53,877 bases of DNA from Maricaulis sp. (GTDB lineage: Bacteria; Pseudomonadota; Alphaproteobacteria; Caulobacterales; Maricaulaceae): contig JAQXCQ010000059.1 of the NCBI GenBank assembly GCA_029251785.1, positions 1 through 53,877 of the forward strand, written 5' to 3'. The position numbers and the translations under genes are program-made. The stretch's first letter is position 1. Every line of letters begins with the position of its first letter. This document shows, piece by piece, positions 1 through 53,877 of the stretch. The notes below the pieces were generated by a model that was not told the DNA's origin, did no database searches, and saw only the letters and a list, made by a program, of their open reading frames with translations.

Positions 1-25
1 GGGAGAGTAGGTCGCTGCCCGGTCC
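1..25 (+). rRNA. 5S rRNA, 3' end only (partial)
   Basis: The window opens with gggagagtaggtcgctgcc, which matches the conserved 3' part (loop E/helix IV and terminal stem strand) of bacterial 5S rRNA. The 5' partner of the terminal stem lies before the window, so the exact 3' end cannot be fixed. A rho-independent terminator 45 bases later fits the end of an rRNA operon. Confidence 0.75.
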
Positions 26-69
26 GCTCGTTAGTTTCAAATACCCTCTACAAAAATAGCAAAACAATA

Positions 70-94
70 AACCTCGCCTCGGCGAGGTTTTTTT
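70..94 (+). terminator. rho-independent terminator of the rRNA operon
   Basis: A perfect 9-bp stem (70-78 with 81-89) with a 2-base loop is followed by seven T (88-94). It lies shortly after the 5S 3' end and before any plus-strand gene, so it most likely ends the rRNA transcript. This separates the 5S from the tRNA-fMet further on. Confidence 0.85.
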
Positions 95-153
95 GTATCC
101 AAAATCAATATGCTCGGACAGTTTTAAAGTCCCATTCTGGAAACAAGAAGGGC

Positions 154-1029
154 CTAGGCGTGCTCTCTGAGCCAGAAGCTAACGAGAATTTTCATACCCG
201 TTTCAACAGGTTCACCCTTGTGGAGTGTCCGTGGGTCCCCTCTTAGGTCTGGCAATGTATTGGTGAAGGTGAGGGCGTCTCCTCGAACACCGGACCAACG
301 TGTCTCTAGTCGTGGAAAAACGGTATCTCCACCGGTGAATTCCTGGTTGAGCCTGATGAGCGCTGTTGCGATGCGCTGGCCACGCTGAGCGAGGTCATCG
401 CTCGCTATCCCATCATCGTCGCTAAGATAGTCATAATGAGATTTGTAATGGTCGCCGGGGCGATAGGCGAGCATCGAGAGAGGCTCACCCTGTGCGTAGG
501 ACGCGCCAGCGAGACGAGCCATTCGATCTTTGATGGCCCATAGTACCAGATCCATGACGCCATCGGGCAGGGTGGCCACCAAGGATTGGCGGTAGGGGTC
601 CTGCCGCGTACGCCCCAGGCCGGGATCAAAGATTTCCGCAGGTTTGAGCAATGGAGCAGCCCCCGCTGCCAAATAGTCACAAACGACTTCCGGGAATGCA
701 TTCTTCCTACACTTGATCGCGGGTGAATCGCTGAGTGTTTCGCCGACGAGCTCTTGTGGCTGGCAAAGGCGGTCTGCCAGGCTTTCAGGAAGAGGGGGGG
801 CATGTTTGGTAATCGGAAATAGGAGTGCAGACAGTGAGGGCGGCGGTTTCAGAGACAAGTTGGCGCGCAAGCGGGTGAGGTGTTCGCGCGAGATCGTCGG
901 CTTTTTGGCGCGCCAGAGACGATATCTTACCAGCTTGCAAACTTCGCCGAAGTAGGGCGGCGATTGCGTGGCCTGAGCCTCGGTAGGCGGCATGTTCGAG
1001 GATGATGTCGCCGTGGTGCTGCTCGTCAC
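154..1029 (-). CDS. 2OG-Fe(II) oxygenase / prolyl 4-hydroxylase-like domain, C-terminal ORF of a frameshifted gene
   Basis: This reading frame encodes the catalytic part of a 2-oxoglutarate/Fe(II)-dependent hydroxylase of the prolyl 4-hydroxylase type. Visible iron ligands are H198-x-D200, in a His-Tyr-Asp context, and the distal H270. K280 (GMKILVSFW) is the expected 2-oxoglutarate carboxylate-binding lysine. About the first 75 residues are low-complexity and look like a shadow of the other frame (785-1396), which covers the same bases. Genuine coding in this frame probably starts near base 800, at a run of seven C on the coding strand. Removing one C would fuse the two frames into one protein with an N-terminal Sel1/TPR-like helical part and a C-terminal hydroxylase. 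The target protein or amino acid is unknown. A separate gene starting at 1029 is possible but less likely. Confidence 0.7.
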   Translation of the reverse strand: MTSSTTATSSSNMPPTEAQATQSPPYFGEVCKLVRYRLWRAKKPTISREHLTRLRANLSLKPPPSLSALLFPITKHAPPLPESLADRLCQPQELVGETLSDSPAIKCRKNAFPEVVCDYLAAGAAPLLKPAEIFDPGLGRTRQDPYRQSLVATLPDGVMDLVLWAIKDRMARLAGASYAQGEPLSMLAYRPGDHYKSHYDYLSDDDGIASDDLAQRGQRIATALIRLNQEFTGGDTVFPRLETRWSGVRGDALTFTNTLPDLRGDPRTLHKGEPVETGMKILVSFWLREHA

Positions 1030-1396
1030 TCATGTGCATCAAGAGTCCGATTTCGACGAGGGCCTGTAGGTCGCCGTCGCTTGCGTCGGATAGTCGCTGA
1101 CGAACAGCCGAACCTGCATTCGCGGGGTCGGCGAAACCACTTGCGGACATGAAGGCAAGATGGCGCTGACCAGCTGATGTTCTTGGTGCCTTTTGGATGG
1201 TTGCCGCGATCTTCTTGCGTTTCGTCAGAGAGCAACGTGTTTGCGCGCTGAATTGCAAGAGAAGTGATGCCGCACCATCAATGTTGTCGCGCGCAGCGGC
1301 CAATAGCGCGTTGAGGGCCTTATTGTGATCTCCAGTGCGCCAATCCTGAAGTGCCGAATTGATGCGCTCTGTCGAGCTGAGCGATGTCGGAGCCAT
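785..1396 (-). CDS. N-terminal helical (Sel1/TPR-like) part of the same frameshifted hydroxylase gene
   Basis: The chosen start is ATG 1396 (MAPTSLSSTERINSALQDW), which has a purine-rich GGGAAGTG just upstream. The open frame extends to 1576 but that part has no plausible start signal. The product is alanine-rich and helical, with Sel1-like segments such as ALNALLAAARDNIDGAASLL and GDLQALVEIGLLMH, a common N-terminal architecture for alphaproteobacterial 2OG-Fe(II) hydroxylases. It ends ...YQTCPPSS at a stop just after the C7 run (G7 at 794-800 on the plus strand). The downstream catalytic frame continues from the same run, so this is likely the first half of one gene. The break could be a sequencing indel, a real mutation or slippage at the homopolymer. 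Confidence 0.6.
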   Translation of the reverse strand: MAPTSLSSTERINSALQDWRTGDHNKALNALLAAARDNIDGAASLLLQFSAQTRCSLTKRKKIAATIQKAPRTSAGQRHLAFMSASGFADPANAGSAVRQRLSDASDGDLQALVEIGLLMHMSDEQHHGDIILEHAAYRGSGHAIAALLRRSLQAGKISSLARQKADDLARTPHPLARQLVSETAALTVCTPISDYQTCPPSS

Positions 1397-1636
1397 CGTT
1401 TCACTTCCCTTTGGTTTCCAACCTGAAACCGGTTCGATGGCGTCATACTGCACTATAACTAAAGCAGAAAAACCGTTCAGCCCAGCATCAAAACCGTGAC
1501 CGGCTGGCTCGTTATAGCGTATCGCCGGCAAGCTGAGAGTTGGCCCTGTTCGGCCTTTTATTTCGAAATGGCGCAATCGCCCACAAGGTCCGATACTGCT
1601 TGCTGTTTTTGTCCTGCCTCCAGCTCAGATCAACGC

Positions 1637-1665
1637 TTGACGATAGAGGCTGCGCATCCTAAATA
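1637..1665 (+). promoter_or_regulatory. sigma70-type promoter of tRNA-fMet
   Basis: TTGACG (1637-1642) and TAAATA (1660-1665) are separated by 17 bases, a near-ideal housekeeping promoter, ending 37 bases before the 5' end of tRNA-fMet. The tRNA therefore does not need read-through from the rRNA operon. The rest of 1397-1636 is the upstream region of the minus-strand hydroxylase gene and shows nothing else. Confidence 0.7.
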
Positions 1666-1702
1666 CGCGCCTCGTCTGACCTACAAAGTCGACGTGCCCT
1701 GA

Positions 1703-1779
<77 letters not shown>

Positions 1780-1784
1780 AAAGG

Positions 1785-1816
1785 ACCCGCTAGTTCTCTG
1801 AGCTAGCGGGTTTTTT
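1785..1816 (+). terminator. rho-independent terminator after tRNA-fMet
   Basis: A 9-bp perfect stem (1785-1793 with 1803-1811, ACCCGCTAG / CTAGCGGGT) is followed by six T. It starts six bases after the encoded CCA of tRNA-fMet. Bases 1817-2064 after it contain no convincing gene. Confidence 0.9.
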
Positions 1817-2064
1817 ATTGTCGATTTCGGCAGGGGCACCGCAGATGCCTTGCCGTTCTGAGGCGATTGCTGTTTGTCCGGCGCCGCAATTATTCGGCTT
1901 TTACGGTGTGTCTGGAGCTCGAGTTGTGGCCGCAAAAGTGTGTGTTTTGAAAGGGTGTCAGCAACATTGGATGACAAGTTCGACCAGTGGTGCGAAGAGT
2001 TTGATGTTCTGCCGACGGAGAATGGTCCATCACCAGCTTTAATCCGATCAAACCCAGACCCTTC

Positions 2065-2709
2065 GTGTATGCGCCACCGAAGCGCGGCGCGTTGCCGGTT
2101 GTTTATGTGGATGAGCATATTCTCGTGCTTGATAAGCCGGCGGGTTTATTGACCGTTGCGGGCAAGAGCCCGGATCTGTCGGACTGCCTGGAGTCTCGCG
2201 CGGTGGATGACTATCCCAGCGCTACCATTATTCATCGTCTTGATAAGGATACGTCTGGGATTATCGTATTGGCGTTGACGGCCGACGCTCACGCTCATAT
2301 CGGCCGGCAGTTTGAGAAGCGACAAACCCAAAAACGTTACATCGCGAAAGTCTGGGGCTGTTTGGCGACAGATTCGGGTCAAGTTGATCAACCGCTTGCG
2401 TCTGATTGGCCCAATCGACCCAAACAACATGTCGACACCGTTCTGGGACGTCAGGCGATCACAGACTGGGCTGTGACCGAGGTTGGTGAGACATCCACTC
2501 GTGTAGCGCTCTCCCCGCAAACCGGTCGTACGCATCAACTCCGTGTCCATATGAGCTTCTTGGGGCATCCGATACTGGGGGATAATCTGTACGCTCCCGC
2601 GGATGCATTGGCGGCAAGCGACCGACTATGTCTGCATGCGGAATTGTTGAAGTTTCGGCATCCGAACGGCGGAGCGAATACTTGTTTTGTCAGTGAAGCC
2701 CCTTTTTAG
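2065..2709 (+). CDS. rluA: RluA-type pseudouridine synthase
   Basis: The 214-residue product isomerises uridine to pseudouridine in RNA. In E. coli, RluA acts on 23S U746 and on U32 of some tRNAs. The catalytic motif HRLDKDTSG is present near residue 57, with Asp the expected nucleophile. DWPNRPKQ and GRTHQLRVHM..LGHPILGD, followed by LHAELL, match RluA itself more closely than the larger RluC/RluD types. Its length also fits RluA, and no S4 domain is present. The start is uncertain: GTG 2065 is the first possible start after an in-frame stop at 2002, and it has no good ribosome-binding site. It lies alone between tRNA-fMet and the convergent thrC. Confidence 0.88.
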   Translation: MYAPPKRGALPVVYVDEHILVLDKPAGLLTVAGKSPDLSDCLESRAVDDYPSATIIHRLDKDTSGIIVLALTADAHAHIGRQFEKRQTQKRYIAKVWGCLATDSGQVDQPLASDWPNRPKQHVDTVLGRQAITDWAVTEVGETSTRVALSPQTGRTHQLRVHMSFLGHPILGDNLYAPADALAASDRLCLHAELLKFRHPNGGANTCFVSEAPF

Positions 2710-2723
2710 ACGCACAAAATTTC

Positions 2724-4004
2724 CTAGGCCAAAGCAGCGGCCAGCGCCCGATCGGTGGCTGCGATGTCGGTCACTGAAACATCGCGGGTGGCGACAGAGG
2801 CGAGATTGGCGGGAAGGTTTGTACTTGTGCCAATAAGCGGGTCAACAACATCGGCAAACTTATACGGGTGAGCTGTCGCGGCGATAATCCACCGGCGATG
2901 TTGTCGCGCTCGGTGATCAAGTCGGGAGTATGCCTCCAGCGCCGTCGCTGTGTGTGGGCAGGCGATATAATCAAACTTCGTGAGCGTGTCGGATATCCTG
3001 GCCTTGATTGCGCAATTATCAACTTTGTAGACCGCGTCGATTTTCGCATTTTGCAGTTGGTTTAGCCGTTCGAAATTGCTCGGATTGCCGACATCCATGG
3101 CATTCGCGATCGTGGCGATCGCCGCCCGCGCGATATAATCGCCAGATTGCTGCCAGTGATGCAGGGCTCCATTCGCATTGGTCGCCAGAACAATGGGGCC
3201 GATTGGCATGCCACATATTCGAGCCATTATCGCCGCGACCGCATTGCCCAGATTGCCCGATGGAATGATGAAGCCCGGTCGGCTTCCGGTCTCGCGAAAA
3301 TGTGCCAAAGCTGCCTGTGACCAATACGACATCTGCGGCAATAAACGTCCGATCGATATCGAATTGGCAGATGTCAGCCCGTATTCTGTTGAAAGGGCGA
3401 TATTGGAGAAGGCGGTTTTGACCAATCTCTGGCAATCATCGAAATCGCCGTCGACGCGCAAGGCATTTACCGGGTGGGACCAGCAGCATAATTGACGCTC
3501 CTGAAAAGCTGAAATCCGACCCTTTGGATAGAGAATGACGGCACGGGCGTTTGAGCCGCCTTCCGCCGCGCATCCGACCGCCCCGCCGGTATCGCCGGAG
3601 GTCGCTGCGAGCACGGTGACCGGATCCGCCGGGCTGGCGATATGATCAAGACATCGAAACAGAAAACGGGCACCAAAATCCTTGAAAGCTCCCGTGGGGC
3701 CATGAAACAGTTCCAGAATGCTGAGATCGGGCTGGCTCGGGTCGGGCTGGATGAGCGGTACGTTGAAATTAAAGGCTGACTGGCAAATTGCTGTTAGATT
3801 TTCAGCCAAGGGGCTGTTTTCAAAGAACGGGCGGAGCAGCGTTTCGCCAATATCAGCGACCGAATGTTTATCGTCGAATTGTTCGAGTGAGAAACTCGGA
3901 AATGTTTGTGGCAAGTAGAGCCCGCCGTCCGGAGCAACGCCTGCGCGGATAGCCCGGTCTGCGGCGACGGCCGGAGCGTTCTTTCGGGTGCTGAGATAAT
4001 TCAC
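2724..4004 (-). CDS. thrC: threonine synthase
   Basis: This PLP enzyme converts O-phosphohomoserine to threonine, the last step of the pathway. The protein (426 aa) opens with MNYLSTRKNAPAV, typical of the family. The PLP lysine sits in HGPTGAFKDFG (K108), the phosphate-binding loop in TSGDTGGAV, and IPSGNLGNAVA is also conserved. The start is a GTG at 4004-4002 that overlaps the thrB stop as GTGA, so translation is probably coupled. It is the last gene of the thrA-thrB-thrC operon. The length is slightly shorter than the roughly 460 aa of many proteobacterial long-type enzymes, but no conserved block is missing. Confidence 0.96.
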   Translation of the reverse strand: MNYLSTRKNAPAVAADRAIRAGVAPDGGLYLPQTFPSFSLEQFDDKHSVADIGETLLRPFFENSPLAENLTAICQSAFNFNVPLIQPDPSQPDLSILELFHGPTGAFKDFGARFLFRCLDHIASPADPVTVLAATSGDTGGAVGCAAEGGSNARAVILYPKGRISAFQERQLCCWSHPVNALRVDGDFDDCQRLVKTAFSNIALSTEYGLTSANSISIGRLLPQMSYWSQAALAHFRETGSRPGFIIPSGNLGNAVAAIMARICGMPIGPIVLATNANGALHHWQQSGDYIARAAIATIANAMDVGNPSNFERLNQLQNAKIDAVYKVDNCAIKARISDTLTKFDYIACPHTATALEAYSRLDHRARQHRRWIIAATAHPYKFADVVDPLIGTSTNLPANLASVATRDVSVTDIAATDRALAAALA

Positions 4005-4960
4005 AGATCAACCTCCACACGCAGGCCGTCGCTTTCCAGGGGCGCTTGATAGAGGTGAGCCACACAACCCTGATTATCAAACGCCTCCTGCATGGCTGCA
4101 ATAACATGGCAGCTGTCGGATTCAGCAGCCCAGGCAAAGACGGAAGGGCCGGATCCGGAGAAGGAGCATCCTAATGCGCCGGCGGCAATTGCGGCCCGTT
4201 GTACATCGGCGAGTTCGGGCAGAAGCGGTAAGCGTTGCGGTTCAATGAATATGTCGTGCAATCCAGCTCGTATCAGATCACGGTCATTGGTCGTGCAGCC
4301 CGCGACAAAACCGGCGATATTGCGCGCGTGTTCCACCGCGATGTGCTGAGAAACGCTGGGTGCGAGCAGATCTCGGGCCGACTGCGTCTCTGTCTTACGA
4401 TCAGGGTGGAACACGATACAGGTCAGCCCCGCTGGAGCGGGCAATCTCTTGACCAGGGGTGGCTCAAGCTGGGCAGCAATAACCAGCCCGCCATGCAGGC
4501 TCGCCATCACATTGTCCCAAGGGGGTGGGTCTGCGGAGACCGCTTCACCCTCGAGGGCAAACGGAAGCAGTTCGACCACAGAAAATGGGGCTTCTAACAA
4601 AGCGTTCACCGCGCCAGCGGCCGCAACAGCGGAAGCTGCGGAGCCTCCCATGCCGGCGCTCATCGGAATGCCCTTCTCAATGTCAAGCGTGACGCCAATC
4701 TTGGCGTTGGCAGCGTTTAGAACCGCGCTCGCGGCCGCCAGAGCGCAATTGTCACCGACGGCGGCCGGCAGAGTTTGCGCCAGTCCCGAGACCTTGCCCA
4801 GGCGAACACCTGGCTGTTGGTTTCGCACCGCGCGAACGCGGTCGCGGGCTGCATCAAAGGCTAGGCCGAGCACGTCATAGCCGACCCCGACATTGCCGAT
4901 GCTGGCCGGCGCACTGGCCCGGGTTTCCCTTGGGGGCCCGAGCGTGGAATTGTTTGTCAT
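4001..4960 (-). CDS. thrB: homoserine kinase (GHMP family)
   Basis: The product phosphorylates homoserine with ATP for ThrC. All three GHMP-kinase motifs are visible: APASIGNVGVGYDVLGLA (about residues 17-34), the ATP loop GIPMSAGMGGSAAS (97-110) and GALGCSFSGSGPSVFAWA near the C-terminus. The chosen start is ATG 4960 (MTNNSTLGPP), which overlaps the stop of thrA as ATGA. An in-frame start at 4999 would extend 39 bases into thrA and is less likely. This is the GHMP type of ThrB, not the ChoK-like homoserine kinase of Rhizobiales and many other alphaproteobacteria. Together with a fused ThrA, the operon resembles the gammaproteobacterial thrABC layout. Confidence 0.95.
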   Translation of the reverse strand: MTNNSTLGPPRETRASAPASIGNVGVGYDVLGLAFDAARDRVRAVRNQQPGVRLGKVSGLAQTLPAAVGDNCALAAASAVLNAANAKIGVTLDIEKGIPMSAGMGGSAASAVAAAGAVNALLEAPFSVVELLPFALEGEAVSADPPPWDNVMASLHGGLVIAAQLEPPLVKRLPAPAGLTCIVFHPDRKTETQSARDLLAPSVSQHIAVEHARNIAGFVAGCTTNDRDLIRAGLHDIFIEPQRLPLLPELADVQRAAIAAGALGCSFSGSGPSVFAWAAESDSCHVIAAMQEAFDNQGCVAHLYQAPLESDGLRVEVDL

Positions 4961-6762
4961 GCGTACCGATCTCCGACATGTGGCCCGTCGTTGATACACA
5001 TATTTGCCCGCTGTGGGTAAGATCGCGTTACAGCGAGCCGTTGAATATCCATAATATCAGCAAATACGGCATGAGCGGTGGGCCAGCGCCCGGCACCTTT
5101 GCCGAAAACGCTGACCTCGCCCTGGGGGAGATGAATGATGAAACCATTGGCTTCCTCTTTAAGGCTGGCGAGGCGGTGACTGACGGGCAGTGCGCGGATT
5201 TCAACGCTCGCCCTGATGCTGCCATCGCGAGATGCCGAACAGGACCCAATCTGTTTAAGGACGAGGCCCTGTTCAGCAACGGCGCGGATGCGCCCGGGGG
5301 ATAAATCATTGAGGCTCTGTCGCGATATGGCGCGTGGCTCAATGGCGATGCCAAAGGCATGTCGGATGATGATGGACAATTTGTCTGCGGCGTCGTGGCC
5401 GTCGATATCGGTGCTCGGGTCGGCTTCGGCGAAGCCGGCATCCTGTGCGCGCTTTATGGCATCCTCCAAGCGTTCACCTCGTTGAAGTTGTCCAAAAATG
5501 TAATTGCATGTGCCGTTCATGACGCCGTCTACAGCCATGATCCCGGCGTGCGCTGAAAGCCGATCAAGGGTCTCCAAAATGGGGGCGCCGCCGCCGACCG
5601 CTGCCGTGTATTTCAATGCCCGCTTATTGCGAGATGCGAGTTCGTGTAGAAGAGCGAAATCTTGCGCCATTATTGCTTTGTTTGCGGTGACGAGATGAGC
5701 GCCGTTGCGCAGAGCCGTTTGGCTAAGGCTACGGGCAAGGTTGAGACCGCCCATGAGTTCCACCACGATATCGGGATCATCGGCAAAACTCTCCTCTGCC
5801 TGGTGTGTGAATGTTAGTCCTGATCTGGCTTCTGCATCATGCTGTACTGGATCTCGCACCAAAACGGGATTGAGGATGAATCGATTTGGGTGTGCCAATA
5901 GGTGCTGGCACACGCCGGCTCCGACTGCACCATGGCCTAGGACTGCGACCCGTAATGGCGCAGCTGAACGCGCCAATCCGACCCGTCGCTGTTCTCGTCC
6001 AATTTTCGTAGCGTATCCCTTGCCAACGGCGGCGACTTCGATGGTGAGGTCATGTTCCTGGGCAGCACAGATCGCCTTCGATTGTACCAGGCCGCGACTT
6101 ATACGGGCGGCATCCTCATAACTCACACATTCAAGACGTTGCGCATCGGGGTCGATGCGTGGATCCTCAGAATAAACGCCGTCGACATCCTTGATCAGCC
6201 GTGCGCGACTGGCCCCGAGCCAGTGCGCAAACATCACAGCGGTCAAATCTGTGCCGCCTCTCCCTAGTGTGGCCGGGCCATCGATGCCCTCACCGAAAAA
6301 GCCGGGAGCGACGATGACGTCGGCAGTTTCCAGATGCCTGAGAACGCGGTGCGCGTCCAAACCGACTAGATTGGCGTCAAGCGCGTCGCCTTGTGCCTTT
6401 AATCCCATTTCGTGGGGGTCGAGAACGGCGACCGGAATGCCGGCACTTTCCAGCGCCAAGCCCATCAGTGCGGCAGATTTGAGTTCCCCATTGCGAACCA
6501 ATCGCGCAACCAATCCGGCGTTTTTGGAACCGCCCATGCTCTCTGCCAGATTAAAGAGCGCGTCGGTTTCTCCTGCCAGCGCCGAAACCACCGCCACAAC
6601 TTTTTCACCGGCTCGGGTGTGCCGATAAATTTCGTGGGCGGCTCGAGCATAATCTTCCGTATTACGAAGCACCGAGCTGCCGAATTTTAGGACGGACAGC
6701 TTGTGGTCGGAGAGTTGATTTCCACATCGCGGTTCTGGTGGGCAGGGGGAGGAGAGTTTCAC
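4957..6762 (-). CDS. thrA: bifunctional aspartate kinase / homoserine dehydrogenase lacking ACT domains
   Basis: The N-terminal aspartate kinase begins at VLKFGSSVL (residues 24-32) and includes GFFGEGIDG, TLGRGGTDLTA and DVDGVYSEDPR. The homoserine dehydrogenase begins at VLGHGAVGAGV (Rossmann loop, about 274-284) and has VTANKA, NGTCNYI and EADPSTDIDGHDAADKL. The kinase ends and the dehydrogenase begins within about 20 residues, leaving no room for the two regulatory ACT domains of E. coli ThrA (820 aa). The chosen start is GTG 6762, with AAGGA eight bases upstream. ATG 6810 is open but lies directly on the T-tract of the attenuator and has no ribosome-binding site. First gene of thrABC. 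Loss of ACT suggests loss of allosteric threonine feedback, which the upstream attenuator may replace. Confidence 0.95.
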   Translation of the reverse strand: MKLSSPCPPEPRCGNQLSDHKLSVLKFGSSVLRNTEDYARAAHEIYRHTRAGEKVVAVVSALAGETDALFNLAESMGGSKNAGLVARLVRNGELKSAALMGLALESAGIPVAVLDPHEMGLKAQGDALDANLVGLDAHRVLRHLETADVIVAPGFFGEGIDGPATLGRGGTDLTAVMFAHWLGASRARLIKDVDGVYSEDPRIDPDAQRLECVSYEDAARISRGLVQSKAICAAQEHDLTIEVAAVGKGYATKIGREQRRVGLARSAAPLRVAVLGHGAVGAGVCQHLLAHPNRFILNPVLVRDPVQHDAEARSGLTFTHQAEESFADDPDIVVELMGGLNLARSLSQTALRNGAHLVTANKAIMAQDFALLHELASRNKRALKYTAAVGGGAPILETLDRLSAHAGIMAVDGVMNGTCNYIFGQLQRGERLEDAIKRAQDAGFAEADPSTDIDGHDAADKLSIIIRHAFGIAIEPRAISRQSLNDLSPGRIRAVAEQGLVLKQIGSCSASRDGSIRASVEIRALPVSHRLASLKEEANGFIIHLPQGEVSVFGKGAGRWPTAHAVFADIMDIQRLAVTRSYPQRANMCINDGPHVGDRYA

Positions 6763-6811
6763 GGGTTTGGTCCTTGGGATATCGATTCGATAAATTTCAA
6801 ATTTGGGCATT

Positions 6812-6850
6812 AAAAAACCCGCTCGCCGGGTTTCGGGGAGCGGGTCGGGT
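6812..6850 (-). terminator. thr operon attenuator (intrinsic terminator in the leader)
   Basis: On the minus strand a stem ACCCGCTC / GAGCGGGT encloses a G/C-rich interior and is followed by six T, ending two bases before ATG 6810 and 50 bases before the probable thrA start. It lies 20-30 bases after the stop of the Thr-rich leader peptide. The G run in the leader (about 6889-6895) could pair with the CCCCG of the terminator's 5' arm as an antiterminator. The antiterminator is inferred. The terminator itself is clear. Confidence 0.85.
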
Positions 6851-6870
6851 GATTGGCGATTTTAGGTGCG

Positions 6871-7011
6871 CTAATCCACTCGAGCCGTTCCCCCGGAAGA
6901 GGAGGTCATCGTGGTGACGGTGGTAATCTTGGATGTAAGGGCAACGAAGCTAGACACAGCAATGCCCGCATCGTGACCAGAAGCATCACGGCGCATATCG
7001 GCAGACAACAT
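6871..7011 (-). CDS. thrL: Thr-rich leader peptide of the thr operon
   Basis: A short minus-strand reading frame ends ...SKITTVTTMTSSSGGTARVD and a TAG at 6873-6871. The stretch at 6927-6904 reads Ile-Thr-Thr-Val-Thr-Thr-Met-Thr: five Thr codons in eight, plus Ile, as in the E. coli thr leader, where low charged tRNA-Thr or tRNA-Ile stalls the ribosome and prevents termination. The start is uncertain. ATG 7011 (46 aa), ATG 6996 (41 aa) and ATG 7029 are all in frame and none has a strong ribosome-binding site. The peptide is longer than the 21-aa E. coli ThrL, but its position before a terminator and thrA makes the role convincing. Bases 7030-7290 upstream should hold the operon promoter. They contain AT-rich TATATA runs near 7200-7220 that I cannot assign firmly. 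Confidence 0.8.
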   Translation of the reverse strand: MLSADMRRDASGHDAGIAVSSFVALTSKITTVTTMTSSSGGTARVD

Positions 7012-7291
7012 GTTCTTCAACTGCAGCATCGGCACTCTCGGATTCGGATCGTCGTCAGGCCACGATCATCTAAATTCTTTCCAAAGAGAGCCGTATTACA
7101 TCCGGGTCGTCAAATTAAAAATTGGTTCTTTGGGGCAACACTCTGACCGGTGAGCAACTGGAGCCCTTCCGGGGCTGGTGCTCGCAAATCATAATTTGGT
7201 ATATATAACAGATGTATATAGCGCCACGCGGCGGGTGCCCTTATCAAGGTAGATGAGAGTGCATTTTCGCAGCTGTGTGACCATTGCGCAC

Positions 7292-7318
7292 AAAAAAGCC
7301 CCGCCGAAATGGCGAGGC
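7292..7318 (-). terminator. rho-independent terminator of pckA
   Basis: On the minus strand GCCTCGCC pairs with GGCGGGGC around a 4-base loop, followed by six T (plus-strand A run 7292-7297). It lies just after the pckA stop at 7344 and ends that transcript before the thr leader region. Confidence 0.85.
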
Positions 7319-7343
7319 CTTGATGTTTGTCTTGGAGGATTTG

Positions 7344-8966
7344 CTACTCGGAGGCTGTTTCCAGCGCCTTTTCACCGCGTGACTTTGGGGCTGCGGCTCG
7401 AACGTAGGCGGCCACATGATCTTCAAATTTGCGGAAATTATCGATGAACATATCAACCAGCTTTCCGGCTTGTTCGTCGTAGGCCGCCGCGTCTTCCCAA
7501 GTCGATCGAGGATTGAGGATCGAGGCATCGACTCCATCGACTGCGACGGGGACGAGGAAGCCGAAATTTGGATCCTCCCGAAAAGCGGCCTGTTTGAGGG
7601 ATCCATCGAGAGCGGCGTTCAGGAGTGTGCGGGTCGCTTTGATCGGCATACGATGTCCGGTGCCATAGGCCCCGCCAGTCCAGCCCGTCGAAACCAACCA
7701 GCAATCGACTTGGTGCTCGGCAATCAGTTCACGAAGCAATGCACCGTATTCGGCGGGGTGTCGTGGCATGAATGGGGCACCGAAACAGGCCGAAAAGTTT
7801 GGCGTGGGCTCCGTGATACCTTTTTCTGTACCGGCGACTTTCGCCGTATAGCCAGAGAGGAAGTGGTACATCGCTTGGGCTGGTGTCAGCTTGGCAATCG
7901 GAGGCATGATACCGAACGCGTCGCAGGTCAACATCACCAGGTTTTTTGGCTGGGTACACCGACCAGTTTCACTGGCATTTGGGATTGCGGAGAGCGGGTA
8001 TGCGCCGCGGCTGTTTTCGGCGAGCGAAGCATCGTCCAAATCGAGGACACGTGTTTCTGGATCCATCACGACGTTTTCGAGCACCGTGCCCCACATTTTC
8101 GTCGTGGCGTGGATTTCCGGTTCGGCTTCCGCGGAGAGACGGATCATCTTGGCGTAACAACCGCCTTCGAAGTTAAACAGCCCGTTTTCCGACCAACCGT
8201 GCTCATCATCACCAACTAGGGTTCTGCTGGCATCGGCAGACAAAGTTGTCTTGCCGGTGCCGGAGAGCCCAAAAAAGATCGCGGCGTCATCTTCTTCACC
8301 AACATTGACGGAGCAATGCATCGGCATGATTTTCTTCGCAGGAAGAAGATAGTTGAGAATGGTGAAGACCGATTTTTTGGTCTCACCGGCGTAGGACGTG
8401 CCGCCGATCAAAATCATCTTGCGCGCAAAGTCGACACCGATAATGGTCTCAGATCGGCAACCATGACGTTCTGGGTCTGCCTTAAAGCTTGGCAAGTTGA
8501 CGATGGTAAATTCGGCGTCAAAGCCGCTCAACTCGTCTTCGGTCGGAATGCGCAGCAGATGACGGATGAACAGCGAGTGCCAGGCCAGCTCGTTGACGAT
8601 GCGGACTGGAACGCGGTGATCTAGGTCGGCGCCGCCGAAAAGCTGTTGGACGAAAAGTTCCTTGCCTTGCATGTGGGCGCGGAAGTCATTCCAGAGCGTT
8701 GCGTGCTGCTCCGGTGTCATGGAGGCGTTATTGTCCCACCAGACGGTGTTTTCGGTGGTTTCGTCGCGGACGGTGAATTTGTCCTTGGCGGAGCGGCCAG
8801 TGTGGGCCCCGGTTTTAACGACTAGCGCGCCGCCCTCTGCGACTTCGCCTTCGTCGCGGCGGAGGATTTCGTGGTAAAGGCGGGCCTCATTCCAGTTGAG
8901 ATTAATCGTGCCGGCATCAATCCCCATAGAGGCAAGGCCGCCGTCATTAACAGAAGAAGTGGACAT
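7344..8966 (-). CDS. pckA: phosphoenolpyruvate carboxykinase (ATP)
   Basis: This enzyme converts oxaloacetate and ATP to PEP, CO2 and ADP, the entry step of gluconeogenesis. The ATP-type signature is complete: the P-loop [13 protein letters not shown], the active-site segment [23 protein letters not shown], and the conserved [14 protein letters not shown]. With ATG 8966 ([10 protein letters not shown]) the protein is 540 aa, exactly the usual length. A longer frame opens at a TTG at 9005, but this adds 13 unconserved residues. Upstream 9006-9190 is a divergent promoter region shared with the DUF2891 gene. No operator could be recognised there. Single-gene transcript ending at the terminator near 7292. 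Confidence 0.97.
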
Positions 8967-9196
8967 TTTATTCCCAATCCCATGCGCCCCGGTATGAACC
9001 GTCAACAGGCGACTTGTTTCCGCAGAAAGGAGGGGGTGCCCCCGAAGCCTCTACGCGCCATACTTACATATCGACACAGTACGCAAATGGCTTGCCAATT
9101 GCGTAATCGATGTATTGAAGGGGCGCGTATCAGATCAAACCAATTGAGAAAAGCCTAAAAATCACGGTTGGTGTCGATTTTGGTAAGGGGGATGTG

Positions 9197-10330
9197 ATGT
9201 TTTTGAAATTTCGGACTGCGATTATTGCAAGCTTATTATTGCTTTACGGCGGTGCGGCTTGGTCTGTCGGGCCGAATGAAGACCGGTCCCATGAAACGCG
9301 ATTTGCGCGGCTGGCGCTGGATTGTGTGGCTAGGGAATACCCAAATAAGATTAGTCATGTGCTGAACGATGATGGCGATGTCAGCCCGCCGCGTGAATTG
9401 CATCCGGCATTCTACGGCTGCTTTGACTGGCATTCAGCGGTCCATGGTCATTGGTTGCTCGTACGGTTATTGCGCACCTTGCCTGAAGGTGATCTGGCGA
9501 ATGAGATCACCGCCGCCTTGGAATTGAACCTAACTGTTGAGAACATTGCGGGCGAACTCGCTTATCTTGACCGACCGGGAACAACGTCTTTTGAGCGCCC
9601 GTACGGTCTGGCATGGTTGCTCCAACTCGGCATTGAATTGCGAGAGTGGGAAGACCCTCGGGCGACACGCTGGTTGGCGGCGTTAATGCCTCTGGAGGCA
9701 GTCGCCGGTGATCGGTTTAAGTCTTGGCTTCCGAATCTCAACTATCCCGTGCGAATTGGGACTCACAATCAGTCAGCATTCGGCATGGCATTGGCGTTGG
9801 ATTGGGCGCGCACTTCTGGGGATGCCGAGTTGGAAATCTTGCTGGTGAACACGGTCATGGCGTTCCATTTGAATGATGTAAATTGTCCTATTGCGTATGA
9901 ACCTTCCGGCCAGGATTTCCTGTCTCCGTGTTTGATGGAGGCTGATCTGATGCGGCGAGTTTTACCGGAGGACCGTTATTCGCAATGGCTCGCCGAGTTT
10001 TTGCCCAATATCCCGAGGGATGGCTCGGCAGGGTGGCTGATTCCTGGAATCGTCTTGGACCCGACTGACGGAAAGCTCGTACATTTGGATGGGGTCAATT
10101 TATCGCGGGCCTGGAATTTAGAGGCAATTGCTGCGTCTTTACCGGACCGGGATGATCGCCGCGCGGCCTTGATGGCCGCGGCGAGCGTACACACAGATAC
10201 GGGTGTTGGCGCTGTTTCTGGTGAAAATTACGAGGGCGGCCACTGGTTGGCCAGTTTTGCCACCTATCTGTTGACCCAGCGTGCTCTTGAAGCCCCCGCT
10301 TATCGACCCATTCCTCGATCGGCTGAATGA
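9197..10330 (+). CDS. DUF2891 family protein with signal peptide
   Basis: The N-terminus MFLKFRTAIIASLLLLYGGAAWS is a Sec signal peptide, so the product is periplasmic or outside the cell. The body carries the DUF2891 hallmark HPAFYGCFDWHSAVHGHWLLVRLL and the conserved YDRP-like and THNQSAFGMALALDWAR segments. The all-helical toroid pattern and His/Trp-rich motifs suggest a sugar- or polymer-acting fold, but no reaction is established for the family. ATG 9197 is chosen because AAGGGGG sits five bases upstream; a GTG three bases earlier is the alternative. A 210-base region without genes separates it from the next gene on the same strand. Confidence 0.85.
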   Translation: MFLKFRTAIIASLLLLYGGAAWSVGPNEDRSHETRFARLALDCVAREYPNKISHVLNDDGDVSPPRELHPAFYGCFDWHSAVHGHWLLVRLLRTLPEGDLANEITAALELNLTVENIAGELAYLDRPGTTSFERPYGLAWLLQLGIELREWEDPRATRWLAALMPLEAVAGDRFKSWLPNLNYPVRIGTHNQSAFGMALALDWARTSGDAELEILLVNTVMAFHLNDVNCPIAYEPSGQDFLSPCLMEADLMRRVLPEDRYSQWLAEFLPNIPRDGSAGWLIPGIVLDPTDGKLVHLDGVNLSRAWNLEAIAASLPDRDDRRAALMAAASVHTDTGVGAVSGENYEGGHWLASFATYLLTQRALEAPAYRPIPRSAE

Positions 10331-10540
10331 GCGTGCCGAATAATTAAAGCCAAGAGTTTGGACGGTATCGACCTGGCAGGATTTGTTGCGACCGGCGCTG
10401 GCGAGACCAAGGCGTGGCGTGTGTCAACTGTGGCTAGACAGGGTCATCGACATGATTGTGCAAGTTATTGTGAGTGTTGTCGGGCTTGCATACGGTGTGT
10501 GCGTCCGCATAGTAGCGTCCAAATTTGATGGGGAGTAAAC

Positions 10541-11953
10541 ATGAAATCGATTGCGGCGCTTTGCGCGACGGCCCTGCTGGCGACTAATGCCATGGCTCAA
10601 GAAAGATATGAGATCGATCCTGATCTTGCCGATTCGGCGCGAGGTCTTATTCAGGAGGCTCTTGAGAGTGATCTCAGCTTTGATATTGTCGAATCCCTGA
10701 CGACGGAAGTCGGCCCTCGACTTGCGGGTTCGGAGGCGGAAGCGCGCGCTCGGGAGTGGGGAGTTCGAACCGGCGCCGCCATGAGTTTTGACCGTGTGTC
10801 CATCGAAGAGTTCGCCATGCCGTTTTGGGAGCGGGGTGAGATGAACATCACCATGACCGCGCCCTATGAAATGGAATTGCATGGCACGGCCCTCGGCGGG
10901 TCCGGGCGTTCGCCTCGCATGCGGGCGATCAATTCGGAAATTGTCTATTTTAGATCGATCCATGAATTGACGTCGGCCTTAGATGGCAGCCTGGACGGCA
11001 TGATTGCGTTTGTGGACGGCGAACCAATGGTTCGCAGCCAGACCGGCGCGGGCTACGGTGCCGCCAATCAACGCAGACGCATCGGCTGGCAACATGCCGA
11101 ACGCGCGGGTGCGCGGGCGTTGGTGGTTCGCTCAGTGGGGTCTGACAGTCACCGTAATCCTCATACCGGAATGATGAGTTCGGATGAGGGGGATTGGGCG
11201 GAAATTCCGGTGATTGCGATTTCCAACCCTGATGCCGATCACTTGCGGCGTATGCATCAATCTGGGCAAACGGTTGATCTGCGCATCTCTTCGACCGCTG
11301 GCTGGCGCGGGGAAACGATGAGCGGCAATGTCGTATTAGATGTTGTCGGGCGAGAATTGCCCGACGAAATAGTTCTTATCGGTGGCCACTTGGATAGTTG
11401 GGATTTGGGAACGGGCGCGATTGATGACGGTTCGGGTGTCGCTATCACCATGGCTGCCGCGGAATTGATTGCACGCATGCCCGAGCGCCCGCGCCGGACA
11501 ATCCGCGTTGTGCTATTCGGCGCTGAGGAAGTTGGCTTGCTTGGCGCGCGAGCCTATGCGCAGCAACACGCTGCCGAGCTTGAAAACCACGTTTTGGCAA
11601 CGGAATCGGATTTTGGCGCTGGGACAATTTGGCAATTTAATTCCTATGTGAATGAAGAGGCTAATGGTGCGATTTCCGCTATTGGTCGCTTGCTGGAGCC
11701 TCTGGGCATTGTTTTTGGCAATCACAACACACCAGGTGGTGGTCCGGATATCATACCGATGGCCGCGCAAGGCGTGCCAACGGTTCGGTTGGCGCAGAAT
11801 GGTATGGATTATTTTGATCTGCACCATACGCCAGACGATACGCTCGACAAGATTGACCCGGAGGCGATGGCCCAGAATGTGGCTGCCTATGCTGCAATGG
11901 TTTATCTGGCCGCAGAGATGGACGTGGAGTTTCGCGGTCGCGACGAGGACTAA
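10541..11953 (+). CDS. secreted M28 family zinc metallopeptidase with PA domain
   Basis: The protein (470 aa) starts with a clear signal peptide (MKSIAALCATALLATNAMAQ). Residues from about 115 to 255 form a protease-associated insert. The di-zinc aminopeptidase/carboxypeptidase core follows, with GGHLDSWDLGTGAIDDGSGV (His and bridging Asp), the FGAEEVGLLG pair of glutamates, ESDFG, and HHTPDDTLDKI carrying the last His ligand. This layout matches M28 enzymes close to plasma glutamate carboxypeptidase, which release amino acids from small peptides. ATG 10541 follows GGGGAGTAAAC, a good ribosome-binding site. It probably works in the periplasm in peptide use. No operon partner is visible. Confidence 0.93.
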   Translation: MKSIAALCATALLATNAMAQERYEIDPDLADSARGLIQEALESDLSFDIVESLTTEVGPRLAGSEAEARAREWGVRTGAAMSFDRVSIEEFAMPFWERGEMNITMTAPYEMELHGTALGGSGRSPRMRAINSEIVYFRSIHELTSALDGSLDGMIAFVDGEPMVRSQTGAGYGAANQRRRIGWQHAERAGARALVVRSVGSDSHRNPHTGMMSSDEGDWAEIPVIAISNPDADHLRRMHQSGQTVDLRISSTAGWRGETMSGNVVLDVVGRELPDEIVLIGGHLDSWDLGTGAIDDGSGVAITMAAAELIARMPERPRRTIRVVLFGAEEVGLLGARAYAQQHAAELENHVLATESDFGAGTIWQFNSYVNEEANGAISAIGRLLEPLGIVFGNHNTPGGGPDIIPMAAQGVPTVRLAQNGMDYFDLHHTPDDTLDKIDPEAMAQNVAAYAAMVYLAAEMDVEFRGRDED

Positions 11954-11989
11954 TCGCGTTAAGCCGAACTTTTCGTAGAATGCGTCTGA

Positions 11990-12016
11990 GGGGCGGCACC
12001 ACTGTGGTGTCGCCCC
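11990..12016. terminator. strong hairpin between convergent genes, probable terminator
   Basis: GGGGCGGCACCA (11990-12001) pairs with TGGTGTCGCCCC (12005-12016) over 12 bp with one G:T pair and a 3-base loop, followed by GTTTCG. It lies between the M28 peptidase gene and the convergent DUF4396 gene, so it may serve either strand. The T-tract is short. Confidence 0.65.
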
Positions 12017-12034
12017 GTTTCGTGTGGGCGCAAT

Positions 12035-12349
12035 CTAGTGGCAGGCCTTCCCGTGAACTTTCAGGCGCCAGTAATTGTAAGGGAGAGGGGTAATAAAACC
12101 GGCCAAAAGCATAAGTGGTATGACGGTCAAATTTAGCATTGCACCACCTGTTACGACGACATCAACAATATTCATGGCGGCCTCCATCGCGATCATTGAG
12201 ATGAGCGACATGCCTGCAGCCGTCTTGAATGCTGCTTTGAGATCCATCTGCCGCGAGAGAATATAGGTTTCCAGCGCAATTGAAGTCAGTAGGCCGTTGA
12301 TAATGGCCAACGTCATGATCGACAGCGTGGGCCAACCGATTCCTGTCAT
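12035..12349 (-). CDS. DUF4396 family membrane protein, N-terminus interrupted by an in-frame TGA
   Basis: The 104 residues from ATG 12349 contain membrane segments and end with LLAGFITPLPYNYWRLKVHGKACH, the C-terminus typical of DUF4396 proteins that accompany copper genes. The family's usual N-terminal half continues in the same frame upstream (...TSWCLLGCSIGDFGTILFFQ) to base 12445. There a TGA (12448-12446) interrupts it. An ATG at 12481, five bases after the csoR stop, is in frame on the other side of the TGA. Either the gene starts late and has lost its first helix, or it is a nonsense mutant, or the TGA is read through. The position directly behind csoR suggests control by copper. Function unknown. 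Confidence 0.7.
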   Translation of the reverse strand: MTGIGWPTLSIMTLAIINGLLTSIALETYILSRQMDLKAAFKTAAGMSLISMIAMEAAMNIVDVVVTGGAMLNLTVIPLMLLAGFITPLPYNYWRLKVHGKACH

Positions 12350-12485
12350 CTGGAAAAATAATATCGTGCCGAAGTCGCCGATTGAACAACCAAGCAGACA
12401 CCAGGATGTGTTAACGGAGGCTTCCTTCCAAGTGTGACGGCATTGTCAATTAATTGACGCCGATGCGCTATTTGCTGTCATCAGC

Positions 12486-12761
12486 TTATCCAATTTTTTT
12501 GTACAATAAGGTCACCAACTCATCGACCTTGGCTGTTTTCTCGGCATCATCATCTGATTGCAATGCTTCGCGCAGGCAATGGTCGGTATGATCTTTCAAC
12601 AATTCACGTTCGACTGCGGCCGTCGCGGAGCGGACAGCCTGCAATTGGGTCAGAAGATCAATACAATAACGGTCCTCCTCGATCATCTTAACGAGACCGC
12701 GAACCTGCCCTTCAATTCGCTTAAGGCGATTGAGGGCTTTTTGTCGTCTTTCAACACGCAT
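12486..12761 (-). CDS. csoR: CsoR-type copper-sensing repressor
   Basis: This 91-residue all-helical protein belongs to the CsoR/RcnR (DUF156) family of tetrameric repressors that leave DNA when metal binds. The Cu(I) ligands of CsoR fit exactly: C33, H58 and C62 have the same spacing as C36-H61-C65 of the Mycobacterium tuberculosis protein. An RcnR-type nickel/cobalt set would need an N-terminal His that is absent. ATG 12761 lies 16 bases from a palindromic site with TATACCCC arms, probably its operator. It is divergent from copA-copB and leads a two-gene unit with the DUF4396 protein. Confidence 0.92.
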   Translation of the reverse strand: MRVERRQKALNRLKRIEGQVRGLVKMIEEDRYCIDLLTQLQAVRSATAAVERELLKDHTDHCLREALQSDDDAEKTAKVDELVTLLYKKIG

Positions 12762-12776
12762 TCGACATTTGCTCCA

Positions 12777-12819
12777 TATACCCCTTAGGGGTATACATGT
12801 TGATGCACGGGAGATGCAA
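12777..12819. promoter_or_regulatory. CsoR operator and csoR promoter in the divergent copper region
   Basis: A palindrome TATACCCC-TTA-GGGGTATA occupies 12777-12795, matching the C4/G4 type of CsoR box. On the minus strand TTGCAT (12819-12814) and TATACC (12795-12790) are 18 bases apart, so the -10 box lies inside the operator, giving a simple mechanism of repression. Only one palindrome is visible. Whether it also controls the divergent copA, about 90 bases away, is inference. Confidence 0.75.
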
Positions 12820-12885
12820 GTTTGGCGGTTGTCCGTCGTTCATTGGCGATCCGCCGAGCACCAAGGTTGAAACAGTGGAAGTGCT

Positions 12886-14883
12886 ATGATTGATCGTCGA
12901 ACTATTCTCAAATCCGCCGCCGCGATCGGAGGCCTCGGAATTAGCCAGAGCCTGATCCCTGCGTGGGCGCAGAGCGTGACCTCTCTCAATGGGGCCGGGT
13001 TGCCAGCATTGAGCGGAGATCAGTTTGACCTCAGGGTCGGCCGGACGCCGGTTACCATTGATGGCACGCCGAGTATGGCGGTCACAGTCAATGATCACAT
13101 GCCGGCACCGATACTGCGTTGGCGTGAGGGGGAAGATGTTACCTTACGGGTGACCAATTCCTTGGATGCAGACACCTCCATCCACTGGCATGGTATTTTG
13201 CTTCCCTTTCAGATGGATGGCGTGCCCGGCGTCACCTTTCCCGGAATTGCACCGGGTGAGACCTTCACATACCGATTCCCGCTCATTCAAAATGGCACGT
13301 ATTGGTATCACAGCCATTCCGGCCTGCAGGAACAGCTAGGGCATTACGGACCGATCATCGTCGACCCGGCTGGGACAGATCCGGTCGCTTACGATCGCGA
13401 GTATGTGATCATGCTGGGTGATTGGACGTTTGAAGGACCACACGCGGTCTTTAATCGTCTCAAGCAGGTGTCCGACGCCTATAATTATCAACAGCGCACG
13501 CTAGGGGACTTCTTCCGTGATGCGCGCCGCGATGGTGTCGATGCGGCACTATCAGACCGGGCGATGTGGGGTCGGATGCGGATGAGCATGACCGACATTT
13601 CGGACGTGACGGCGCAAGCCTATACCTACGTGATGAATGGACACGGGCCGGATGATAACTGGACCGGCCTGTTCAATCCGGGCGAACGCATCAGGCTGCG
13701 GATCATCAATGCGGCCGCGATGACGATTTTCAATCTCCGCATTCCTGGTCTGCCGATGACGGTCGTTCAGTGTGATGGTCTCAATGTGCAGCCGGTGGAA
13801 ACCGACGAGTTTCAGATTGGCGTCGCGGAAACCTATGATGTGATTATCGAACCGCGAGATCAGGCTTACACGCTCATGGCGGAGAGTATTGATCGGTCTG
13901 GCTATGTTCGAGGAACCTTTGCACCGCGCCTCGGCATGCAGGCCGAGGTCCCGCCGTTGCGGGACCGGCCACTTCTGACGATGCGGGACATGGGTATGGA
14001 TCATGCTGCGATGGGTCACGGGACCGCAACAGATGTTCCGATTGATCACGCTGAAATGGGGTATGGAGTACCAGCCGCGGCGTCGGTCGATCATGCCGCA
14101 ATGGGGCACGCCATGCCGGCACCAGAGCCTGCTTTTGTCGACCACGCGGCGATGGGACACGGTATGCCGGCAGCGGACGAAATGATTGATCACGAGGCAA
14201 TGGGCCATGGAGCGCCTTCGCCCGCGGCCGGCTCCGCTTTAACAGATCATGCGGCTATGGGGCACGTAGCGCCGTCCGCACTGGACACCGATGATGGCCC
14301 ACAAAGGCATGATCACGCCGGCGGACCTGGCGTGGCTAATATGCCTGCAAACCCGTCAAATCGCCTACATGAGCCGGGGATTGGTCTGGCGGACGAACCG
14401 CATCGGGTGCTGGTTTACACGCAATTGCGCAGTCTGGATCGAAACCCTGACCTGCGCCCTCCAGAACGGACAGTCGAAATACACCTAACGTCGAATATGG
14501 AGCGCTATATGTGGTCTTTCGACGGCTTGCGGTTCTCCGAAGTCGATGCGCCGATCATCTTCCATCATAATGAGCGTCTACGACTGACGCTCGTGAATGA
14601 TACCATGATGCCGCACCCAATCCATCTGCACGGCATGTTCTTCGACGTGGTCAATGGTGAAGATGATTTCAAACCGCGCAAGCACACGATTGTGGTCAAA
14701 CCGGCGGAGAAGCTGTCAGTCGACATTACGGCGGATGCGCTGGGGGAATGGGCTTTCCACTGTCATCTGATGTATCACATGCACGCTGGCATGTTTCAGG
14801 TGGTTTCGGTGCGACAAGCCGAGGCGAATGCAGGCAACGGTCATGGTAATAGCCATGGCCAACACCGCGGGGATAACGGTTGA
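12886..14883 (+). CDS. copA: CopA/PcoA-type periplasmic multicopper oxidase
   Basis: The product (665 aa) oxidises or sequesters copper in the periplasm. A twin-arginine signal (MIDRRTILKSAAAIGG...AWAQ) fits a folded, copper-loaded export substrate. Copper-site motifs of three cupredoxin domains are visible: IHWHGILLPFQMDG and WYHSHSG in the N-terminal half, PHPIHLHGMFF and HCHLMYHMHAGMFQ at the C-terminus. Between residues about 365 and 480 lie six Met/His repeats of the form DHAxMGH, as in PcoA/CopA, which can bind extra copper. ATG 12886 is preceded by GGAAG. copB follows with its ATG three bases after the TGA. Confidence 0.96.
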   Translation: MIDRRTILKSAAAIGGLGISQSLIPAWAQSVTSLNGAGLPALSGDQFDLRVGRTPVTIDGTPSMAVTVNDHMPAPILRWREGEDVTLRVTNSLDADTSIHWHGILLPFQMDGVPGVTFPGIAPGETFTYRFPLIQNGTYWYHSHSGLQEQLGHYGPIIVDPAGTDPVAYDREYVIMLGDWTFEGPHAVFNRLKQVSDAYNYQQRTLGDFFRDARRDGVDAALSDRAMWGRMRMSMTDISDVTAQAYTYVMNGHGPDDNWTGLFNPGERIRLRIINAAAMTIFNLRIPGLPMTVVQCDGLNVQPVETDEFQIGVAETYDVIIEPRDQAYTLMAESIDRSGYVRGTFAPRLGMQAEVPPLRDRPLLTMRDMGMDHAAMGHGTATDVPIDHAEMGYGVPAAASVDHAAMGHAMPAPEPAFVDHAAMGHGMPAADEMIDHEAMGHGAPSPAAGSALTDHAAMGHVAPSALDTDDGPQRHDHAGGPGVANMPANPSNRLHEPGIGLADEPHRVLVYTQLRSLDRNPDLRPPERTVEIHLTSNMERYMWSFDGLRFSEVDAPIIFHHNERLRLTLVNDTMMPHPIHLHGMFFDVVNGEDDFKPRKHTIVVKPAEKLSVDITADALGEWAFHCHLMYHMHAGMFQVVSVRQAEANAGNGHGNSHGQHRGDNG

Positions 14884-14885
14884 TC

Positions 14886-15656
14886 ATGCGTACTTTGTTT
14901 GCAGGTGTTTGCCTGGTCTTGATTGCGAACGGTGCTGTACCGGCACAGGAGCGACCCGAGGATTATTATGACGCCGAACGCATGCAGGCCTCGCGGGATG
15001 CCCTGCGCGAGGCGACCAGCGGAGGCATTCATTCCATGTGGATGTTTGATCGACTCGAACACCAAAGCGGTGGCGCTGACGATGTCCTCTTGTGGGATTT
15101 TCAAGGTTGGGTCGGTGGTGATGAGAACAAATTCTGGCTGAAGAGTGAAGGTGAGTATTCCTTCGACCATGGAGCGATGGAGGAGGCTGAAATACAGGCG
15201 CTTTACAGCCGCCCGATAAGCCCAAATTTCGATTTGCAATTCGGTGTTAGGCACGATGTTGAGCCGGGACCTTCGCAGAATTACCTGGTGGCCGGTATTC
15301 AGGGCCTGGCCCCGTACTGGTTTGAAGTCGATGCGGCCGCTTTTTTGAGTGAGGACGGCGATTTCTCTATCGGGTTGGAGGCAGAATATGAGCTCCTCCT
15401 CACGCAGCGTTGGATTATCCAGCCGCGCGCTGAACTTGACTTTGCCGCTGGGGAAGTCGCATCCATGGGACGCGGCTCTGGACTGGTTTCCAGTGAGATC
15501 GGTATTCGGTTGCGTTATGAGTTTACACGTGGCTTTGCGCCCTATATCGGGTTCGAACACCGCGCCCTGCACGGTGACACCGCTGATATCGCGCAGATTG
15601 CCGGCGGTGAAACATCGAACACGATCTTCGCGGCTGGCCTGCGACTTTGGTTTTAA
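14886..15656 (+). CDS. copB: CopB/PcoB-type outer-membrane copper resistance protein
   Basis: The mature part is a beta-barrel-like sequence of alternating aromatic strands (MWMFDRLEH, FWLKSEGEYSF, YWFEVDAAAFLSEDG, IGIRLRYEF) ending in Phe (RLWF), typical of CopB. The short form lacks the Met/His-rich N-terminal region of Pseudomonas CopB. A Sec signal peptide ends at ...AVPAQE. ATG 14886 lies three bases after the copA stop; TTG 14880 would overlap copA and is less likely. CopB works with CopA, but its exact transport role is not settled for the family. Confidence 0.92.
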   Translation: MRTLFAGVCLVLIANGAVPAQERPEDYYDAERMQASRDALREATSGGIHSMWMFDRLEHQSGGADDVLLWDFQGWVGGDENKFWLKSEGEYSFDHGAMEEAEIQALYSRPISPNFDLQFGVRHDVEPGPSQNYLVAGIQGLAPYWFEVDAAAFLSEDGDFSIGLEAEYELLLTQRWIIQPRAELDFAAGEVASMGRGSGLVSSEIGIRLRYEFTRGFAPYIGFEHRALHGDTADIAQIAGGETSNTIFAAGLRLWF

Positions 15657-15667
15657 GGACGACTTAA

Positions 15668-16408
15668 ATGACGACTCTTTTACGCTGGACGGCCCGGGTC
15701 CATAAGTGGTTGGCCCTCCTTGTGGGCATCCAAATTGTGCTCTGGGTCGCCGGTGGAGTGGTGATGACTATTATTCCACTTGAGCGCGTCCATGGAGATC
15801 AGATCGTCGGCCCAGCGCCGGTAGTAGAAATCGAATACTCGGAACTGATTTCTGTTGAGGCCGCTGTCCAAGCCGCAGCCCTGCCGGATGTGATTGAAAC
15901 TGTAGAAGTCATGGGATGGCTCGGCCGACCTGTTTATCGGGTCGAAAACACGCTTGGCAGTCGCCATCTGGTCGATGCGCGTACGGGAGAGGTGCTAACC
16001 CCTGTCTCTGCTGAGACAGCCGTCGAATTGGTCAGCGAGATTTATCTGGGGGATGAGGCTCCATCGTCTGTCGAATACCTAGAAACCGCCAATATGGAAT
16101 ATCGTGGTGGGCCGGTTCCTGTTTGGCAGGTGAATTATGCTGACGAGTATGGGGCTACATTCTATGTGCCTGCGGAGTGGGGCGTCGTCAGAACGCGCAG
16201 AAATAATGAATGGCGCGTGTTTGACTTCTTCTGGATGCTTCACGTTATGGGGTATTGGGATCGTGATGATTTCAACAGTTTGCATCTGATCGCATTTGCG
16301 TTGCTCAGCATGGTGACGGTTCTGGGAGGATTGTTGCTGCTCATCATAAAGATGCAGCGCAGCCTCCGCATGGCACTGCAACAGGCTGGGTCGCGACAAA
16401 AAGATTAA
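15668..16408 (+). CDS. PepSY-domain membrane protein of the copper operon
   Basis: The protein (246 aa) has one membrane helix at residues about 14-36 (LALLVGIQIVLWVAGGVV) and one near 205-227, with a periplasmic part between. HKWLALLVGIQ at the first helix and the HVMGYWDRDDFNSLH segment before the second match PepSY-associated TM proteins, of which many have a conserved role in metal or reductase systems. AAGGA nine bases before ATG 15668 and 11 bases spacing to copB suggest the last gene of copA-copB-PepSY. A role as electron or copper partner for CopA is inferred from position only. Confidence 0.8.
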   Translation: MTTLLRWTARVHKWLALLVGIQIVLWVAGGVVMTIIPLERVHGDQIVGPAPVVEIEYSELISVEAAVQAAALPDVIETVEVMGWLGRPVYRVENTLGSRHLVDARTGEVLTPVSAETAVELVSEIYLGDEAPSSVEYLETANMEYRGGPVPVWQVNYADEYGATFYVPAEWGVVRTRRNNEWRVFDFFWMLHVMGYWDRDDFNSLHLIAFALLSMVTVLGGLLLLIIKMQRSLRMALQQAGSRQKD

Positions 16409-16767
16409 TCTTTGACCAGCCCATGATCAGCTTGGGCTTTCTTCGTCAGCTTGGCGGCTATGAGGGCGTGTGCCTGCGCGATATAGGCTTTCAGTTCGCG
16501 ATCACAGAGCGCGCTGACCTGGTCGGCCTGGATCCACTTTGCGCGGGCAAGATAGGGGGCCGGGCGCAGACCCCGCTCTTGTCCGAGGAGCTCATAAGAC
16601 ATTTCCGAACACTTGAATGAAAATTTGGGAGGCTCGCCCTTGTCCCAACCTGCCGCGATGGCGAAAATTTTGCCACCGACTTTCCACACGGATGCCTCGC
16701 CCCACTGGATGACATTGGTCGTGGCGGCCAGGCTGGCGCAATAGGCGTCAAACTCCTCGCGCGTCAT
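16405..16767 (-). CDS. MmcQ/YjbR family protein
   Basis: The 120-residue protein from ATG 16767 (MTREEFDAYCASL) shows the CyaY-like MmcQ/YjbR fold pattern: VWKVGGKIFAIAAG, PKFSFKCSEMSYELL, GLRPAPYLARAKWIQ and a C-terminal helix with LKAYIAQAHALIAAKL. The family has been suggested to bind DNA, but no function is established. An upstream in-frame start at 16857 would overlap the GST gene by 86 bases and is rejected. The start lies four bases after the GST stop, so the two are co-transcribed. The stop overlaps that of the convergent PepSY gene by four bases. Confidence 0.85.
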   Translation of the reverse strand: MTREEFDAYCASLAATTNVIQWGEASVWKVGGKIFAIAAGWDKGEPPKFSFKCSEMSYELLGQERGLRPAPYLARAKWIQADQVSALCDRELKAYIAQAHALIAAKLTKKAQADHGLVKD

Positions 16768-16771
16768 CTGC

Positions 16772-17443
16772 CTAGCTTCCGAGGATTGTGTATTCGCCGC
16801 CGCGTTCCAGCGCCGCCATATAGGCTGGGCGGGCGTGGATTTTGTCCAGATAGGCATGTATTTTCACGTAACTGGCGTCGAGCCCGGCACGACCACGCAT
16901 CGCTTCAAGCGGGAAGCTCATTGCGATGTCAGCCCCGCTAAAATGATTGCCGGCGAACCAATCCCGACTGGCAAGTTCACTTTCGATATAATTTAGCAAG
17001 TTAGCGATTTCCGGGTCCACAAAATCGGTGTTGGCTTTGTTGGCGATCATTTTGGTGATCGGCTTTACGAAGAATGGGACCGGCGACGTGGCGATACGCT
17101 CCATGACAAGTTTGAGAAGGAGAGGCGACATCATCGACCCTTCGGCAAAGTGCAGCCAATAGGTATAGCGGCGGGCATCTTCCGTACCTGCCGTCAAACG
17201 TAGTTTCTCGCCGTAAGTATCGATGATGTACTCGATGATCGCACCGGTCTCGGCAACGGTGATGTCCCCGTCAGTGATCACGGGTGATTTGCCGAGTGGG
17301 TGCACCGCCTTCAAGTCTGCCGGTGCGCGCATCGTTTGTTCGTGGCGCATGTATTTTTTGATTTCGTATTGTAGCCCCAACTCCTCCAGCAGCCACAGGA
17401 CACGTTGGGATCGGGAATTGTTAAGATGGTGGACGGTGATCAT
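16772..17443 (-). CDS. glutathione S-transferase family protein
   Basis: The 223 residues begin with a thioredoxin-like domain (HHLNNSRSQRVLWLLEELGLQYEIKKY, then PLGKSPVITDGD and the glutathione-contacting ETGAIIEYI), followed by the helical C-terminal domain with NHFSGADIAMSFPLEA. The likely active-site Ser is in NSRSQR. The substrate cannot be told. It may detoxify electrophiles in the cytoplasm. It precedes the YjbR-like gene in one unit. The 232 bases upstream (17444-17675) show no gene. Confidence 0.9.
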   Translation of the reverse strand: MITVHHLNNSRSQRVLWLLEELGLQYEIKKYMRHEQTMRAPADLKAVHPLGKSPVITDGDITVAETGAIIEYIIDTYGEKLRLTAGTEDARRYTYWLHFAEGSMMSPLLLKLVMERIATSPVPFFVKPITKMIANKANTDFVDPEIANLLNYIESELASRDWFAGNHFSGADIAMSFPLEAMRGRAGLDASYVKIHAYLDKIHARPAYMAALERGGEYTILGS

Positions 17444-17675
17444 TTGTCATGCCTTGCGCTGGTGCCATTGGATGCGCTGTTCTTCAGGCAATCGAATTGC
17501 TTGGCAAGTCACAACTTCGATATCAGTGGTTTCTGTCAGGGGCAGACATAAAAATGGCGCTGGACCGATTTGGACAATACGGTCGCAGCGCCATCTAAAG
17601 TGCCGTCAAGGGCTTGGCCATAAGCCGGGTGACGACGGGGTGTTTGTTGCCCCCCAAGGAGGCGGTTTTATCGGC

Positions 17676-18464
17676 TCAGATATCGGCCCAAGAGACCGAA
17701 ACACCGAGTTGGTCGAAGACTTCACTCCAATATCGTCTCAGGGCTCCGCGTTGTTCTGTTTCCCAACTATTGCGAGGGATCAAACGGATGCGGATTGAGA
17801 CGCCGCGCATATTGTCGCCATAGGTTTCACGAATGGCATTTGCGACGGTCCTGGCCGACGGAACGCGCTGGCTAAAGGAGCCGCGACCGCGTCCATAGAC
17901 GGTAAAGATATCGGAGTTCTGGAGCATGTCGGAGACTAGGACGATCCGGCGTGACGGCACTGTGCGGTCAAAACTGGGGTCCTGGGTCAGTCGCGCCAGG
18001 GCTTCGATAATCGGGCTGTTTGGTGCGTCCTTCGGCGTCACCAGATCAGCCAGCGCCCGATCCAAAGGATCGGAGAAAAGAGCCTCATACCGGGCTTGAA
18101 CCCGGTCGGGGTTGCGATAGAGCGGGTTGACCTGCGCGCCGGCCCCTGGATTACACAGAGAGAAACGGTTGGTATTGCGCAATTGCCCGCTTGCATTCAG
18201 TTCGTACAAGGAGAGACGTTCTCCGACTGACAGCAGACCGCGTTCCGCGAGGATTAGGTCTGAAATAGTTTCCGCCTGGCGCGGGGAGTAGAGATCGGTC
18301 TTATCGATCACCACCACCCGGTGGGGAGGAATTTCGCCAACCATACAGAGTGTCTGGCTGTCGTAATCTGCCGGCTTTAGTACGAAGCCCATATAGCTGA
18401 TCCCTGCGAGGATGCCCCCGATAATCAGCAAATTGAATATTCCCAGTAAGTCGCGTCCGGACAT
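17676..18464 (-). CDS. membrane-anchored protein with a von Willebrand A-like pattern
   Basis: I do not recognise a named family. One membrane helix is visible at residues about 8-28 (LGIFNLLIIGGILAGISYMGF), with the rest likely outside the cytoplasm. VVVIDKTDLYS (about 50-60), an SLYELN strand and IVLVSDMLQNSD (about 175-186) resemble the alternating hydrophobic strands and acidic loops of VWA/Rossmann domains, with a partial DxT/D metal site. The upstream neighbour (18512-19462) is a polytopic membrane protein on the same strand with a 47-base gap. The two probably form a membrane complex. The function is unknown. Confidence 0.7.
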   Translation of the reverse strand: MSGRDLLGIFNLLIIGGILAGISYMGFVLKPADYDSQTLCMVGEIPPHRVVVIDKTDLYSPRQAETISDLILAERGLLSVGERLSLYELNASGQLRNTNRFSLCNPGAGAQVNPLYRNPDRVQARYEALFSDPLDRALADLVTPKDAPNSPIIEALARLTQDPSFDRTVPSRRIVLVSDMLQNSDIFTVYGRGRGSFSQRVPSARTVANAIRETYGDNMRGVSIRIRLIPRNSWETEQRGALRRYWSEVFDQLGVSVSWADI

Positions 18465-18511
18465 TGCCCCCTCCGTCTTTGCGCTTGTTAACCATGCTTA
18501 GCATTGCATGA

Positions 18512-19462
18512 TCAGGCTGTCTCTTCCTCCTCAGCCTTTTCGCCGGCGAGATCTTCGGCTGGGCCAGCCAGGACGCGACAAATCTCGCTATGGAGCGCTA
18601 GCGCTTCCAGAACTTTTTGCTCTGGCAGGTGAGCGCTGCGTTTTGTGGAAATTGAAGCTTCCAATTCCAGTGACGCGGCTTCCAGGCGACGTGTTGCGCC
18701 TCCATAGCCAGGAATTGCGTCATCAAATGTGCGCCCTTTGAAGGCCGCAATGACAGCAAATGTAACGCCGAGAATGAGCAACAGCAAAGCTTCAAGAGTC
18801 TGGAACCCCATTGGATTTGACAATGCTGTGGAGACGGGGCTCAGGATTTCCCCGGTTGTTTCTGATCCACCCAGCGCAAGTGTGGCGGAGTTGATTTCCA
18901 GCAAATCGCGATAGTGGGCAGCGGTCAGATTCAGTCCAAACAAGGCGAGCGCTGTGACGCCAATCCCGGCGATTGCCAGAATACCGGAAACGGTCTGCTT
19001 CCAGCTCGCATTGGTGCGAAAGTTCGACAAATTACGAACGCCCAAAAACCCGATTAGAAAGAAGGCCGCGATAACATTCGTAAAGGACACGGTGATCGCC
19101 TGTAACCAACCACCAAGCAGACCCAGATCTGAACCTGTTGAGAAGAAGTAGGCGTTTGCCATGCCTTCAAACAGAACCAAGCCTGCAAGGATGGAAAAAT
19201 GCAATATGTGTGATTTTGGATAAATCGCCGAGCGATCCGTAATGTTCCACTTCTGACGGAAATTCCGCAGATCATCGCGGCGAGCTTCTGCAATAGCGGA
19301 TGCCTTGTTCAGCGCGATGGTCTGTTCGGTAACAGAGCTGTCCGGGCTCTGGTTTCCGAGTGAAAACATGGATGCCAGTCCGCGGGACCGTGCAGGTGCA
19401 GGTTCGATGTCGCCTCTAACAGCTTCATTGCGGACTTCAGTCGTTGTTTCTTGTAAGGCCAT
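18512..19462 (-). CDS. polytopic membrane protein of unknown function
   Basis: The protein (316 aa) has about 80 polar N-terminal residues, four hydrophobic segments (SILAGLVLFEGMANAYFF, AITVSFTNVIAAFFLIGF, VSGILAIAGIGVTALALFGL, LEALLLLILGVTFAVIAAF) and a Glu-rich C-terminal tail with coiled-coil character (ARRLEAASLELEAS, then EDLAGEKAEEEETA). I recognise no family. It is transcribed just ahead of the VWA-like protein. ATG 19462 is preceded by a purine run AGGGGGGG about seven bases upstream. Pairing of a small TM channel-like protein with a VWA-like partner is inference from position. Confidence 0.7.
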   Translation of the reverse strand: MALQETTTEVRNEAVRGDIEPAPARSRGLASMFSLGNQSPDSSVTEQTIALNKASAIAEARRDDLRNFRQKWNITDRSAIYPKSHILHFSILAGLVLFEGMANAYFFSTGSDLGLLGGWLQAITVSFTNVIAAFFLIGFLGVRNLSNFRTNASWKQTVSGILAIAGIGVTALALFGLNLTAAHYRDLLEINSATLALGGSETTGEILSPVSTALSNPMGFQTLEALLLLILGVTFAVIAAFKGRTFDDAIPGYGGATRRLEAASLELEASISTKRSAHLPEQKVLEALALHSEICRVLAGPAEDLAGEKAEEEETA

Positions 19463-19661
19463 GGCCGGCCCCCCCTGTGTTGATGTGTCTGAATCGACAC
19501 TGACAACATGGTTAAAGACGAATTGTGGCGGACAATTGGGCAGATATGGACGATTTGGGGATCAAATGTGGCCGAACGGGCCCTGTTTGGTTGATCTGGC
19601 GTTCATCTTTACTCAAAGTGCCCCCCGCTTCGTTTTTATTTGATCGCGAATTGGGGGCATT

Positions 19662-21428
19662 ATGGGAAAATCAGGTTCATCGCGGCGCGCTTTGCTGAAG
19701 GGCACTGCGTTTGCAACGCTCAGCGCGGGACTGGCTGGATGCACATCGTCGGCCGAGCGCGTGGTTGAACGCGTGGCTCCCGTCGATCAAGGTGGCGCTG
19801 TTGATCGTGATGAGATCAGCACGGAAACTATCGCCCACGCAGAGCGCCTGTTTGATGTCTCTTATACCCATTCAGAGCGCGAGCAAATCGTTTCCGTTAT
19901 TGATGATTACATCAGTATGGCGACCCGCCTGCGATTGGTAGAGAAGCCGAATTCGCTCGCTCCAGCCTGTGTTTTTGATCCAAGACTGCCGGGTCGGACT
20001 TATCGGGCGCAAGGTAATAATCTTGTGCGCTCAAACGAAAACCCGGGCCCACTCCCGGCCGATGATGTCAGTATTGCTTATGCTGCGGTCTGGCAGCTTT
20101 CTGCCTGGATTGCGAGAGGCGACATTTCCTCCCGTCGCTTGACCGATATTTATCTGTCTCGAATTGCTCGTTTCGACCGGCAATTATCCTGTTTTGTCAC
20201 TGTGACTGCGGATATTGCGCGCGCTGAAGCTGATCGATGTGATGTCGAATTGGCTGCAGGACGCAATCGCGGACCGTTGCACGGCATACCCTATGGCATG
20301 AAAGACATCATTGATGTGGCGAATGTTGCATCTACCTGGGGGGCCACACCGTATCGGAATCGCATCGCGGAAGAGGATGCGCGCGTGACGGTTATGTTGC
20401 GAGAGGCAGGCGCTGTTCTTCTCGGGAAAACGACAGCCGGTGCCATTGCCTACGGCGAGCGCTGGTTTGATGGAATTACGCGCAACCCTTGGAATATCGA
20501 GGAAGGCTCATCCGGGTCGAGTGCTGGCTCTGGTTCGGCGACAGGAGCGGGCCTGGTCGGGTTTGGTATTGGTACGGAAACGCTAGGGTCTATCGTATCA
20601 CCGGCCAATCGATGTGGGACGACAGGGTTGCGCCCGACTTTTGGCCGTGTTTCGCGGAGTGGCGCGATGGCCTTGTGCTGGTCTCTGGACAAGATCGGTG
20701 CGCTGACCCGGTCGGTAGAAGACACCGCTTTCGTCCTGAAGGCGATCAATGGGCATGACCATCGGGACCCGGGGTCCATCGAGACGGGCTTCGAGGCTGA
20801 TATGAATGCCAGCGTGGCGGGGATGCGTGTGGGCTGGAACCCGACTTGGTTTGAAAACGCGACGGATGCGGACCGGGCGGCATTGGCTGCGGCTCGGGAT
20901 GCGGGCGTTGAGCTGGTAGAGGTGACATTGCCAGATCTACCGTATGGTTCGCTCCTCATTTCCCTCTATGCCGAGGCAGCAGCGGCGTTTGAAGAGCTTA
21001 CGCTAAACGATGCGGACGACAGCATGGTCTGGCAAGAGCCCAATGCCTGGCCAAATACATGGCGCAGTTCACGGTTTCTGTCGGCTGTTGACCTGGTGAA
21101 TTCGGACCGTCTGCGACGCCAGGTAATGGACGTGATGGATGAAGTGTTTTCTGAGGTCGACGTGTTGATCGGGCCAAATTTTGTGGCAGGGCTTCTGGTG
21201 ATCACCAATTATACTGGGCACCCACAACTCGCATTTCGGTCCGGGTTTTCCGAACAAGAAACGCGATCGCTGTCCGGCGAAAATGCCTCCAACGGATCCA
21301 CACATCGCGTGCCGCAGACGACAAGTCTTTGGGGTGGGCTATTTGAAGACGGGCGGATTCTTACATTGGGACGTGAGATTGAGAGGCGTCTCGCGGTTGC
21401 GGATGAACGCCCGCCGAATTTTGATTGA
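19662..21428 (+). CDS. exported amidase (amidase-signature family) with lipobox
   Basis: The N-terminus combines a twin-arginine start (SSRRALLKG) and a lipobox LAGC at residues 24-27, so the enzyme is probably a periplasm-facing lipoprotein. The amidase-signature triad is visible: K214 in YGMKDIID, the Gly/Ser-rich loop with the cis-Ser (EGSSGSSAGSGSATGAGL, about 281-298) and the nucleophile S310 in GTETLGSIV. About 130 residues precede the catalytic domain. It hydrolyses an amide bond in an unknown substrate; GatA is excluded by the export signal. A GST gene follows 15 bases after its stop. Confidence 0.9.
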   Translation: MGKSGSSRRALLKGTAFATLSAGLAGCTSSAERVVERVAPVDQGGAVDRDEISTETIAHAERLFDVSYTHSEREQIVSVIDDYISMATRLRLVEKPNSLAPACVFDPRLPGRTYRAQGNNLVRSNENPGPLPADDVSIAYAAVWQLSAWIARGDISSRRLTDIYLSRIARFDRQLSCFVTVTADIARAEADRCDVELAAGRNRGPLHGIPYGMKDIIDVANVASTWGATPYRNRIAEEDARVTVMLREAGAVLLGKTTAGAIAYGERWFDGITRNPWNIEEGSSGSSAGSGSATGAGLVGFGIGTETLGSIVSPANRCGTTGLRPTFGRVSRSGAMALCWSLDKIGALTRSVEDTAFVLKAINGHDHRDPGSIETGFEADMNASVAGMRVGWNPTWFENATDADRAALAAARDAGVELVEVTLPDLPYGSLLISLYAEAAAAFEELTLNDADDSMVWQEPNAWPNTWRSSRFLSAVDLVNSDRLRRQVMDVMDEVFSEVDVLIGPNFVAGLLVITNYTGHPQLAFRSGFSEQETRSLSGENASNGSTHRVPQTTSLWGGLFEDGRILTLGREIERRLAVADERPPNFD

Positions 21429-21443
21429 GGAAGAATAACCACT

Positions 21444-22073
21444 ATGAAGTTGTATGATTATGCAAAAGCCCCAAACCCTCGGCGCGCGAGAATGGTCTTC
21501 GCGGAGAAACGCGTGGACGTGGAGCGCATTGAAATTGATCTCGGTGCCAAGGCTCAGTTTGAGGATGCGTTCCGAAGCATAAATCCGCGATGCACCGTGC
21601 CGGCATTGGAGCTCGACGACGGTACACTGCTCACTGAGAACTCCTCGATCGTCCGATTTATGGAAGAAACATATCCGGAACCGCCATTATTAGGCCGAAC
21701 ACCGTTGGAAAAGGCTTTGGTTGCTGAATGGACAACCCGCGTTGAATGGGAAGGTCTGATGGGCGTTGCAGAGGCGTTGCGAAACACATCACGTTTTTTT
21801 AAGGATGCGGCAATCACCGGAACACAGCCTTATCCGCAATTACCTGAACTGGCAGAGCGCGGTCGCCATCGGGCTGAAGCGTTTTTTGCTGTGCTCGATG
21901 CGAGGTTAGCCGACAGTGCCTATTTGGCCGGGGGGCAATTCAGTGCCGCAGATATTGTTGGATTTGTGTTCATAGATTTCTCGGCCTGGATCAAACTCAG
22001 ACCCAATTCTGACCTGGTGCATTTGGCCGCGTGGTACGATGCGATTGCGGCGCGGCCCAGCGCGTCCGCCTAG
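21444..22073 (+). CDS. glutathione S-transferase family protein
   Basis: The 209-residue product has the N-terminal thioredoxin-like domain (YDYAKAPNPRRARMVFAEKRVDVERIEIDL, then CTVPALELDDGTLLTENSSIVRFME, with the glutathione-binding Glu-Asn-Ser) and a helical domain with YLAGGQFSAADIVGFVFIDF. It follows the amidase by 15 bases on the same strand with AGGAAG before ATG 21444. Its end overlaps the convergent nitrilase stop by four bases. Substrate unknown. Confidence 0.92.
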   Translation: MKLYDYAKAPNPRRARMVFAEKRVDVERIEIDLGAKAQFEDAFRSINPRCTVPALELDDGTLLTENSSIVRFMEETYPEPPLLGRTPLEKALVAEWTTRVEWEGLMGVAEALRNTSRFFKDAAITGTQPYPQLPELAERGRHRAEAFFAVLDARLADSAYLAGGQFSAADIVGFVFIDFSAWIKLRPNSDLVHLAAWYDAIAARPSASA

Positions 22074-23017
22074 CTCGTTTTTCGGGCGAGCCTAACCGGC
22101 GGGTAGACTTGTTGATCCTTCAAGGTCAATCGAAACAGATCTGGTCGGGAATAATGGCCGGCCGCATCGCAGGCCATTTTCGCTTTGCGAACCTCATTCA
22201 AATCCGCTCGCGCTAGCAGGATCGTTTCACCATCTGCGGGGCCGGCGATAATCTCGCCACGTGGGTCTATTATGACACTTTGACCGGTGTGCTCATAGGC
22301 GCTAAGCGCCTTAAAATGCTCGGGTACGTGCTCATCGAGACGCAGACCTGCTGGTGCAATGACATAAGCAGCGGCCTGGCTGGCGAAGGCGCGGGATAAT
22401 AGCACCTGGCGTGACCATACCGGGTCGCTGGGGGCGGTTTGTGGTTCTCTTCCCGGCCAGGCAGCAATATGGATCTGTGTGTTTTGGCAGATGAGAGAAT
22501 AGCCCGGCAGAACGATATTGTGTTCCCAGCAATTCAATCCTGAGAGGCGTCCATATTCCCGCTGATGAACAGCAAGACCTTTGCTATCGCCATCCGCCCA
22601 AATTGAGCGTTCGTGGTGTGTAGGCTTAAGTTTTCGGTGGCGACCGAGAACTTGGCCATCGTTGCTGATGAAGACAAGGCTGGCGTAGATCGAGCTTTCA
22701 GTCGCTGGATCAAGTTCGGCAATTCCAATAACGACGTCAATATTGGCGGTTTTGGCTGCCGCGCAGATCTGCGCAATTTCCGGACCTTCCAGACTGACGG
22801 CGTTTTCCAAGTATAGAGCCGCCGCTTCCCACCATAAGTCGCTCAGCGGAGCCTCGATGAAGAACGGATAGCCGGGCAACCAGGTTTCGCCGAATGCGGC
22901 GATGTTTGCCCCTTTTGCTGCGGCTTCGGCAATCAAGGTGCAGGCTTTGTCAGTGCTGGCTTGTTTGTCAAAGAATACCGGAGCGGCCTGTACGGCTGCA
23001 AGGATTGTCTCGGTCAT
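22070..23017 (-). CDS. carbon-nitrogen hydrolase, nitrilase type
   Basis: The Glu-Lys-Cys triad of the nitrilase superfamily is visible: E44 in FGETWLPGYP, the lysines of HRKLKPTHHER (129/131) and C163 in GLNCWEHN. CWEH with the long KLKPTHHER motif is the branch-1 (true nitrilase) signature, so it probably converts a nitrile to a carboxylic acid and ammonia; the natural substrate cannot be told. Length 315 aa is normal. ATG 23017 overlaps the TGA of the S9 peptidase gene as ATGA, so the two are translationally coupled. Confidence 0.92.
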   Translation of the reverse strand: MTETILAAVQAAPVFFDKQASTDKACTLIAEAAAKGANIAAFGETWLPGYPFFIEAPLSDLWWEAAALYLENAVSLEGPEIAQICAAAKTANIDVVIGIAELDPATESSIYASLVFISNDGQVLGRHRKLKPTHHERSIWADGDSKGLAVHQREYGRLSGLNCWEHNIVLPGYSLICQNTQIHIAAWPGREPQTAPSDPVWSRQVLLSRAFASQAAAYVIAPAGLRLDEHVPEHFKALSAYEHTGQSVIIDPRGEIIAGPADGETILLARADLNEVRKAKMACDAAGHYSRPDLFRLTLKDQQVYPPVRLARKTS

Positions 23018-25062
23018 TGCGGAACTGTCCTTTGTGCCGGGTCATGCATTTCAAACCAGCGGAGAATTTCTGCGACTTTGGTCAGCAGACGACTTGGCCG
23101 GGAATTCGAAATTCCGTGATAGGAATCGGGGAGAACAACCAATCGGGATGGCACGCCCTGCAGCCTCAACGCCGCATAGTATTGATCGGTTTCTGAGCGC
23201 GGTGTGCGAAGGTCCGAGCCGCCGACCATCATCAGGGTCGGTGTCGTGACATTTCCAACGAGCGAAAGCGGAGATCGGCGCCAATACTCGCCGGGGTCTT
23301 CCCAGGGCGCACTGGCGAACCAGTATCGATAGAAAAATTGCGGTAGATCGGAGTGCAGCACAAAGCTGGACCAGTTGATGACGGGTTTGACAACTGCAGA
23401 GGCGGCAAATCGGTCGGTATTTCCGATAATCCAGGCGGTCAAAACGCCACCGCCAGATCCACCGGTCACAAACAGGCGCTCCTCATCAATGAAGCCGCGG
23501 TCGATCATCGTATCGACACCGCCCATTAGGTCGTCGTAATCATTGCCGGGATAATCATGATGAATAAGGTTGGCAAATTCGTAGCCATAGCTGGTTGATC
23601 CGCGGGGGTTTGTATAGAGAACCACGTAACCGGCCGCCGCCATGAGCTGGAGTTCCGCTGAGAAAACCGGTCCGTAGGCCGTGAACGGGCCTCCGTGAAT
23701 TTCGAGGATTAGCGGATATGTTCGATCTGGGTCAAATCGCGGTGGATATAAGACCCATCCTTGTATTTGACGGCCATCATGGGGAGATCGCCATATTATT
23801 TCTTCTACCGGAGAAACATATCGATTAGCGAGCGCATCCTCATTAAGCCGTGTAATCATATTCAAGCCGGACCGTCGCGTACCGGAGGCGAGTTCTGAAG
23901 GCCGCGTTGGTGATGCAAGCGTGGCGGCGATGCGCCCGTTGTTCGCAACACTGAATTCACCGCCAGAATAGGGGCGTCCAAATGTACTACCGCCCAACCC
24001 GCCCTCTATGACGTCGATACGCCCATCCAAACTCACCAACGCCAACCTGGTCCGTCCGTGATCATCATATTGGACATAGATGCCGCGACCGTCTGAGGCC
24101 CAGATTGGCGAGGCGACCGAGCGATCCAGATCCAGGGTCAATGCGCGGGCTTGTGTGCCATCGGCATTGGCGACGTAAAGCAGCGTGTTGTGATAGCCCA
24201 TGCGCTGGTCGTCATAGCCAGTATAGGCGATGCGTTGTCCGTTGGGAGAGACCCGGGGAGATGTGTCTGGGCCGATCCTGTTGGTGAGTTGACGAATGCG
24301 GCCAGTTTCCAGATCGACTCTGTGCAGTTCGCTATCGGGAGCCGCCGTGCCGGAATTTGGGCGACGGTCGGCGGAAAAAATTATCGCTGTGCCGTCGGCT
24401 GTCCACGAAAAGTCGCTGCTGGCACCAGCATCGTCTGTTGTGATTAGCACGGGCGCACCACCCTGAGCGTCGACGACGAACAATTGCTGTGATCCAGGAG
24501 GTAAGTTCCCGACAGCATCGACGCGGTAAAACAGTCGGTCTTCAACCTGAGCCGACTCGGCCCACTCGGCCCCGGGCGGAGAGGCAGGCAAAGCGGCTGG
24601 AGCTACTCCAGGCTGAAGAACGTAAGCGGAATAAGCCAGTTGACTGCCATTGGGCGACCAGCTCAAGCCACCACCACCACCTTGTAATTGGGCAATTTCA
24701 GCGTCGCGGCCGTCAGCCATCCAATACATGCGTATGGCGGAATATTCTGGGCCATTTGCGATGTACGCAAGACGATCACCACTGGGTGACCAGCGCGGGG
24801 ATGACGCGGTGTTCTCGCCTGTTGCGATCGGTAGATGGTTGCGTCCATCGAAATCCACCATCCACAAGCTGCCCCGCGTTTGATCCCGAGAAATGTCGTT
24901 TGAGCGCCGCACATAGGCGATATGATCGCCGGAGGGCGATATGCGGGGAGACGAGGCTGCCTCGAGCGCGAATGTATCAAGAGGTTGCAGGGGCGGAAGG
25001 TCTTGAGCGGCAGTCGCCGGGCTATACGCCAGCACGGCACAAAAAATAGCTGTTCTCATCAT
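23014..25062 (-). CDS. S9 family serine peptidase (dipeptidyl/acylaminoacyl peptidase type)
   Basis: A signal peptide (MMRTAIFCAVLAYSPATAAQ) precedes a seven-bladed TolB/WD40-like propeller (repeats such as SPRWSPSGDRLAYIA and SPRVSPNGQRIAYTG) and a C-terminal alpha/beta hydrolase. The catalytic triad is in GGSGGGVLTAW (Ser), GGSDLRTP (Asp) and DSYHGIS (His). At 682 aa this is a complete periplasmic peptidase. It is the first gene of a coupled pair with the nitrilase. The 210 bases upstream form a divergent promoter region with the TonB receptor gene. Peptide uptake and use together with that receptor is inference. Confidence 0.94.
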   Translation of the reverse strand: MMRTAIFCAVLAYSPATAAQDLPPLQPLDTFALEAASSPRISPSGDHIAYVRRSNDISRDQTRGSLWMVDFDGRNHLPIATGENTASSPRWSPSGDRLAYIANGPEYSAIRMYWMADGRDAEIAQLQGGGGGLSWSPNGSQLAYSAYVLQPGVAPAALPASPPGAEWAESAQVEDRLFYRVDAVGNLPPGSQQLFVVDAQGGAPVLITTDDAGASSDFSWTADGTAIIFSADRRPNSGTAAPDSELHRVDLETGRIRQLTNRIGPDTSPRVSPNGQRIAYTGYDDQRMGYHNTLLYVANADGTQARALTLDLDRSVASPIWASDGRGIYVQYDDHGRTRLALVSLDGRIDVIEGGLGGSTFGRPYSGGEFSVANNGRIAATLASPTRPSELASGTRRSGLNMITRLNEDALANRYVSPVEEIIWRSPHDGRQIQGWVLYPPRFDPDRTYPLILEIHGGPFTAYGPVFSAELQLMAAAGYVVLYTNPRGSTSYGYEFANLIHHDYPGNDYDDLMGGVDTMIDRGFIDEERLFVTGGSGGGVLTAWIIGNTDRFAASAVVKPVINWSSFVLHSDLPQFFYRYWFASAPWEDPGEYWRRSPLSLVGNVTTPTLMMVGGSDLRTPRSETDQYYAALRLQGVPSRLVVLPDSYHGISNSRPSRLLTKVAEILRWFEMHDPAQRTVPQ

Positions 25063-25272
25063 TCTGCAATCCCCACATTTTAGTAACGACCATCAGACTT
25101 CTTTTTCGATCGGGAAGCGAGTCTCAATTTTGGTGTTGATCGGTGACGTTTTCGAACGTGAACAGGGTTCACTTCGCGCATGAATAATGGTTAATGTTGA
25201 AAACGAACACGGCATTGCGCTGTGACATTTTTGGCCAGGCGAGAGTACTGGTGATCGGTTAGGGAGTAAGAA

Positions 25273-27819
25273 ATGACATCCACCCATCGTTCTGTGTTGC
25301 TCGTCGCAGCGTCCGCGATTGCCCTTTCATCGGGAGTTGCCGCAGCTCAAGAAATTCGCTCGGTCGACGTCATCACTGTCACCGCACAAAAGCGCGAACA
25401 GGGAATTCAAGACGTTCCTGTTGCGGTTACCGCCTATAACGAGGAGTTATTGCTCGCCGCCGGCGTTCGCGACATCAAGGATTTGATGATGATTGCGCCC
25501 GGGCTCAACATCACCTCGACATCTAATGAATTCGTCACTACGGCGCGAATTCGCGGCATTGGGACGGTCGGAGACAATCCCGGTTTGGAATCATCCGTCG
25601 GCGTTGTGATTGACGGTGTGCCGCGCGCCCGAAATGGTGTGGGATTTAATGACCTTGGCGAGTTGGAGCGGGTTGAAGTTTTGCGTGGCCCCCAGGGCAC
25701 ATTGTTTGGTGCCAACACCACAGCCGGGATCATCAATATCGTCACCAAACGCCCGGAATATGATTTTGGAACCAATATGGCTCTGGATTATATTGGTGGC
25801 GATGCCTCCGGCTGGGGTGTGTCAGGAGGACTGACAGGTGGCGTCAGTGAAGATATGGCAATTCGGCTCTTTGGAGGAATTCGGGAGCGTGATGGCTATC
25901 AAACGGTCAGCACATTTGGCGGGCCGCGTACAGAGACCGAAGATGGCGATCAAGATTATTATACTTTCCGCGGTCAAATGTTGTTGGACTTCTCGGACGA
26001 TATCAGCCTGCTGCTCGCAGCGGATATTACGAAACGAGAGGAAAATTGCTGCGGCGCGCCGAGCCTGGTTTCCGGGGCCACTGCACCGATCCTGAACGCG
26101 CTCGTCGCCGGAAGTCGCCCGATGCCGGGAAGTGAAGATCCATTTAGCCGAGATATCCAGGCGAACCGTGGCACGCAACAGGACATTATTGATAGTGGGG
26201 TTCAGGGCGAGTTAAATTGGAACTTCGATACAGTTGAATTTACCGCTATTTATTCTGATCGCAGCTATTCGCTAAGCTCCGGGCAAGATACCGATTTCAC
26301 CGGTGCGGATATTGTTTTCCGTGATCGAGCCAATAATACATTTGAATTTGACAATTCAACACTCGAAATGCGGTTCGCCGGTGCCGGCGAAAACTTGGAT
26401 TGGATGTTCGGACTTTACTATTCCGATGAAACCCTTATCCGAAATGACAGCATTCAAATGGGCGCACATTTCGAGCCGTATCTTGGTTTGTTAGGATCGG
26501 GCGGATTGTCGGCCACTCTGGTGTCTGATCTTGCTAACGGTTTGGCGGGTTATTCGGCCTTTCTGGGAAATCCTGTCCCCGGCTTTGCGGGGCTCGGATT
26601 TGGATCGGCAACTCCGCTGGGTGGTGGAAACCCGGTTGGTGATACCTTTACCCAGGACGGTGAAAGCCTTTCATTCTTTACCCATAACACTTGGCATCTG
26701 AACGATGCGACAGATCTGACATTTGGTCTGCGCCACACAAGTACTGAAAAAACCGCAAATTTCAATTTTGGTGATAGCAATACGCCGGCCTGCGATGTCT
26801 GGGAGCATGTCTTCGGTGATGCGCTGGATTTCCTCACTCCGGCCAATTTGGCCGTTTTGGGAGGTTATTCGACCGCTTCCAGCGTTTCGGTTCCCGGGCT
26901 CATACAATTTGGTACATTCACATGCCTGCCGTTCGCGCGGGATGTATTCAGCCAAATTGACCATAGCCAGTCGCTTGAAGAAAACGAGCTATCCGGCCTG
27001 TTGTCCCTGTCTCACCGCTTTGATGATGACCTTTTAGTCTACGGTACTTACACACGCGGCTATAAAGCAGGCGGTTTCAATCTGGACCGCTTTACCCAAG
27101 CGGGTTCCTCTGCGGTCAATTTTACCGACGTCTTGTCGGGCGCATCATTGTATCCCGCTCGTTTCGATCCAGAATTGGTGGACAGCTTTGAACTCGGGTT
27201 CAAAACAGAGTGGGCCAATGACACTGTTTTGGCCAATTTCTATCTGTTCTATTCCGATTTTGAGACCTATCAGCTCAATACGTTCAATGGCATAGCCTTC
27301 TTTGTTACATCGATCGACGGTGCATCGTCGCAGGGTGCGGAGATGGAGCTTTTGTGGTTACCGGAATCCATGCCGGGGCTGACATTCCAGGGTGGGGTGA
27401 CCTACGCAAATGCCGAGTATGCGGAGTTTGCGCCGACAGGAACGGCGGACGTCGATCGCCTGTCTGGGCAGAATTTTTCGTTGGCGCCTGAATGGTATGC
27501 AACAGGCTCTGTGTCTTATGAGGGTGAGTTTGAAGGTGGCCGGAGTTGGATGGCCCACTTGGACGGGCGATGGGTCTCGGACCAAAATACTGGCTCAGAC
27601 CTCGATCCGGAAAAAGAACAAGACGCCTACGCGCTGTTCAATGGCCGGCTTGGTATCGGCGCTGCTGATGATAGCTGGTCCCTGGAATTGTGGGGGCGAA
27701 ACCTGTTGGATGAAGAGTACATTCAGGTCGGTTTCGACGGCCCTTTCCAGCCCGGTTCGTTTAATGCTTTCCTTGGATCTCCGCGGAGTTGGGGGCTGAC
27801 TCTGCGCGCGCGTCGGTAG
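25273..27819 (+). CDS. TonB-dependent outer-membrane receptor
   Basis: The protein (848 aa) has a signal peptide ending ...VAAAQE, a TonB box-like VDVITVTAQKRE, a plug domain (QDVPVAVTAYNEELL, VVIDGVPRARNG, ELERVEVLRGPQGTLFGANTTAGIINIVTKRPEY) and a 22-strand barrel. The plug and ITVTAQKREQ opening are typical of the Caulobacterales/Sphingomonadales receptors used for sugars, peptides or siderophores. The last residues are LTLRARR rather than the usual terminal Phe/Trp, a small oddity. AGGGAG lies before ATG 25273. The divergent S9 peptidase suggests a peptide-related substrate, but this is inference. Confidence 0.95.
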   Translation: MTSTHRSVLLVAASAIALSSGVAAAQEIRSVDVITVTAQKREQGIQDVPVAVTAYNEELLLAAGVRDIKDLMMIAPGLNITSTSNEFVTTARIRGIGTVGDNPGLESSVGVVIDGVPRARNGVGFNDLGELERVEVLRGPQGTLFGANTTAGIINIVTKRPEYDFGTNMALDYIGGDASGWGVSGGLTGGVSEDMAIRLFGGIRERDGYQTVSTFGGPRTETEDGDQDYYTFRGQMLLDFSDDISLLLAADITKREENCCGAPSLVSGATAPILNALVAGSRPMPGSEDPFSRDIQANRGTQQDIIDSGVQGELNWNFDTVEFTAIYSDRSYSLSSGQDTDFTGADIVFRDRANNTFEFDNSTLEMRFAGAGENLDWMFGLYYSDETLIRNDSIQMGAHFEPYLGLLGSGGLSATLVSDLANGLAGYSAFLGNPVPGFAGLGFGSATPLGGGNPVGDTFTQDGESLSFFTHNTWHLNDATDLTFGLRHTSTEKTANFNFGDSNTPACDVWEHVFGDALDFLTPANLAVLGGYSTASSVSVPGLIQFGTFTCLPFARDVFSQIDHSQSLEENELSGLLSLSHRFDDDLLVYGTYTRGYKAGGFNLDRFTQAGSSAVNFTDVLSGASLYPARFDPELVDSFELGFKTEWANDTVLANFYLFYSDFETYQLNTFNGIAFFVTSIDGASSQGAEMELLWLPESMPGLTFQGGVTYANAEYAEFAPTGTADVDRLSGQNFSLAPEWYATGSVSYEGEFEGGRSWMAHLDGRWVSDQNTGSDLDPEKEQDAYALFNGRLGIGAADDSWSLELWGRNLLDEEYIQVGFDGPFQPGSFNAFLGSPRSWGLTLRARR

Positions 27820-27841
27820 GCTATTTGTGGTCAACAAGACG

Positions 27842-27873
27842 GGGCCGGGGCGTGTTGCGCTCCGGCCCTTTTT
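27842..27873 (+). terminator. rho-independent terminator of the TonB receptor gene
   Basis: GGGCCGGGGCG (27842-27852) pairs with CGCTCCGGCCC (27858-27868) around TGTTG, followed by five T. It lies 22 bases after the receptor stop. Confidence 0.9.
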
Positions 27874-28023
27874 ATTTGCTTTTGGGGAGAGGCTTGTATG
27901 TCAGTGGGAAGTACGTATTTTTAAACGTTATTCGTGTGATTTAATGTTTGCCGTGATGACCAAGTCGTAGTTTTCGCCAACACCGTCGACAAAATTTAAA
28001 ATTCGAGCCTGTACGGACCCGCC

Positions 28024-29070
28024 ATGACCCTTCGCGCCCGCCGCCTTCTCCTAATATCAACGGTGATCTGGCTGTTAGCGAGTCTGGGGCTCATTTTTTT
28101 CGGCCCGGTATCCTTAAGCGGAATTGAGACAGGGCTTGCTGAACGCGCCCGTGCTGCCTTGATTGAGCGAGAACACGATTGGGCGCAGGTGAGTGTGAAT
28201 GGGCAAGTCGCGACGTTGTCCGGTGCGGCACCCAATGCGCCCATGCGAGATGATGCGCTTTACACCGTGCTTCGCTCTACCTGGTCTGGCGGTGTCGTCG
28301 CCGGCGGGATTACCCGGGTGATCGACGATACCAGTGATATGCGGGCCGAGCGCCGGTTTGTGTTTAGGGCTGATTTTAATAATGGGCGTGTTCTCATTCG
28401 GGGTGATGCATCTGATGCGACCGCACGCGATGCAATCGCTCAGTACGCCAATACAAATTTCCCGGCGGGCGCGCAGACTGATCTGACGCTTATTCCGGGT
28501 AGTGCCAGCTCGGCGGAGTGGGTTGATGCTGCTATGCGACTCTTGGGGCAATTGGCACGCCTTGATCGCGGCTCCATTGTGTTGGATGCCGAGCAGGGTG
28601 GGTTGATCGGGGACGCCGCCAACCCACAAATCGCACAATCGGTTGCCGGTGCTCTGATGGTTATGCCCGAACCGTTTGAATCTGCTTTAGTGGTGACCCC
28701 GGCGGGAGCACCTGCGTCGGTGCGCATTGAAACGTCTGCAGGGTGTTCAGCGGTGTTGCGCGCTGCGCGCGGGGCGGGCGATATGCGCTTTGATGGTGGC
28801 GGTGCTGCACCCAATCCGTTTTCAGAGATCGTCCTACGGCGTGTCGGCAGAATGTTCAGTCTTTGTCCGAATGAATTACGCCTTGAATTGACCATCGACA
28901 CGTCTGTCGGCAGCGAAGATCTCGCCTCGCAGCGCGCGGCGGCCGTTCAAGCTTTGCTCGTGCAAGGCGGTTCGGACGAATCGCGTATTGACGTGTTATT
29001 GGCGAGTGATCAAATTCGGGTCATTGGTTTTGACGTGACCGGTTTCGAGAATACTGGGATTGAGGAGTAG
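28024..29070 (+). CDS. BON-domain envelope protein
   Basis: The 348-residue protein starts with a membrane anchor (LLLISTVIWLLASLGLIFFG). A BON-like domain follows with VNGQVATLSGAAPN and a second copy around NGRVLIRGDASDATARDAIAQYA. The C-terminal part (SDLAS..AAAVQALLVQGG..) resembles OmpA/BON double-layer folds. The pattern points to an envelope-associated protein, possibly binding lipid or wall. Its stop is four bases before the next gene, so the pair 28024-29625 is probably co-transcribed. Function unknown. Confidence 0.75.
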   Translation: MTLRARRLLLISTVIWLLASLGLIFFGPVSLSGIETGLAERARAALIEREHDWAQVSVNGQVATLSGAAPNAPMRDDALYTVLRSTWSGGVVAGGITRVIDDTSDMRAERRFVFRADFNNGRVLIRGDASDATARDAIAQYANTNFPAGAQTDLTLIPGSASSAEWVDAAMRLLGQLARLDRGSIVLDAEQGGLIGDAANPQIAQSVAGALMVMPEPFESALVVTPAGAPASVRIETSAGCSAVLRAARGAGDMRFDGGGAAPNPFSEIVLRRVGRMFSLCPNELRLELTIDTSVGSEDLASQRAAAVQALLVQGGSDESRIDVLLASDQIRVIGFDVTGFENTGIEE

Positions 29071-29073
29071 GGC

Positions 29074-29625
29074 ATGTTCTATCTGATTTGGCAGATGGGA
29101 TTTTTATTGCTGATTGCGTTTGCGGGCGGATTATTCGCCGGTTGGCAAATCTGGAGCTCGACTGCGCGCAGTGCCGAGGCCGATGAGGCGTTGGCCGAGG
29201 TGGCACGTCTACGCAAGGAAAACGAAAACCTGGCCCGACGTGTCGGTGAGGCCGAGAGCGAGACTGCCGCGATTCCGGCGAATGTAACGCCTCCCGTGAC
29301 TGAGGCAGCTGATTCTGCAGACACAGTGACGACACCGAAGCCGCGCACAACAATATCGACAGGGGCTTCATCAGCGAAGTCCGCTACGCCGACGCCATCG
29401 CCGGTTGATTATGCTGAGGCGAATCCGTCAGTTTCCGATGATTTGCTTGCGATTAAGGGGCTCGGCCCCAAAGCGGCGGCGATGCTGCGGGAGGGCGGGA
29501 TTAACAGCTACGCCCAAATTGCCGGCTGGTCGCCTGAGGATATTGCGCGTTGGGATACCAAAATTAGTGGCCGGGGCCGGATCACACGCGATGAGTGGGT
29601 TAAGCAGGCGAAGAAGCTTGGCTAG
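29074..29625 (+). CDS. membrane-anchored helix-hairpin-helix protein
   Basis: A single N-terminal membrane helix (residues about 5-25) is followed by a coiled coil (ADEALAEVARLRKENENLARRVGEAE), a Thr/Pro/Ala-rich linker of about 55 residues and a C-terminal domain, DDLLAIKGLGPKAAAMLREGGINSYAQIAGW...WVKQAKKL. This is the COG3743-like HhH fold, often called flap endonuclease-1-like, though no nuclease residues can be confirmed here. It follows the BON protein by four bases. Membrane-fixed DNA binding is inferred from the domain order only. Confidence 0.8.
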   Translation: MFYLIWQMGFLLLIAFAGGLFAGWQIWSSTARSAEADEALAEVARLRKENENLARRVGEAESETAAIPANVTPPVTEAADSADTVTTPKPRTTISTGASSAKSATPTPSPVDYAEANPSVSDDLLAIKGLGPKAAAMLREGGINSYAQIAGWSPEDIARWDTKISGRGRITRDEWVKQAKKLG

Positions 29626-29631
29626 CGCAGG

Positions 29632-30198
29632 CTAGTCGGTTTCTTCCAGCAAGGCATCACAGCCACAGGCTGGATTGTTGCGGATGACGTCTCGGGCATC
29701 ATAGCTGTTTGGTCCTAATTCGCGGTCGCCCGACCGGATCAAGATTTCCAGGCTGACTGTTTTCTCGCCCGCATTGCCATCAATGCGACTCCACAGCCCA
29801 ACCGAACTGCCAGACCGTCCGCCAGAGCCAAAGGACCGGCCGACCGAAGCGCCGACCTGAACGGGGTTGCGGTCATTTCCCGATACATCCTCCGCGGCGA
29901 CGATGAACCAATCCCCGCCTTCTTCCAGCGTCAGTTCCGCCGCCGCGGCGACGATGAACCAATCCCCGCCTTCTTCCAGCGTCAGTTCCGCCGCCTGAAC
30001 AAGCGCCATGTCGCGCGCCTGCTGCATGCTCATATCCGAGCCAGCATCAAACCGTGTGCGAAACCGGTCCTGTTCTATGCGCTGATCAGAATAGCCATGT
30101 CCGTCACCATAGGACGGGCTGTAGGTCGTGGGCGTAGACGTCGCACAGGAGGAGAGAGCCAGGGTGGCTGTCATCATCATCGGTATCAGTGTTCGCAT
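29632..30198 (-). CDS. lipoprotein with an internal 17-residue tandem duplication
   Basis: A lipoprotein signal is visible (MRTLIPMMMTATLALSSCAT; Cys at residue 18). The body is unrecognised. It contains two identical copies of AAELTLEEGGDWFIVAA in a row, encoded by a perfect 51-bp duplication at 29892-29993, so the reading frame is kept. The C-terminal part has GSGGRSGSSVGLWSR and ends CGCDALLEETD. It lies in convergent orientation to the HhH gene with a 6-base gap. Cell-envelope location is likely; function unknown. Confidence 0.75.
   Translation of the reverse strand: MRTLIPMMMTATLALSSCATSTPTTYSPSYGDGHGYSDQRIEQDRFRTRFDAGSDMSMQQARDMALVQAAELTLEEGGDWFIVAAAAELTLEEGGDWFIVAAEDVSGNDRNPVQVGASVGRSFGSGGRSGSSVGLWSRIDGNAGEKTVSLEILIRSGDRELGPNSYDARDVIRNNPACGCDALLEETD
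29892..29993. repeat. perfect 51-bp tandem duplication inside the lipoprotein gene
   Basis: Bases 29892-29942 and 29943-29993 are identical. The unit keeps the reading frame and repeats 17 residues. Perfect identity at all codon positions points to a recent duplication or an assembly error. Confidence 0.93.
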
Positions 30199-30258
30199 GT
30201 CCTATCCTCCGCGTCGCATGAAGAGTTAAGGACAAGAACCGCATCGCGGCAAGCCAAT

Positions 30259-32400
30259 TCAGTCGGCTGGTAAACTTGCGCACAACCGCTCGAGCAATTC
30301 CAGCGCAGAATCCGCGATGATCGTTCCGGGTGGAAAGACCGCTGCTGCGCCCATCTGGCGGAGCACGGGCTCGTCGTCGGGCGGGATGACCCCACCGACG
30401 ATGATGAGGATGTCATCGCGATTGAGATCGTGCAGGGCGGAGCGAAGTTCGGGCACGAGGGTGAGGTGTCCGGCTGCAAGCGATGATGCGGCGGCGGCGT
30501 GGACGTTTTCCTCCGCGGCCAGTTCTGCGGCTTCAAGCGGCGTCTGGAAGAGCGGGCCAATGACCACGTCCCAGCCCAGGTCGGCATAGGCCGAGGCGAC
30601 GACCTTTTGGCCTCGATCGTGACCATCCTGTCCGAGTTTGGCGATCAGAATTTTGGGTTTGCGCCCCGTACGGGCAAGGAAGTCTGTGGCTGCTGACCGG
30701 GCGGCGATGACCTTGTCATCCCGGCGTGCGGCTTCGCCATAAACACCCGTGACACCCTTTATTTCAGCAACATGTCGATCGAAAGCCCCTTCAATCGCAT
30801 CGGATATTTCGCCAACGGTTGCCATGGCTCGCGCAGCGTTGACGGCGAGTTCGAGTAGGTTGCCTTCGCCAGATGATGCGGCGGCCGTCAGGGCCTGAAG
30901 GCTCGACTGGGTTGTGGCATCATCGCGTTCCTCACGCAGGCGCACCAATTTGTCGACCTGCTGTTTGCGAACGGCATAATTGTCGACCTTGAGGACGGGC
31001 ACATCCTCTTCTTCGTCGAGGTGGAATTTATTGACGCCGGTGATTGTCTGCTGGCCACTATCGATCAGCGCCTGGGTGCGGGCGGCGGCCTCTTCTATGC
31101 GCAGTTTGGGGATGCCGGCTTCGATCGCCTTGGCCATACCGCCGAGATCATCGATTTCTGCGATATGGGTCATCGCCTTGGCGGCGAGATCGTGGGTCAG
31201 GCGCTCAACATAATGGCTGCCACCCCAGGGATCGACAGTGTCGCAGAGATGCCCTTCGGTCTGCAGCAATAGCTGGGTGTTACGGGCGATGCGCGCAGAG
31301 AAATCGGTTGGCAAGGCCAGTGCTTCGTCCAGGGAATTTGTATGCAATGACTGGGTGTGACCATCGACTGCGGCGATGGCTTCCAGTGTCGTGCGTCCGA
31401 CATTGTTAAACACATCTTGGGCGGTGAGGGACCAACCGGAAGTCTGGCAATGTGTACGCAGGCAAATCGACTTGTCGCTCTTCGGCGCAAAGCGTTCCTT
31501 GACCAGTTTGGCCCAAAGCAGGCGCGCAGCACGAAGCTTGGCGATTTCCATGAACACATTCATGCCGATGCCGAAGAAAAAGGACAGGCGCGGAGCAAAG
31601 CTGTCGACGTCCATGCCCGCCTCAATGCCAGTGGCAATGTATTCGAGCCCGTCAGCGATTGTGTAGGCCAGTTCCAAATCAGCCGGGGCACCGGCTTCCT
31701 GCATGTGATAGCCGGAAATCGAGATCGAATTGTATTTGGGCATGTGCTTCGACGTGTAGTCGAAAATGTCGGAAATGATCCGCATGGATGGCGTGGGCGG
31801 GTAGATATAGGTATTGCGAACCATAAACTCCTTGAGGATATCGTTCTGTATCGTTCCCGAAAGCTGTTCCGGCCTCACGCCCTGTTCTTCAGCGGCGACG
31901 ATGTAGAGCGCCAAAACGGGCAGGACCGCGCCATTCATGGTCATCGAGACACTCATCTTGTCGAGCGGAATGCCATCGAACAGGGTACGCATGTCGTAGA
32001 TGCTGTCTATCGCCACGCCTGCCATTCCCACATCGCCAGCGACACGTGGATGGTCGCTGTCATAGCCACGGTGAGTGGCGAGGTCGAAGGCGACGGAGAG
32101 TCCTTTCTGGCCAGCGGCCAGATTGCGCCGGTAAAAGGCATTGGATTCCTCGGCGGTTGAGAAGCCTGCATATTGCCGGACCGTCCAGGCACGCTGGGGG
32201 AACATTGTGGGGTAGGGGCCGCGCACGAAGGGGGCAGCACCGGGGATGGACGACTTGAAATCAATTTCCGCGCTGTCGACGGCACTATAGGATGTGGATA
32301 CGGCGATCCCTTCAGCGGTCGTCCAGCGTTCGCCGGGAGTTGCGGCGATGGCTGATGGTTCGCCCAACGTCATGCGTGTGAAATCAGGATAGCTTTTCAT
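30259..32400 (-). CDS. methylmalonyl-CoA mutase, large (catalytic) subunit
   Basis: This adenosylcobalamin enzyme interconverts methylmalonyl-CoA and succinyl-CoA, joining propionate and odd-chain or branched compounds to the TCA cycle. The TIM-barrel substrate domain has [38 protein letters not shown] and NTYIYPP. The C-terminal B12 domain (about 580-713) has [15 protein letters not shown], whose DxHxxG His binds cobalt, and [16 protein letters not shown] 32400 ([10 protein letters not shown]) overlaps the small-subunit stop as TAATG, so the pair is coupled. The in-frame ATG 32475 lies in the small-subunit gene and is rejected. At 713 aa the length is standard. Confidence 0.97.
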
Positions 32401-33830
32401 TATGCATCTCCCTCCAGCGCAGTCGCCCATCGCATTGGCAGCATCGCGCCCTCTTCGGGATCCAAGTGAGGCCAAGTGTCATCTACGTCGACGGCTTTGG
32501 GGTCAGGGTCAGGGAATTTATTGACGCCGATCAGGGTTTCTGATCGCTCCATAATGGCCTGTTGGCGACTGTTGCGTGCCGCGCTGATCAGTCCCTGGAA
32601 CCAGCCACTTTTCATGGAATCATACAATCCGCCGCGGGTTTCGATGTCCTGGAATAATTGCCAGGCGGCATTGGCCAGCTTGTCGCTCAGAGTCTCGTGC
32701 AGGTAACTGCCTGCCGCCGGATCCGTGACCTTGCCGAGATGGCTCTCCTCGGCCAGCAACATGTGAAGATTGCGGGCAATACGACGCCCAAAACGTGTGG
32801 GACGCCCGAGCGCTTCGGTGAGCGGGCGAATAGTGATCGTATCTGCGCCGCCGCTCGCCGCTGCAAAACCGGCGCAGGAGACGCGGATCAGATTACTCCA
32901 TGGGTCGGTCGCGCTAAGCATTCGGTAGGAGGTGGTCGTTTGTAGACTCAGACGGGATGCGGCGTCGGAGGCGCCAAATGCGCCGGCCATTCGGGCCCAG
33001 ATACGCCTTGCGGCACGGAGTTTGGCGATTCCCAAATGAATGTCAGCATCGACAGCCAAACGGCCTTCAATTGCTGTGGCGGCCTGGTTGGCTTCCAGGC
33101 CCGCATCCATCAGCAGGCGCATATAGCTGGCGCCAGATGCCACCAGCATGGCGAGCTCTTGCACTTCCGTGCCGCCCGCTTCAAAGGCCAATGACGCATT
33201 GCATCGCATGATTTTCAATTTCGGAAAGGCTGCGGCCGTCAATTGCGCGAGGTCGATAACCGAGTCGAAATCCTGGTCGGAATAGCGGATCGCCTGCCGC
33301 GCCCGCAATTCGATCGGGGCTAGGCCAAGTCCGCCACTCACCTCGTCGCCGTCGAGGCGCCGGCGAGCAAATAATGTGATCAGCAGGTTTGCGTGATCGG
33401 TGGAATGGTTGAGTGCGTCCAAATGAACCGGTGCGAGGCTCAGATCGACGCCACGCAGTGTTTCATCGAGCGATTCCAGATCACAGGCGGCTAAACCCAG
33501 CTTACCAGCGGGATCCAGGCGCAATTCCAATTCGGAGACGCCCCCAATCAAATCTTCCAGCGCAGCCGCGTTGGCCGCAGCCGGGGTTGCCTCTACCAGA
33601 GTTTGCCTCATGCCCCAGGGAAGATGTTGGTCGCGGGGGGCGTGATCAACCGACTGGCTGCCCTCGGGCGCGTCAAAAAAGATCGGACCACGCGTAATGC
33701 CATCACTGGTAGAGCGAACGAGCGTGTCATCAAAATCGGCACCACGCAGGGCTTTTTCGGCCAGTTGTGCCCAATCGCCAGTCGTCGGCGTCGGAAATCC
33801 ATCAGCGAAGGCGAGCACTGTCTTGGTCAT
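32400..33830 (-). CDS. methylmalonyl-CoA mutase, small subunit
   Basis: The 476-residue protein is related to the mutase large subunit but has no cobalamin domain, as is usual for the beta subunit of the heterodimer. Conserved mutase-type segments are [57 protein letters not shown] and the later [19 protein letters not shown]. Catalytic residues are not expected here. ATG 33830 lies just inside the divergent region with the DUF2793 gene. It forms a coupled operon with the large subunit. It lacks an accompanying MeaB-like chaperone gene in this window. Confidence 0.93.
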
Positions 33831-33986
33831 GCGATCATCGTCCCGTTCGGGCCATTGCGTTGTTTAAGTGGAGAAATGGCATGTGTGCGCCTCCCGTCAA
33901 GTCCAGACAGCAATCTGGATAGGACAGGTGGTTATCCCCGGGTGGAGTACTGGCGGCATTATAGCGGCATTCTAATGGAGACCGCG

Positions 33987-34709
33987 ATGACCGATACCAG
34001 CCCGAATCTGGACCTGCCTCTCATCATGCCAGCCCAGGCGCAAAAACATGTCACGGTAAATGAAAGCCTTCTGCGGCTGGATGCGTTGGTGCAAACCCGC
34101 GTGCAGAGTCGCAGTGTCAAACCGCAGCCAACAAATCCACATGATGGCCAAGCTTGGATCTTACCAGCGGGGCGGACAGGCGATCAGTGGGGCGTGATGA
34201 GCGTCGGAAACCTGGCCATCTGGCGTGATGGTGTCTGGACCGAATTGCCTGCTCAACCGGGGTGGCGGGTGTACGTGCTCGACGAAGCAGGCACGGCCTT
34301 CTTTGATGGCGGAAGTTGGCGTGCAGCCGGCGCTTCAATGATCACCGCCCAAGCCGATAATGGGGCGCATTCGCTGAGTCGGATTATTGCGCATCGCACG
34401 GGTGAGCTGGGTGGAGCCAATGTTGTGACAGGGGCTGTAATCCCAACCCGGTCCGTCGTGTTTTGTGTCTCTGTCCGTGCGGTCAGCGATATCACCGGTG
34501 CGAGTAGTTTTGACTGTGGCGTGTCGGGGCAGGAGAATAAATTTGGCGGCTCTTTGGGGCTTGCTATTGGAAGTCATAATCTGGGGGTTGTTGGGCCGAC
34601 AGCTTATTATAGCGACACGCCAGTGGTATTGACGGCGAATGGCGGTGACTTCACAGGAGGCAGTGTTGATGTTGCGATTCATGCCTGGGTGCCCAAAGCC
34701 CCAGATTAG
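33987..34709 (+). CDS. DUF2793 domain-containing protein
   Basis: The 240-residue product from ATG 33987 begins with the DUF2793 hallmark LDLPLIMPAQAQKHVTVNESLLRLDALVQ. A Gly/Trp-rich region follows (PAGRTGDQWGVMSVGNLAIWRDGVWTELPAQPGWRVYVLDEAGTAFFDGGSW), then a beta-rich C-terminal domain. DUF2793 proteins occur near gene-transfer-agent and tail-fibre genes of Rhodobacterales and Caulobacterales and look like fibre or adhesion modules. Here the gene is alone. GGAG lies six bases before the start; a longer frame from 33603 overlaps the mutase gene and has no support. Role not known. Confidence 0.85.
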   Translation: MTDTSPNLDLPLIMPAQAQKHVTVNESLLRLDALVQTRVQSRSVKPQPTNPHDGQAWILPAGRTGDQWGVMSVGNLAIWRDGVWTELPAQPGWRVYVLDEAGTAFFDGGSWRAAGASMITAQADNGAHSLSRIIAHRTGELGGANVVTGAVIPTRSVVFCVSVRAVSDITGASSFDCGVSGQENKFGGSLGLAIGSHNLGVVGPTAYYSDTPVVLTANGGDFTGGSVDVAIHAWVPKAPD

Positions 34710-34737
34710 AAGATGCGATTGTTGAAGATAAGCAGTT

Positions 34738-35760
34738 CTAGCGCCCGAGGGAGACAGCCAACTCGCTCATAATCTCGTTCAAGATTGCCTGCATAGGTTC
34801 GGTCATTCCATGGCCGCTTAGAGCCAGCACGTGAAGTTGAGCGTGGGGGCAGGCGTCGGCCAGCCGGAAGGCTGATTGTGGCGGGCACACCATGTCATAA
34901 CGGCTGTGCAGGATATGCATTGGTAAATTCGCGAGCTGTCGCGCATTGGCAAGGAGCTGGTTCGGCTCGAAGAAGCACTTATTGCGAAAATAATGGGCTT
35001 CGATCAGTGAGTGCGCTGCGACATAGGCTGGGCCGCGTGCGGCCAGGGCGCTTCGAGCGTCTGCGGCGCTTTTTTCGAGATAGGAGATGCGCTCCTCTAG
35101 CTCGGTCCAGCGGTAGAGCGTGGATTTGCGCAATTCGCCCAAGCTTGTGTTCAGATCGGATAACCGGTTCAGGTCGGTGAACTTGTCCTCGGCCTCGATT
35201 CGCATGTCCTCAAGGCACCAATTCAATATTGCTTGGGCAGACGTACGGTGTCGCTCTGGAACGGGCGCGATGAAATCTTCGAACGCCTCCGGGAAGAAAC
35301 GCTGAACGCCGCCATCACCGTGCCACCAGTTGAGTTCGCTTTCAGTCCCGAGGAATACAGCTTCGACGACTAATGCCAGGACGTGTTCGGGAAAGGCTTG
35401 GGCATAGGCGATGGCCAGTGTCGAACCCCAGGACGGACCGAATACAACCCATTTATCGATACCGAGCTGATGGCGAAGCGCCTCGATGTCGTTGATCAAA
35501 CTGCCGGTCGTGTTGTGTTCAAGAGAGAGGTGAGGTGCAGAGCGGCCGCAGCCTCGCTGATCAAACAGAGTGATATTGAATTTCCCGGGATCAAAGAAAC
35601 GTCGGTGTTGAGGCGTGCATCCGGAGCCCGGACCGCCATGCAGGAATAGCAGCGGAATTCCGTCGGCAGCACCGCATTGCTCCCAATACATTACATGTTC
35701 GTCGCCGACGGCGAGATCCCCGGCGCGCCGTGGTTCTGTGATTGGGTATAGATTGCTCAT
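34738..35760 (-). CDS. pip: prolyl aminopeptidase (S33 family)
   Basis: The product removes N-terminal proline from peptides in the cytoplasm. The oxyanion HGGPGSGC, the DQRGCGRSAPH segment and the nucleophile elbow GPSWGSTLAIAYA are conserved; usually the last is GGSWGS, so the Gly-to-Pro change before Ser is small and notable. The C-terminal SRYDMVCPP (Asp) and LSGHGMTEP (His) complete the triad. Length 340 aa is slightly longer than the roughly 313-320 aa norm. ATG 35760 is used. Stand-alone gene. Confidence 0.93.
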   Translation of the reverse strand: MSNLYPITEPRRAGDLAVGDEHVMYWEQCGAADGIPLLFLHGGPGSGCTPQHRRFFDPGKFNITLFDQRGCGRSAPHLSLEHNTTGSLINDIEALRHQLGIDKWVVFGPSWGSTLAIAYAQAFPEHVLALVVEAVFLGTESELNWWHGDGGVQRFFPEAFEDFIAPVPERHRTSAQAILNWCLEDMRIEAEDKFTDLNRLSDLNTSLGELRKSTLYRWTELEERISYLEKSAADARSALAARGPAYVAAHSLIEAHYFRNKCFFEPNQLLANARQLANLPMHILHSRYDMVCPPQSAFRLADACPHAQLHVLALSGHGMTEPMQAILNEIMSELAVSLGR

Positions 35761-35832
35761 AAACGTCTTGATCCGCGGAGTGAAGGTTTAGCCTAACGCG
35801 ATGCGGCTACGGACACCAAATTTTGAATTTGG

Positions 35833-36327
35833 CTAACGAGACGGTGACACATCGATTGGCACGATTAGCGGGATTTGTCCCGCGAGGTGCTCTAAGCTGG
35901 AATAACGACCACCAAATTGAGCATCACTTGCGTGGTGACGTGTGCCGCGAAACATAATTGTGGTCTGCCAAAGACAGGTTTCCGTGGGCTCTATGTCCGT
36001 GCCCAGCGGCGCTGGAAGCGCGACTAATTCGTGGGTCACGACATCCTGACCATCGGCGACCGGGCTGTAAATGGCATTTAGATTGCGACGATTAAACCCC
36101 GCTTGTATTGCTGATTGCGCGGCAGTTGTATCGAGAGGGCAGCGCGCCCGCGCTTCGAGATCTTCCGTCAAATTGATCAGTGTATAGAGGATTTCGGAAC
36201 CACTCTTCGGCACCGATTCGGGTTGCGACTGTTGGGCGCTGACGTGCGGGATCCATACGGCCAGGCTCGCAGCAAAAATCGCACAGGCCATTGATCGGCC
36301 GACAGAGCGCACTTCATTCCACGACAT
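35833..36327 (-). CDS. secreted protein of unknown function
   Basis: From ATG 36327 (MSWNEVRSVGRSMACAIFAASLAVWIPHVSAQ) the protein has 164 residues and a signal peptide cleaved near VSAQQ. GGGGG lies seven to eight bases upstream. An open frame to 36486 adds 53 residues with no start signal. The mature part has two Cys and no domain that I recognise. It is the last chromosomal gene before the tRNA-Thr element. Bases 36328-36601 hold no gene. Confidence 0.65.
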   Translation of the reverse strand: MSWNEVRSVGRSMACAIFAASLAVWIPHVSAQQSQPESVPKSGSEILYTLINLTEDLEARARCPLDTTAAQSAIQAGFNRRNLNAIYSPVADGQDVVTHELVALPAPLGTDIEPTETCLWQTTIMFRGTRHHASDAQFGGRYSSLEHLAGQIPLIVPIDVSPSR

Positions 36328-36601
36328 GGTAAACCCCCAACAATCATTTCTGCCATCTGAGTGATGTGAGATTGACTGCGGTGAGACGTTAGTTGGATGC
36401 AGAAGGCAGGTCCAGTGAGCCGCCGACATTCTAAGAATTAAAGCGCCAAGATTCGTGCGATTTCCATCTCGAGGATGATTTATCAATTAGGATTTGAAAT
36501 TGTCGCGGCAGGGTTAGAGGTGAGATTGCGACAGTAATTCCTGCGAAATACCAAGCAAGAATCCGGTCATAACAAAGGGCGGAGCTATGCTGTGGAAGCA
36601 G

Positions 36602-36650
36602 TGGTGCCGCAGGGGAGAATTGAACTCCCGACCTCGTCATTACCAATGAC
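36602..36650. repeat. attachment-site repeat, distal copy (tRNA-Thr remnant)
   Basis: These 49 bases are identical to 44763-44811: the CCA end, acceptor strand, T arm and anticodon arm of tRNA-Thr read on the minus strand. Identity stops sharply at both sides (base 36601 versus 44762, and 36651 versus 44812), marking the crossover segment. The upstream half of the tRNA is missing here, so this copy is not a functional tRNA. Confidence 0.92.
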
Positions 36651-36755
36651 ATCGTTTTGATTTCCTGCTGTGTCACCAAGTGCCATATAGCAGCATAATA
36701 TCAGCGTATTATAATCACCAACATTCCTGTAGATGGCCTGTGTTTCCCTGAGAGT

Positions 36756-36775
36756 TGTATCCCGCCTGTATCCCG
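36756..36775 (+). repeat. paired 9-bp repeats, candidate integrase arm sites (left)
   Basis: TGTATCCCG occurs at 36756-36764 and 36767-36775, an 11-bp period, between the distal att copy and the integrase. The same pair with the same spacing and orientation lies at the other end (44695-44714), as expected for arm-type binding sites. Confidence 0.65.
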
Positions 36776-36820
36776 GTATGCTTTATTGCCCGATATCGGC
36801 GCATTTACTCGGAGTGCGAA

Positions 36821-38071
36821 ATGGCGAAGGCTAGAATAAACAAGCGCGTGCTGGACGGTTTAAAGGTCGGCGACCAAGTCTGGAGCACCGAAGTGCGTGG
36901 CTTTGGAGCGCGACATCGTAAGACTGGCGTCTATTTCCTTCTGAAGCGGATGGTCGCCGGGACGCGGCGAACAATTGCCATTGGCCGGTATGGCGAAAAC
37001 CCCGACGACATGAGCATAGCCGAAGCGCGTGCCATCGCTGACCGGCTTATAGGCAAGATTGCGCAGGGGATAGACCCCACGGATTCCAAGCGCCTGCTGG
37101 AATCGTCATGCACACTTGAAGAACTTTCCAAGTCGTTCATTCTTCGATGCGAACAAAAGCGTCTCAAGGAGCAGACGATAAAGAGTTATGAGCGCGTGCT
37201 GGACCTTTATCTTGTCCCTGAACTGGGGCGGGCCAAGGCCCTGTCGGTGACGGCGAGGCAAATATCCAACCTACACACCAAAATATCGAATATGCCCCGT
37301 CCCGAAAAGGGCATCAAAAAGGGTGGTCCCTATATCGCCAATAGGATGCTCGCGGTCGTCAGTTCGATGTTTAGCTGGGCAGTTTCATCGGGAACCTTCC
37401 CACCCGGCACACGCTCTCCGGCGGAACACGTCGAGCGAAATGCTGAACTGAAGAAGCAGCGCTTTCTTGCCCCGGATGAAATGGTGCGCTTGGGCAAATC
37501 ATTGGCATTATTGGAAACAACAGGCTGGGATTTGGACGATGACCGCAAAGTCCTCCCTGCGCCGCACCCAGTTGCTGCCATTCGCCTATTGATGCTGACG
37601 GGCTGTCGGCTGCGCGAAATTCTTCAACTCAAATGGTCGGAGGTGAATTCCGACATTGGTGCATTGATACTGGATGACAGCAAAACCGGCGCGAAGACTG
37701 TACCGTTGTCAGATGACGCATTGCTCATTCTTGAGGACCTGAAAAAGTTCAAATGGAGCAAGTTTGTATTCCCGTCCTCGACAGACGACGAGCGCCCGCG
37801 CGTGGATTTGAAGCGGCCTTGGGCGGCAGTAACCGAACACGCTGATTTGGCAGACTTACGTATCCATGACCTGCGTCACACCTTCGCGTCGTTTGGTGTC
37901 AGTCAGAACATCAGCTTGCACGCGGTTGGTGGGCTCCTTGGGCATGCTCAGTCGAGCACCACGCACAGATACGCTCATCTGGCATTAGACCCGCAAAGAC
38001 AGGTGGCGAACACAATTTCTGGACCGATTGCCAGTGCGCTTAAGGTCAACGCGAACGAAGTGGAGCGCTGA
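36821..38071 (+). CDS. tyrosine recombinase (P4-like integrase)
   Basis: The 416-residue product from ATG 36821 (MAKARINKRVLDGLK), with GGAG six bases upstream, integrates and excises the element. An N-terminal arm-binding domain (VGDQVWSTEVRGFGARHRKTGVYFLLKR) is followed by a SAM-like core domain and the catalytic domain. Visible catalytic residues: R in LTGCRLREILQL, K in the DDSKTGAKTVPL turn, HDLRHTFAS (His-x-x-Arg), the second His in LLGHAQSS, and Tyr in THRYAHLAL. An upstream in-frame start at 36755 would cover the arm sites and is rejected. It lies immediately inside the left att copy. Confidence 0.95.
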   Translation: MAKARINKRVLDGLKVGDQVWSTEVRGFGARHRKTGVYFLLKRMVAGTRRTIAIGRYGENPDDMSIAEARAIADRLIGKIAQGIDPTDSKRLLESSCTLEELSKSFILRCEQKRLKEQTIKSYERVLDLYLVPELGRAKALSVTARQISNLHTKISNMPRPEKGIKKGGPYIANRMLAVVSSMFSWAVSSGTFPPGTRSPAEHVERNAELKKQRFLAPDEMVRLGKSLALLETTGWDLDDDRKVLPAPHPVAAIRLLMLTGCRLREILQLKWSEVNSDIGALILDDSKTGAKTVPLSDDALLILEDLKKFKWSKFVFPSSTDDERPRVDLKRPWAAVTEHADLADLRIHDLRHTFASFGVSQNISLHAVGGLLGHAQSSTTHRYAHLALDPQRQVANTISGPIASALKVNANEVER

Positions 38072-38189
38072 TAGTTGGTTTATGTGCCGGTTCTTCGGTT
38101 CTGACGAGGCGGTTGGTCTGAGGGTTCTAATTTCTGGATGAGAGGCCTGTCATGTTGAGTGAGTGTCAGGAACGCTGAGGGAGGGGAAA

Positions 38190-38948
38190 ATGAATAAAGA
38201 CGCCGACACAAGTACGGACAGAAATACTCCGGTCCCAAATCAAAATTCGGACTCAGTGTTTGAGTGGCCGGTTATGCCGCCGCATTCAAGTCTCTATCAG
38301 GAAATGCCAACAATCGAAAATTACGTTAAACTGCGCAGGTCCAATCCTGAAAATGTCGAGGCGGTCAAAATAACATCAGGGTTGGATTGGTTGTTTTCGA
38401 ATAGCCAGCATCTTACCGATATGGGGATTGAGCCTGGCACATTTGCGAAGGCGCTCGATGCCAACAAACCAGCTATTTCCGAAGTGAGCCTTCGATTATT
38501 GGAACTGCTTGTCGAGCGACAAAAACTAAAATCGGATGGTGTTACGCACGCCGTGGGGCGGGGCGAAGCTGTTTCGGATTCTTTGGTGAATTACATAATT
38601 TCTATCATGCTGGACGCACTTGATTGGGCGGGGGGTATGACCCTGCCTCGTGATTTGCTCGTGCTCATTCGATATCAAATCAGCGGGGACAGATCCACGC
38701 ACGAGAACACCCAAAATCAAAAACATGCACGGCAGCAAGCTATCAGTCTTGCGGTGCAGTTGCGGGAGCAGGGGAAGTCAGGAAGCCTGAGGCAGGTTGC
38801 AAAACTTATGCAAGTTAGGCCGTCCACCGTTTCGCGATGGTTTGAAGACCAATCTTTTGAGGATGCCGTGGCGTTTTGGACGCCATTAATGACCGGCCCT
38901 GCGGCGGATGACCTCCGTGCGCTGGCCAAGAATGTGCTCTCGAATTAA
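38190..38948 (+). CDS. DNA-binding protein of the element, C-terminal HTH
   Basis: The 252-residue protein from ATG 38190 (MNKDADTSTDRN), with GAGGGG upstream, has no family I can name. The N-terminal part is polar. The middle is helical. Near residues 205-235 the sequence LRQVAKLMQVRPSTVSRWFEDQSF is a clear helix-turn-helix of the homeodomain-like/resolvase type. It lies downstream of the integrase on the same strand and may regulate the element. An in-frame start at 38163 adds nine residues without a ribosome-binding site. Confidence 0.7.
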   Translation: MNKDADTSTDRNTPVPNQNSDSVFEWPVMPPHSSLYQEMPTIENYVKLRRSNPENVEAVKITSGLDWLFSNSQHLTDMGIEPGTFAKALDANKPAISEVSLRLLELLVERQKLKSDGVTHAVGRGEAVSDSLVNYIISIMLDALDWAGGMTLPRDLLVLIRYQISGDRSTHENTQNQKHARQQAISLAVQLREQGKSGSLRQVAKLMQVRPSTVSRWFEDQSFEDAVAFWTPLMTGPAADDLRALAKNVLSN

Positions 38949-39067
38949 CACCTGAGCGAAAGCGTTTAAGAGTGTTGCGTCCATAAACGCGTGCGCAACA
39001 CATGCATCGATTGATACCCATTGCCTCGTTCGCCGGGATGTTCCGGCAAATTGATAACGAGGTAGTG

Positions 39068-39271
39068 ATGATACAACCCGAAAACCCTCTGCTGGATGCA
39101 CCAGCTACATCGCAGTGGCTTGGTCTTTCTATAAGCAAGCTGGCGAAAATGCGTCTGGACGGTACCGGCCCCAAGTACGCGAAACTTGGCGTACGTGTGG
39201 TTTATCGCCCTGACGACGTGAACGATTGGCTCGATGCCCACATAAGGCAGAGCACCAGCGATGTTCAGTAA
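39068..39271 (+). CDS. AlpA-like / MerR-type HTH excisionase or activator
   Basis: The 67-residue protein from ATG 39068, preceded by GAGG, has the AlpA/HTH_17 layout: PLLDAPATSQWLGLSISKLAKMRLDGTGPKYAKLG, then RVVYRPDDVNDWLDAHI. In P4-type satellites AlpA activates int and helps excision. The open frame reaches 39002, but MIQPENPLLD has the only plausible ribosome-binding site. It probably controls integrase expression or excision in this element. Confidence 0.8.
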   Translation: MIQPENPLLDAPATSQWLGLSISKLAKMRLDGTGPKYAKLGVRVVYRPDDVNDWLDAHIRQSTSDVQ

Positions 39272-39286
39272 AGTCCAAAATTAAAG

Positions 39287-39323
39287 AACCCCAGCGCCGT
39301 CCGCAAAACAGACGCTGGGGTTT
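39287..39323 (+). terminator. hairpin after the AlpA-like gene
   Basis: AACCCCAGCG (39287-39296) pairs with CGCTGGGGTT (39313-39322) over 10 bp around a 16-base loop, with a T-run of only three. It may stop transcripts before the next small genes or may stabilise the RNA. The short T-run makes intrinsic termination uncertain. Confidence 0.55.
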
Positions 39324-39353
39324 GCAACTTACCCATCAGAAAGGATAAATCTT

Positions 39354-39548
39354 ATGACTATTGTACCGCCTTTATGCCCTATCTGCAACGTGCCTGAGTG
39401 TGACTGTGACGCAGAGAACTTTGACTTTCAGTCTTCATGCCAAGCCCGCGCTGCTCGCAAGGTTGCCACTCAGTACGGATTGGAAATGACCCATGCTTGC
39501 TTGATTGTTGAGCTTGCTGGCATTGCCACGGGAGGTCGCCATGCGTAA
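39354..39548 (+). CDS. small Cys-rich protein of unknown function
   Basis: The 64-residue protein (MTIVPPLCPICNVPECDCD...) has a CPIC and a CDC in its first 20 residues, arranged like a small zinc knuckle. The remainder is helical (SCQARAARKVATQYGLEMTHACLIVELAGIA). AAGGA precedes ATG 39354. The stop overlaps the next gene's start region. It is the first of three tightly packed small genes. No homologue known to me; a DNA-binding adaptor role is only a guess from the Cys pattern. Confidence 0.6.
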   Translation: MTIVPPLCPICNVPECDCDAENFDFQSSCQARAARKVATQYGLEMTHACLIVELAGIATGGRHA

Positions 39549-39849
39549 GCGCGCTCTTCCAATCATCGAATTCGTTGTGGCTGCGAACGACAACAACATC
39601 CAAACAGCCACAGGACGCGCCGCAGAGACGCTTCTGACGCTCGTCACGCGTGGTGACGCCGGTGTTACGGCCTTCGACTTCAAAGGGGGGCCTGCCTACC
39701 GCCTGTCGGCTTACATCGCCGCGTTGCGCGACATCCCCTTGAGCATCATCACAGTACGCGAGGAGCACGATTGCGGCTGGCACGCCCGGTACGTCCTCCA
39801 CACCACTGTGCGCATCATCAGCGTGAAGGGGGCGGCCAATGACAACTAA
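39541..39849 (+). CDS. winged helix-turn-helix protein
   Basis: From ATG 39541 (MRKRALPIIEFVVAANDN), with GGGAGG eight bases upstream, the 102-residue protein shows the HTH_39-type winged helix: AETLLTLVTRGDAGVTAFDF, YRLSAYIAALRDIPLSIITV, then GWHARYVLHTTVRII. This fold is common in prophages and satellites. It overlaps the previous stop and shares bases with the PC4-like gene that follows, so translation is coupled. It is likely a DNA-binding regulator of the element. Confidence 0.7.
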   Translation: MRKRALPIIEFVVAANDNNIQTATGRAAETLLTLVTRGDAGVTAFDFKGGPAYRLSAYIAALRDIPLSIITVREEHDCGWHARYVLHTTVRIISVKGAANDN

Positions 39850-40087
39850 TTTGCCCGTCCTCATCGACCAGTGGGAACGCTCCAACCGTGAGGTCATCCG
39901 CGTTCAATTGACGGAATTCAATGGCAACAAGCTCATTGAAGCGCGCATCTTTCATCAGCAATACGGTGATGAGTTTGTGCGCACCTACAAGGGTCTGTCG
40001 TTGGGGCTCAAACACTTCCCCCGCCTGCTGAAAGCGCTGACCGAGGCAGACCTTGTAGCGGCTAAACTCAACTTGAAACGGGACTGA
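39839..40087 (+). CDS. PC4/YdbC-like ssDNA-binding protein
   Basis: The 82-residue protein matches the transcriptional coactivator p15/PC4 fold: REVIRVQLTEFNGNKLIEARIFHQQYGDEFVRTYKGLSLGLKHFPRLLKALTEA, four strands and a helix with basic residues. Prokaryotic members bind single-stranded DNA and occur in phages and satellites. ATG 39839 overlaps the winged-helix gene by 11 bases, with AAGGGGG six bases upstream. It may protect or coat ssDNA when the element replicates. A strong palindrome follows four bases after the stop. Confidence 0.8.
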   Translation: MTTNLPVLIDQWERSNREVIRVQLTEFNGNKLIEARIFHQQYGDEFVRTYKGLSLGLKHFPRLLKALTEADLVAAKLNLKRD

Positions 40088-40091
40088 TGTA

Positions 40092-40121
40092 TTCACGGCG
40101 TGGCCCAGGCCACGCCGTGAA
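40092..40121. repeat. perfect 14-bp palindrome with 2-base loop
   Basis: TTCACGGCGTGGCC (40092-40105) is the exact reverse complement of GGCCACGCCGTGAA (40108-40121), with loop CA. There is no T-tract, so it is not an ordinary terminator. It lies between the PC4-like gene and the winged-helix gene and could be an operator, replication or cruciform site. Confidence 0.9.
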
Positions 40122-40525
40122 TGCCAGATATTATGATGATAAAAGCGACCAAATTTACCGACCGCTCGCACGCGCGAATATACAGCACGTGGATGAGGCT
40201 TCCTGCTTGGCGGCGCATGGGCGTCCACGCCCGCGCCTTGCTGGTGGAAAACATGGCCATGTACCGACCGCGCGAACCCAACAGCTTCGAATGGTCTGCA
40301 CGCAAGGTGGAGTATTTGCTTCGCTGTAGCCGAGGGACTGCCTGCAAGGCTCTTGCTGAGCTTGTGACCTGCGGATGGCTGCGGCAGGAGCGTGCCGGGC
40401 GTATCAACGGGCCTAGAGCGACGCGACCTGCCGTATATTCACTGACAATGTTCGGAACAGATTCGGATGACAGGCCCAGCAACGCATTCTTGAAATGGAA
40501 GCCGACCATTCCCGAAACGGACTGA
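40121..40525 (+). CDS. winged-helix protein, possibly replication-related
   Basis: The 134-residue product contains a winged-helix segment: ARALLVENMAMYRPREPNSFEWSARKVEYLLRCSRGTACKALAELVTCGWLRQERAGRI...AVYSLTMF. This resembles the DNA-binding domains at the start of satellite or plasmid replication-initiator proteins, but no replication motif is visible. The start is uncertain: ATG 40121 overlaps the palindrome, and ATG 40133 or 40136 are alternatives; none has a clear ribosome-binding site. Confidence 0.65.
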   Translation: MPDIMMIKATKFTDRSHARIYSTWMRLPAWRRMGVHARALLVENMAMYRPREPNSFEWSARKVEYLLRCSRGTACKALAELVTCGWLRQERAGRINGPRATRPAVYSLTMFGTDSDDRPSNAFLKWKPTIPETD

Positions 40526-40827
40526 TGGCGTTTTCCGGTCAGACGGAGCGAGGGAGAACTTTTGACAAATGGCGCGAAAACGTACCACGAACGTCCCAAA
40601 GCGAGGCAACGAAGCGCCCAAAATGTTTCCACGGCGGGTGATTTACTTATACCGCCCAAAACTGGTGTTCCACTGCCACGCAAGGCTCGGGCGACATTTG
40701 ACCCGGTTGTCGAAAATTCTGATGATGCCAGCTATTATATATAATATGCGCGTTCCCGACATCGCCCCGCTACGCCCATCCTAGTATTTGCGGCGCGCGC
40801 TCGGACAGGGCGGGGCCTTAGCTAAAT
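40526..40827. other. 302-base stretch without a convincing gene
   Basis: Two overlapping plus-strand frames (40562-40744 and 40569-40784) are open, but neither has a recognisable domain; the first has a GGGAG before a TTG and is the more protein-like. A TATATATAA run lies at 40737-40745. The stretch sits at the convergent junction with the minus-strand gene pair. I see nothing else in it. Confidence 0.4.
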
Positions 40828-41343
40828 TTAATGCCCGAGAATCTCGCGTTCTGCGAAAGACCTTATTGAGCCCAGAGCCTCCGGGCCGCCAATGTGCTCG
40901 TATCGAAATCGGCGGCCATCCAGCCCGCTCAGGTCAATTTTGTGGCCCCCGAATGAGTATGAGCGCCGGTAGCGTCCGTTAATTTTCCATCGTGGCTCAG
41001 CAATGTCGTGTGCGAATGCGTTTCTAATTTGGTAAATCACTGCAATGCATTGGTCGTTTTCGGACTCTATCGGGTCGGGTCGCTGAATCTTACTTTCCTC
41101 GAGTGTTCGGTTCAAAGTTATCGCCGCTGCCCCAAATGCAATAACCAAATTGTTCTCCAGAGCCAGTATAAAGTCGTCTGAGGTTCCAAATATTTCTTCT
41201 GGAAGTGCGAAAACCATATTCGCCTCCTCAAACCGAAGCGGGATATCCAGTTTATCCAAGTCAATATTTCCGTCGAGGCCGTAGTGGTAGAGCTTCCAAG
41301 CGAAATGCAGGTTTGCGAAGGCAGTGGGTAGGTATCGCATCAT
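40828..41343 (-). CDS. protein with an RNxxxH motif (HEPN-like), possible cargo/defence gene
   Basis: The 171-residue protein from ATG 41343 (MMRYLPTAFANLHF; GAGGAG lies four bases upstream, and ATG 41340 is equally possible) is mostly helical. It has DQCIAVIYQIRNAFAHDIAEPRW; R-N-x-x-x-H is the active-site signature of HEPN ribonucleases, found in many toxin and abortive-infection proteins. A following segment, RRSYSFGGHKIDLSGLDGRRFRYEHIGG, is typical of related small proteins of unknown function. It lies 64 bases after the immunity/VasI-like gene on the same strand. Function is inferred only from motif and context; RNase activity is not shown. Confidence 0.65.
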   Translation of the reverse strand: MMRYLPTAFANLHFAWKLYHYGLDGNIDLDKLDIPLRFEEANMVFALPEEIFGTSDDFILALENNLVIAFGAAAITLNRTLEESKIQRPDPIESENDQCIAVIYQIRNAFAHDIAEPRWKINGRYRRSYSFGGHKIDLSGLDGRRFRYEHIGGPEALGSIRSFAEREILGH

Positions 41344-41407
41344 CGTGCTCCTCGAAATCGACTTAGATTGCGTCGTTTGGTTTTTGGTCAATCTGGCAAA
41401 GCCGATG

Positions 41408-42667
41408 TCACCAGCTGCAGGCTTCGCGAAGAGGGCCGATGCGGGCCCCCAAGTCTTTGACATGAAACCGCACGGTTCTCGAGTTTTCACCATACGGCGT
41501 ATAGCGGAGGGTCAAGTGTTCTGGATTGGCCGAGAGCAAGCGGCGAATGAACGGTATGCTCGAACCACCGCGCCAGTAACCGAACGCCTCTCTGTTGGTT
41601 GAGATGCCGAGTGTGTCCCGAAAGGCAGAGGCATCGCCGACGCGCCACTCCACAGCGAGTGTATCCGTTCCGAGAAACTCACCTCCGTTCACAACCAAGG
41701 CGGTGGTGTCCTCGACACAACGTACCGTGAGCCGCACTTCGATTTCACGTCCGTAGCGTCCAACCACATCAGAAACGGGGTCCACTGACAGGAAGTGGTT
41801 GGTAAAATCCGTCATTTGCGATTCACGCTGCGAGTGACGCCACTGACGCCCCAGATTAGGCGTACTTGGCTGACCGCCACTTTGAGAGCCGAAATTCCGA
41901 ACCCCGGCTCTCTGTTCAGCTCTGACGGCTTCCAATTGCTCGCTTGTCGCCACAACAGTTCCGTCCAGAGCCTCAATTCTTACGATGTGCTCAAGTATGG
42001 AGTCTCCACGAAACTCGATAGACGCAATAACCTGAAAATCTGCGTGCCGCCCCCCTTCGGCGAAGTTTCCAACCAGCGGCAAGCATATAACCTCGCCTTG
42101 ATAATCTGCCAGCACAGTATCGCTGTCGGATGCCCAAGCCTCGCTTCGCGCCAATTCAAAGAACGCACGCGCTTCGCTTATCGCACGTGTGCAGGCGCCG
42201 ATGCGAGCAAACTGTTCTTGTCGCTCTGGACTGGGAGTGGCGCTTTCGCGATTTGGGGTGGTCATGATGAGCGGCCAGACGGCAAAGCCAACCAATATGG
42301 CAGCGGCGGTCAATCCAGCCCCGATAATGTAAATTCGGTCTTGGCGGGTTAATGCTTCGAAATTGGTTTCAATTTCTTCGGGGCGGCTATCTCTTTCATT
42401 TTCGGGTGACTGATAGGTGGAAATCACATTTGACCCCGCACGGCTTTCAACCTGCGTCGTTGACCAAATCAGGGCGACCACCCAACCCACGAATGTCCAT
42501 CCGAAAAACAAATTCACGAAGAATATGGGCATTGTATTGTGATGCCCCCTACTGAGGGCGACCATCCAAGGCAGAAAGTGAAGCACCACAAGCAAGGTTA
42601 TTAAAAGCATAGAATTGACACCTGTTGTTTCAACCGCCAGACAACTCACCCATAAGTCGTCAAACAT
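41408..42667 (-). CDS. superinfection-immunity-like membrane protein fused to a VasI-like domain
   Basis: From ATG 42667 (MFDDLWVSCLAVETTG; GGAG five bases upstream) the protein has about 419 residues. The N-terminal 70 residues match the T4 Imm-type superinfection immunity family: LLITLLVVLHFLPWMVALSRGHHNT, then MPIFFVNLFFGWTFVGWVVALIW, two membrane helices. A third helix follows near 111-133 (IYIIGAGLTAAAILVGFAVWPLI). The C-terminal 140 residues (about 280-419) carry the VasI/TagO-like pattern: RCVEDTTALVVNGGEFLG, WRVGDASAF, FIRRLLSANPEHLTLRYTPYGENSRTVRFHV, PLREACSW. The domain combination is unusual. It leads the two-gene minus-strand cargo with the HEPN-like gene. A role in blocking phage DNA entry is inference from the N-terminal family. 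Confidence 0.7.
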   Translation of the reverse strand: MFDDLWVSCLAVETTGVNSMLLITLLVVLHFLPWMVALSRGHHNTMPIFFVNLFFGWTFVGWVVALIWSTTQVESRAGSNVISTYQSPENERDSRPEEIETNFEALTRQDRIYIIGAGLTAAAILVGFAVWPLIMTTPNRESATPSPERQEQFARIGACTRAISEARAFFELARSEAWASDSDTVLADYQGEVICLPLVGNFAEGGRHADFQVIASIEFRGDSILEHIVRIEALDGTVVATSEQLEAVRAEQRAGVRNFGSQSGGQPSTPNLGRQWRHSQRESQMTDFTNHFLSVDPVSDVVGRYGREIEVRLTVRCVEDTTALVVNGGEFLGTDTLAVEWRVGDASAFRDTLGISTNREAFGYWRGGSSIPFIRRLLSANPEHLTLRYTPYGENSRTVRFHVKDLGARIGPLREACSW

Positions 42668-42844
42668 TACCACTCCATCTATTGGGGGCAAATAAATACA
42701 ATACTAGCGCCATTTGTGGACAGTAATCAGAGACGGGAAAATGATTGGTAGGGACTGTCATCAACACCAAAGTTTTGTTAAATTCAGCACTCAAAAACCT
42801 GTGGCGTCGACGGATGCCTCGCCGAAGTCCGGATTAGCATTTTG

Positions 42845-43240
42845 ATGACTGCGCTAGATAACCCACGCCACGAGCGTTTCGCCCAAGAATTGGCCACCGG
42901 CTTGCCTCAGACCACCGCTTACGTAAGGGCTGGTTACAGACCTGACCGTCGCCACGCATCACGTCTGGCGTCAAATGGCGACATTCAGGCGCGTGTAGAG
43001 GGATTTCAAGAGGAAGCGGCCCTGCAAACGGGCGTGACCATCGAAACAGTGAACGAGAAGCTGGAGACCGCCTTCCTCGCGGCACAGGCGATGGGCAATG
43101 CATCCGCAATGACCGCCGCAGCGATGGCGCAGGCGAAATTGCATGGCCTTATCGGTCGCGGGCGCAAGCTGAGCACCGCCAGTGGCGAAACACCGGACTT
43201 TACGGTTGACTTCCTCGACACGGACGAACACGCCCGATAG
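42845..43240 (+). CDS. phage terminase small subunit (orphan)
   Basis: The 131-residue product from ATG 42845 shows the TerS-like HTH domain: HERFAQELATGLPQTTAYVRAGYRPDRRHASRLASNGDIQARVEGFQEEAA, followed by a helical oligomerisation part (VNEKLETAFLAAQAMGNASAMTAAAMAQAKLHGL) and an acidic tail. TerS recognises the packaging site and pairs with TerL in phages. No TerL is present here. In phage-inducible islands an orphan TerS diverts helper-phage packaging. ATG 42845 is preferred over TTG 42842. Confidence 0.8.
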   Translation: MTALDNPRHERFAQELATGLPQTTAYVRAGYRPDRRHASRLASNGDIQARVEGFQEEAALQTGVTIETVNEKLETAFLAAQAMGNASAMTAAAMAQAKLHGLIGRGRKLSTASGETPDFTVDFLDTDEHAR

Positions 43241-43358
43241 CGGGCGAAACAAGGTGCCAGGGTATGTTGTCTGGTCGTAGCGCTTGTCGCCTAGTAAAAA
43301 ACCGAAAGACCGGCGCACATCATTCAATTAGATTGCTGCCCAGTTCCTAGGGGTGATT

Positions 43359-44600
43359 ATGAATAAACGTAATGGCTATGTTCTAAAAATACTGGCCGCC
43401 ACTGTGTTGCTGTTGGTAACCAATTTTGCATCCGCTCAGAGCGACTTGGAAAGTCGTTCGAGTCTGATTGAGGAAGAGGACCTTAGCGCCACCCGCGCCG
43501 CCGCGGAACAGGGCTTTGCGTTCTCGCAGTACATTCTCGGTGCCCTCTACAACGATGGTGTAGGGGTCCCCCAAAATCGCACCGAGGCCGCGCGCTGGTT
43601 CCGACTGGCTGCCGAGCAGGGCATGGCCGAAGCGCAAACCGGTCTCGGTGTCCTCTACAACGATGGTGTAGGGGGCCCCCAAAATCGCACCGAAGCCGTA
43701 CGTTGGTTCCGATTGGCAGCCGAGCAAGGGTTTGCTGTAGCCGAATACAATCTCGGTACTCAGTATCAGAACGGGCAAGGTGTTTCGCAAGACTATGCCG
43801 AGGCAGCACGCTGGTTCCGATTGGCAGCCGAACAAGGACTCGCTGAGGCGCAGAACAGTCTCGGCATTCGGTATCAGAACGGGCAAGGTGTTTCGCAAGA
43901 CTATGCCGAGGCAGCACGCTGGTTTCGATTAGCTGCCGAACAAGGACTTGCTCAGGCGCAGTATAACCTTGGTGTCCGCTATCGCCTCGGTCAAGGCGTC
44001 CTGCAAAGTCACACGGAGGCGGCTCACTGGAACCGTTTGGCCGCAGAGCAGGGGCTGGCCACTGCGCAGTATAACATTGGCGTGATTTATCACGACAGCG
44101 AAGACGTCCCGCAAGACTATGCCGAGGCAGCACGTTGGTTCCGATTGGCTGCCGAACAAGGACTTGCTGAGGCGCAGTATTCGCTTGGTGCCCAGTATGA
44201 CTTCGGTCAAGGCGTCCTGCAGAATCACACGGAGGCGGCTCACTGGTACCGTTTGGCCGCGGAGCAGGGGTTGGCAGCTGCGCAGTATAACCTCGGCGTG
44301 ATGAATCGCGACGGTCAGGGCGTCCTGCAAGATTACGCCGAGGCCGCTCGCTGGTACCGTTTGGCCGCCGAACAAGGGCGTGCTGACGCGCAATACAGTC
44401 TCGGCGTCCTGTACGCCCGCGGTCACGGGCTTTTGCAGAATTATGAATTGGCACATATGTGGTTCAATATAGCTGCCTTAAACGGCGGAAACTCTGACGG
44501 GCGGAGCATCGTTGCCGAGGGCATGACATCCGAACAAATAGGGCGCGCTCAAGAAATGGCGAGGGTTTGCCTTGCGTCAGGATATGTTGATTGCGGCTAA
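43359..44600 (+). CDS. secreted Sel1-repeat protein with near-identical repeats
   Basis: A signal peptide (MNKRNGYVLKILAATVLLLVTNFASAQ) is followed by nine tandem 36-residue Sel1 repeats of the form AEQGxAxAQYxLGxxYxxGxGVxQxxxEAARWxRLA. Adjacent repeats are near-identical in DNA with a 108-bp period (compare 43763 with 43871). A short C-terminal tail has two Cys. Sel1 repeats bind other proteins. AGGGG lies five bases before ATG 43359. It is the last gene before the right att copy and is transcribed toward the tRNA. The role in the element is unknown; surface display or effector-like function is possible. Confidence 0.85.
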   Translation: MNKRNGYVLKILAATVLLLVTNFASAQSDLESRSSLIEEEDLSATRAAAEQGFAFSQYILGALYNDGVGVPQNRTEAARWFRLAAEQGMAEAQTGLGVLYNDGVGGPQNRTEAVRWFRLAAEQGFAVAEYNLGTQYQNGQGVSQDYAEAARWFRLAAEQGLAEAQNSLGIRYQNGQGVSQDYAEAARWFRLAAEQGLAQAQYNLGVRYRLGQGVLQSHTEAAHWNRLAAEQGLATAQYNIGVIYHDSEDVPQDYAEAARWFRLAAEQGLAEAQYSLGAQYDFGQGVLQNHTEAAHWYRLAAEQGLAAAQYNLGVMNRDGQGVLQDYAEAARWYRLAAEQGRADAQYSLGVLYARGHGLLQNYELAHMWFNIAALNGGNSDGRSIVAEGMTSEQIGRAQEMARVCLASGYVDCG

Positions 44601-44694
44601 TTCGGGTTCGACCGCTCTCCATTCACGCATACGGCTTGAAATAAGACGATTAGGTGGCTCAGCCATACCCGCATGGCATGTTTTCGTGCCGAGC

Positions 44695-44714
44695 TGTATC
44701 CCATGTGTATCCCG
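44695..44714 (+). repeat. paired 9-bp repeats, candidate integrase arm sites (right)
   Basis: TGTATCCCA (44695-44703) and TGTATCCCG (44706-44714) repeat with the same 11-bp period and orientation as the pair at 36756-36775. They lie about 50 bases inside the tRNA-Thr att copy. Confidence 0.6.
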
Positions 44715-44762
44715 CGCCAATTTTATCAAATGACCAACAGCGTCGATATTGTTGTGTGGCAA

Positions 44763-44811
44763 TGGTGCCGCAGGGGAGAATTGAACTCCCGACCTCGTCA
44801 TTACCAATGAC
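44763..44811. repeat. attachment-site repeat, tRNA copy
   Basis: These 49 bases are shared with 36602-36650 and comprise the CCA end to the anticodon stem of tRNA-Thr. They form the att core from which the element would excise. Confidence 0.92.
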
Positions 44812-44837
44812 GCGCTCTACCCCTGAGCTACTGCGGC
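44763..44837 (-). tRNA. tRNA-Thr (anticodon GGT), CCA encoded
   Basis: On the minus strand the cloverleaf reads from GCCGCAG (44837-44831) to CTGCGGC-A-CCA (44773-44763). The anticodon loop is TTGGTAA, so the anticodon is GGT for ACC/ACT. The T arm GGGAG-TTCAATT-CTCCC is intact. Its 3' half serves as the integration site of the 8.2-kb element. The gene remains complete. Confidence 0.93.
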
Positions 44838-44870
44838 GCCGGTTCGCGATTGCGCGAAACAGAAGCGGGC

Positions 44871-44898
44871 GTATAACGCACACATACGGCTACGCCAA
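44871..44898 (-). promoter_or_regulatory. candidate promoter of tRNA-Thr
   Basis: On the minus strand TTGGCG (44898-44893) and TTATAC (44876-44871) are 16 bases apart, 33 bases before the tRNA 5' end. The match is fair; no other candidate is close. Confidence 0.5.
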
Positions 44899-44928
44899 GA
44901 CCGGTTGACGTCTGGCGCTGCAATCGAC

Positions 44929-45207
44929 ATGAGCAGTGATATGAGCAAGACACCATCTACACCGCCAACCAATGGCAAGACAGACGTGGCAGCTGACGGC
45001 AAGGTGAGCGAGGCCGCTCGTGCGGCAAAGCTTCGCGAAGAGCGATTGAACAAGGCATTGCGGGCAAATCTACGCCGTCGCAAGGCCCCTAGAGGCACAG
45101 CGGAATCGGTCCCGGACGCAACTGAGGTGGGCGAGGAAAGTCCCAAAGTGGCAAGTGCAGAGAGTACTGCGTCTCCTGCCTCGGAAAAACCGCAGGATCG
45201 GTCATAA
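44929..45207 (+). CDS. small basic, disordered protein of unknown function
   Basis: From ATG 44929 (MSSDMSKTPSTPPTNGK) the protein has 92 residues; ATG 44941 is also possible. The middle is strongly basic and helical (AARAAKLREERLNKALRANLRRRKAPRG), flanked by Ser/Thr/Pro/Glu-rich tails, so it is probably disordered. Similar small proteins lie before murA in related alphaproteobacteria. The basic core may bind nucleic acid. No strong ribosome-binding site is seen. Confidence 0.6.
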   Translation: MSSDMSKTPSTPPTNGKTDVAADGKVSEAARAAKLREERLNKALRANLRRRKAPRGTAESVPDATEVGEESPKVASAESTASPASEKPQDRS

Positions 45208-45270
45208 TCATGCCGGTATCCGAGGTCTGTAATTGCGGACGCAAACGGGTTTTCAATTTCAGGAGTTCAC

Positions 45271-46536
45271 ATGGACCGGATCGTCATCCAGGGCGGCGCG
45301 CGCCTTAACGGTACAATTGGTATTAGTGGCGCAAAAAATTCAGCACTCAAACTCATGGCGGCGGCTTTGCTGACGGATGAGACGGTCGTGCTGGAAAATA
45401 TGCCGCGGTTGGCCGATTCCCGCTACATGGCGCAATTGATGGCGCGTTTGGGCGTTCAGATTGAAGAAGGGCCAGGCTCGAGAATGACGCTGGATGCCGG
45501 CACGATAACCGGTGTGTTTGCATCCTATGATTTGGTTCGGAAGATGCGGGCGACGTTTAATGTGTTGGGACCATTGCTAGCGCGAGAGGGCAGGGCCAAA
45601 GTTTCGCTGCCCGGCGGATGCGCGATCGGCGCGCGACCGGTGGATTTACACCTAAAGGCGCTTGAGGCGCTGGGGGCCCAGATTGAGCTGTCTGAAGGCT
45701 ACGTAATCGCTGAGGCCCCCAAGGGGGGGCTGGTCGGCGGTGAGATTGATTTGCCGTTCGCGTCCGTCGGTGCGACGGAGCATGCAATGCTTGCGGCGTC
45801 TCTGGCGCGTGGCGAGACCGTAATCGAGAATGCCGCCCGTGAGCCGGAGCTGGCCGACCTCGGCGAAATGCTGACGTCCATGGGTGCGTTGGTAGAGGGG
45901 GCAGGGACAAGTACAGTCAAAATTCAGGGCCAGAAAAGCCTGTCAGGCGTCACCCATAGTGTCGTGCCAGACCGAATCGAAACGGCGACCTATGCGATCG
46001 CCGTCGCTGCGGCGGGCGGAGATGTGACGCTGACGGGTATTCGTCCGGATCACAATAAATCTTTGTGGCATGCCTTGAGCGAAGCGGGTGTCAGTGTTGA
46101 GACAGGGACAGACACTGTGCGTATCATGCGCAAAGCGGACAAGCTGAAAGCCGTCGATATCGAGACCCAACCCTTCCCGGGTTTTCCGACAGATGCGCAG
46201 GCCCAGTTTATGGCGCTTATGGCACTCGCGGACGGCGCTTCGGTGATCCGTGAAACAATCTTCGAGAACCGCTTCATGCATGCACCAGAATTGGCGCGGC
46301 TCGGTGCTGATATCAGTGTGCACGGGAATGAGGCGATTGTTCGTGGCGTTGATGCGCTGCGCGGTGCGCCGGTGATGGCGACGGACCTGCGCGCATCTGT
46401 CAGCCTTGTTATTGCCGGGCTTGCCGCGGAGGGCGAAACCGTGGTCAATCGTGTCTATCACCTTGATCGAGGATTCGAGCGACTCGAGGCCAAATTGGCT
46501 GGATGTGGCGCGCAGATCGAACGACGCTCTGACTAA
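45271..46536 (+). CDS. murA: UDP-N-acetylglucosamine 1-carboxyvinyltransferase
   Basis: MurA transfers enolpyruvate from PEP to UDP-GlcNAc, the first committed step of peptidoglycan synthesis, in the cytoplasm. The active-site Cys is C117 ([24 protein letters not shown]), so fosfomycin sensitivity is expected. K22 ([15 protein letters not shown]) and the later [22 protein letters not shown] are conserved. The 421 aa length is normal. AGGAG lies six bases before ATG 45271. It heads a dense gene row that includes DUF2948, UPF0262 and the phosphatase. Confidence 0.98.
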
Positions 46537-46548
46537 CGGAGAGATTGA

Positions 46549-46995
46549 TTGGCCCGCGCGTTTACACCCCTAAGACTGAGCGCCCTCGAAACCGAGGACA
46601 TCAATCCAGTATCAGCGGCGTTACAGGATGCTGTCGCGCAATTGGGTGATTTTGACTATTTGGCCCGGGCGCGTGTGTTTACCATCGGATTTAACCGTTA
46701 TTGCTGGGAAGCCGAGCAGAAGAAGCGGCGCGTGCGGTGCGGACTGCAAATAGCCAGCGTATTGGACGTTCGGTCTCGCAACATCCGCCGTGGTGCGGAC
46801 GAGGCTGTGGTCAATCTACTTTCTATTGGCTTTGAAGCGGGGGACGCACCGTCCGGCGAGCTCGTTTTGCTGTTTTCCGGGGATGGTGAACTTCGACTAC
46901 AGGTCGAATGCCTTGACCTTGTGCTTGCGGATGTCAGTGATCCTTGGTCGGCAGTGAGCCGTCCCTCCCACGAACGCGAAGAGAGCGGATCATGA
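46549..46995 (+). CDS. DUF2948 family protein
   Basis: The 148-residue product fits the DUF2948 family, found almost only in alphaproteobacteria directly after murA: PLRLSALETEDINPVSAALQDAV, RFNRYCWE-like FTIGFNRYCWEAEQKKRRVRCGLQI, and LQVECLDLVLADVSDPW. The function is unknown. The start is a TTG at 46549 with GGAGAG five bases upstream; no ATG fits. The stop overlaps the start of UPF0262 as ATGA. In many relatives hisD lies between these two; it is absent here. Confidence 0.88.
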   Translation: MARAFTPLRLSALETEDINPVSAALQDAVAQLGDFDYLARARVFTIGFNRYCWEAEQKKRRVRCGLQIASVLDVRSRNIRRGADEAVVNLLSIGFEAGDAPSGELVLLFSGDGELRLQVECLDLVLADVSDPWSAVSRPSHEREESGS

Positions 46996-47477
46996 GCGAA
47001 GGTCGGACGGATCGTATTATCAATATCGATCTCGAGGCTCCAAGCATGGGCCCCGGTGATGTGAATGCGGAGCATGAGCGTCGGGTCGCTGTGGCTGATC
47101 TTTTGGAAAGCAACAGCTTTCGTCCCAATGGGGAGGCGGTGGGTCCGTTTGATTTACGCCTGGCGATCGAGGGCGATCGGTTGATTTTCGATGTCCGTCT
47201 TGAAGACAAATCTCCCGTTCATGGATTCGTTTTCGCGCTGGGGCCTTTGCGCCGCATCATCAAAGACTATTTTTTGATCTGCGAGAGCTATTATGAGGCC
47301 GTTCGCGATGCGCCGCTGGCCCAGATTGAGGCCATCGATATGGGGCGTCGTGGCGTGCACAATGAGGGATCGACCCTGCTTAAAGAAAGATTGGTGGGCA
47401 AGATAGAGGTCGATTTCGATACGTCCCGGCGGTTGTTTACGCTGATTTGTTCCTTGCACAGGCGCACGCCGACATGA
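46992..47477 (+). CDS. UPF0262 family protein
   Basis: The 161-residue protein from ATG 46992 (MSEGRTDRIINIDLEAPS) is a member of the alphaproteobacterial UPF0262 family, with ERRVAVADLLESNSFRP, FDLRLAIEGDRLIFDVR, RIIKDYFLICESYYEAVR and DMGRRGVHNEGS. Function unknown. It overlaps both neighbours by four bases (ATGA), so the three genes DUF2948, UPF0262 and phosphatase are coupled. An in-frame start at 46944 lies in the DUF2948 gene and is rejected. Confidence 0.9.
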   Translation: MSEGRTDRIINIDLEAPSMGPGDVNAEHERRVAVADLLESNSFRPNGEAVGPFDLRLAIEGDRLIFDVRLEDKSPVHGFVFALGPLRRIIKDYFLICESYYEAVRDAPLAQIEAIDMGRRGVHNEGSTLLKERLVGKIEVDFDTSRRLFTLICSLHRRTPT

Positions 47478-47929
47478 GCGTGTCTTCCACGGCAAGTGGC
47501 CTGCCATCCGTATTGTTTGTTTGTGGTCGCAATGCGATCCGGTCGCCGATGGGCGAGGCGCTTTGGCGCAAGCAATTTGGCCGGAAAGCAGATGCGCGAT
47601 CGTGCGGTGTTATACCCGCAGCCTTTGCGGATGGGTTTATGCTGGCTGTCATGCTGGAAGAGGGTATCGATCTGTCGGACACATCTCCAATCGCACTTCG
47701 CGGTATCGCCGACCCGTCACCAGATCTTGTGATATCTGTGTCGCGCGCCGCTGACCGCATGGCACAAGAGTATTGTGAAGAAACCGGCGCGGCGTTTCTC
47801 GCTTGGCCAATCGATGATCCGAGCGAGACCAGCGGGGGCCGTGAAATGCGGCTGGCAGCCTATCGAAAGACCCGGGAGAGCATAGCTGAACGCATTGCTC
47901 AATGGGCCACAGCGCGAAAAAGCGCTTGA
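47474..47929 (+). CDS. low-molecular-weight protein-tyrosine-phosphatase-like protein
   Basis: The P-loop VLFVCGRNAIRSPMGEAL places the nucleophile C17 and R23 (Cys-x5-Arg-Ser) at the N-terminus. The general-acid loop is WPIDDPSE. The family includes LMW tyrosine phosphatases and ArsC-type reductases; the alphaproteobacterial member between UPF0262 and infA is of unknown substrate. ATG 47474 overlaps the UPF0262 stop. 151 residues, normal length. The region between its stop and infA carries a promoter-like AT-rich stretch (TATATAG). Confidence 0.88.
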   Translation: MSVSSTASGLPSVLFVCGRNAIRSPMGEALWRKQFGRKADARSCGVIPAAFADGFMLAVMLEEGIDLSDTSPIALRGIADPSPDLVISVSRAADRMAQEYCEETGAAFLAWPIDDPSETSGGREMRLAAYRKTRESIAERIAQWATARKSA

Positions 47930-48031
47930 ACCCTCGACTTATCCCACACTAAGGGACTATATAGCGCGCGCTGGGCGCGCCAATTCGGCTTGATTCGGCT
48001 CAAACACTCACAATCCGCGACGAGGAGCCGC

Positions 48032-48250
48032 ATGGCGAAGGAAGAGTTATTGGAGTTTCAGGGGGAAGTGACAGAACTTCTGCCAAACGCCACATTCCGC
48101 GTAAAACTGGAAAACGACCACGAGATCATTGCTCACACTGCTGGCAAGATGCGCAAAAACCGTATCCGTGTCCTGGCGGGCGATAAGGTTCTCGTTGAGA
48201 TGACGCCCTATGACCTGACTAAAGGGCGGATCACCTATCGTTTCAAATAG
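48032..48250 (+). CDS. infA: translation initiation factor IF-1
   Basis: The 72-residue S1/OB-fold protein ([47 protein letters not shown]...) matches IF-1 along its whole length. It binds the ribosomal A-site region during initiation. GAGGAG lies four to five bases before ATG 48032; the open frame from 47990 adds 14 residues without support. Followed by maf after four bases. Confidence 0.98.
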
Positions 48251-48254
48251 CGTG

Positions 48255-48854
48255 ATGGTACCGGGGCTCACCCTTGCCAGCGCATCGCCGCGGCGGCTCG
48301 AACTGCTCAGCGCAGTGGGCCTAAAGCCGGACGCGATCCAGCCTACCGATATCGATGAGAGCGAAATTGACGGCGAGCTTCCGGGCCCGCTGGCGCTTCG
48401 GCTTGCTTGCGAAAAACTGGCGGCGTGCCAGGCGGAAGACACATATGTCCTCGCCGCCGATACGGTGGTAGGGGTTGGGCGACGCATTCTGCCCAAGACG
48501 GAAACCATCGAGCAGGTCGAAATGTGCCTGGACTTGCTGTCCGGGCGTAGTCACCGCGTTTTTACCGGCATCGCTGCACGTGCCCCTGATGGGCAGTTCG
48601 CATCGCGCGTCGTAGAAACCCGGGTTAAATTTAAACGTCTCACCCGCGAAGAGCGTGCGTCCTACATTGCCTGTGGCGAATGGCGCGGCAAGGCGGGCGG
48701 ATATGGCATTCAGGGGCAGGCGGCCTGCTATATCGTGTCGCTGATTGGCTCCTATACCGGCGTTGTGGGCCTGCCGCTCTATGAGACGGTCAATTTGCTG
48801 GGTGGGCTGGGCTATCCCGTGACACAGACCCAAATGGCAGGAGTGCCCGCATGA
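48255..48854 (+). CDS. Maf-like nucleotide pyrophosphatase
   Basis: The 199-residue product hydrolyses non-canonical or damaged nucleoside triphosphates. It has the Maf signature LASASPRRLELL, EKLAACQAED, AADTVVGVG, the SGRSHRVFTGIA turn and GYGIQGQAACYI...GVVGLPLYET. ATG 48255 lies four bases after the infA stop; GTG 48252 is an alternative. The stop overlaps the RNase E/G start as ATGA. Confidence 0.93.
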   Translation: MVPGLTLASASPRRLELLSAVGLKPDAIQPTDIDESEIDGELPGPLALRLACEKLAACQAEDTYVLAADTVVGVGRRILPKTETIEQVEMCLDLLSGRSHRVFTGIAARAPDGQFASRVVETRVKFKRLTREERASYIACGEWRGKAGGYGIQGQAACYIVSLIGSYTGVVGLPLYETVNLLGGLGYPVTQTQMAGVPA

Positions 48855-49924
48855 GCCGCGTGATCCTGATTGAAGAAAATATCGGCGAGACCCGTGCGGC
48901 TGTTGTCGAAAATGGCCGTATTGTCGAATTGCATCTGGATCGCTGGTCGGAGCAGGGCCAGCGCGCCATCGAGGGTGAGGTCTACCGCGGTCGCGTGCGT
49001 CGGGTAGAGACAGCGCTGAACGCCGCCTTTATCGATATTGGCATTGGCGAAGACGGGTTTTTGCCATTCGGCAAGGCGGGGCGTCCGAAGGGCTTTCATG
49101 AGGGCGCCGCCATCGGCGTCCGGGTGACGCGCGAAGCCCATGCGGAAAAAGGCCCGAATTTGTCGCTGACCGAGGTCGAGCCGGGTGATGCGCCGGAGGC
49201 TCTCTCTGACACGCCAATCCTTGCCCAGCGTCTCGTCGCCGGTTTCGGTGACGCCGAGGCGGGCTGGGCCGATGAAAGCTCTCATGATCTGGAGGCGGCC
49301 TTCGATGAGGCGCTGGACCCCAAGGCGATGATACCCGGCGGTGGCAGCCTCTATATCGAGCAGACCCGTGCCATGACGACAATTGATGTTGATGCTGACG
49401 GTCGCAAAGGCCAGGGCAATGCCCAGAAAATGGCGGCGGCGCTAAACTTGTCGGCTGCCAAGGAGGCATCACGCCAAATCCGCATGCGTGGTCTCGGCGG
49501 AATCGTGGCGGTTGATTTTGTACATATGCGTGCACAGCCAGACCGTCGTGCGACTGAGAAGGCGCTGCGTCAGGGCTTTCATCACGATCGCGCGCGGATA
49601 GATGTCGCGCCGATCTCGCAGTTTGGTGTCGCGGAACTGGCGCGTCAGCGTCGAACGCGATCTTTGGGCGAACAGATGCTCGATGCTGATGGTCGCTGGA
49701 CCGTTGAGACGGGGGCTCTGGCAGCTTTGCGCCGCCTGGAACGCGAGGCACGCGCTGTCGGTGGAAAACGCCTGACACTGCTGGTAGCGCCGGGCGTAGC
49801 GGCATGGCTGGAAGACGATCCGATTGAATGGCAATCTGCCATGACAGATCGGATCGGCCCACGTTTCGCTATTGAAGCTCGTGATGGCTGGCCGGTCGAC
49901 AAGATTGATGTACGCGCCAAATAG
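48851..49924 (+). CDS. ribonuclease E/G family protein (short form)
   Basis: The protein (357 aa) has the S1-like N-terminus (EGEVYRGRVRRVETALNAAFIDIGIGEDGFLPF) and the catalytic metal Asp pair in TTIDVDADGR and GIVAVDFVHM of the RNase E/G fold. It is shorter than E. coli RNase G (489 aa), lacking the 5'-sensor interior and the C-terminal Zn-link/small domain; such short members follow maf in many alphaproteobacteria. It probably processes RNA. ATG 48851 overlaps the maf stop (ATGA). Confidence 0.88.
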   Translation: MSRVILIEENIGETRAAVVENGRIVELHLDRWSEQGQRAIEGEVYRGRVRRVETALNAAFIDIGIGEDGFLPFGKAGRPKGFHEGAAIGVRVTREAHAEKGPNLSLTEVEPGDAPEALSDTPILAQRLVAGFGDAEAGWADESSHDLEAAFDEALDPKAMIPGGGSLYIEQTRAMTTIDVDADGRKGQGNAQKMAAALNLSAAKEASRQIRMRGLGGIVAVDFVHMRAQPDRRATEKALRQGFHHDRARIDVAPISQFGVAELARQRRTRSLGEQMLDADGRWTVETGALAALRRLEREARAVGGKRLTLLVAPGVAAWLEDDPIEWQSAMTDRIGPRFAIEARDGWPVDKIDVRAK

Positions 49925-49954
49925 CCTCATTCAGGCCAAGAAGGGGAGATGCAA

Positions 49955-50146
49955 ATGAACAAGACAAGTAAAGAGCCAAGCTGCGCCATGTGTGAGCGCC
50001 CCGTCGAGGTGGACTATAAGCCCTTCTGCTCGAAACGCTGTGCCGACCAGGATCTGGGCAAATGGTTCAATGGTTCCTATGCGATCGCCGGCGAGCCGGC
50101 GGATCAAGCGGAATCCAACCCCTATAGTGATAAGAACGCTGAATAA
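49955..50146 (+). CDS. yacG: DNA gyrase inhibitor YacG
   Basis: The 63-residue protein binds zinc through CAMC and FCSKRC (Cys4 knuckle), followed by DLGKWFNGSYAIAGEPADQ, as in YacG, which binds GyrB and inhibits gyrase. AAGGGGAG lies six bases before ATG 49955; ATG 49949 is possible. It ends the conserved murA block and is followed by tRNA-Phe. Confidence 0.93.
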   Translation: MNKTSKEPSCAMCERPVEVDYKPFCSKRCADQDLGKWFNGSYAIAGEPADQAESNPYSDKNAE

Positions 50147-50188
50147 TTGCGTTAGCTGTAATTGGTGCAACTGAACCGCGTCGAGGCG

Positions 50189-50217
50189 TGGACAGTGCGC
50201 ATCGCGCGCCGTATAAA
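50189..50217 (+). promoter_or_regulatory. sigma70-type promoter of tRNA-Phe
   Basis: TGGACA (50189-50194) and TATAAA (50212-50217) are 17 bases apart, ending 39 bases before the tRNA 5' end. Confidence 0.65.
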
Positions 50218-50256
50218 TCGCGCTCCTGATCGCACTTGCTGCAGATCAGACCCGGT

Positions 50257-50332
50257 GCCCGGGTAGCTCAGTTGGTAGAGCAGCGGATTGAAAATCCGCG
50301 TGTCGGTGGTTCGAATCCGCCCCCGGGCACCA
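50257..50332 (+). tRNA. tRNA-Phe (anticodon GAA), CCA encoded
   Basis: The cloverleaf runs from GCCCGGG (50257-50263) to CCCGGGC-A-CCA (50322-50332). The anticodon loop TTGAAAA has GAA. The T arm GGTGG-TTCGAAT-CCGCC is intact. Its 3' end is the likely attachment site of the element that follows, because a tyrosine recombinase gene lies 38 bases away. Confidence 0.95.
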
Positions 50333-50370
50333 CTTAAAAATTAAACCAAACAATATCAAAGTGTTGGCGC

Positions 50371-51462
50371 CTACCTTAGTCCCACTTTTATCTTTGGGAT
50401 GAATAGTGGGACTATTTGTTCCCGTTCTATCTCGATTTGAAGAGATTTCATCGCACCCCGTGCCAAGGTCTTTTGTCGCGCTCCTTTGGAGTATCGTTCC
50501 ACTTCTTTTAGTGTTGAGTGACCGAGTACCGAACCAATCTGGTGTGGCGTCAATTCAAGTTCGGCTAGAATGCCAGCCAGCCCTTTTCGGATGCCATGAG
50601 CGGTCTTCCGGCGAATTCCTGCTTCAACGCACCATTTCGAAAACCGTTGTGAAAGCGATTTGTCCGATTGAAAGGGCTTATCTCGTTCCGAAATGATGTA
50701 GGCTAGATGGGAGCTAGTCACACTTGCTAAGACCCGTGCCAGCGGCTCAATAATCGGTAAAGTCAATGTGACCGGTTTTCGATGCCTGTTTTTGGCCTGA
50801 GTGAATTTAAATTCATCGTTATGGCGATGCTGCGGGCCAAGCACCCGCACATCTGAAACCCGTTGGCCAGTAAATAGGAACATACAAAGTGCGACGTAGG
50901 CCATGGTTCCGGGAGGATGTTTGCCGATGAATTGCTTTACATCTGCTAATGTCCACGGGACGTGCCCATTACCGACTTTAGGCCGGCATTTGATCCCGAC
51001 GGTAGGATTAATATCGATTAGCTGATCATCAAAAGCAGTGTTGAAGATTTGACGTAGAACCTTAAGTTTAGAATTGCCCGCTTCTGGTCCGTCAGGGGCG
51101 TCACGCCATTTCCGGATGTTTCGCGCTGTAACCCTGTTCGCATGTACTTCACCGATTGATTTATCAGTCTTCTCAAGGTGGCAATCCCGAACCTTGCGAG
51201 TTGAAGGGGCCAAGTCACGATATGCTCGGGATTGACGATAATTTTGGATCAGTGCGGAAACAGTCCCGGGTTTTATTTTCTTGCTCTTGCACGTCGGTGC
51301 CGATGCGCCAGATTTGGCTTCATGGTACTCGCTTAAGAAGGCATCTGAATCGGGTATCGCCCGCAGACGAACTTTTTTCTGACCCGGTGCCCGATAGTAC
51401 CAGCGTGTGTTCCCACGACAGTCCTTGTCTGAGACGACATATTTTAGGGTAAACTTCGACAT
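50371..51462 (-). CDS. tyrosine recombinase (phage-type integrase)
   Basis: The 363-residue protein has an N-terminal arm-binding domain (LKYVVSDKDCRGNTRWYYRAPGQKKVRLR), a core-binding SAM-like domain (TVSALIQNYRQSRAYRDLAPSTRKVRDCHLEKTDKSIGEVHANRVTARNIRKWRD) and the catalytic domain. Visible catalytic residues are R in FLFTGQRVSDVRV, HGIRKG (His-x-x-Arg), His in SVLGHSTLKEVERYSKG and its Tyr. The gene faces tRNA-Phe 38 bases away, the classic position for integrase at a tRNA att site. ATG 51462 follows the excisionase-like gene stop by eight bases, so both may be co-transcribed. Confidence 0.94.
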   Translation of the reverse strand: MSKFTLKYVVSDKDCRGNTRWYYRAPGQKKVRLRAIPDSDAFLSEYHEAKSGASAPTCKSKKIKPGTVSALIQNYRQSRAYRDLAPSTRKVRDCHLEKTDKSIGEVHANRVTARNIRKWRDAPDGPEAGNSKLKVLRQIFNTAFDDQLIDINPTVGIKCRPKVGNGHVPWTLADVKQFIGKHPPGTMAYVALCMFLFTGQRVSDVRVLGPQHRHNDEFKFTQAKNRHRKPVTLTLPIIEPLARVLASVTSSHLAYIISERDKPFQSDKSLSQRFSKWCVEAGIRRKTAHGIRKGLAGILAELELTPHQIGSVLGHSTLKEVERYSKGARQKTLARGAMKSLQIEIEREQIVPLFIPKIKVGLR

Positions 51463-51470
51463 GCGCTGAT

Positions 51471-51716
51471 CTATATCTCTTCAATGTTATCTGGGTCTGG
51501 CCCTATCGCGGGGACTTCTTCCGATAACTCATCAAAAGCTTGGTCCAATTTTCTGATATCCCAAACTTTTCTGGCTCCGATACTGATCGGACCCGGCATT
51601 TGCCCTTTCGACACAAGCTTATCAAACGTTGTGGGCGATACGCATATGTATTTGGCCGCGTCGCCTCTGGACATGCCTCGGCGCGGTGTCAGGCAAATTG
51701 GGGTTGAGGCATTCAT
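51471..51716 (-). CDS. excisionase-like / AlpA-type HTH protein
   Basis: From ATG 51716 (MNASTPICLTPRRGMSRGDAAKYICVS), with AGAGG upstream, the 81-residue protein has the HTH_17 fold: MSRGDAAKYICVSPTTFDKLVSKGQMPGPISIGARKVWDIRKLDQAFDEL. Such proteins act as excision directionality factors next to integrases. An in-frame start at 51761 adds residues without support. Its N-terminal coding part overlaps another open frame (51622-51891). Confidence 0.8.
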   Translation of the reverse strand: MNASTPICLTPRRGMSRGDAAKYICVSPTTFDKLVSKGQMPGPISIGARKVWDIRKLDQAFDELSEEVPAIGPDPDNIEEI

Positions 51717-51891
51717 GCAGCGCCTCTGGCTCTGAAAGAGCAAAAAGCATTTCGACAACACAGTTTCGAACCGCAGCCTTTATTGCACAAAGACGATTCA
51801 TATTTTTTTTGTCGATACGGCATTTGTATTCACACTGACCAAGCATTGTCCAGAAAGCCGAATTGCCTTCCGTCTGTTTATCATGTGACAT
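51622..51891 (-). CDS. hypothetical small protein overlapping the excisionase-like gene
   Basis: A minus-strand frame from ATG 51891 (MSHDKQTEGNSAFWTML) gives 89 residues: a Cys-containing segment GQCEYKCRIDKKNMNRLCAIKAAVRNCVVEMLFALSEPEALHECL, then an Arg-rich end. It overlaps the next gene's start by 95 bases in another frame. It may be a real regulator or a chance frame. I recognise no family. Confidence 0.35.
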   Translation of the reverse strand: MSHDKQTEGNSAFWTMLGQCEYKCRIDKKNMNRLCAIKAAVRNCVVEMLFALSEPEALHECLNPNLPDTAPRHVQRRRGQIHMRIAHNV

Positions 51892-51948
51892 TTGCGGCAA
51901 AATATAACGCCGGGTCGAAAATGAATTTCGAATATCAAAAAAGGTCAT

Positions 51949-52391
51949 CTATATCAAAGGAGTATTGGTCTTCGTACGTCATTCCGCCCGTGTGAGCCCC
52001 GGGGCACCTCTATAAGAGCTTCAACTCTTCATCATTATTTTGATCATGAGTTCGTAATGCTGACCCTTTGACTAAATACTAGGCCACACGGTCTGGGTCG
52101 ATCCTGAATTCGTTTGATGGTGAATGATGGAGAATGATCATGAAGGGCAATAGTGAAATAGCGTCATCGGAAGCGTTAAGTTCCTAAAACATCAATGTAA
52201 ATTAGAACGGAAACGGGTATCAGCCGGTCCCCGTGTGTTACGGGTTGCGGATGTTCGACACGCTGCAGGAACCGGCGTTTCTTTCACCAGTTTTCTTTAA
52301 AGGGTGTGATGGTGTTGGAAAGACGTTCACAGCAATGCCTTTGCCCTCGCAGGGCATCATGGTCAGGGTTCCACTAGTGTCCGCCGGTTAA
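51949..52391. other. 443-base stretch without a convincing gene
   Basis: No reading frame here has a ribosome-binding site or recognisable domain. A small hairpin CCCGT-GTGTT-ACGGG lies at 52230-52244. If the downstream Rep is a rolling-circle initiator, its nick site could lie in this stretch, but no known origin sequence is recognised. Confidence 0.4.
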
Positions 52392-52782
52392 TCAGAAGAT
52401 TCCACCAGCTTCAATACTCGTCATCTACCGCTGGCCCGAGTGCATTCGCAGTTTATTGCTGATGTGGTTGGGGAATTTGTTTGCGGGAAGAGGAAGTATC
52501 GTGCCGATAGGGCTTCTTTGACATACGCAATGATTCCGGAGCGGATCAAAAAAACCGACAGGCGAAACACCAGCATTGGAATGGCCGCTCCACTACCACG
52601 GTGTTTTTGCGATGAATCTAGATGGTGTTGATCTTATAGACGAGCAATCGCTTCAAAGCCGTGTTCAAGCCCGATCACGAAACAGCTTGCTTCCAGCGAG
52701 AAACGGTACGGCAAACCAACTTACATCCAATAAGCAACATTACATGCGTGTAATGATGCGTTGTTTACCTGTAACGAACTGA
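52392..52782 (+). pseudogene. frameshifted HUH-motif protein, probable degraded replication/transposition gene
   Basis: Two frames join at an A7 run (about 52548-52554). The first reads ...FVCGKRKYRADRASLTYAMIPERIKK; the second, one base off, continues KPTGETPALEWPLHYHGVFAMNLDGVDLIDEQSLQSRV. Removing one A fuses them. ASLTYAM and HYHGVF look like HUH-endonuclease motifs 1 and 2. No motif 3 tyrosine can be identified, and the frame ends at 52782 after a short low-complexity region. It lies 200 bases before the intact HUH candidate. Alternatives: sequencing error, programmed slippage or chance. Confidence 0.45.
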
Positions 52783-52981
52783 GCCAAATCACCAGTCCCG
52801 TCATAAACGCGAACGCCATCCGTGATTGTGCTGTATTTCTTATACGAATAATTGTCAGCGTAGACAGGCGATGAGTGTCCCGGCGCGTTCCCGGAAGCTT
52901 GGTGCTGTCAAGGCAATCGCATGAAGAGGAGCAACGGAATGTCCTATGATCGTTAAATACAATCATTAGAGGAGACAGAAA

Positions 52982-53614
52982 ATGTCTAAGAATACGCCCA
53001 CCAAACGATTACAGCCAAAAAAACGTATACCGGAATGGGATACCTCTGAAAACGCGGAGTTTAAGAACCACCTGATCAACAGGTTCGACTTCTTCATCCA
53101 AGATAAAACCGAATACAGGGGGTTCACATTGTCAATTACCTTCGACTTGGTAGCCAAGTTCAAGAAGACAGACTTCGAGCGCCTCTATAAAAAGCATATC
53201 AAGAAAGCCCCTCGATATTGCTGGAACGTGATCAATCGGCGAGCAGTGGGGCGAGGCAAACTTAGGCGGCTACTTGAGCAGCATGATGCGCAGGATATTG
53301 CGCCGGTCCCGGGGCTGATGACGATTGAACGGCAAACCAAAGAACGTGATTATGCCGGTGCGCATGTTCATGGTGTTTTCTTTCTAACGTCAAACCAGTG
53401 GGACAAGCTCGATTTTATCGAGGCTGGGCTCAATAAGCATTTCAAGAAGATATGGCCCGATGCTGATGTCAAAATCAAAGACGTTATTGATCGGGATGCT
53501 GTATCATATTGCCTCAAAGACGAAGGCCGCGCCAAAGACGGTAAAGGGTCTTGGCTCGATCACGTTGATTACAGAATTCCATCCGATGCCATGTTGGCCG
53601 GGATAGACTACTAG
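52982..53614 (+). CDS. HUH-type replication initiator/endonuclease candidate
   Basis: The 210-residue protein has the three motifs of HUH single-strand endonucleases in order: motif 1 FTLSITFD (48-55), motif 2 AHVHGVFF with H128-x-H130, and motif 3 YCLK with Tyr176-x-x-Lys179. Such enzymes nick the plus-strand origin and start rolling-circle replication of plasmids, ssDNA phages and satellites. The basic N-terminus may bind DNA. The strong GAGGAGA lies before ATG 52982. I cannot name a precise family; nicking activity is predicted from motifs only. Other Y1 transposases or relaxases remain possible. It suggests the element replicates after excision. Confidence 0.7.
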   Translation: MSKNTPTKRLQPKKRIPEWDTSENAEFKNHLINRFDFFIQDKTEYRGFTLSITFDLVAKFKKTDFERLYKKHIKKAPRYCWNVINRRAVGRGKLRRLLEQHDAQDIAPVPGLMTIERQTKERDYAGAHVHGVFFLTSNQWDKLDFIEAGLNKHFKKIWPDADVKIKDVIDRDAVSYCLKDEGRAKDGKGSWLDHVDYRIPSDAMLAGIDY

Positions 53615-53764
53615 GGAGTCTTGGGCCGACGCACTCATCCACTCACTCGCCGACCGGGGCGTATCCGTATCGTTTATATCTATCTTAAAATTTGTTTTTT
53701 AAAACAATGGCATACACAGTTTGCTTTGGTGTGGACGCACATCACCGAATTGGGGGGAACCGGA

Positions 53765-53877
53765 ATGGCCCCCTTTAGCACAGTACCGAAATGGCTGGTG
53801 CCTTCGGATGCAGACCAGTGTTTGTCAGTTTTCGCAGAGTATTTGGCCCGATTTGAAAACGTGGCTAGGTGCGTCAG
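53765..53877 (+). CDS. partial open reading frame at the window end
   Basis: An open frame starts at ATG 53765 (MAPFSTVPKWLVPSDADQCL) with a strong purine-rich ribosome-binding site (GGGGGGAA), about ten bases upstream, and runs without a stop to the window end (37 codons). No domain can be told from this fragment. It belongs to the second element and follows the Rep candidate by 150 bases, which hold no other gene. Confidence 0.5.
   Translation, partial: MAPFSTVPKWLVPSDADQCLSVFAEYLARFENVARCV

Follow-up and report, generated by a model that had tools for sequence, protein, structure and literature searches.

Two neighboring genes on the minus strand of a Maricaulis sp. contig encode a membrane protein of the superinfection-immunity type (P0001) and a small helical protein with an R-N-x-x-x-H motif (P0002). 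Considering that a sequence-only reading had joined them into one candidate defense module, a membrane sensor coupled to a HEPN-type RNase, the question raised by this locus is what each of the two proteins is and whether they work together. The window, that is, the whole stretch of 53,877 nucleotides that was analyzed, corresponds to contig C184; the host genome measures 3.16 Mb and is 95% complete.

The Gene Pair and Its Island

Both open reading frames of the two-gene unit were confirmed where the sequence-only reading had placed them (table 1), and the satellite-like island around them is real. Exact copies of a 49-nt direct repeat, corresponding to the 3' part of tRNA-Thr(GGT), mark its two ends, and genes for an integrase, an excisionase-like HTH protein, and a terminase small subunit lie inside. 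The pair sits with the terminase gene on one side and the replication-type gene on the other. Among the elements of a PICI-type module, the integrase was clear, while the matches of the HTH/excisionase and replication genes to Pfam and PHROGs were weak. Besides the terminase small subunit, no phage structural or lytic gene was recognized by Pfam among the 10 island ORFs. The further island genes encode small HTH proteins and a Sel1-repeat protein. The latter (positions 43353-44600) looks secreted and has nine Sel1 stretches, with 108-nt near-identical repeat units. Another genome of the genus (L143/L144, G077:C187) encodes, next to an integrase, a relative of the island's 253-aa HTH protein (47% identity) and may therefore hold a related island.

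Table 1. Features of the gene pair and of the island that carries it (positions in the window)
Feature	Positions	Strand	Details
Integrated island	36602..44811		~8.2 kb; bounded by exact 49-nt direct repeat, 36602-36650 / 44763-44811
Tyrosine integrase	36815..38071	plus	PF00589 E 4.5e-21; Arm-DNA-bind_3
Small HTH protein, excisionase/AlpA-like	39071..39271	plus	HTH_17 E 2.7e-4 (below cut-off); phrog_66 excisionase E 6.9e-5
Replication-initiation-like protein	40121..40525	plus	Weak: phrog_186 E 3.2e-4
P0002, 171 aa	40828..41343	minus	ATG 41343, stop 40828; HEPN-like, candidate metal-independent RNase
Rx4H motif of P0002, R107-N-A-F-A-H112	41008..41025	minus	
P0001, 419 aa	41408..42667	minus	ATG 42667, stop 41408; candidate superinfection-exclusion membrane protein
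PF11319 (VasI) stretch of P0001, residues 309-419	41411..41743	minus	E 9.9e-7; 29 bits vs cut-off 26.5
PF14373 (Imm_superinfect) stretch of P0001, residues 29-69	42461..42583	minus	E 2.1e-17; 63.2 bits vs cut-off 27.9
Terminase small subunit	42842..43240	plus	PF03592 E 1.6e-6; phrog_51 E 1.9e-12
tRNA-Thr (GGT), intact attachment-site tRNA	44763..44837	minus	ARAGORN; Rfam tRNA

P0001 Unites an Imm-Type Hairpin and a VasI Domain

The first two helices of P0001 had been assigned to the T4 Imm family and its C-terminus to a VasI/TagO-like domain, and both assignments held. The PF14373 and PF11319 matches exceed their cut-offs, and phrog_1039 ("immunity to superinfection," residues 17-73, E 1.3e-23) and phrog_1848 (residues 272-419, E 1.2e-19) agree with them, so that P0001 unites two phage-cargo domains. 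The NCBIfam equivalog of the VasI of type VI secretion systems (T6SS), TIGR03360, was not reached (16.2 bits against a cut-off of 124.2). Moreover, the T6SS sheath protein VipB was not found in the 95% complete host genome by a search that found the control in E. coli, which makes a T6SS role for P0001 seem unlikely. Hydropathy indicated three membrane stretches, two of them N-terminal and the third at about residues 111-137; the structure model was uninformative (pLDDT 42.5). Four cysteines follow the membrane part (residues 159, 195, 317, and 417), and all of them are kept in the only full-length relative found, that of genome G028. All six stand-alone VasI proteins that were read by eye have a hydrophobic, signal-like N-terminus. 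This signal-like start and the four kept cysteines fit a periplasmic VasI domain in P0001; in the predicted topology, the domain is probably held in the periplasm by the Imm-type hairpin.

We found that 70 of the 137 genomes of the host family matched P0001 (E <= 0.001), mostly through short frames that hold the PF14373 part by itself, while a match spanning both domains occurred only in G000 and G028. Thus, the Imm-VasI fusion is rare, its N-terminal domain common, and PF14373, being so widespread, is not diagnostic alone. In one family genome (G057), the match was to the VasI part alone. The G028 relative (L048), with 37-42% identity over residues 19/21-419, lies in a prophage directly after a CI-type repressor on the shared strand, which is a typical position of lysogen-expressed genes. 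Matches to P0001 also occurred in 980 phage records and 23 plasmid records, none of which reached at least 80% coverage. With an alignment of P0001 and the G028 relative as the query, 132 relatives were obtained and 80 loci retained; every relative listed matched the N-terminal part, and tblastn (E <= 0.01) detected the VasI part in none of the 80. Single-sequence scans of viral contigs found no relative of either P0001 or P0002. No report of an Imm-VasI fusion was found in the literature searched, which is no proof of its absence from print.

The neighborhoods of VasI genes were opened in five annotated phage or element loci. The VasI gene was close to a CI-type/HTH repressor on the same strand in two of them (Labrenzia phage vB_LagS-V1 and Phaeobacter pP66_i); in the P2-like phages 500465-2 and P88_4B11 it belonged to the accessory stretch, and in Pasteurella phage Pmp1 it stood among unnamed genes, near an anti-repressor and tail genes. 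At L189, L193, and L048, genes of temperate elements that bear the annotation "type VI secretion / TagO" lie by a CI-type repressor, on the same strand. The repressor-side position of such "TagO" genes points to lysogen-expressed exclusion rather than secretion, and it suggests that "T6SS TagO" proteins of temperate phages may be exclusion proteins. For P0001 itself, judged from its domains and its relatives, exclusion would be the likeliest role.

P0002 Belongs to a Patchily Distributed Family with a Fixed Rx4H Motif

No family match was obtained for P0002 in Pfam, NCBIfam, PADLOC 2.0, or PHROGs. Counting the window's own genome, the family was present in 3 of the 137 family genomes and in 2 of 385 genomes sampled from the class. 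Relatives were found at 19 loci in genome contigs, in one viral contig (L131), and on one large Catenovulum plasmid, and a search of 50,697 phage records returned none. Alpha- and gammaproteobacterial members share up to 59% identity, and this, given how patchily the family is spread, suggests horizontal transfer. The alignment was built from 17 of the 19 genome-contig loci, after L015 (in-frame stop) and L026 (a fragment in two pieces) had been dropped before the counts. The L015 relative (6001-6483), interrupted by a single stop, comes from a Rhodospirillaceae genome bin. The consensus reads IR[NC]xF[AS]HxxxxPxW, and I106, R107, F110, H112, P117, and W119 are invariant in all 18 aligned rows, while position 108 is Asn in 13 rows and Cys in 5. 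The R-N-x-x-x-H motif had therefore been read correctly as R107-N-A-F-A-H112, and it is not a chance motif, since its Arg and His occur in 18 of 18 rows. Their invariance, though most of the rest of the protein has diverged to ~20% identity, fits a catalytic site. P0002 thus represents a family, spread over alpha- and gammaproteobacteria and beyond and including one prophage and one plasmid, that four libraries have missed.

The gene contexts of the relatives were mixed. A relative lies beside SIR2 and DUF4747 at L009; beside an integrase and a TIR protein of PADLOC class PDC-S35 at L012; beside ThsA-Macro, FRG (below cut-off), PIN_12, a PDC-S06 ATPase, and PDC-S52 at L013; beside a HEPN_Swt1 protein at L010; and, in the case of the distant member at L024, beside a type I restriction gene. 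The L131 relative belongs to a prophage judged P2-like by eye, where its neighbors are a DNA methyltransferase and a MauJ-type protein. Other relatives have housekeeping neighbors, namely hemB (by eye) and a PLP enzyme at L008, mutS at L018, gcvP at L022, and sugar metabolism genes at L006. The neighbors were scanned as 108 ORFs (rough gene caller) of the 21 loci, pooled against PADLOC and Pfam, with 25 of 83 families listed in each case; the pooled PADLOC matches to AriA, mad3, MzaA, and PDC-M34A hold for the set, with no locus assigned. Of the 108 ORFs, 30 chosen by eye from 13 loci were scanned singly with PADLOC; five of these loci (L009, L012, L013, L024, and L131) had a match at E <= 1e-10, a count made without matched control regions, and that at L131 is the DNA methyltransferase only. 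The idea of anti-phage cargo thus found support in the defense-type neighbors of some relatives, while others stand among housekeeping genes, and the defense context of the family is no more than suggestive. Occurring in some defense islands, the family is a concrete and testable addition to phage-defense catalogues. Two side observations belong here. The locus in Pseudoxanthomonas sp. PXM03 (L013, 2186-10740) is a dense defense island in which PADLOC did not recognize several genes, and the MauJ-family neighbor at L131 (5767-6879) has R-N-A-L-A-H, a second Rx4H candidate.

Based on these distributions and contexts, we tentatively favor the reading that two phage-conflict genes, a candidate exclusion protein and a candidate HEPN RNase, were recruited independently and lie side by side as island cargo. 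The T4-Imm-type hairpin and the third membrane helix of P0001 would hold the VasI/TagO domain, probably in the periplasm, and the protein would work at the envelope to hinder incoming phages from delivering their genomes. P0002 would be an effector of the abortive type, its Arg107/His112 pair cutting RNA in infected cells without need of a metal. The anti-phage function of both proteins is putative; the HEPN-like family missed by four libraries and the Imm-VasI fusion are new. It seems rather unlikely that P0001 is instead an envelope-modifying island gene with no exclusion role (e.g., fitness cargo) and P0002 an RNA-binding, non-cutting HEPN-like regulator. The wide spread of stand-alone PF14373 frames among the 70 matching family genomes, the Cys at position 108 in 5 of 18 rows, and the housekeeping neighbors of P0002 relatives are all consistent with such a pair, whereas the persistence of Arg and His in every row despite ~20% identity over most of the rest and the phage and prophage positions of VasI genes argue against it.

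Is P0002 a HEPN Protein?

The AlphaFold model of P0002 (pLDDT 94.0, pTM 0.87) has helices at residues 4-23, 55-83, 95-111, and 156-168, and the description as a small helical protein was right, with the addition of beta-hairpins between helices 1 and 2 and between helices 3 and 4. R107 lies in the last turn of helix 3, and H112 follows directly after it. PMC3710099 characterizes HEPN proteins by four main helices and an Rx4-6H motif at the end of helix 3, typically with a polar residue (N, D, or H) after the Arg, and in many families helix 2 carries an acidic residue close to the motif; DUF4145 (PF13643) is assigned there to HEPN (CL0291). At the end of helix 2 of P0002, position 82 is Glu in 11 of the 18 rows and Asp in one.

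In an hhalign comparison with 148 targets, DUF4145 ranked first (score 21.4, probability only 2.85%), compared with a best score of 19.7, nearly as high, among 136 unrelated proteins and with 16.7 and 13.1 for mixed-direction reversals; the controls, 136 neighbor ORFs and reversed sequences, were single sequences set against the DUF4145 alignment, which favors DUF4145. N108 and H112 stood in register with Asn and His of DUF4145, and R107 stood over Gly. The PF05168 HEPN profile did not match P0002 (hhalign 9.8), and the alignments of MauJ and pEK499_p136 to it were out of register. These profiles used 19 of 22 places for DUF4145, 13 of 16 for PF05168, 2 of 3 for HEPN_MAE_28990, and 1 of 2 for pEK499_p136, the places left out being below cut-off, broken, short, or omitted by choice. 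By Pfam, 1 of 18 P0002 members matched a HEPN family, at E 0.15. No HEPN structure for P0002 was found in the PDB or the viral library (Foldseek and VIA; best Foldseek E 2.2 and 1.1; by the tools' own notes, a missing match is not decisive), and a PDB sequence search gave no HEPN match.

The invariant Rx4H, the helix order, and the place of the motif fit the HEPN description of PMC3710099, while no HEPN fold was listed and the profile evidence for the HEPN clan was weak. We regard membership of P0002 in the HEPN superfamily as likely rather than shown, and a metal-independent RNase activity would be predicted from its motif. That P0002 is an unrelated helical family with an incidental Arg-x4-His signature appears improbable: the lack of a HEPN protein in the Foldseek, VIA, and PDB sequence results and the marginal Pfam match would suit it, but the motif lies exactly at the published place in the helix order, the residue after Arg is polar in 13 of 18 rows, DUF4145 ranked first, and the missing fold matches are not decisive.

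Do P0001 and P0002 Work Together?

The two genes of the pair share a strand, with a gap of 64 nt in which no terminator-like site was found, and may be co-transcribed. Each ATG is preceded by a purine-rich stretch (GGAG for P0001 and GAGGAG for P0002), giving each gene its own ribosome site. Near P0002 relatives, none of the 21 other loci (3.1 to 12.5 kb each, four of the contigs ending within ~0.6 kb on one side) contained a relative of P0001 (tblastn, E <= 0.01), and at E <= 1 there was a single chance-level match. Around the P0001 gene of G028, no P0002 relative better than E 0.88 was found in 18 kb. The co-occurrence that the sequence-only reading had proposed to look for elsewhere thus failed on both sides, and with it the module of a coupled membrane sensor and HEPN RNase, the most exciting part of the original idea, was not borne out by relatives. 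A membrane-gated, abortive system, in which P0001 would sense phage entry at the membrane and switch on or release the HEPN RNase P0002 and so stop the infected cell, would accord with the gene layout and with the occurrence of both protein kinds as phage-conflict genes, but the separate ribosome sites and the separate occurrence of the relatives make it very improbable, a small weight being kept because only one independent P0001 fusion is known and the pairing inside the island could be recent. If true, it would bring in a HEPN-type RNase family unknown to current defense libraries. Independent recruitment of two cargo genes is the reading that we prefer.

Comparison with Known Systems

According to PMC6092414, PICI-type satellites are elements of 12-15 kb with an integrase, a regulator, and a replication module, whose induction and packaging depend on a helper. 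The island, a candidate satellite, resembles them in having an integrase, a terminase small subunit, a weakly matched small HTH regulator, cargo genes, and direct repeats of the tRNA type, and differs in its size of 8.2 kb and its weakly recognized replication module. P0002 shares the conserved Rx4H motif with the HEPN superfamily (PMC3710099) and resembles it in the residue after Arg, polar in 13 of 18 rows, in the four main helices of the predicted model, and, for some relatives, in conflict-gene neighbors. It differs in having no detectable match to a solved HEPN structure, in its hairpins and the additional invariant P117 and W119, and in forming a family that Pfam, NCBIfam, PADLOC, and PHROGs do not recognize.

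The N-terminal hydrophobic hairpin of P0001, which is over the Pfam cut-off, is that of the T4 Imm family (PF14373, phrog_1039). T4-type Imm members are short and stand-alone, whereas in P0001 a third helix and a large VasI domain are joined to the hairpin. T4 Imm itself stops DNA injection of superinfecting phage (PMC11436027). With the VasI/TagO proteins (PF11319, phrog_1848; the "T6SS-associated TagO" of phages), P0001 shares its C-terminal 110-150 residues, the Cys pattern, and the setting as phage or prophage cargo. The stand-alone relatives begin with a signal-like stretch, and P0001 has a membrane hairpin instead.
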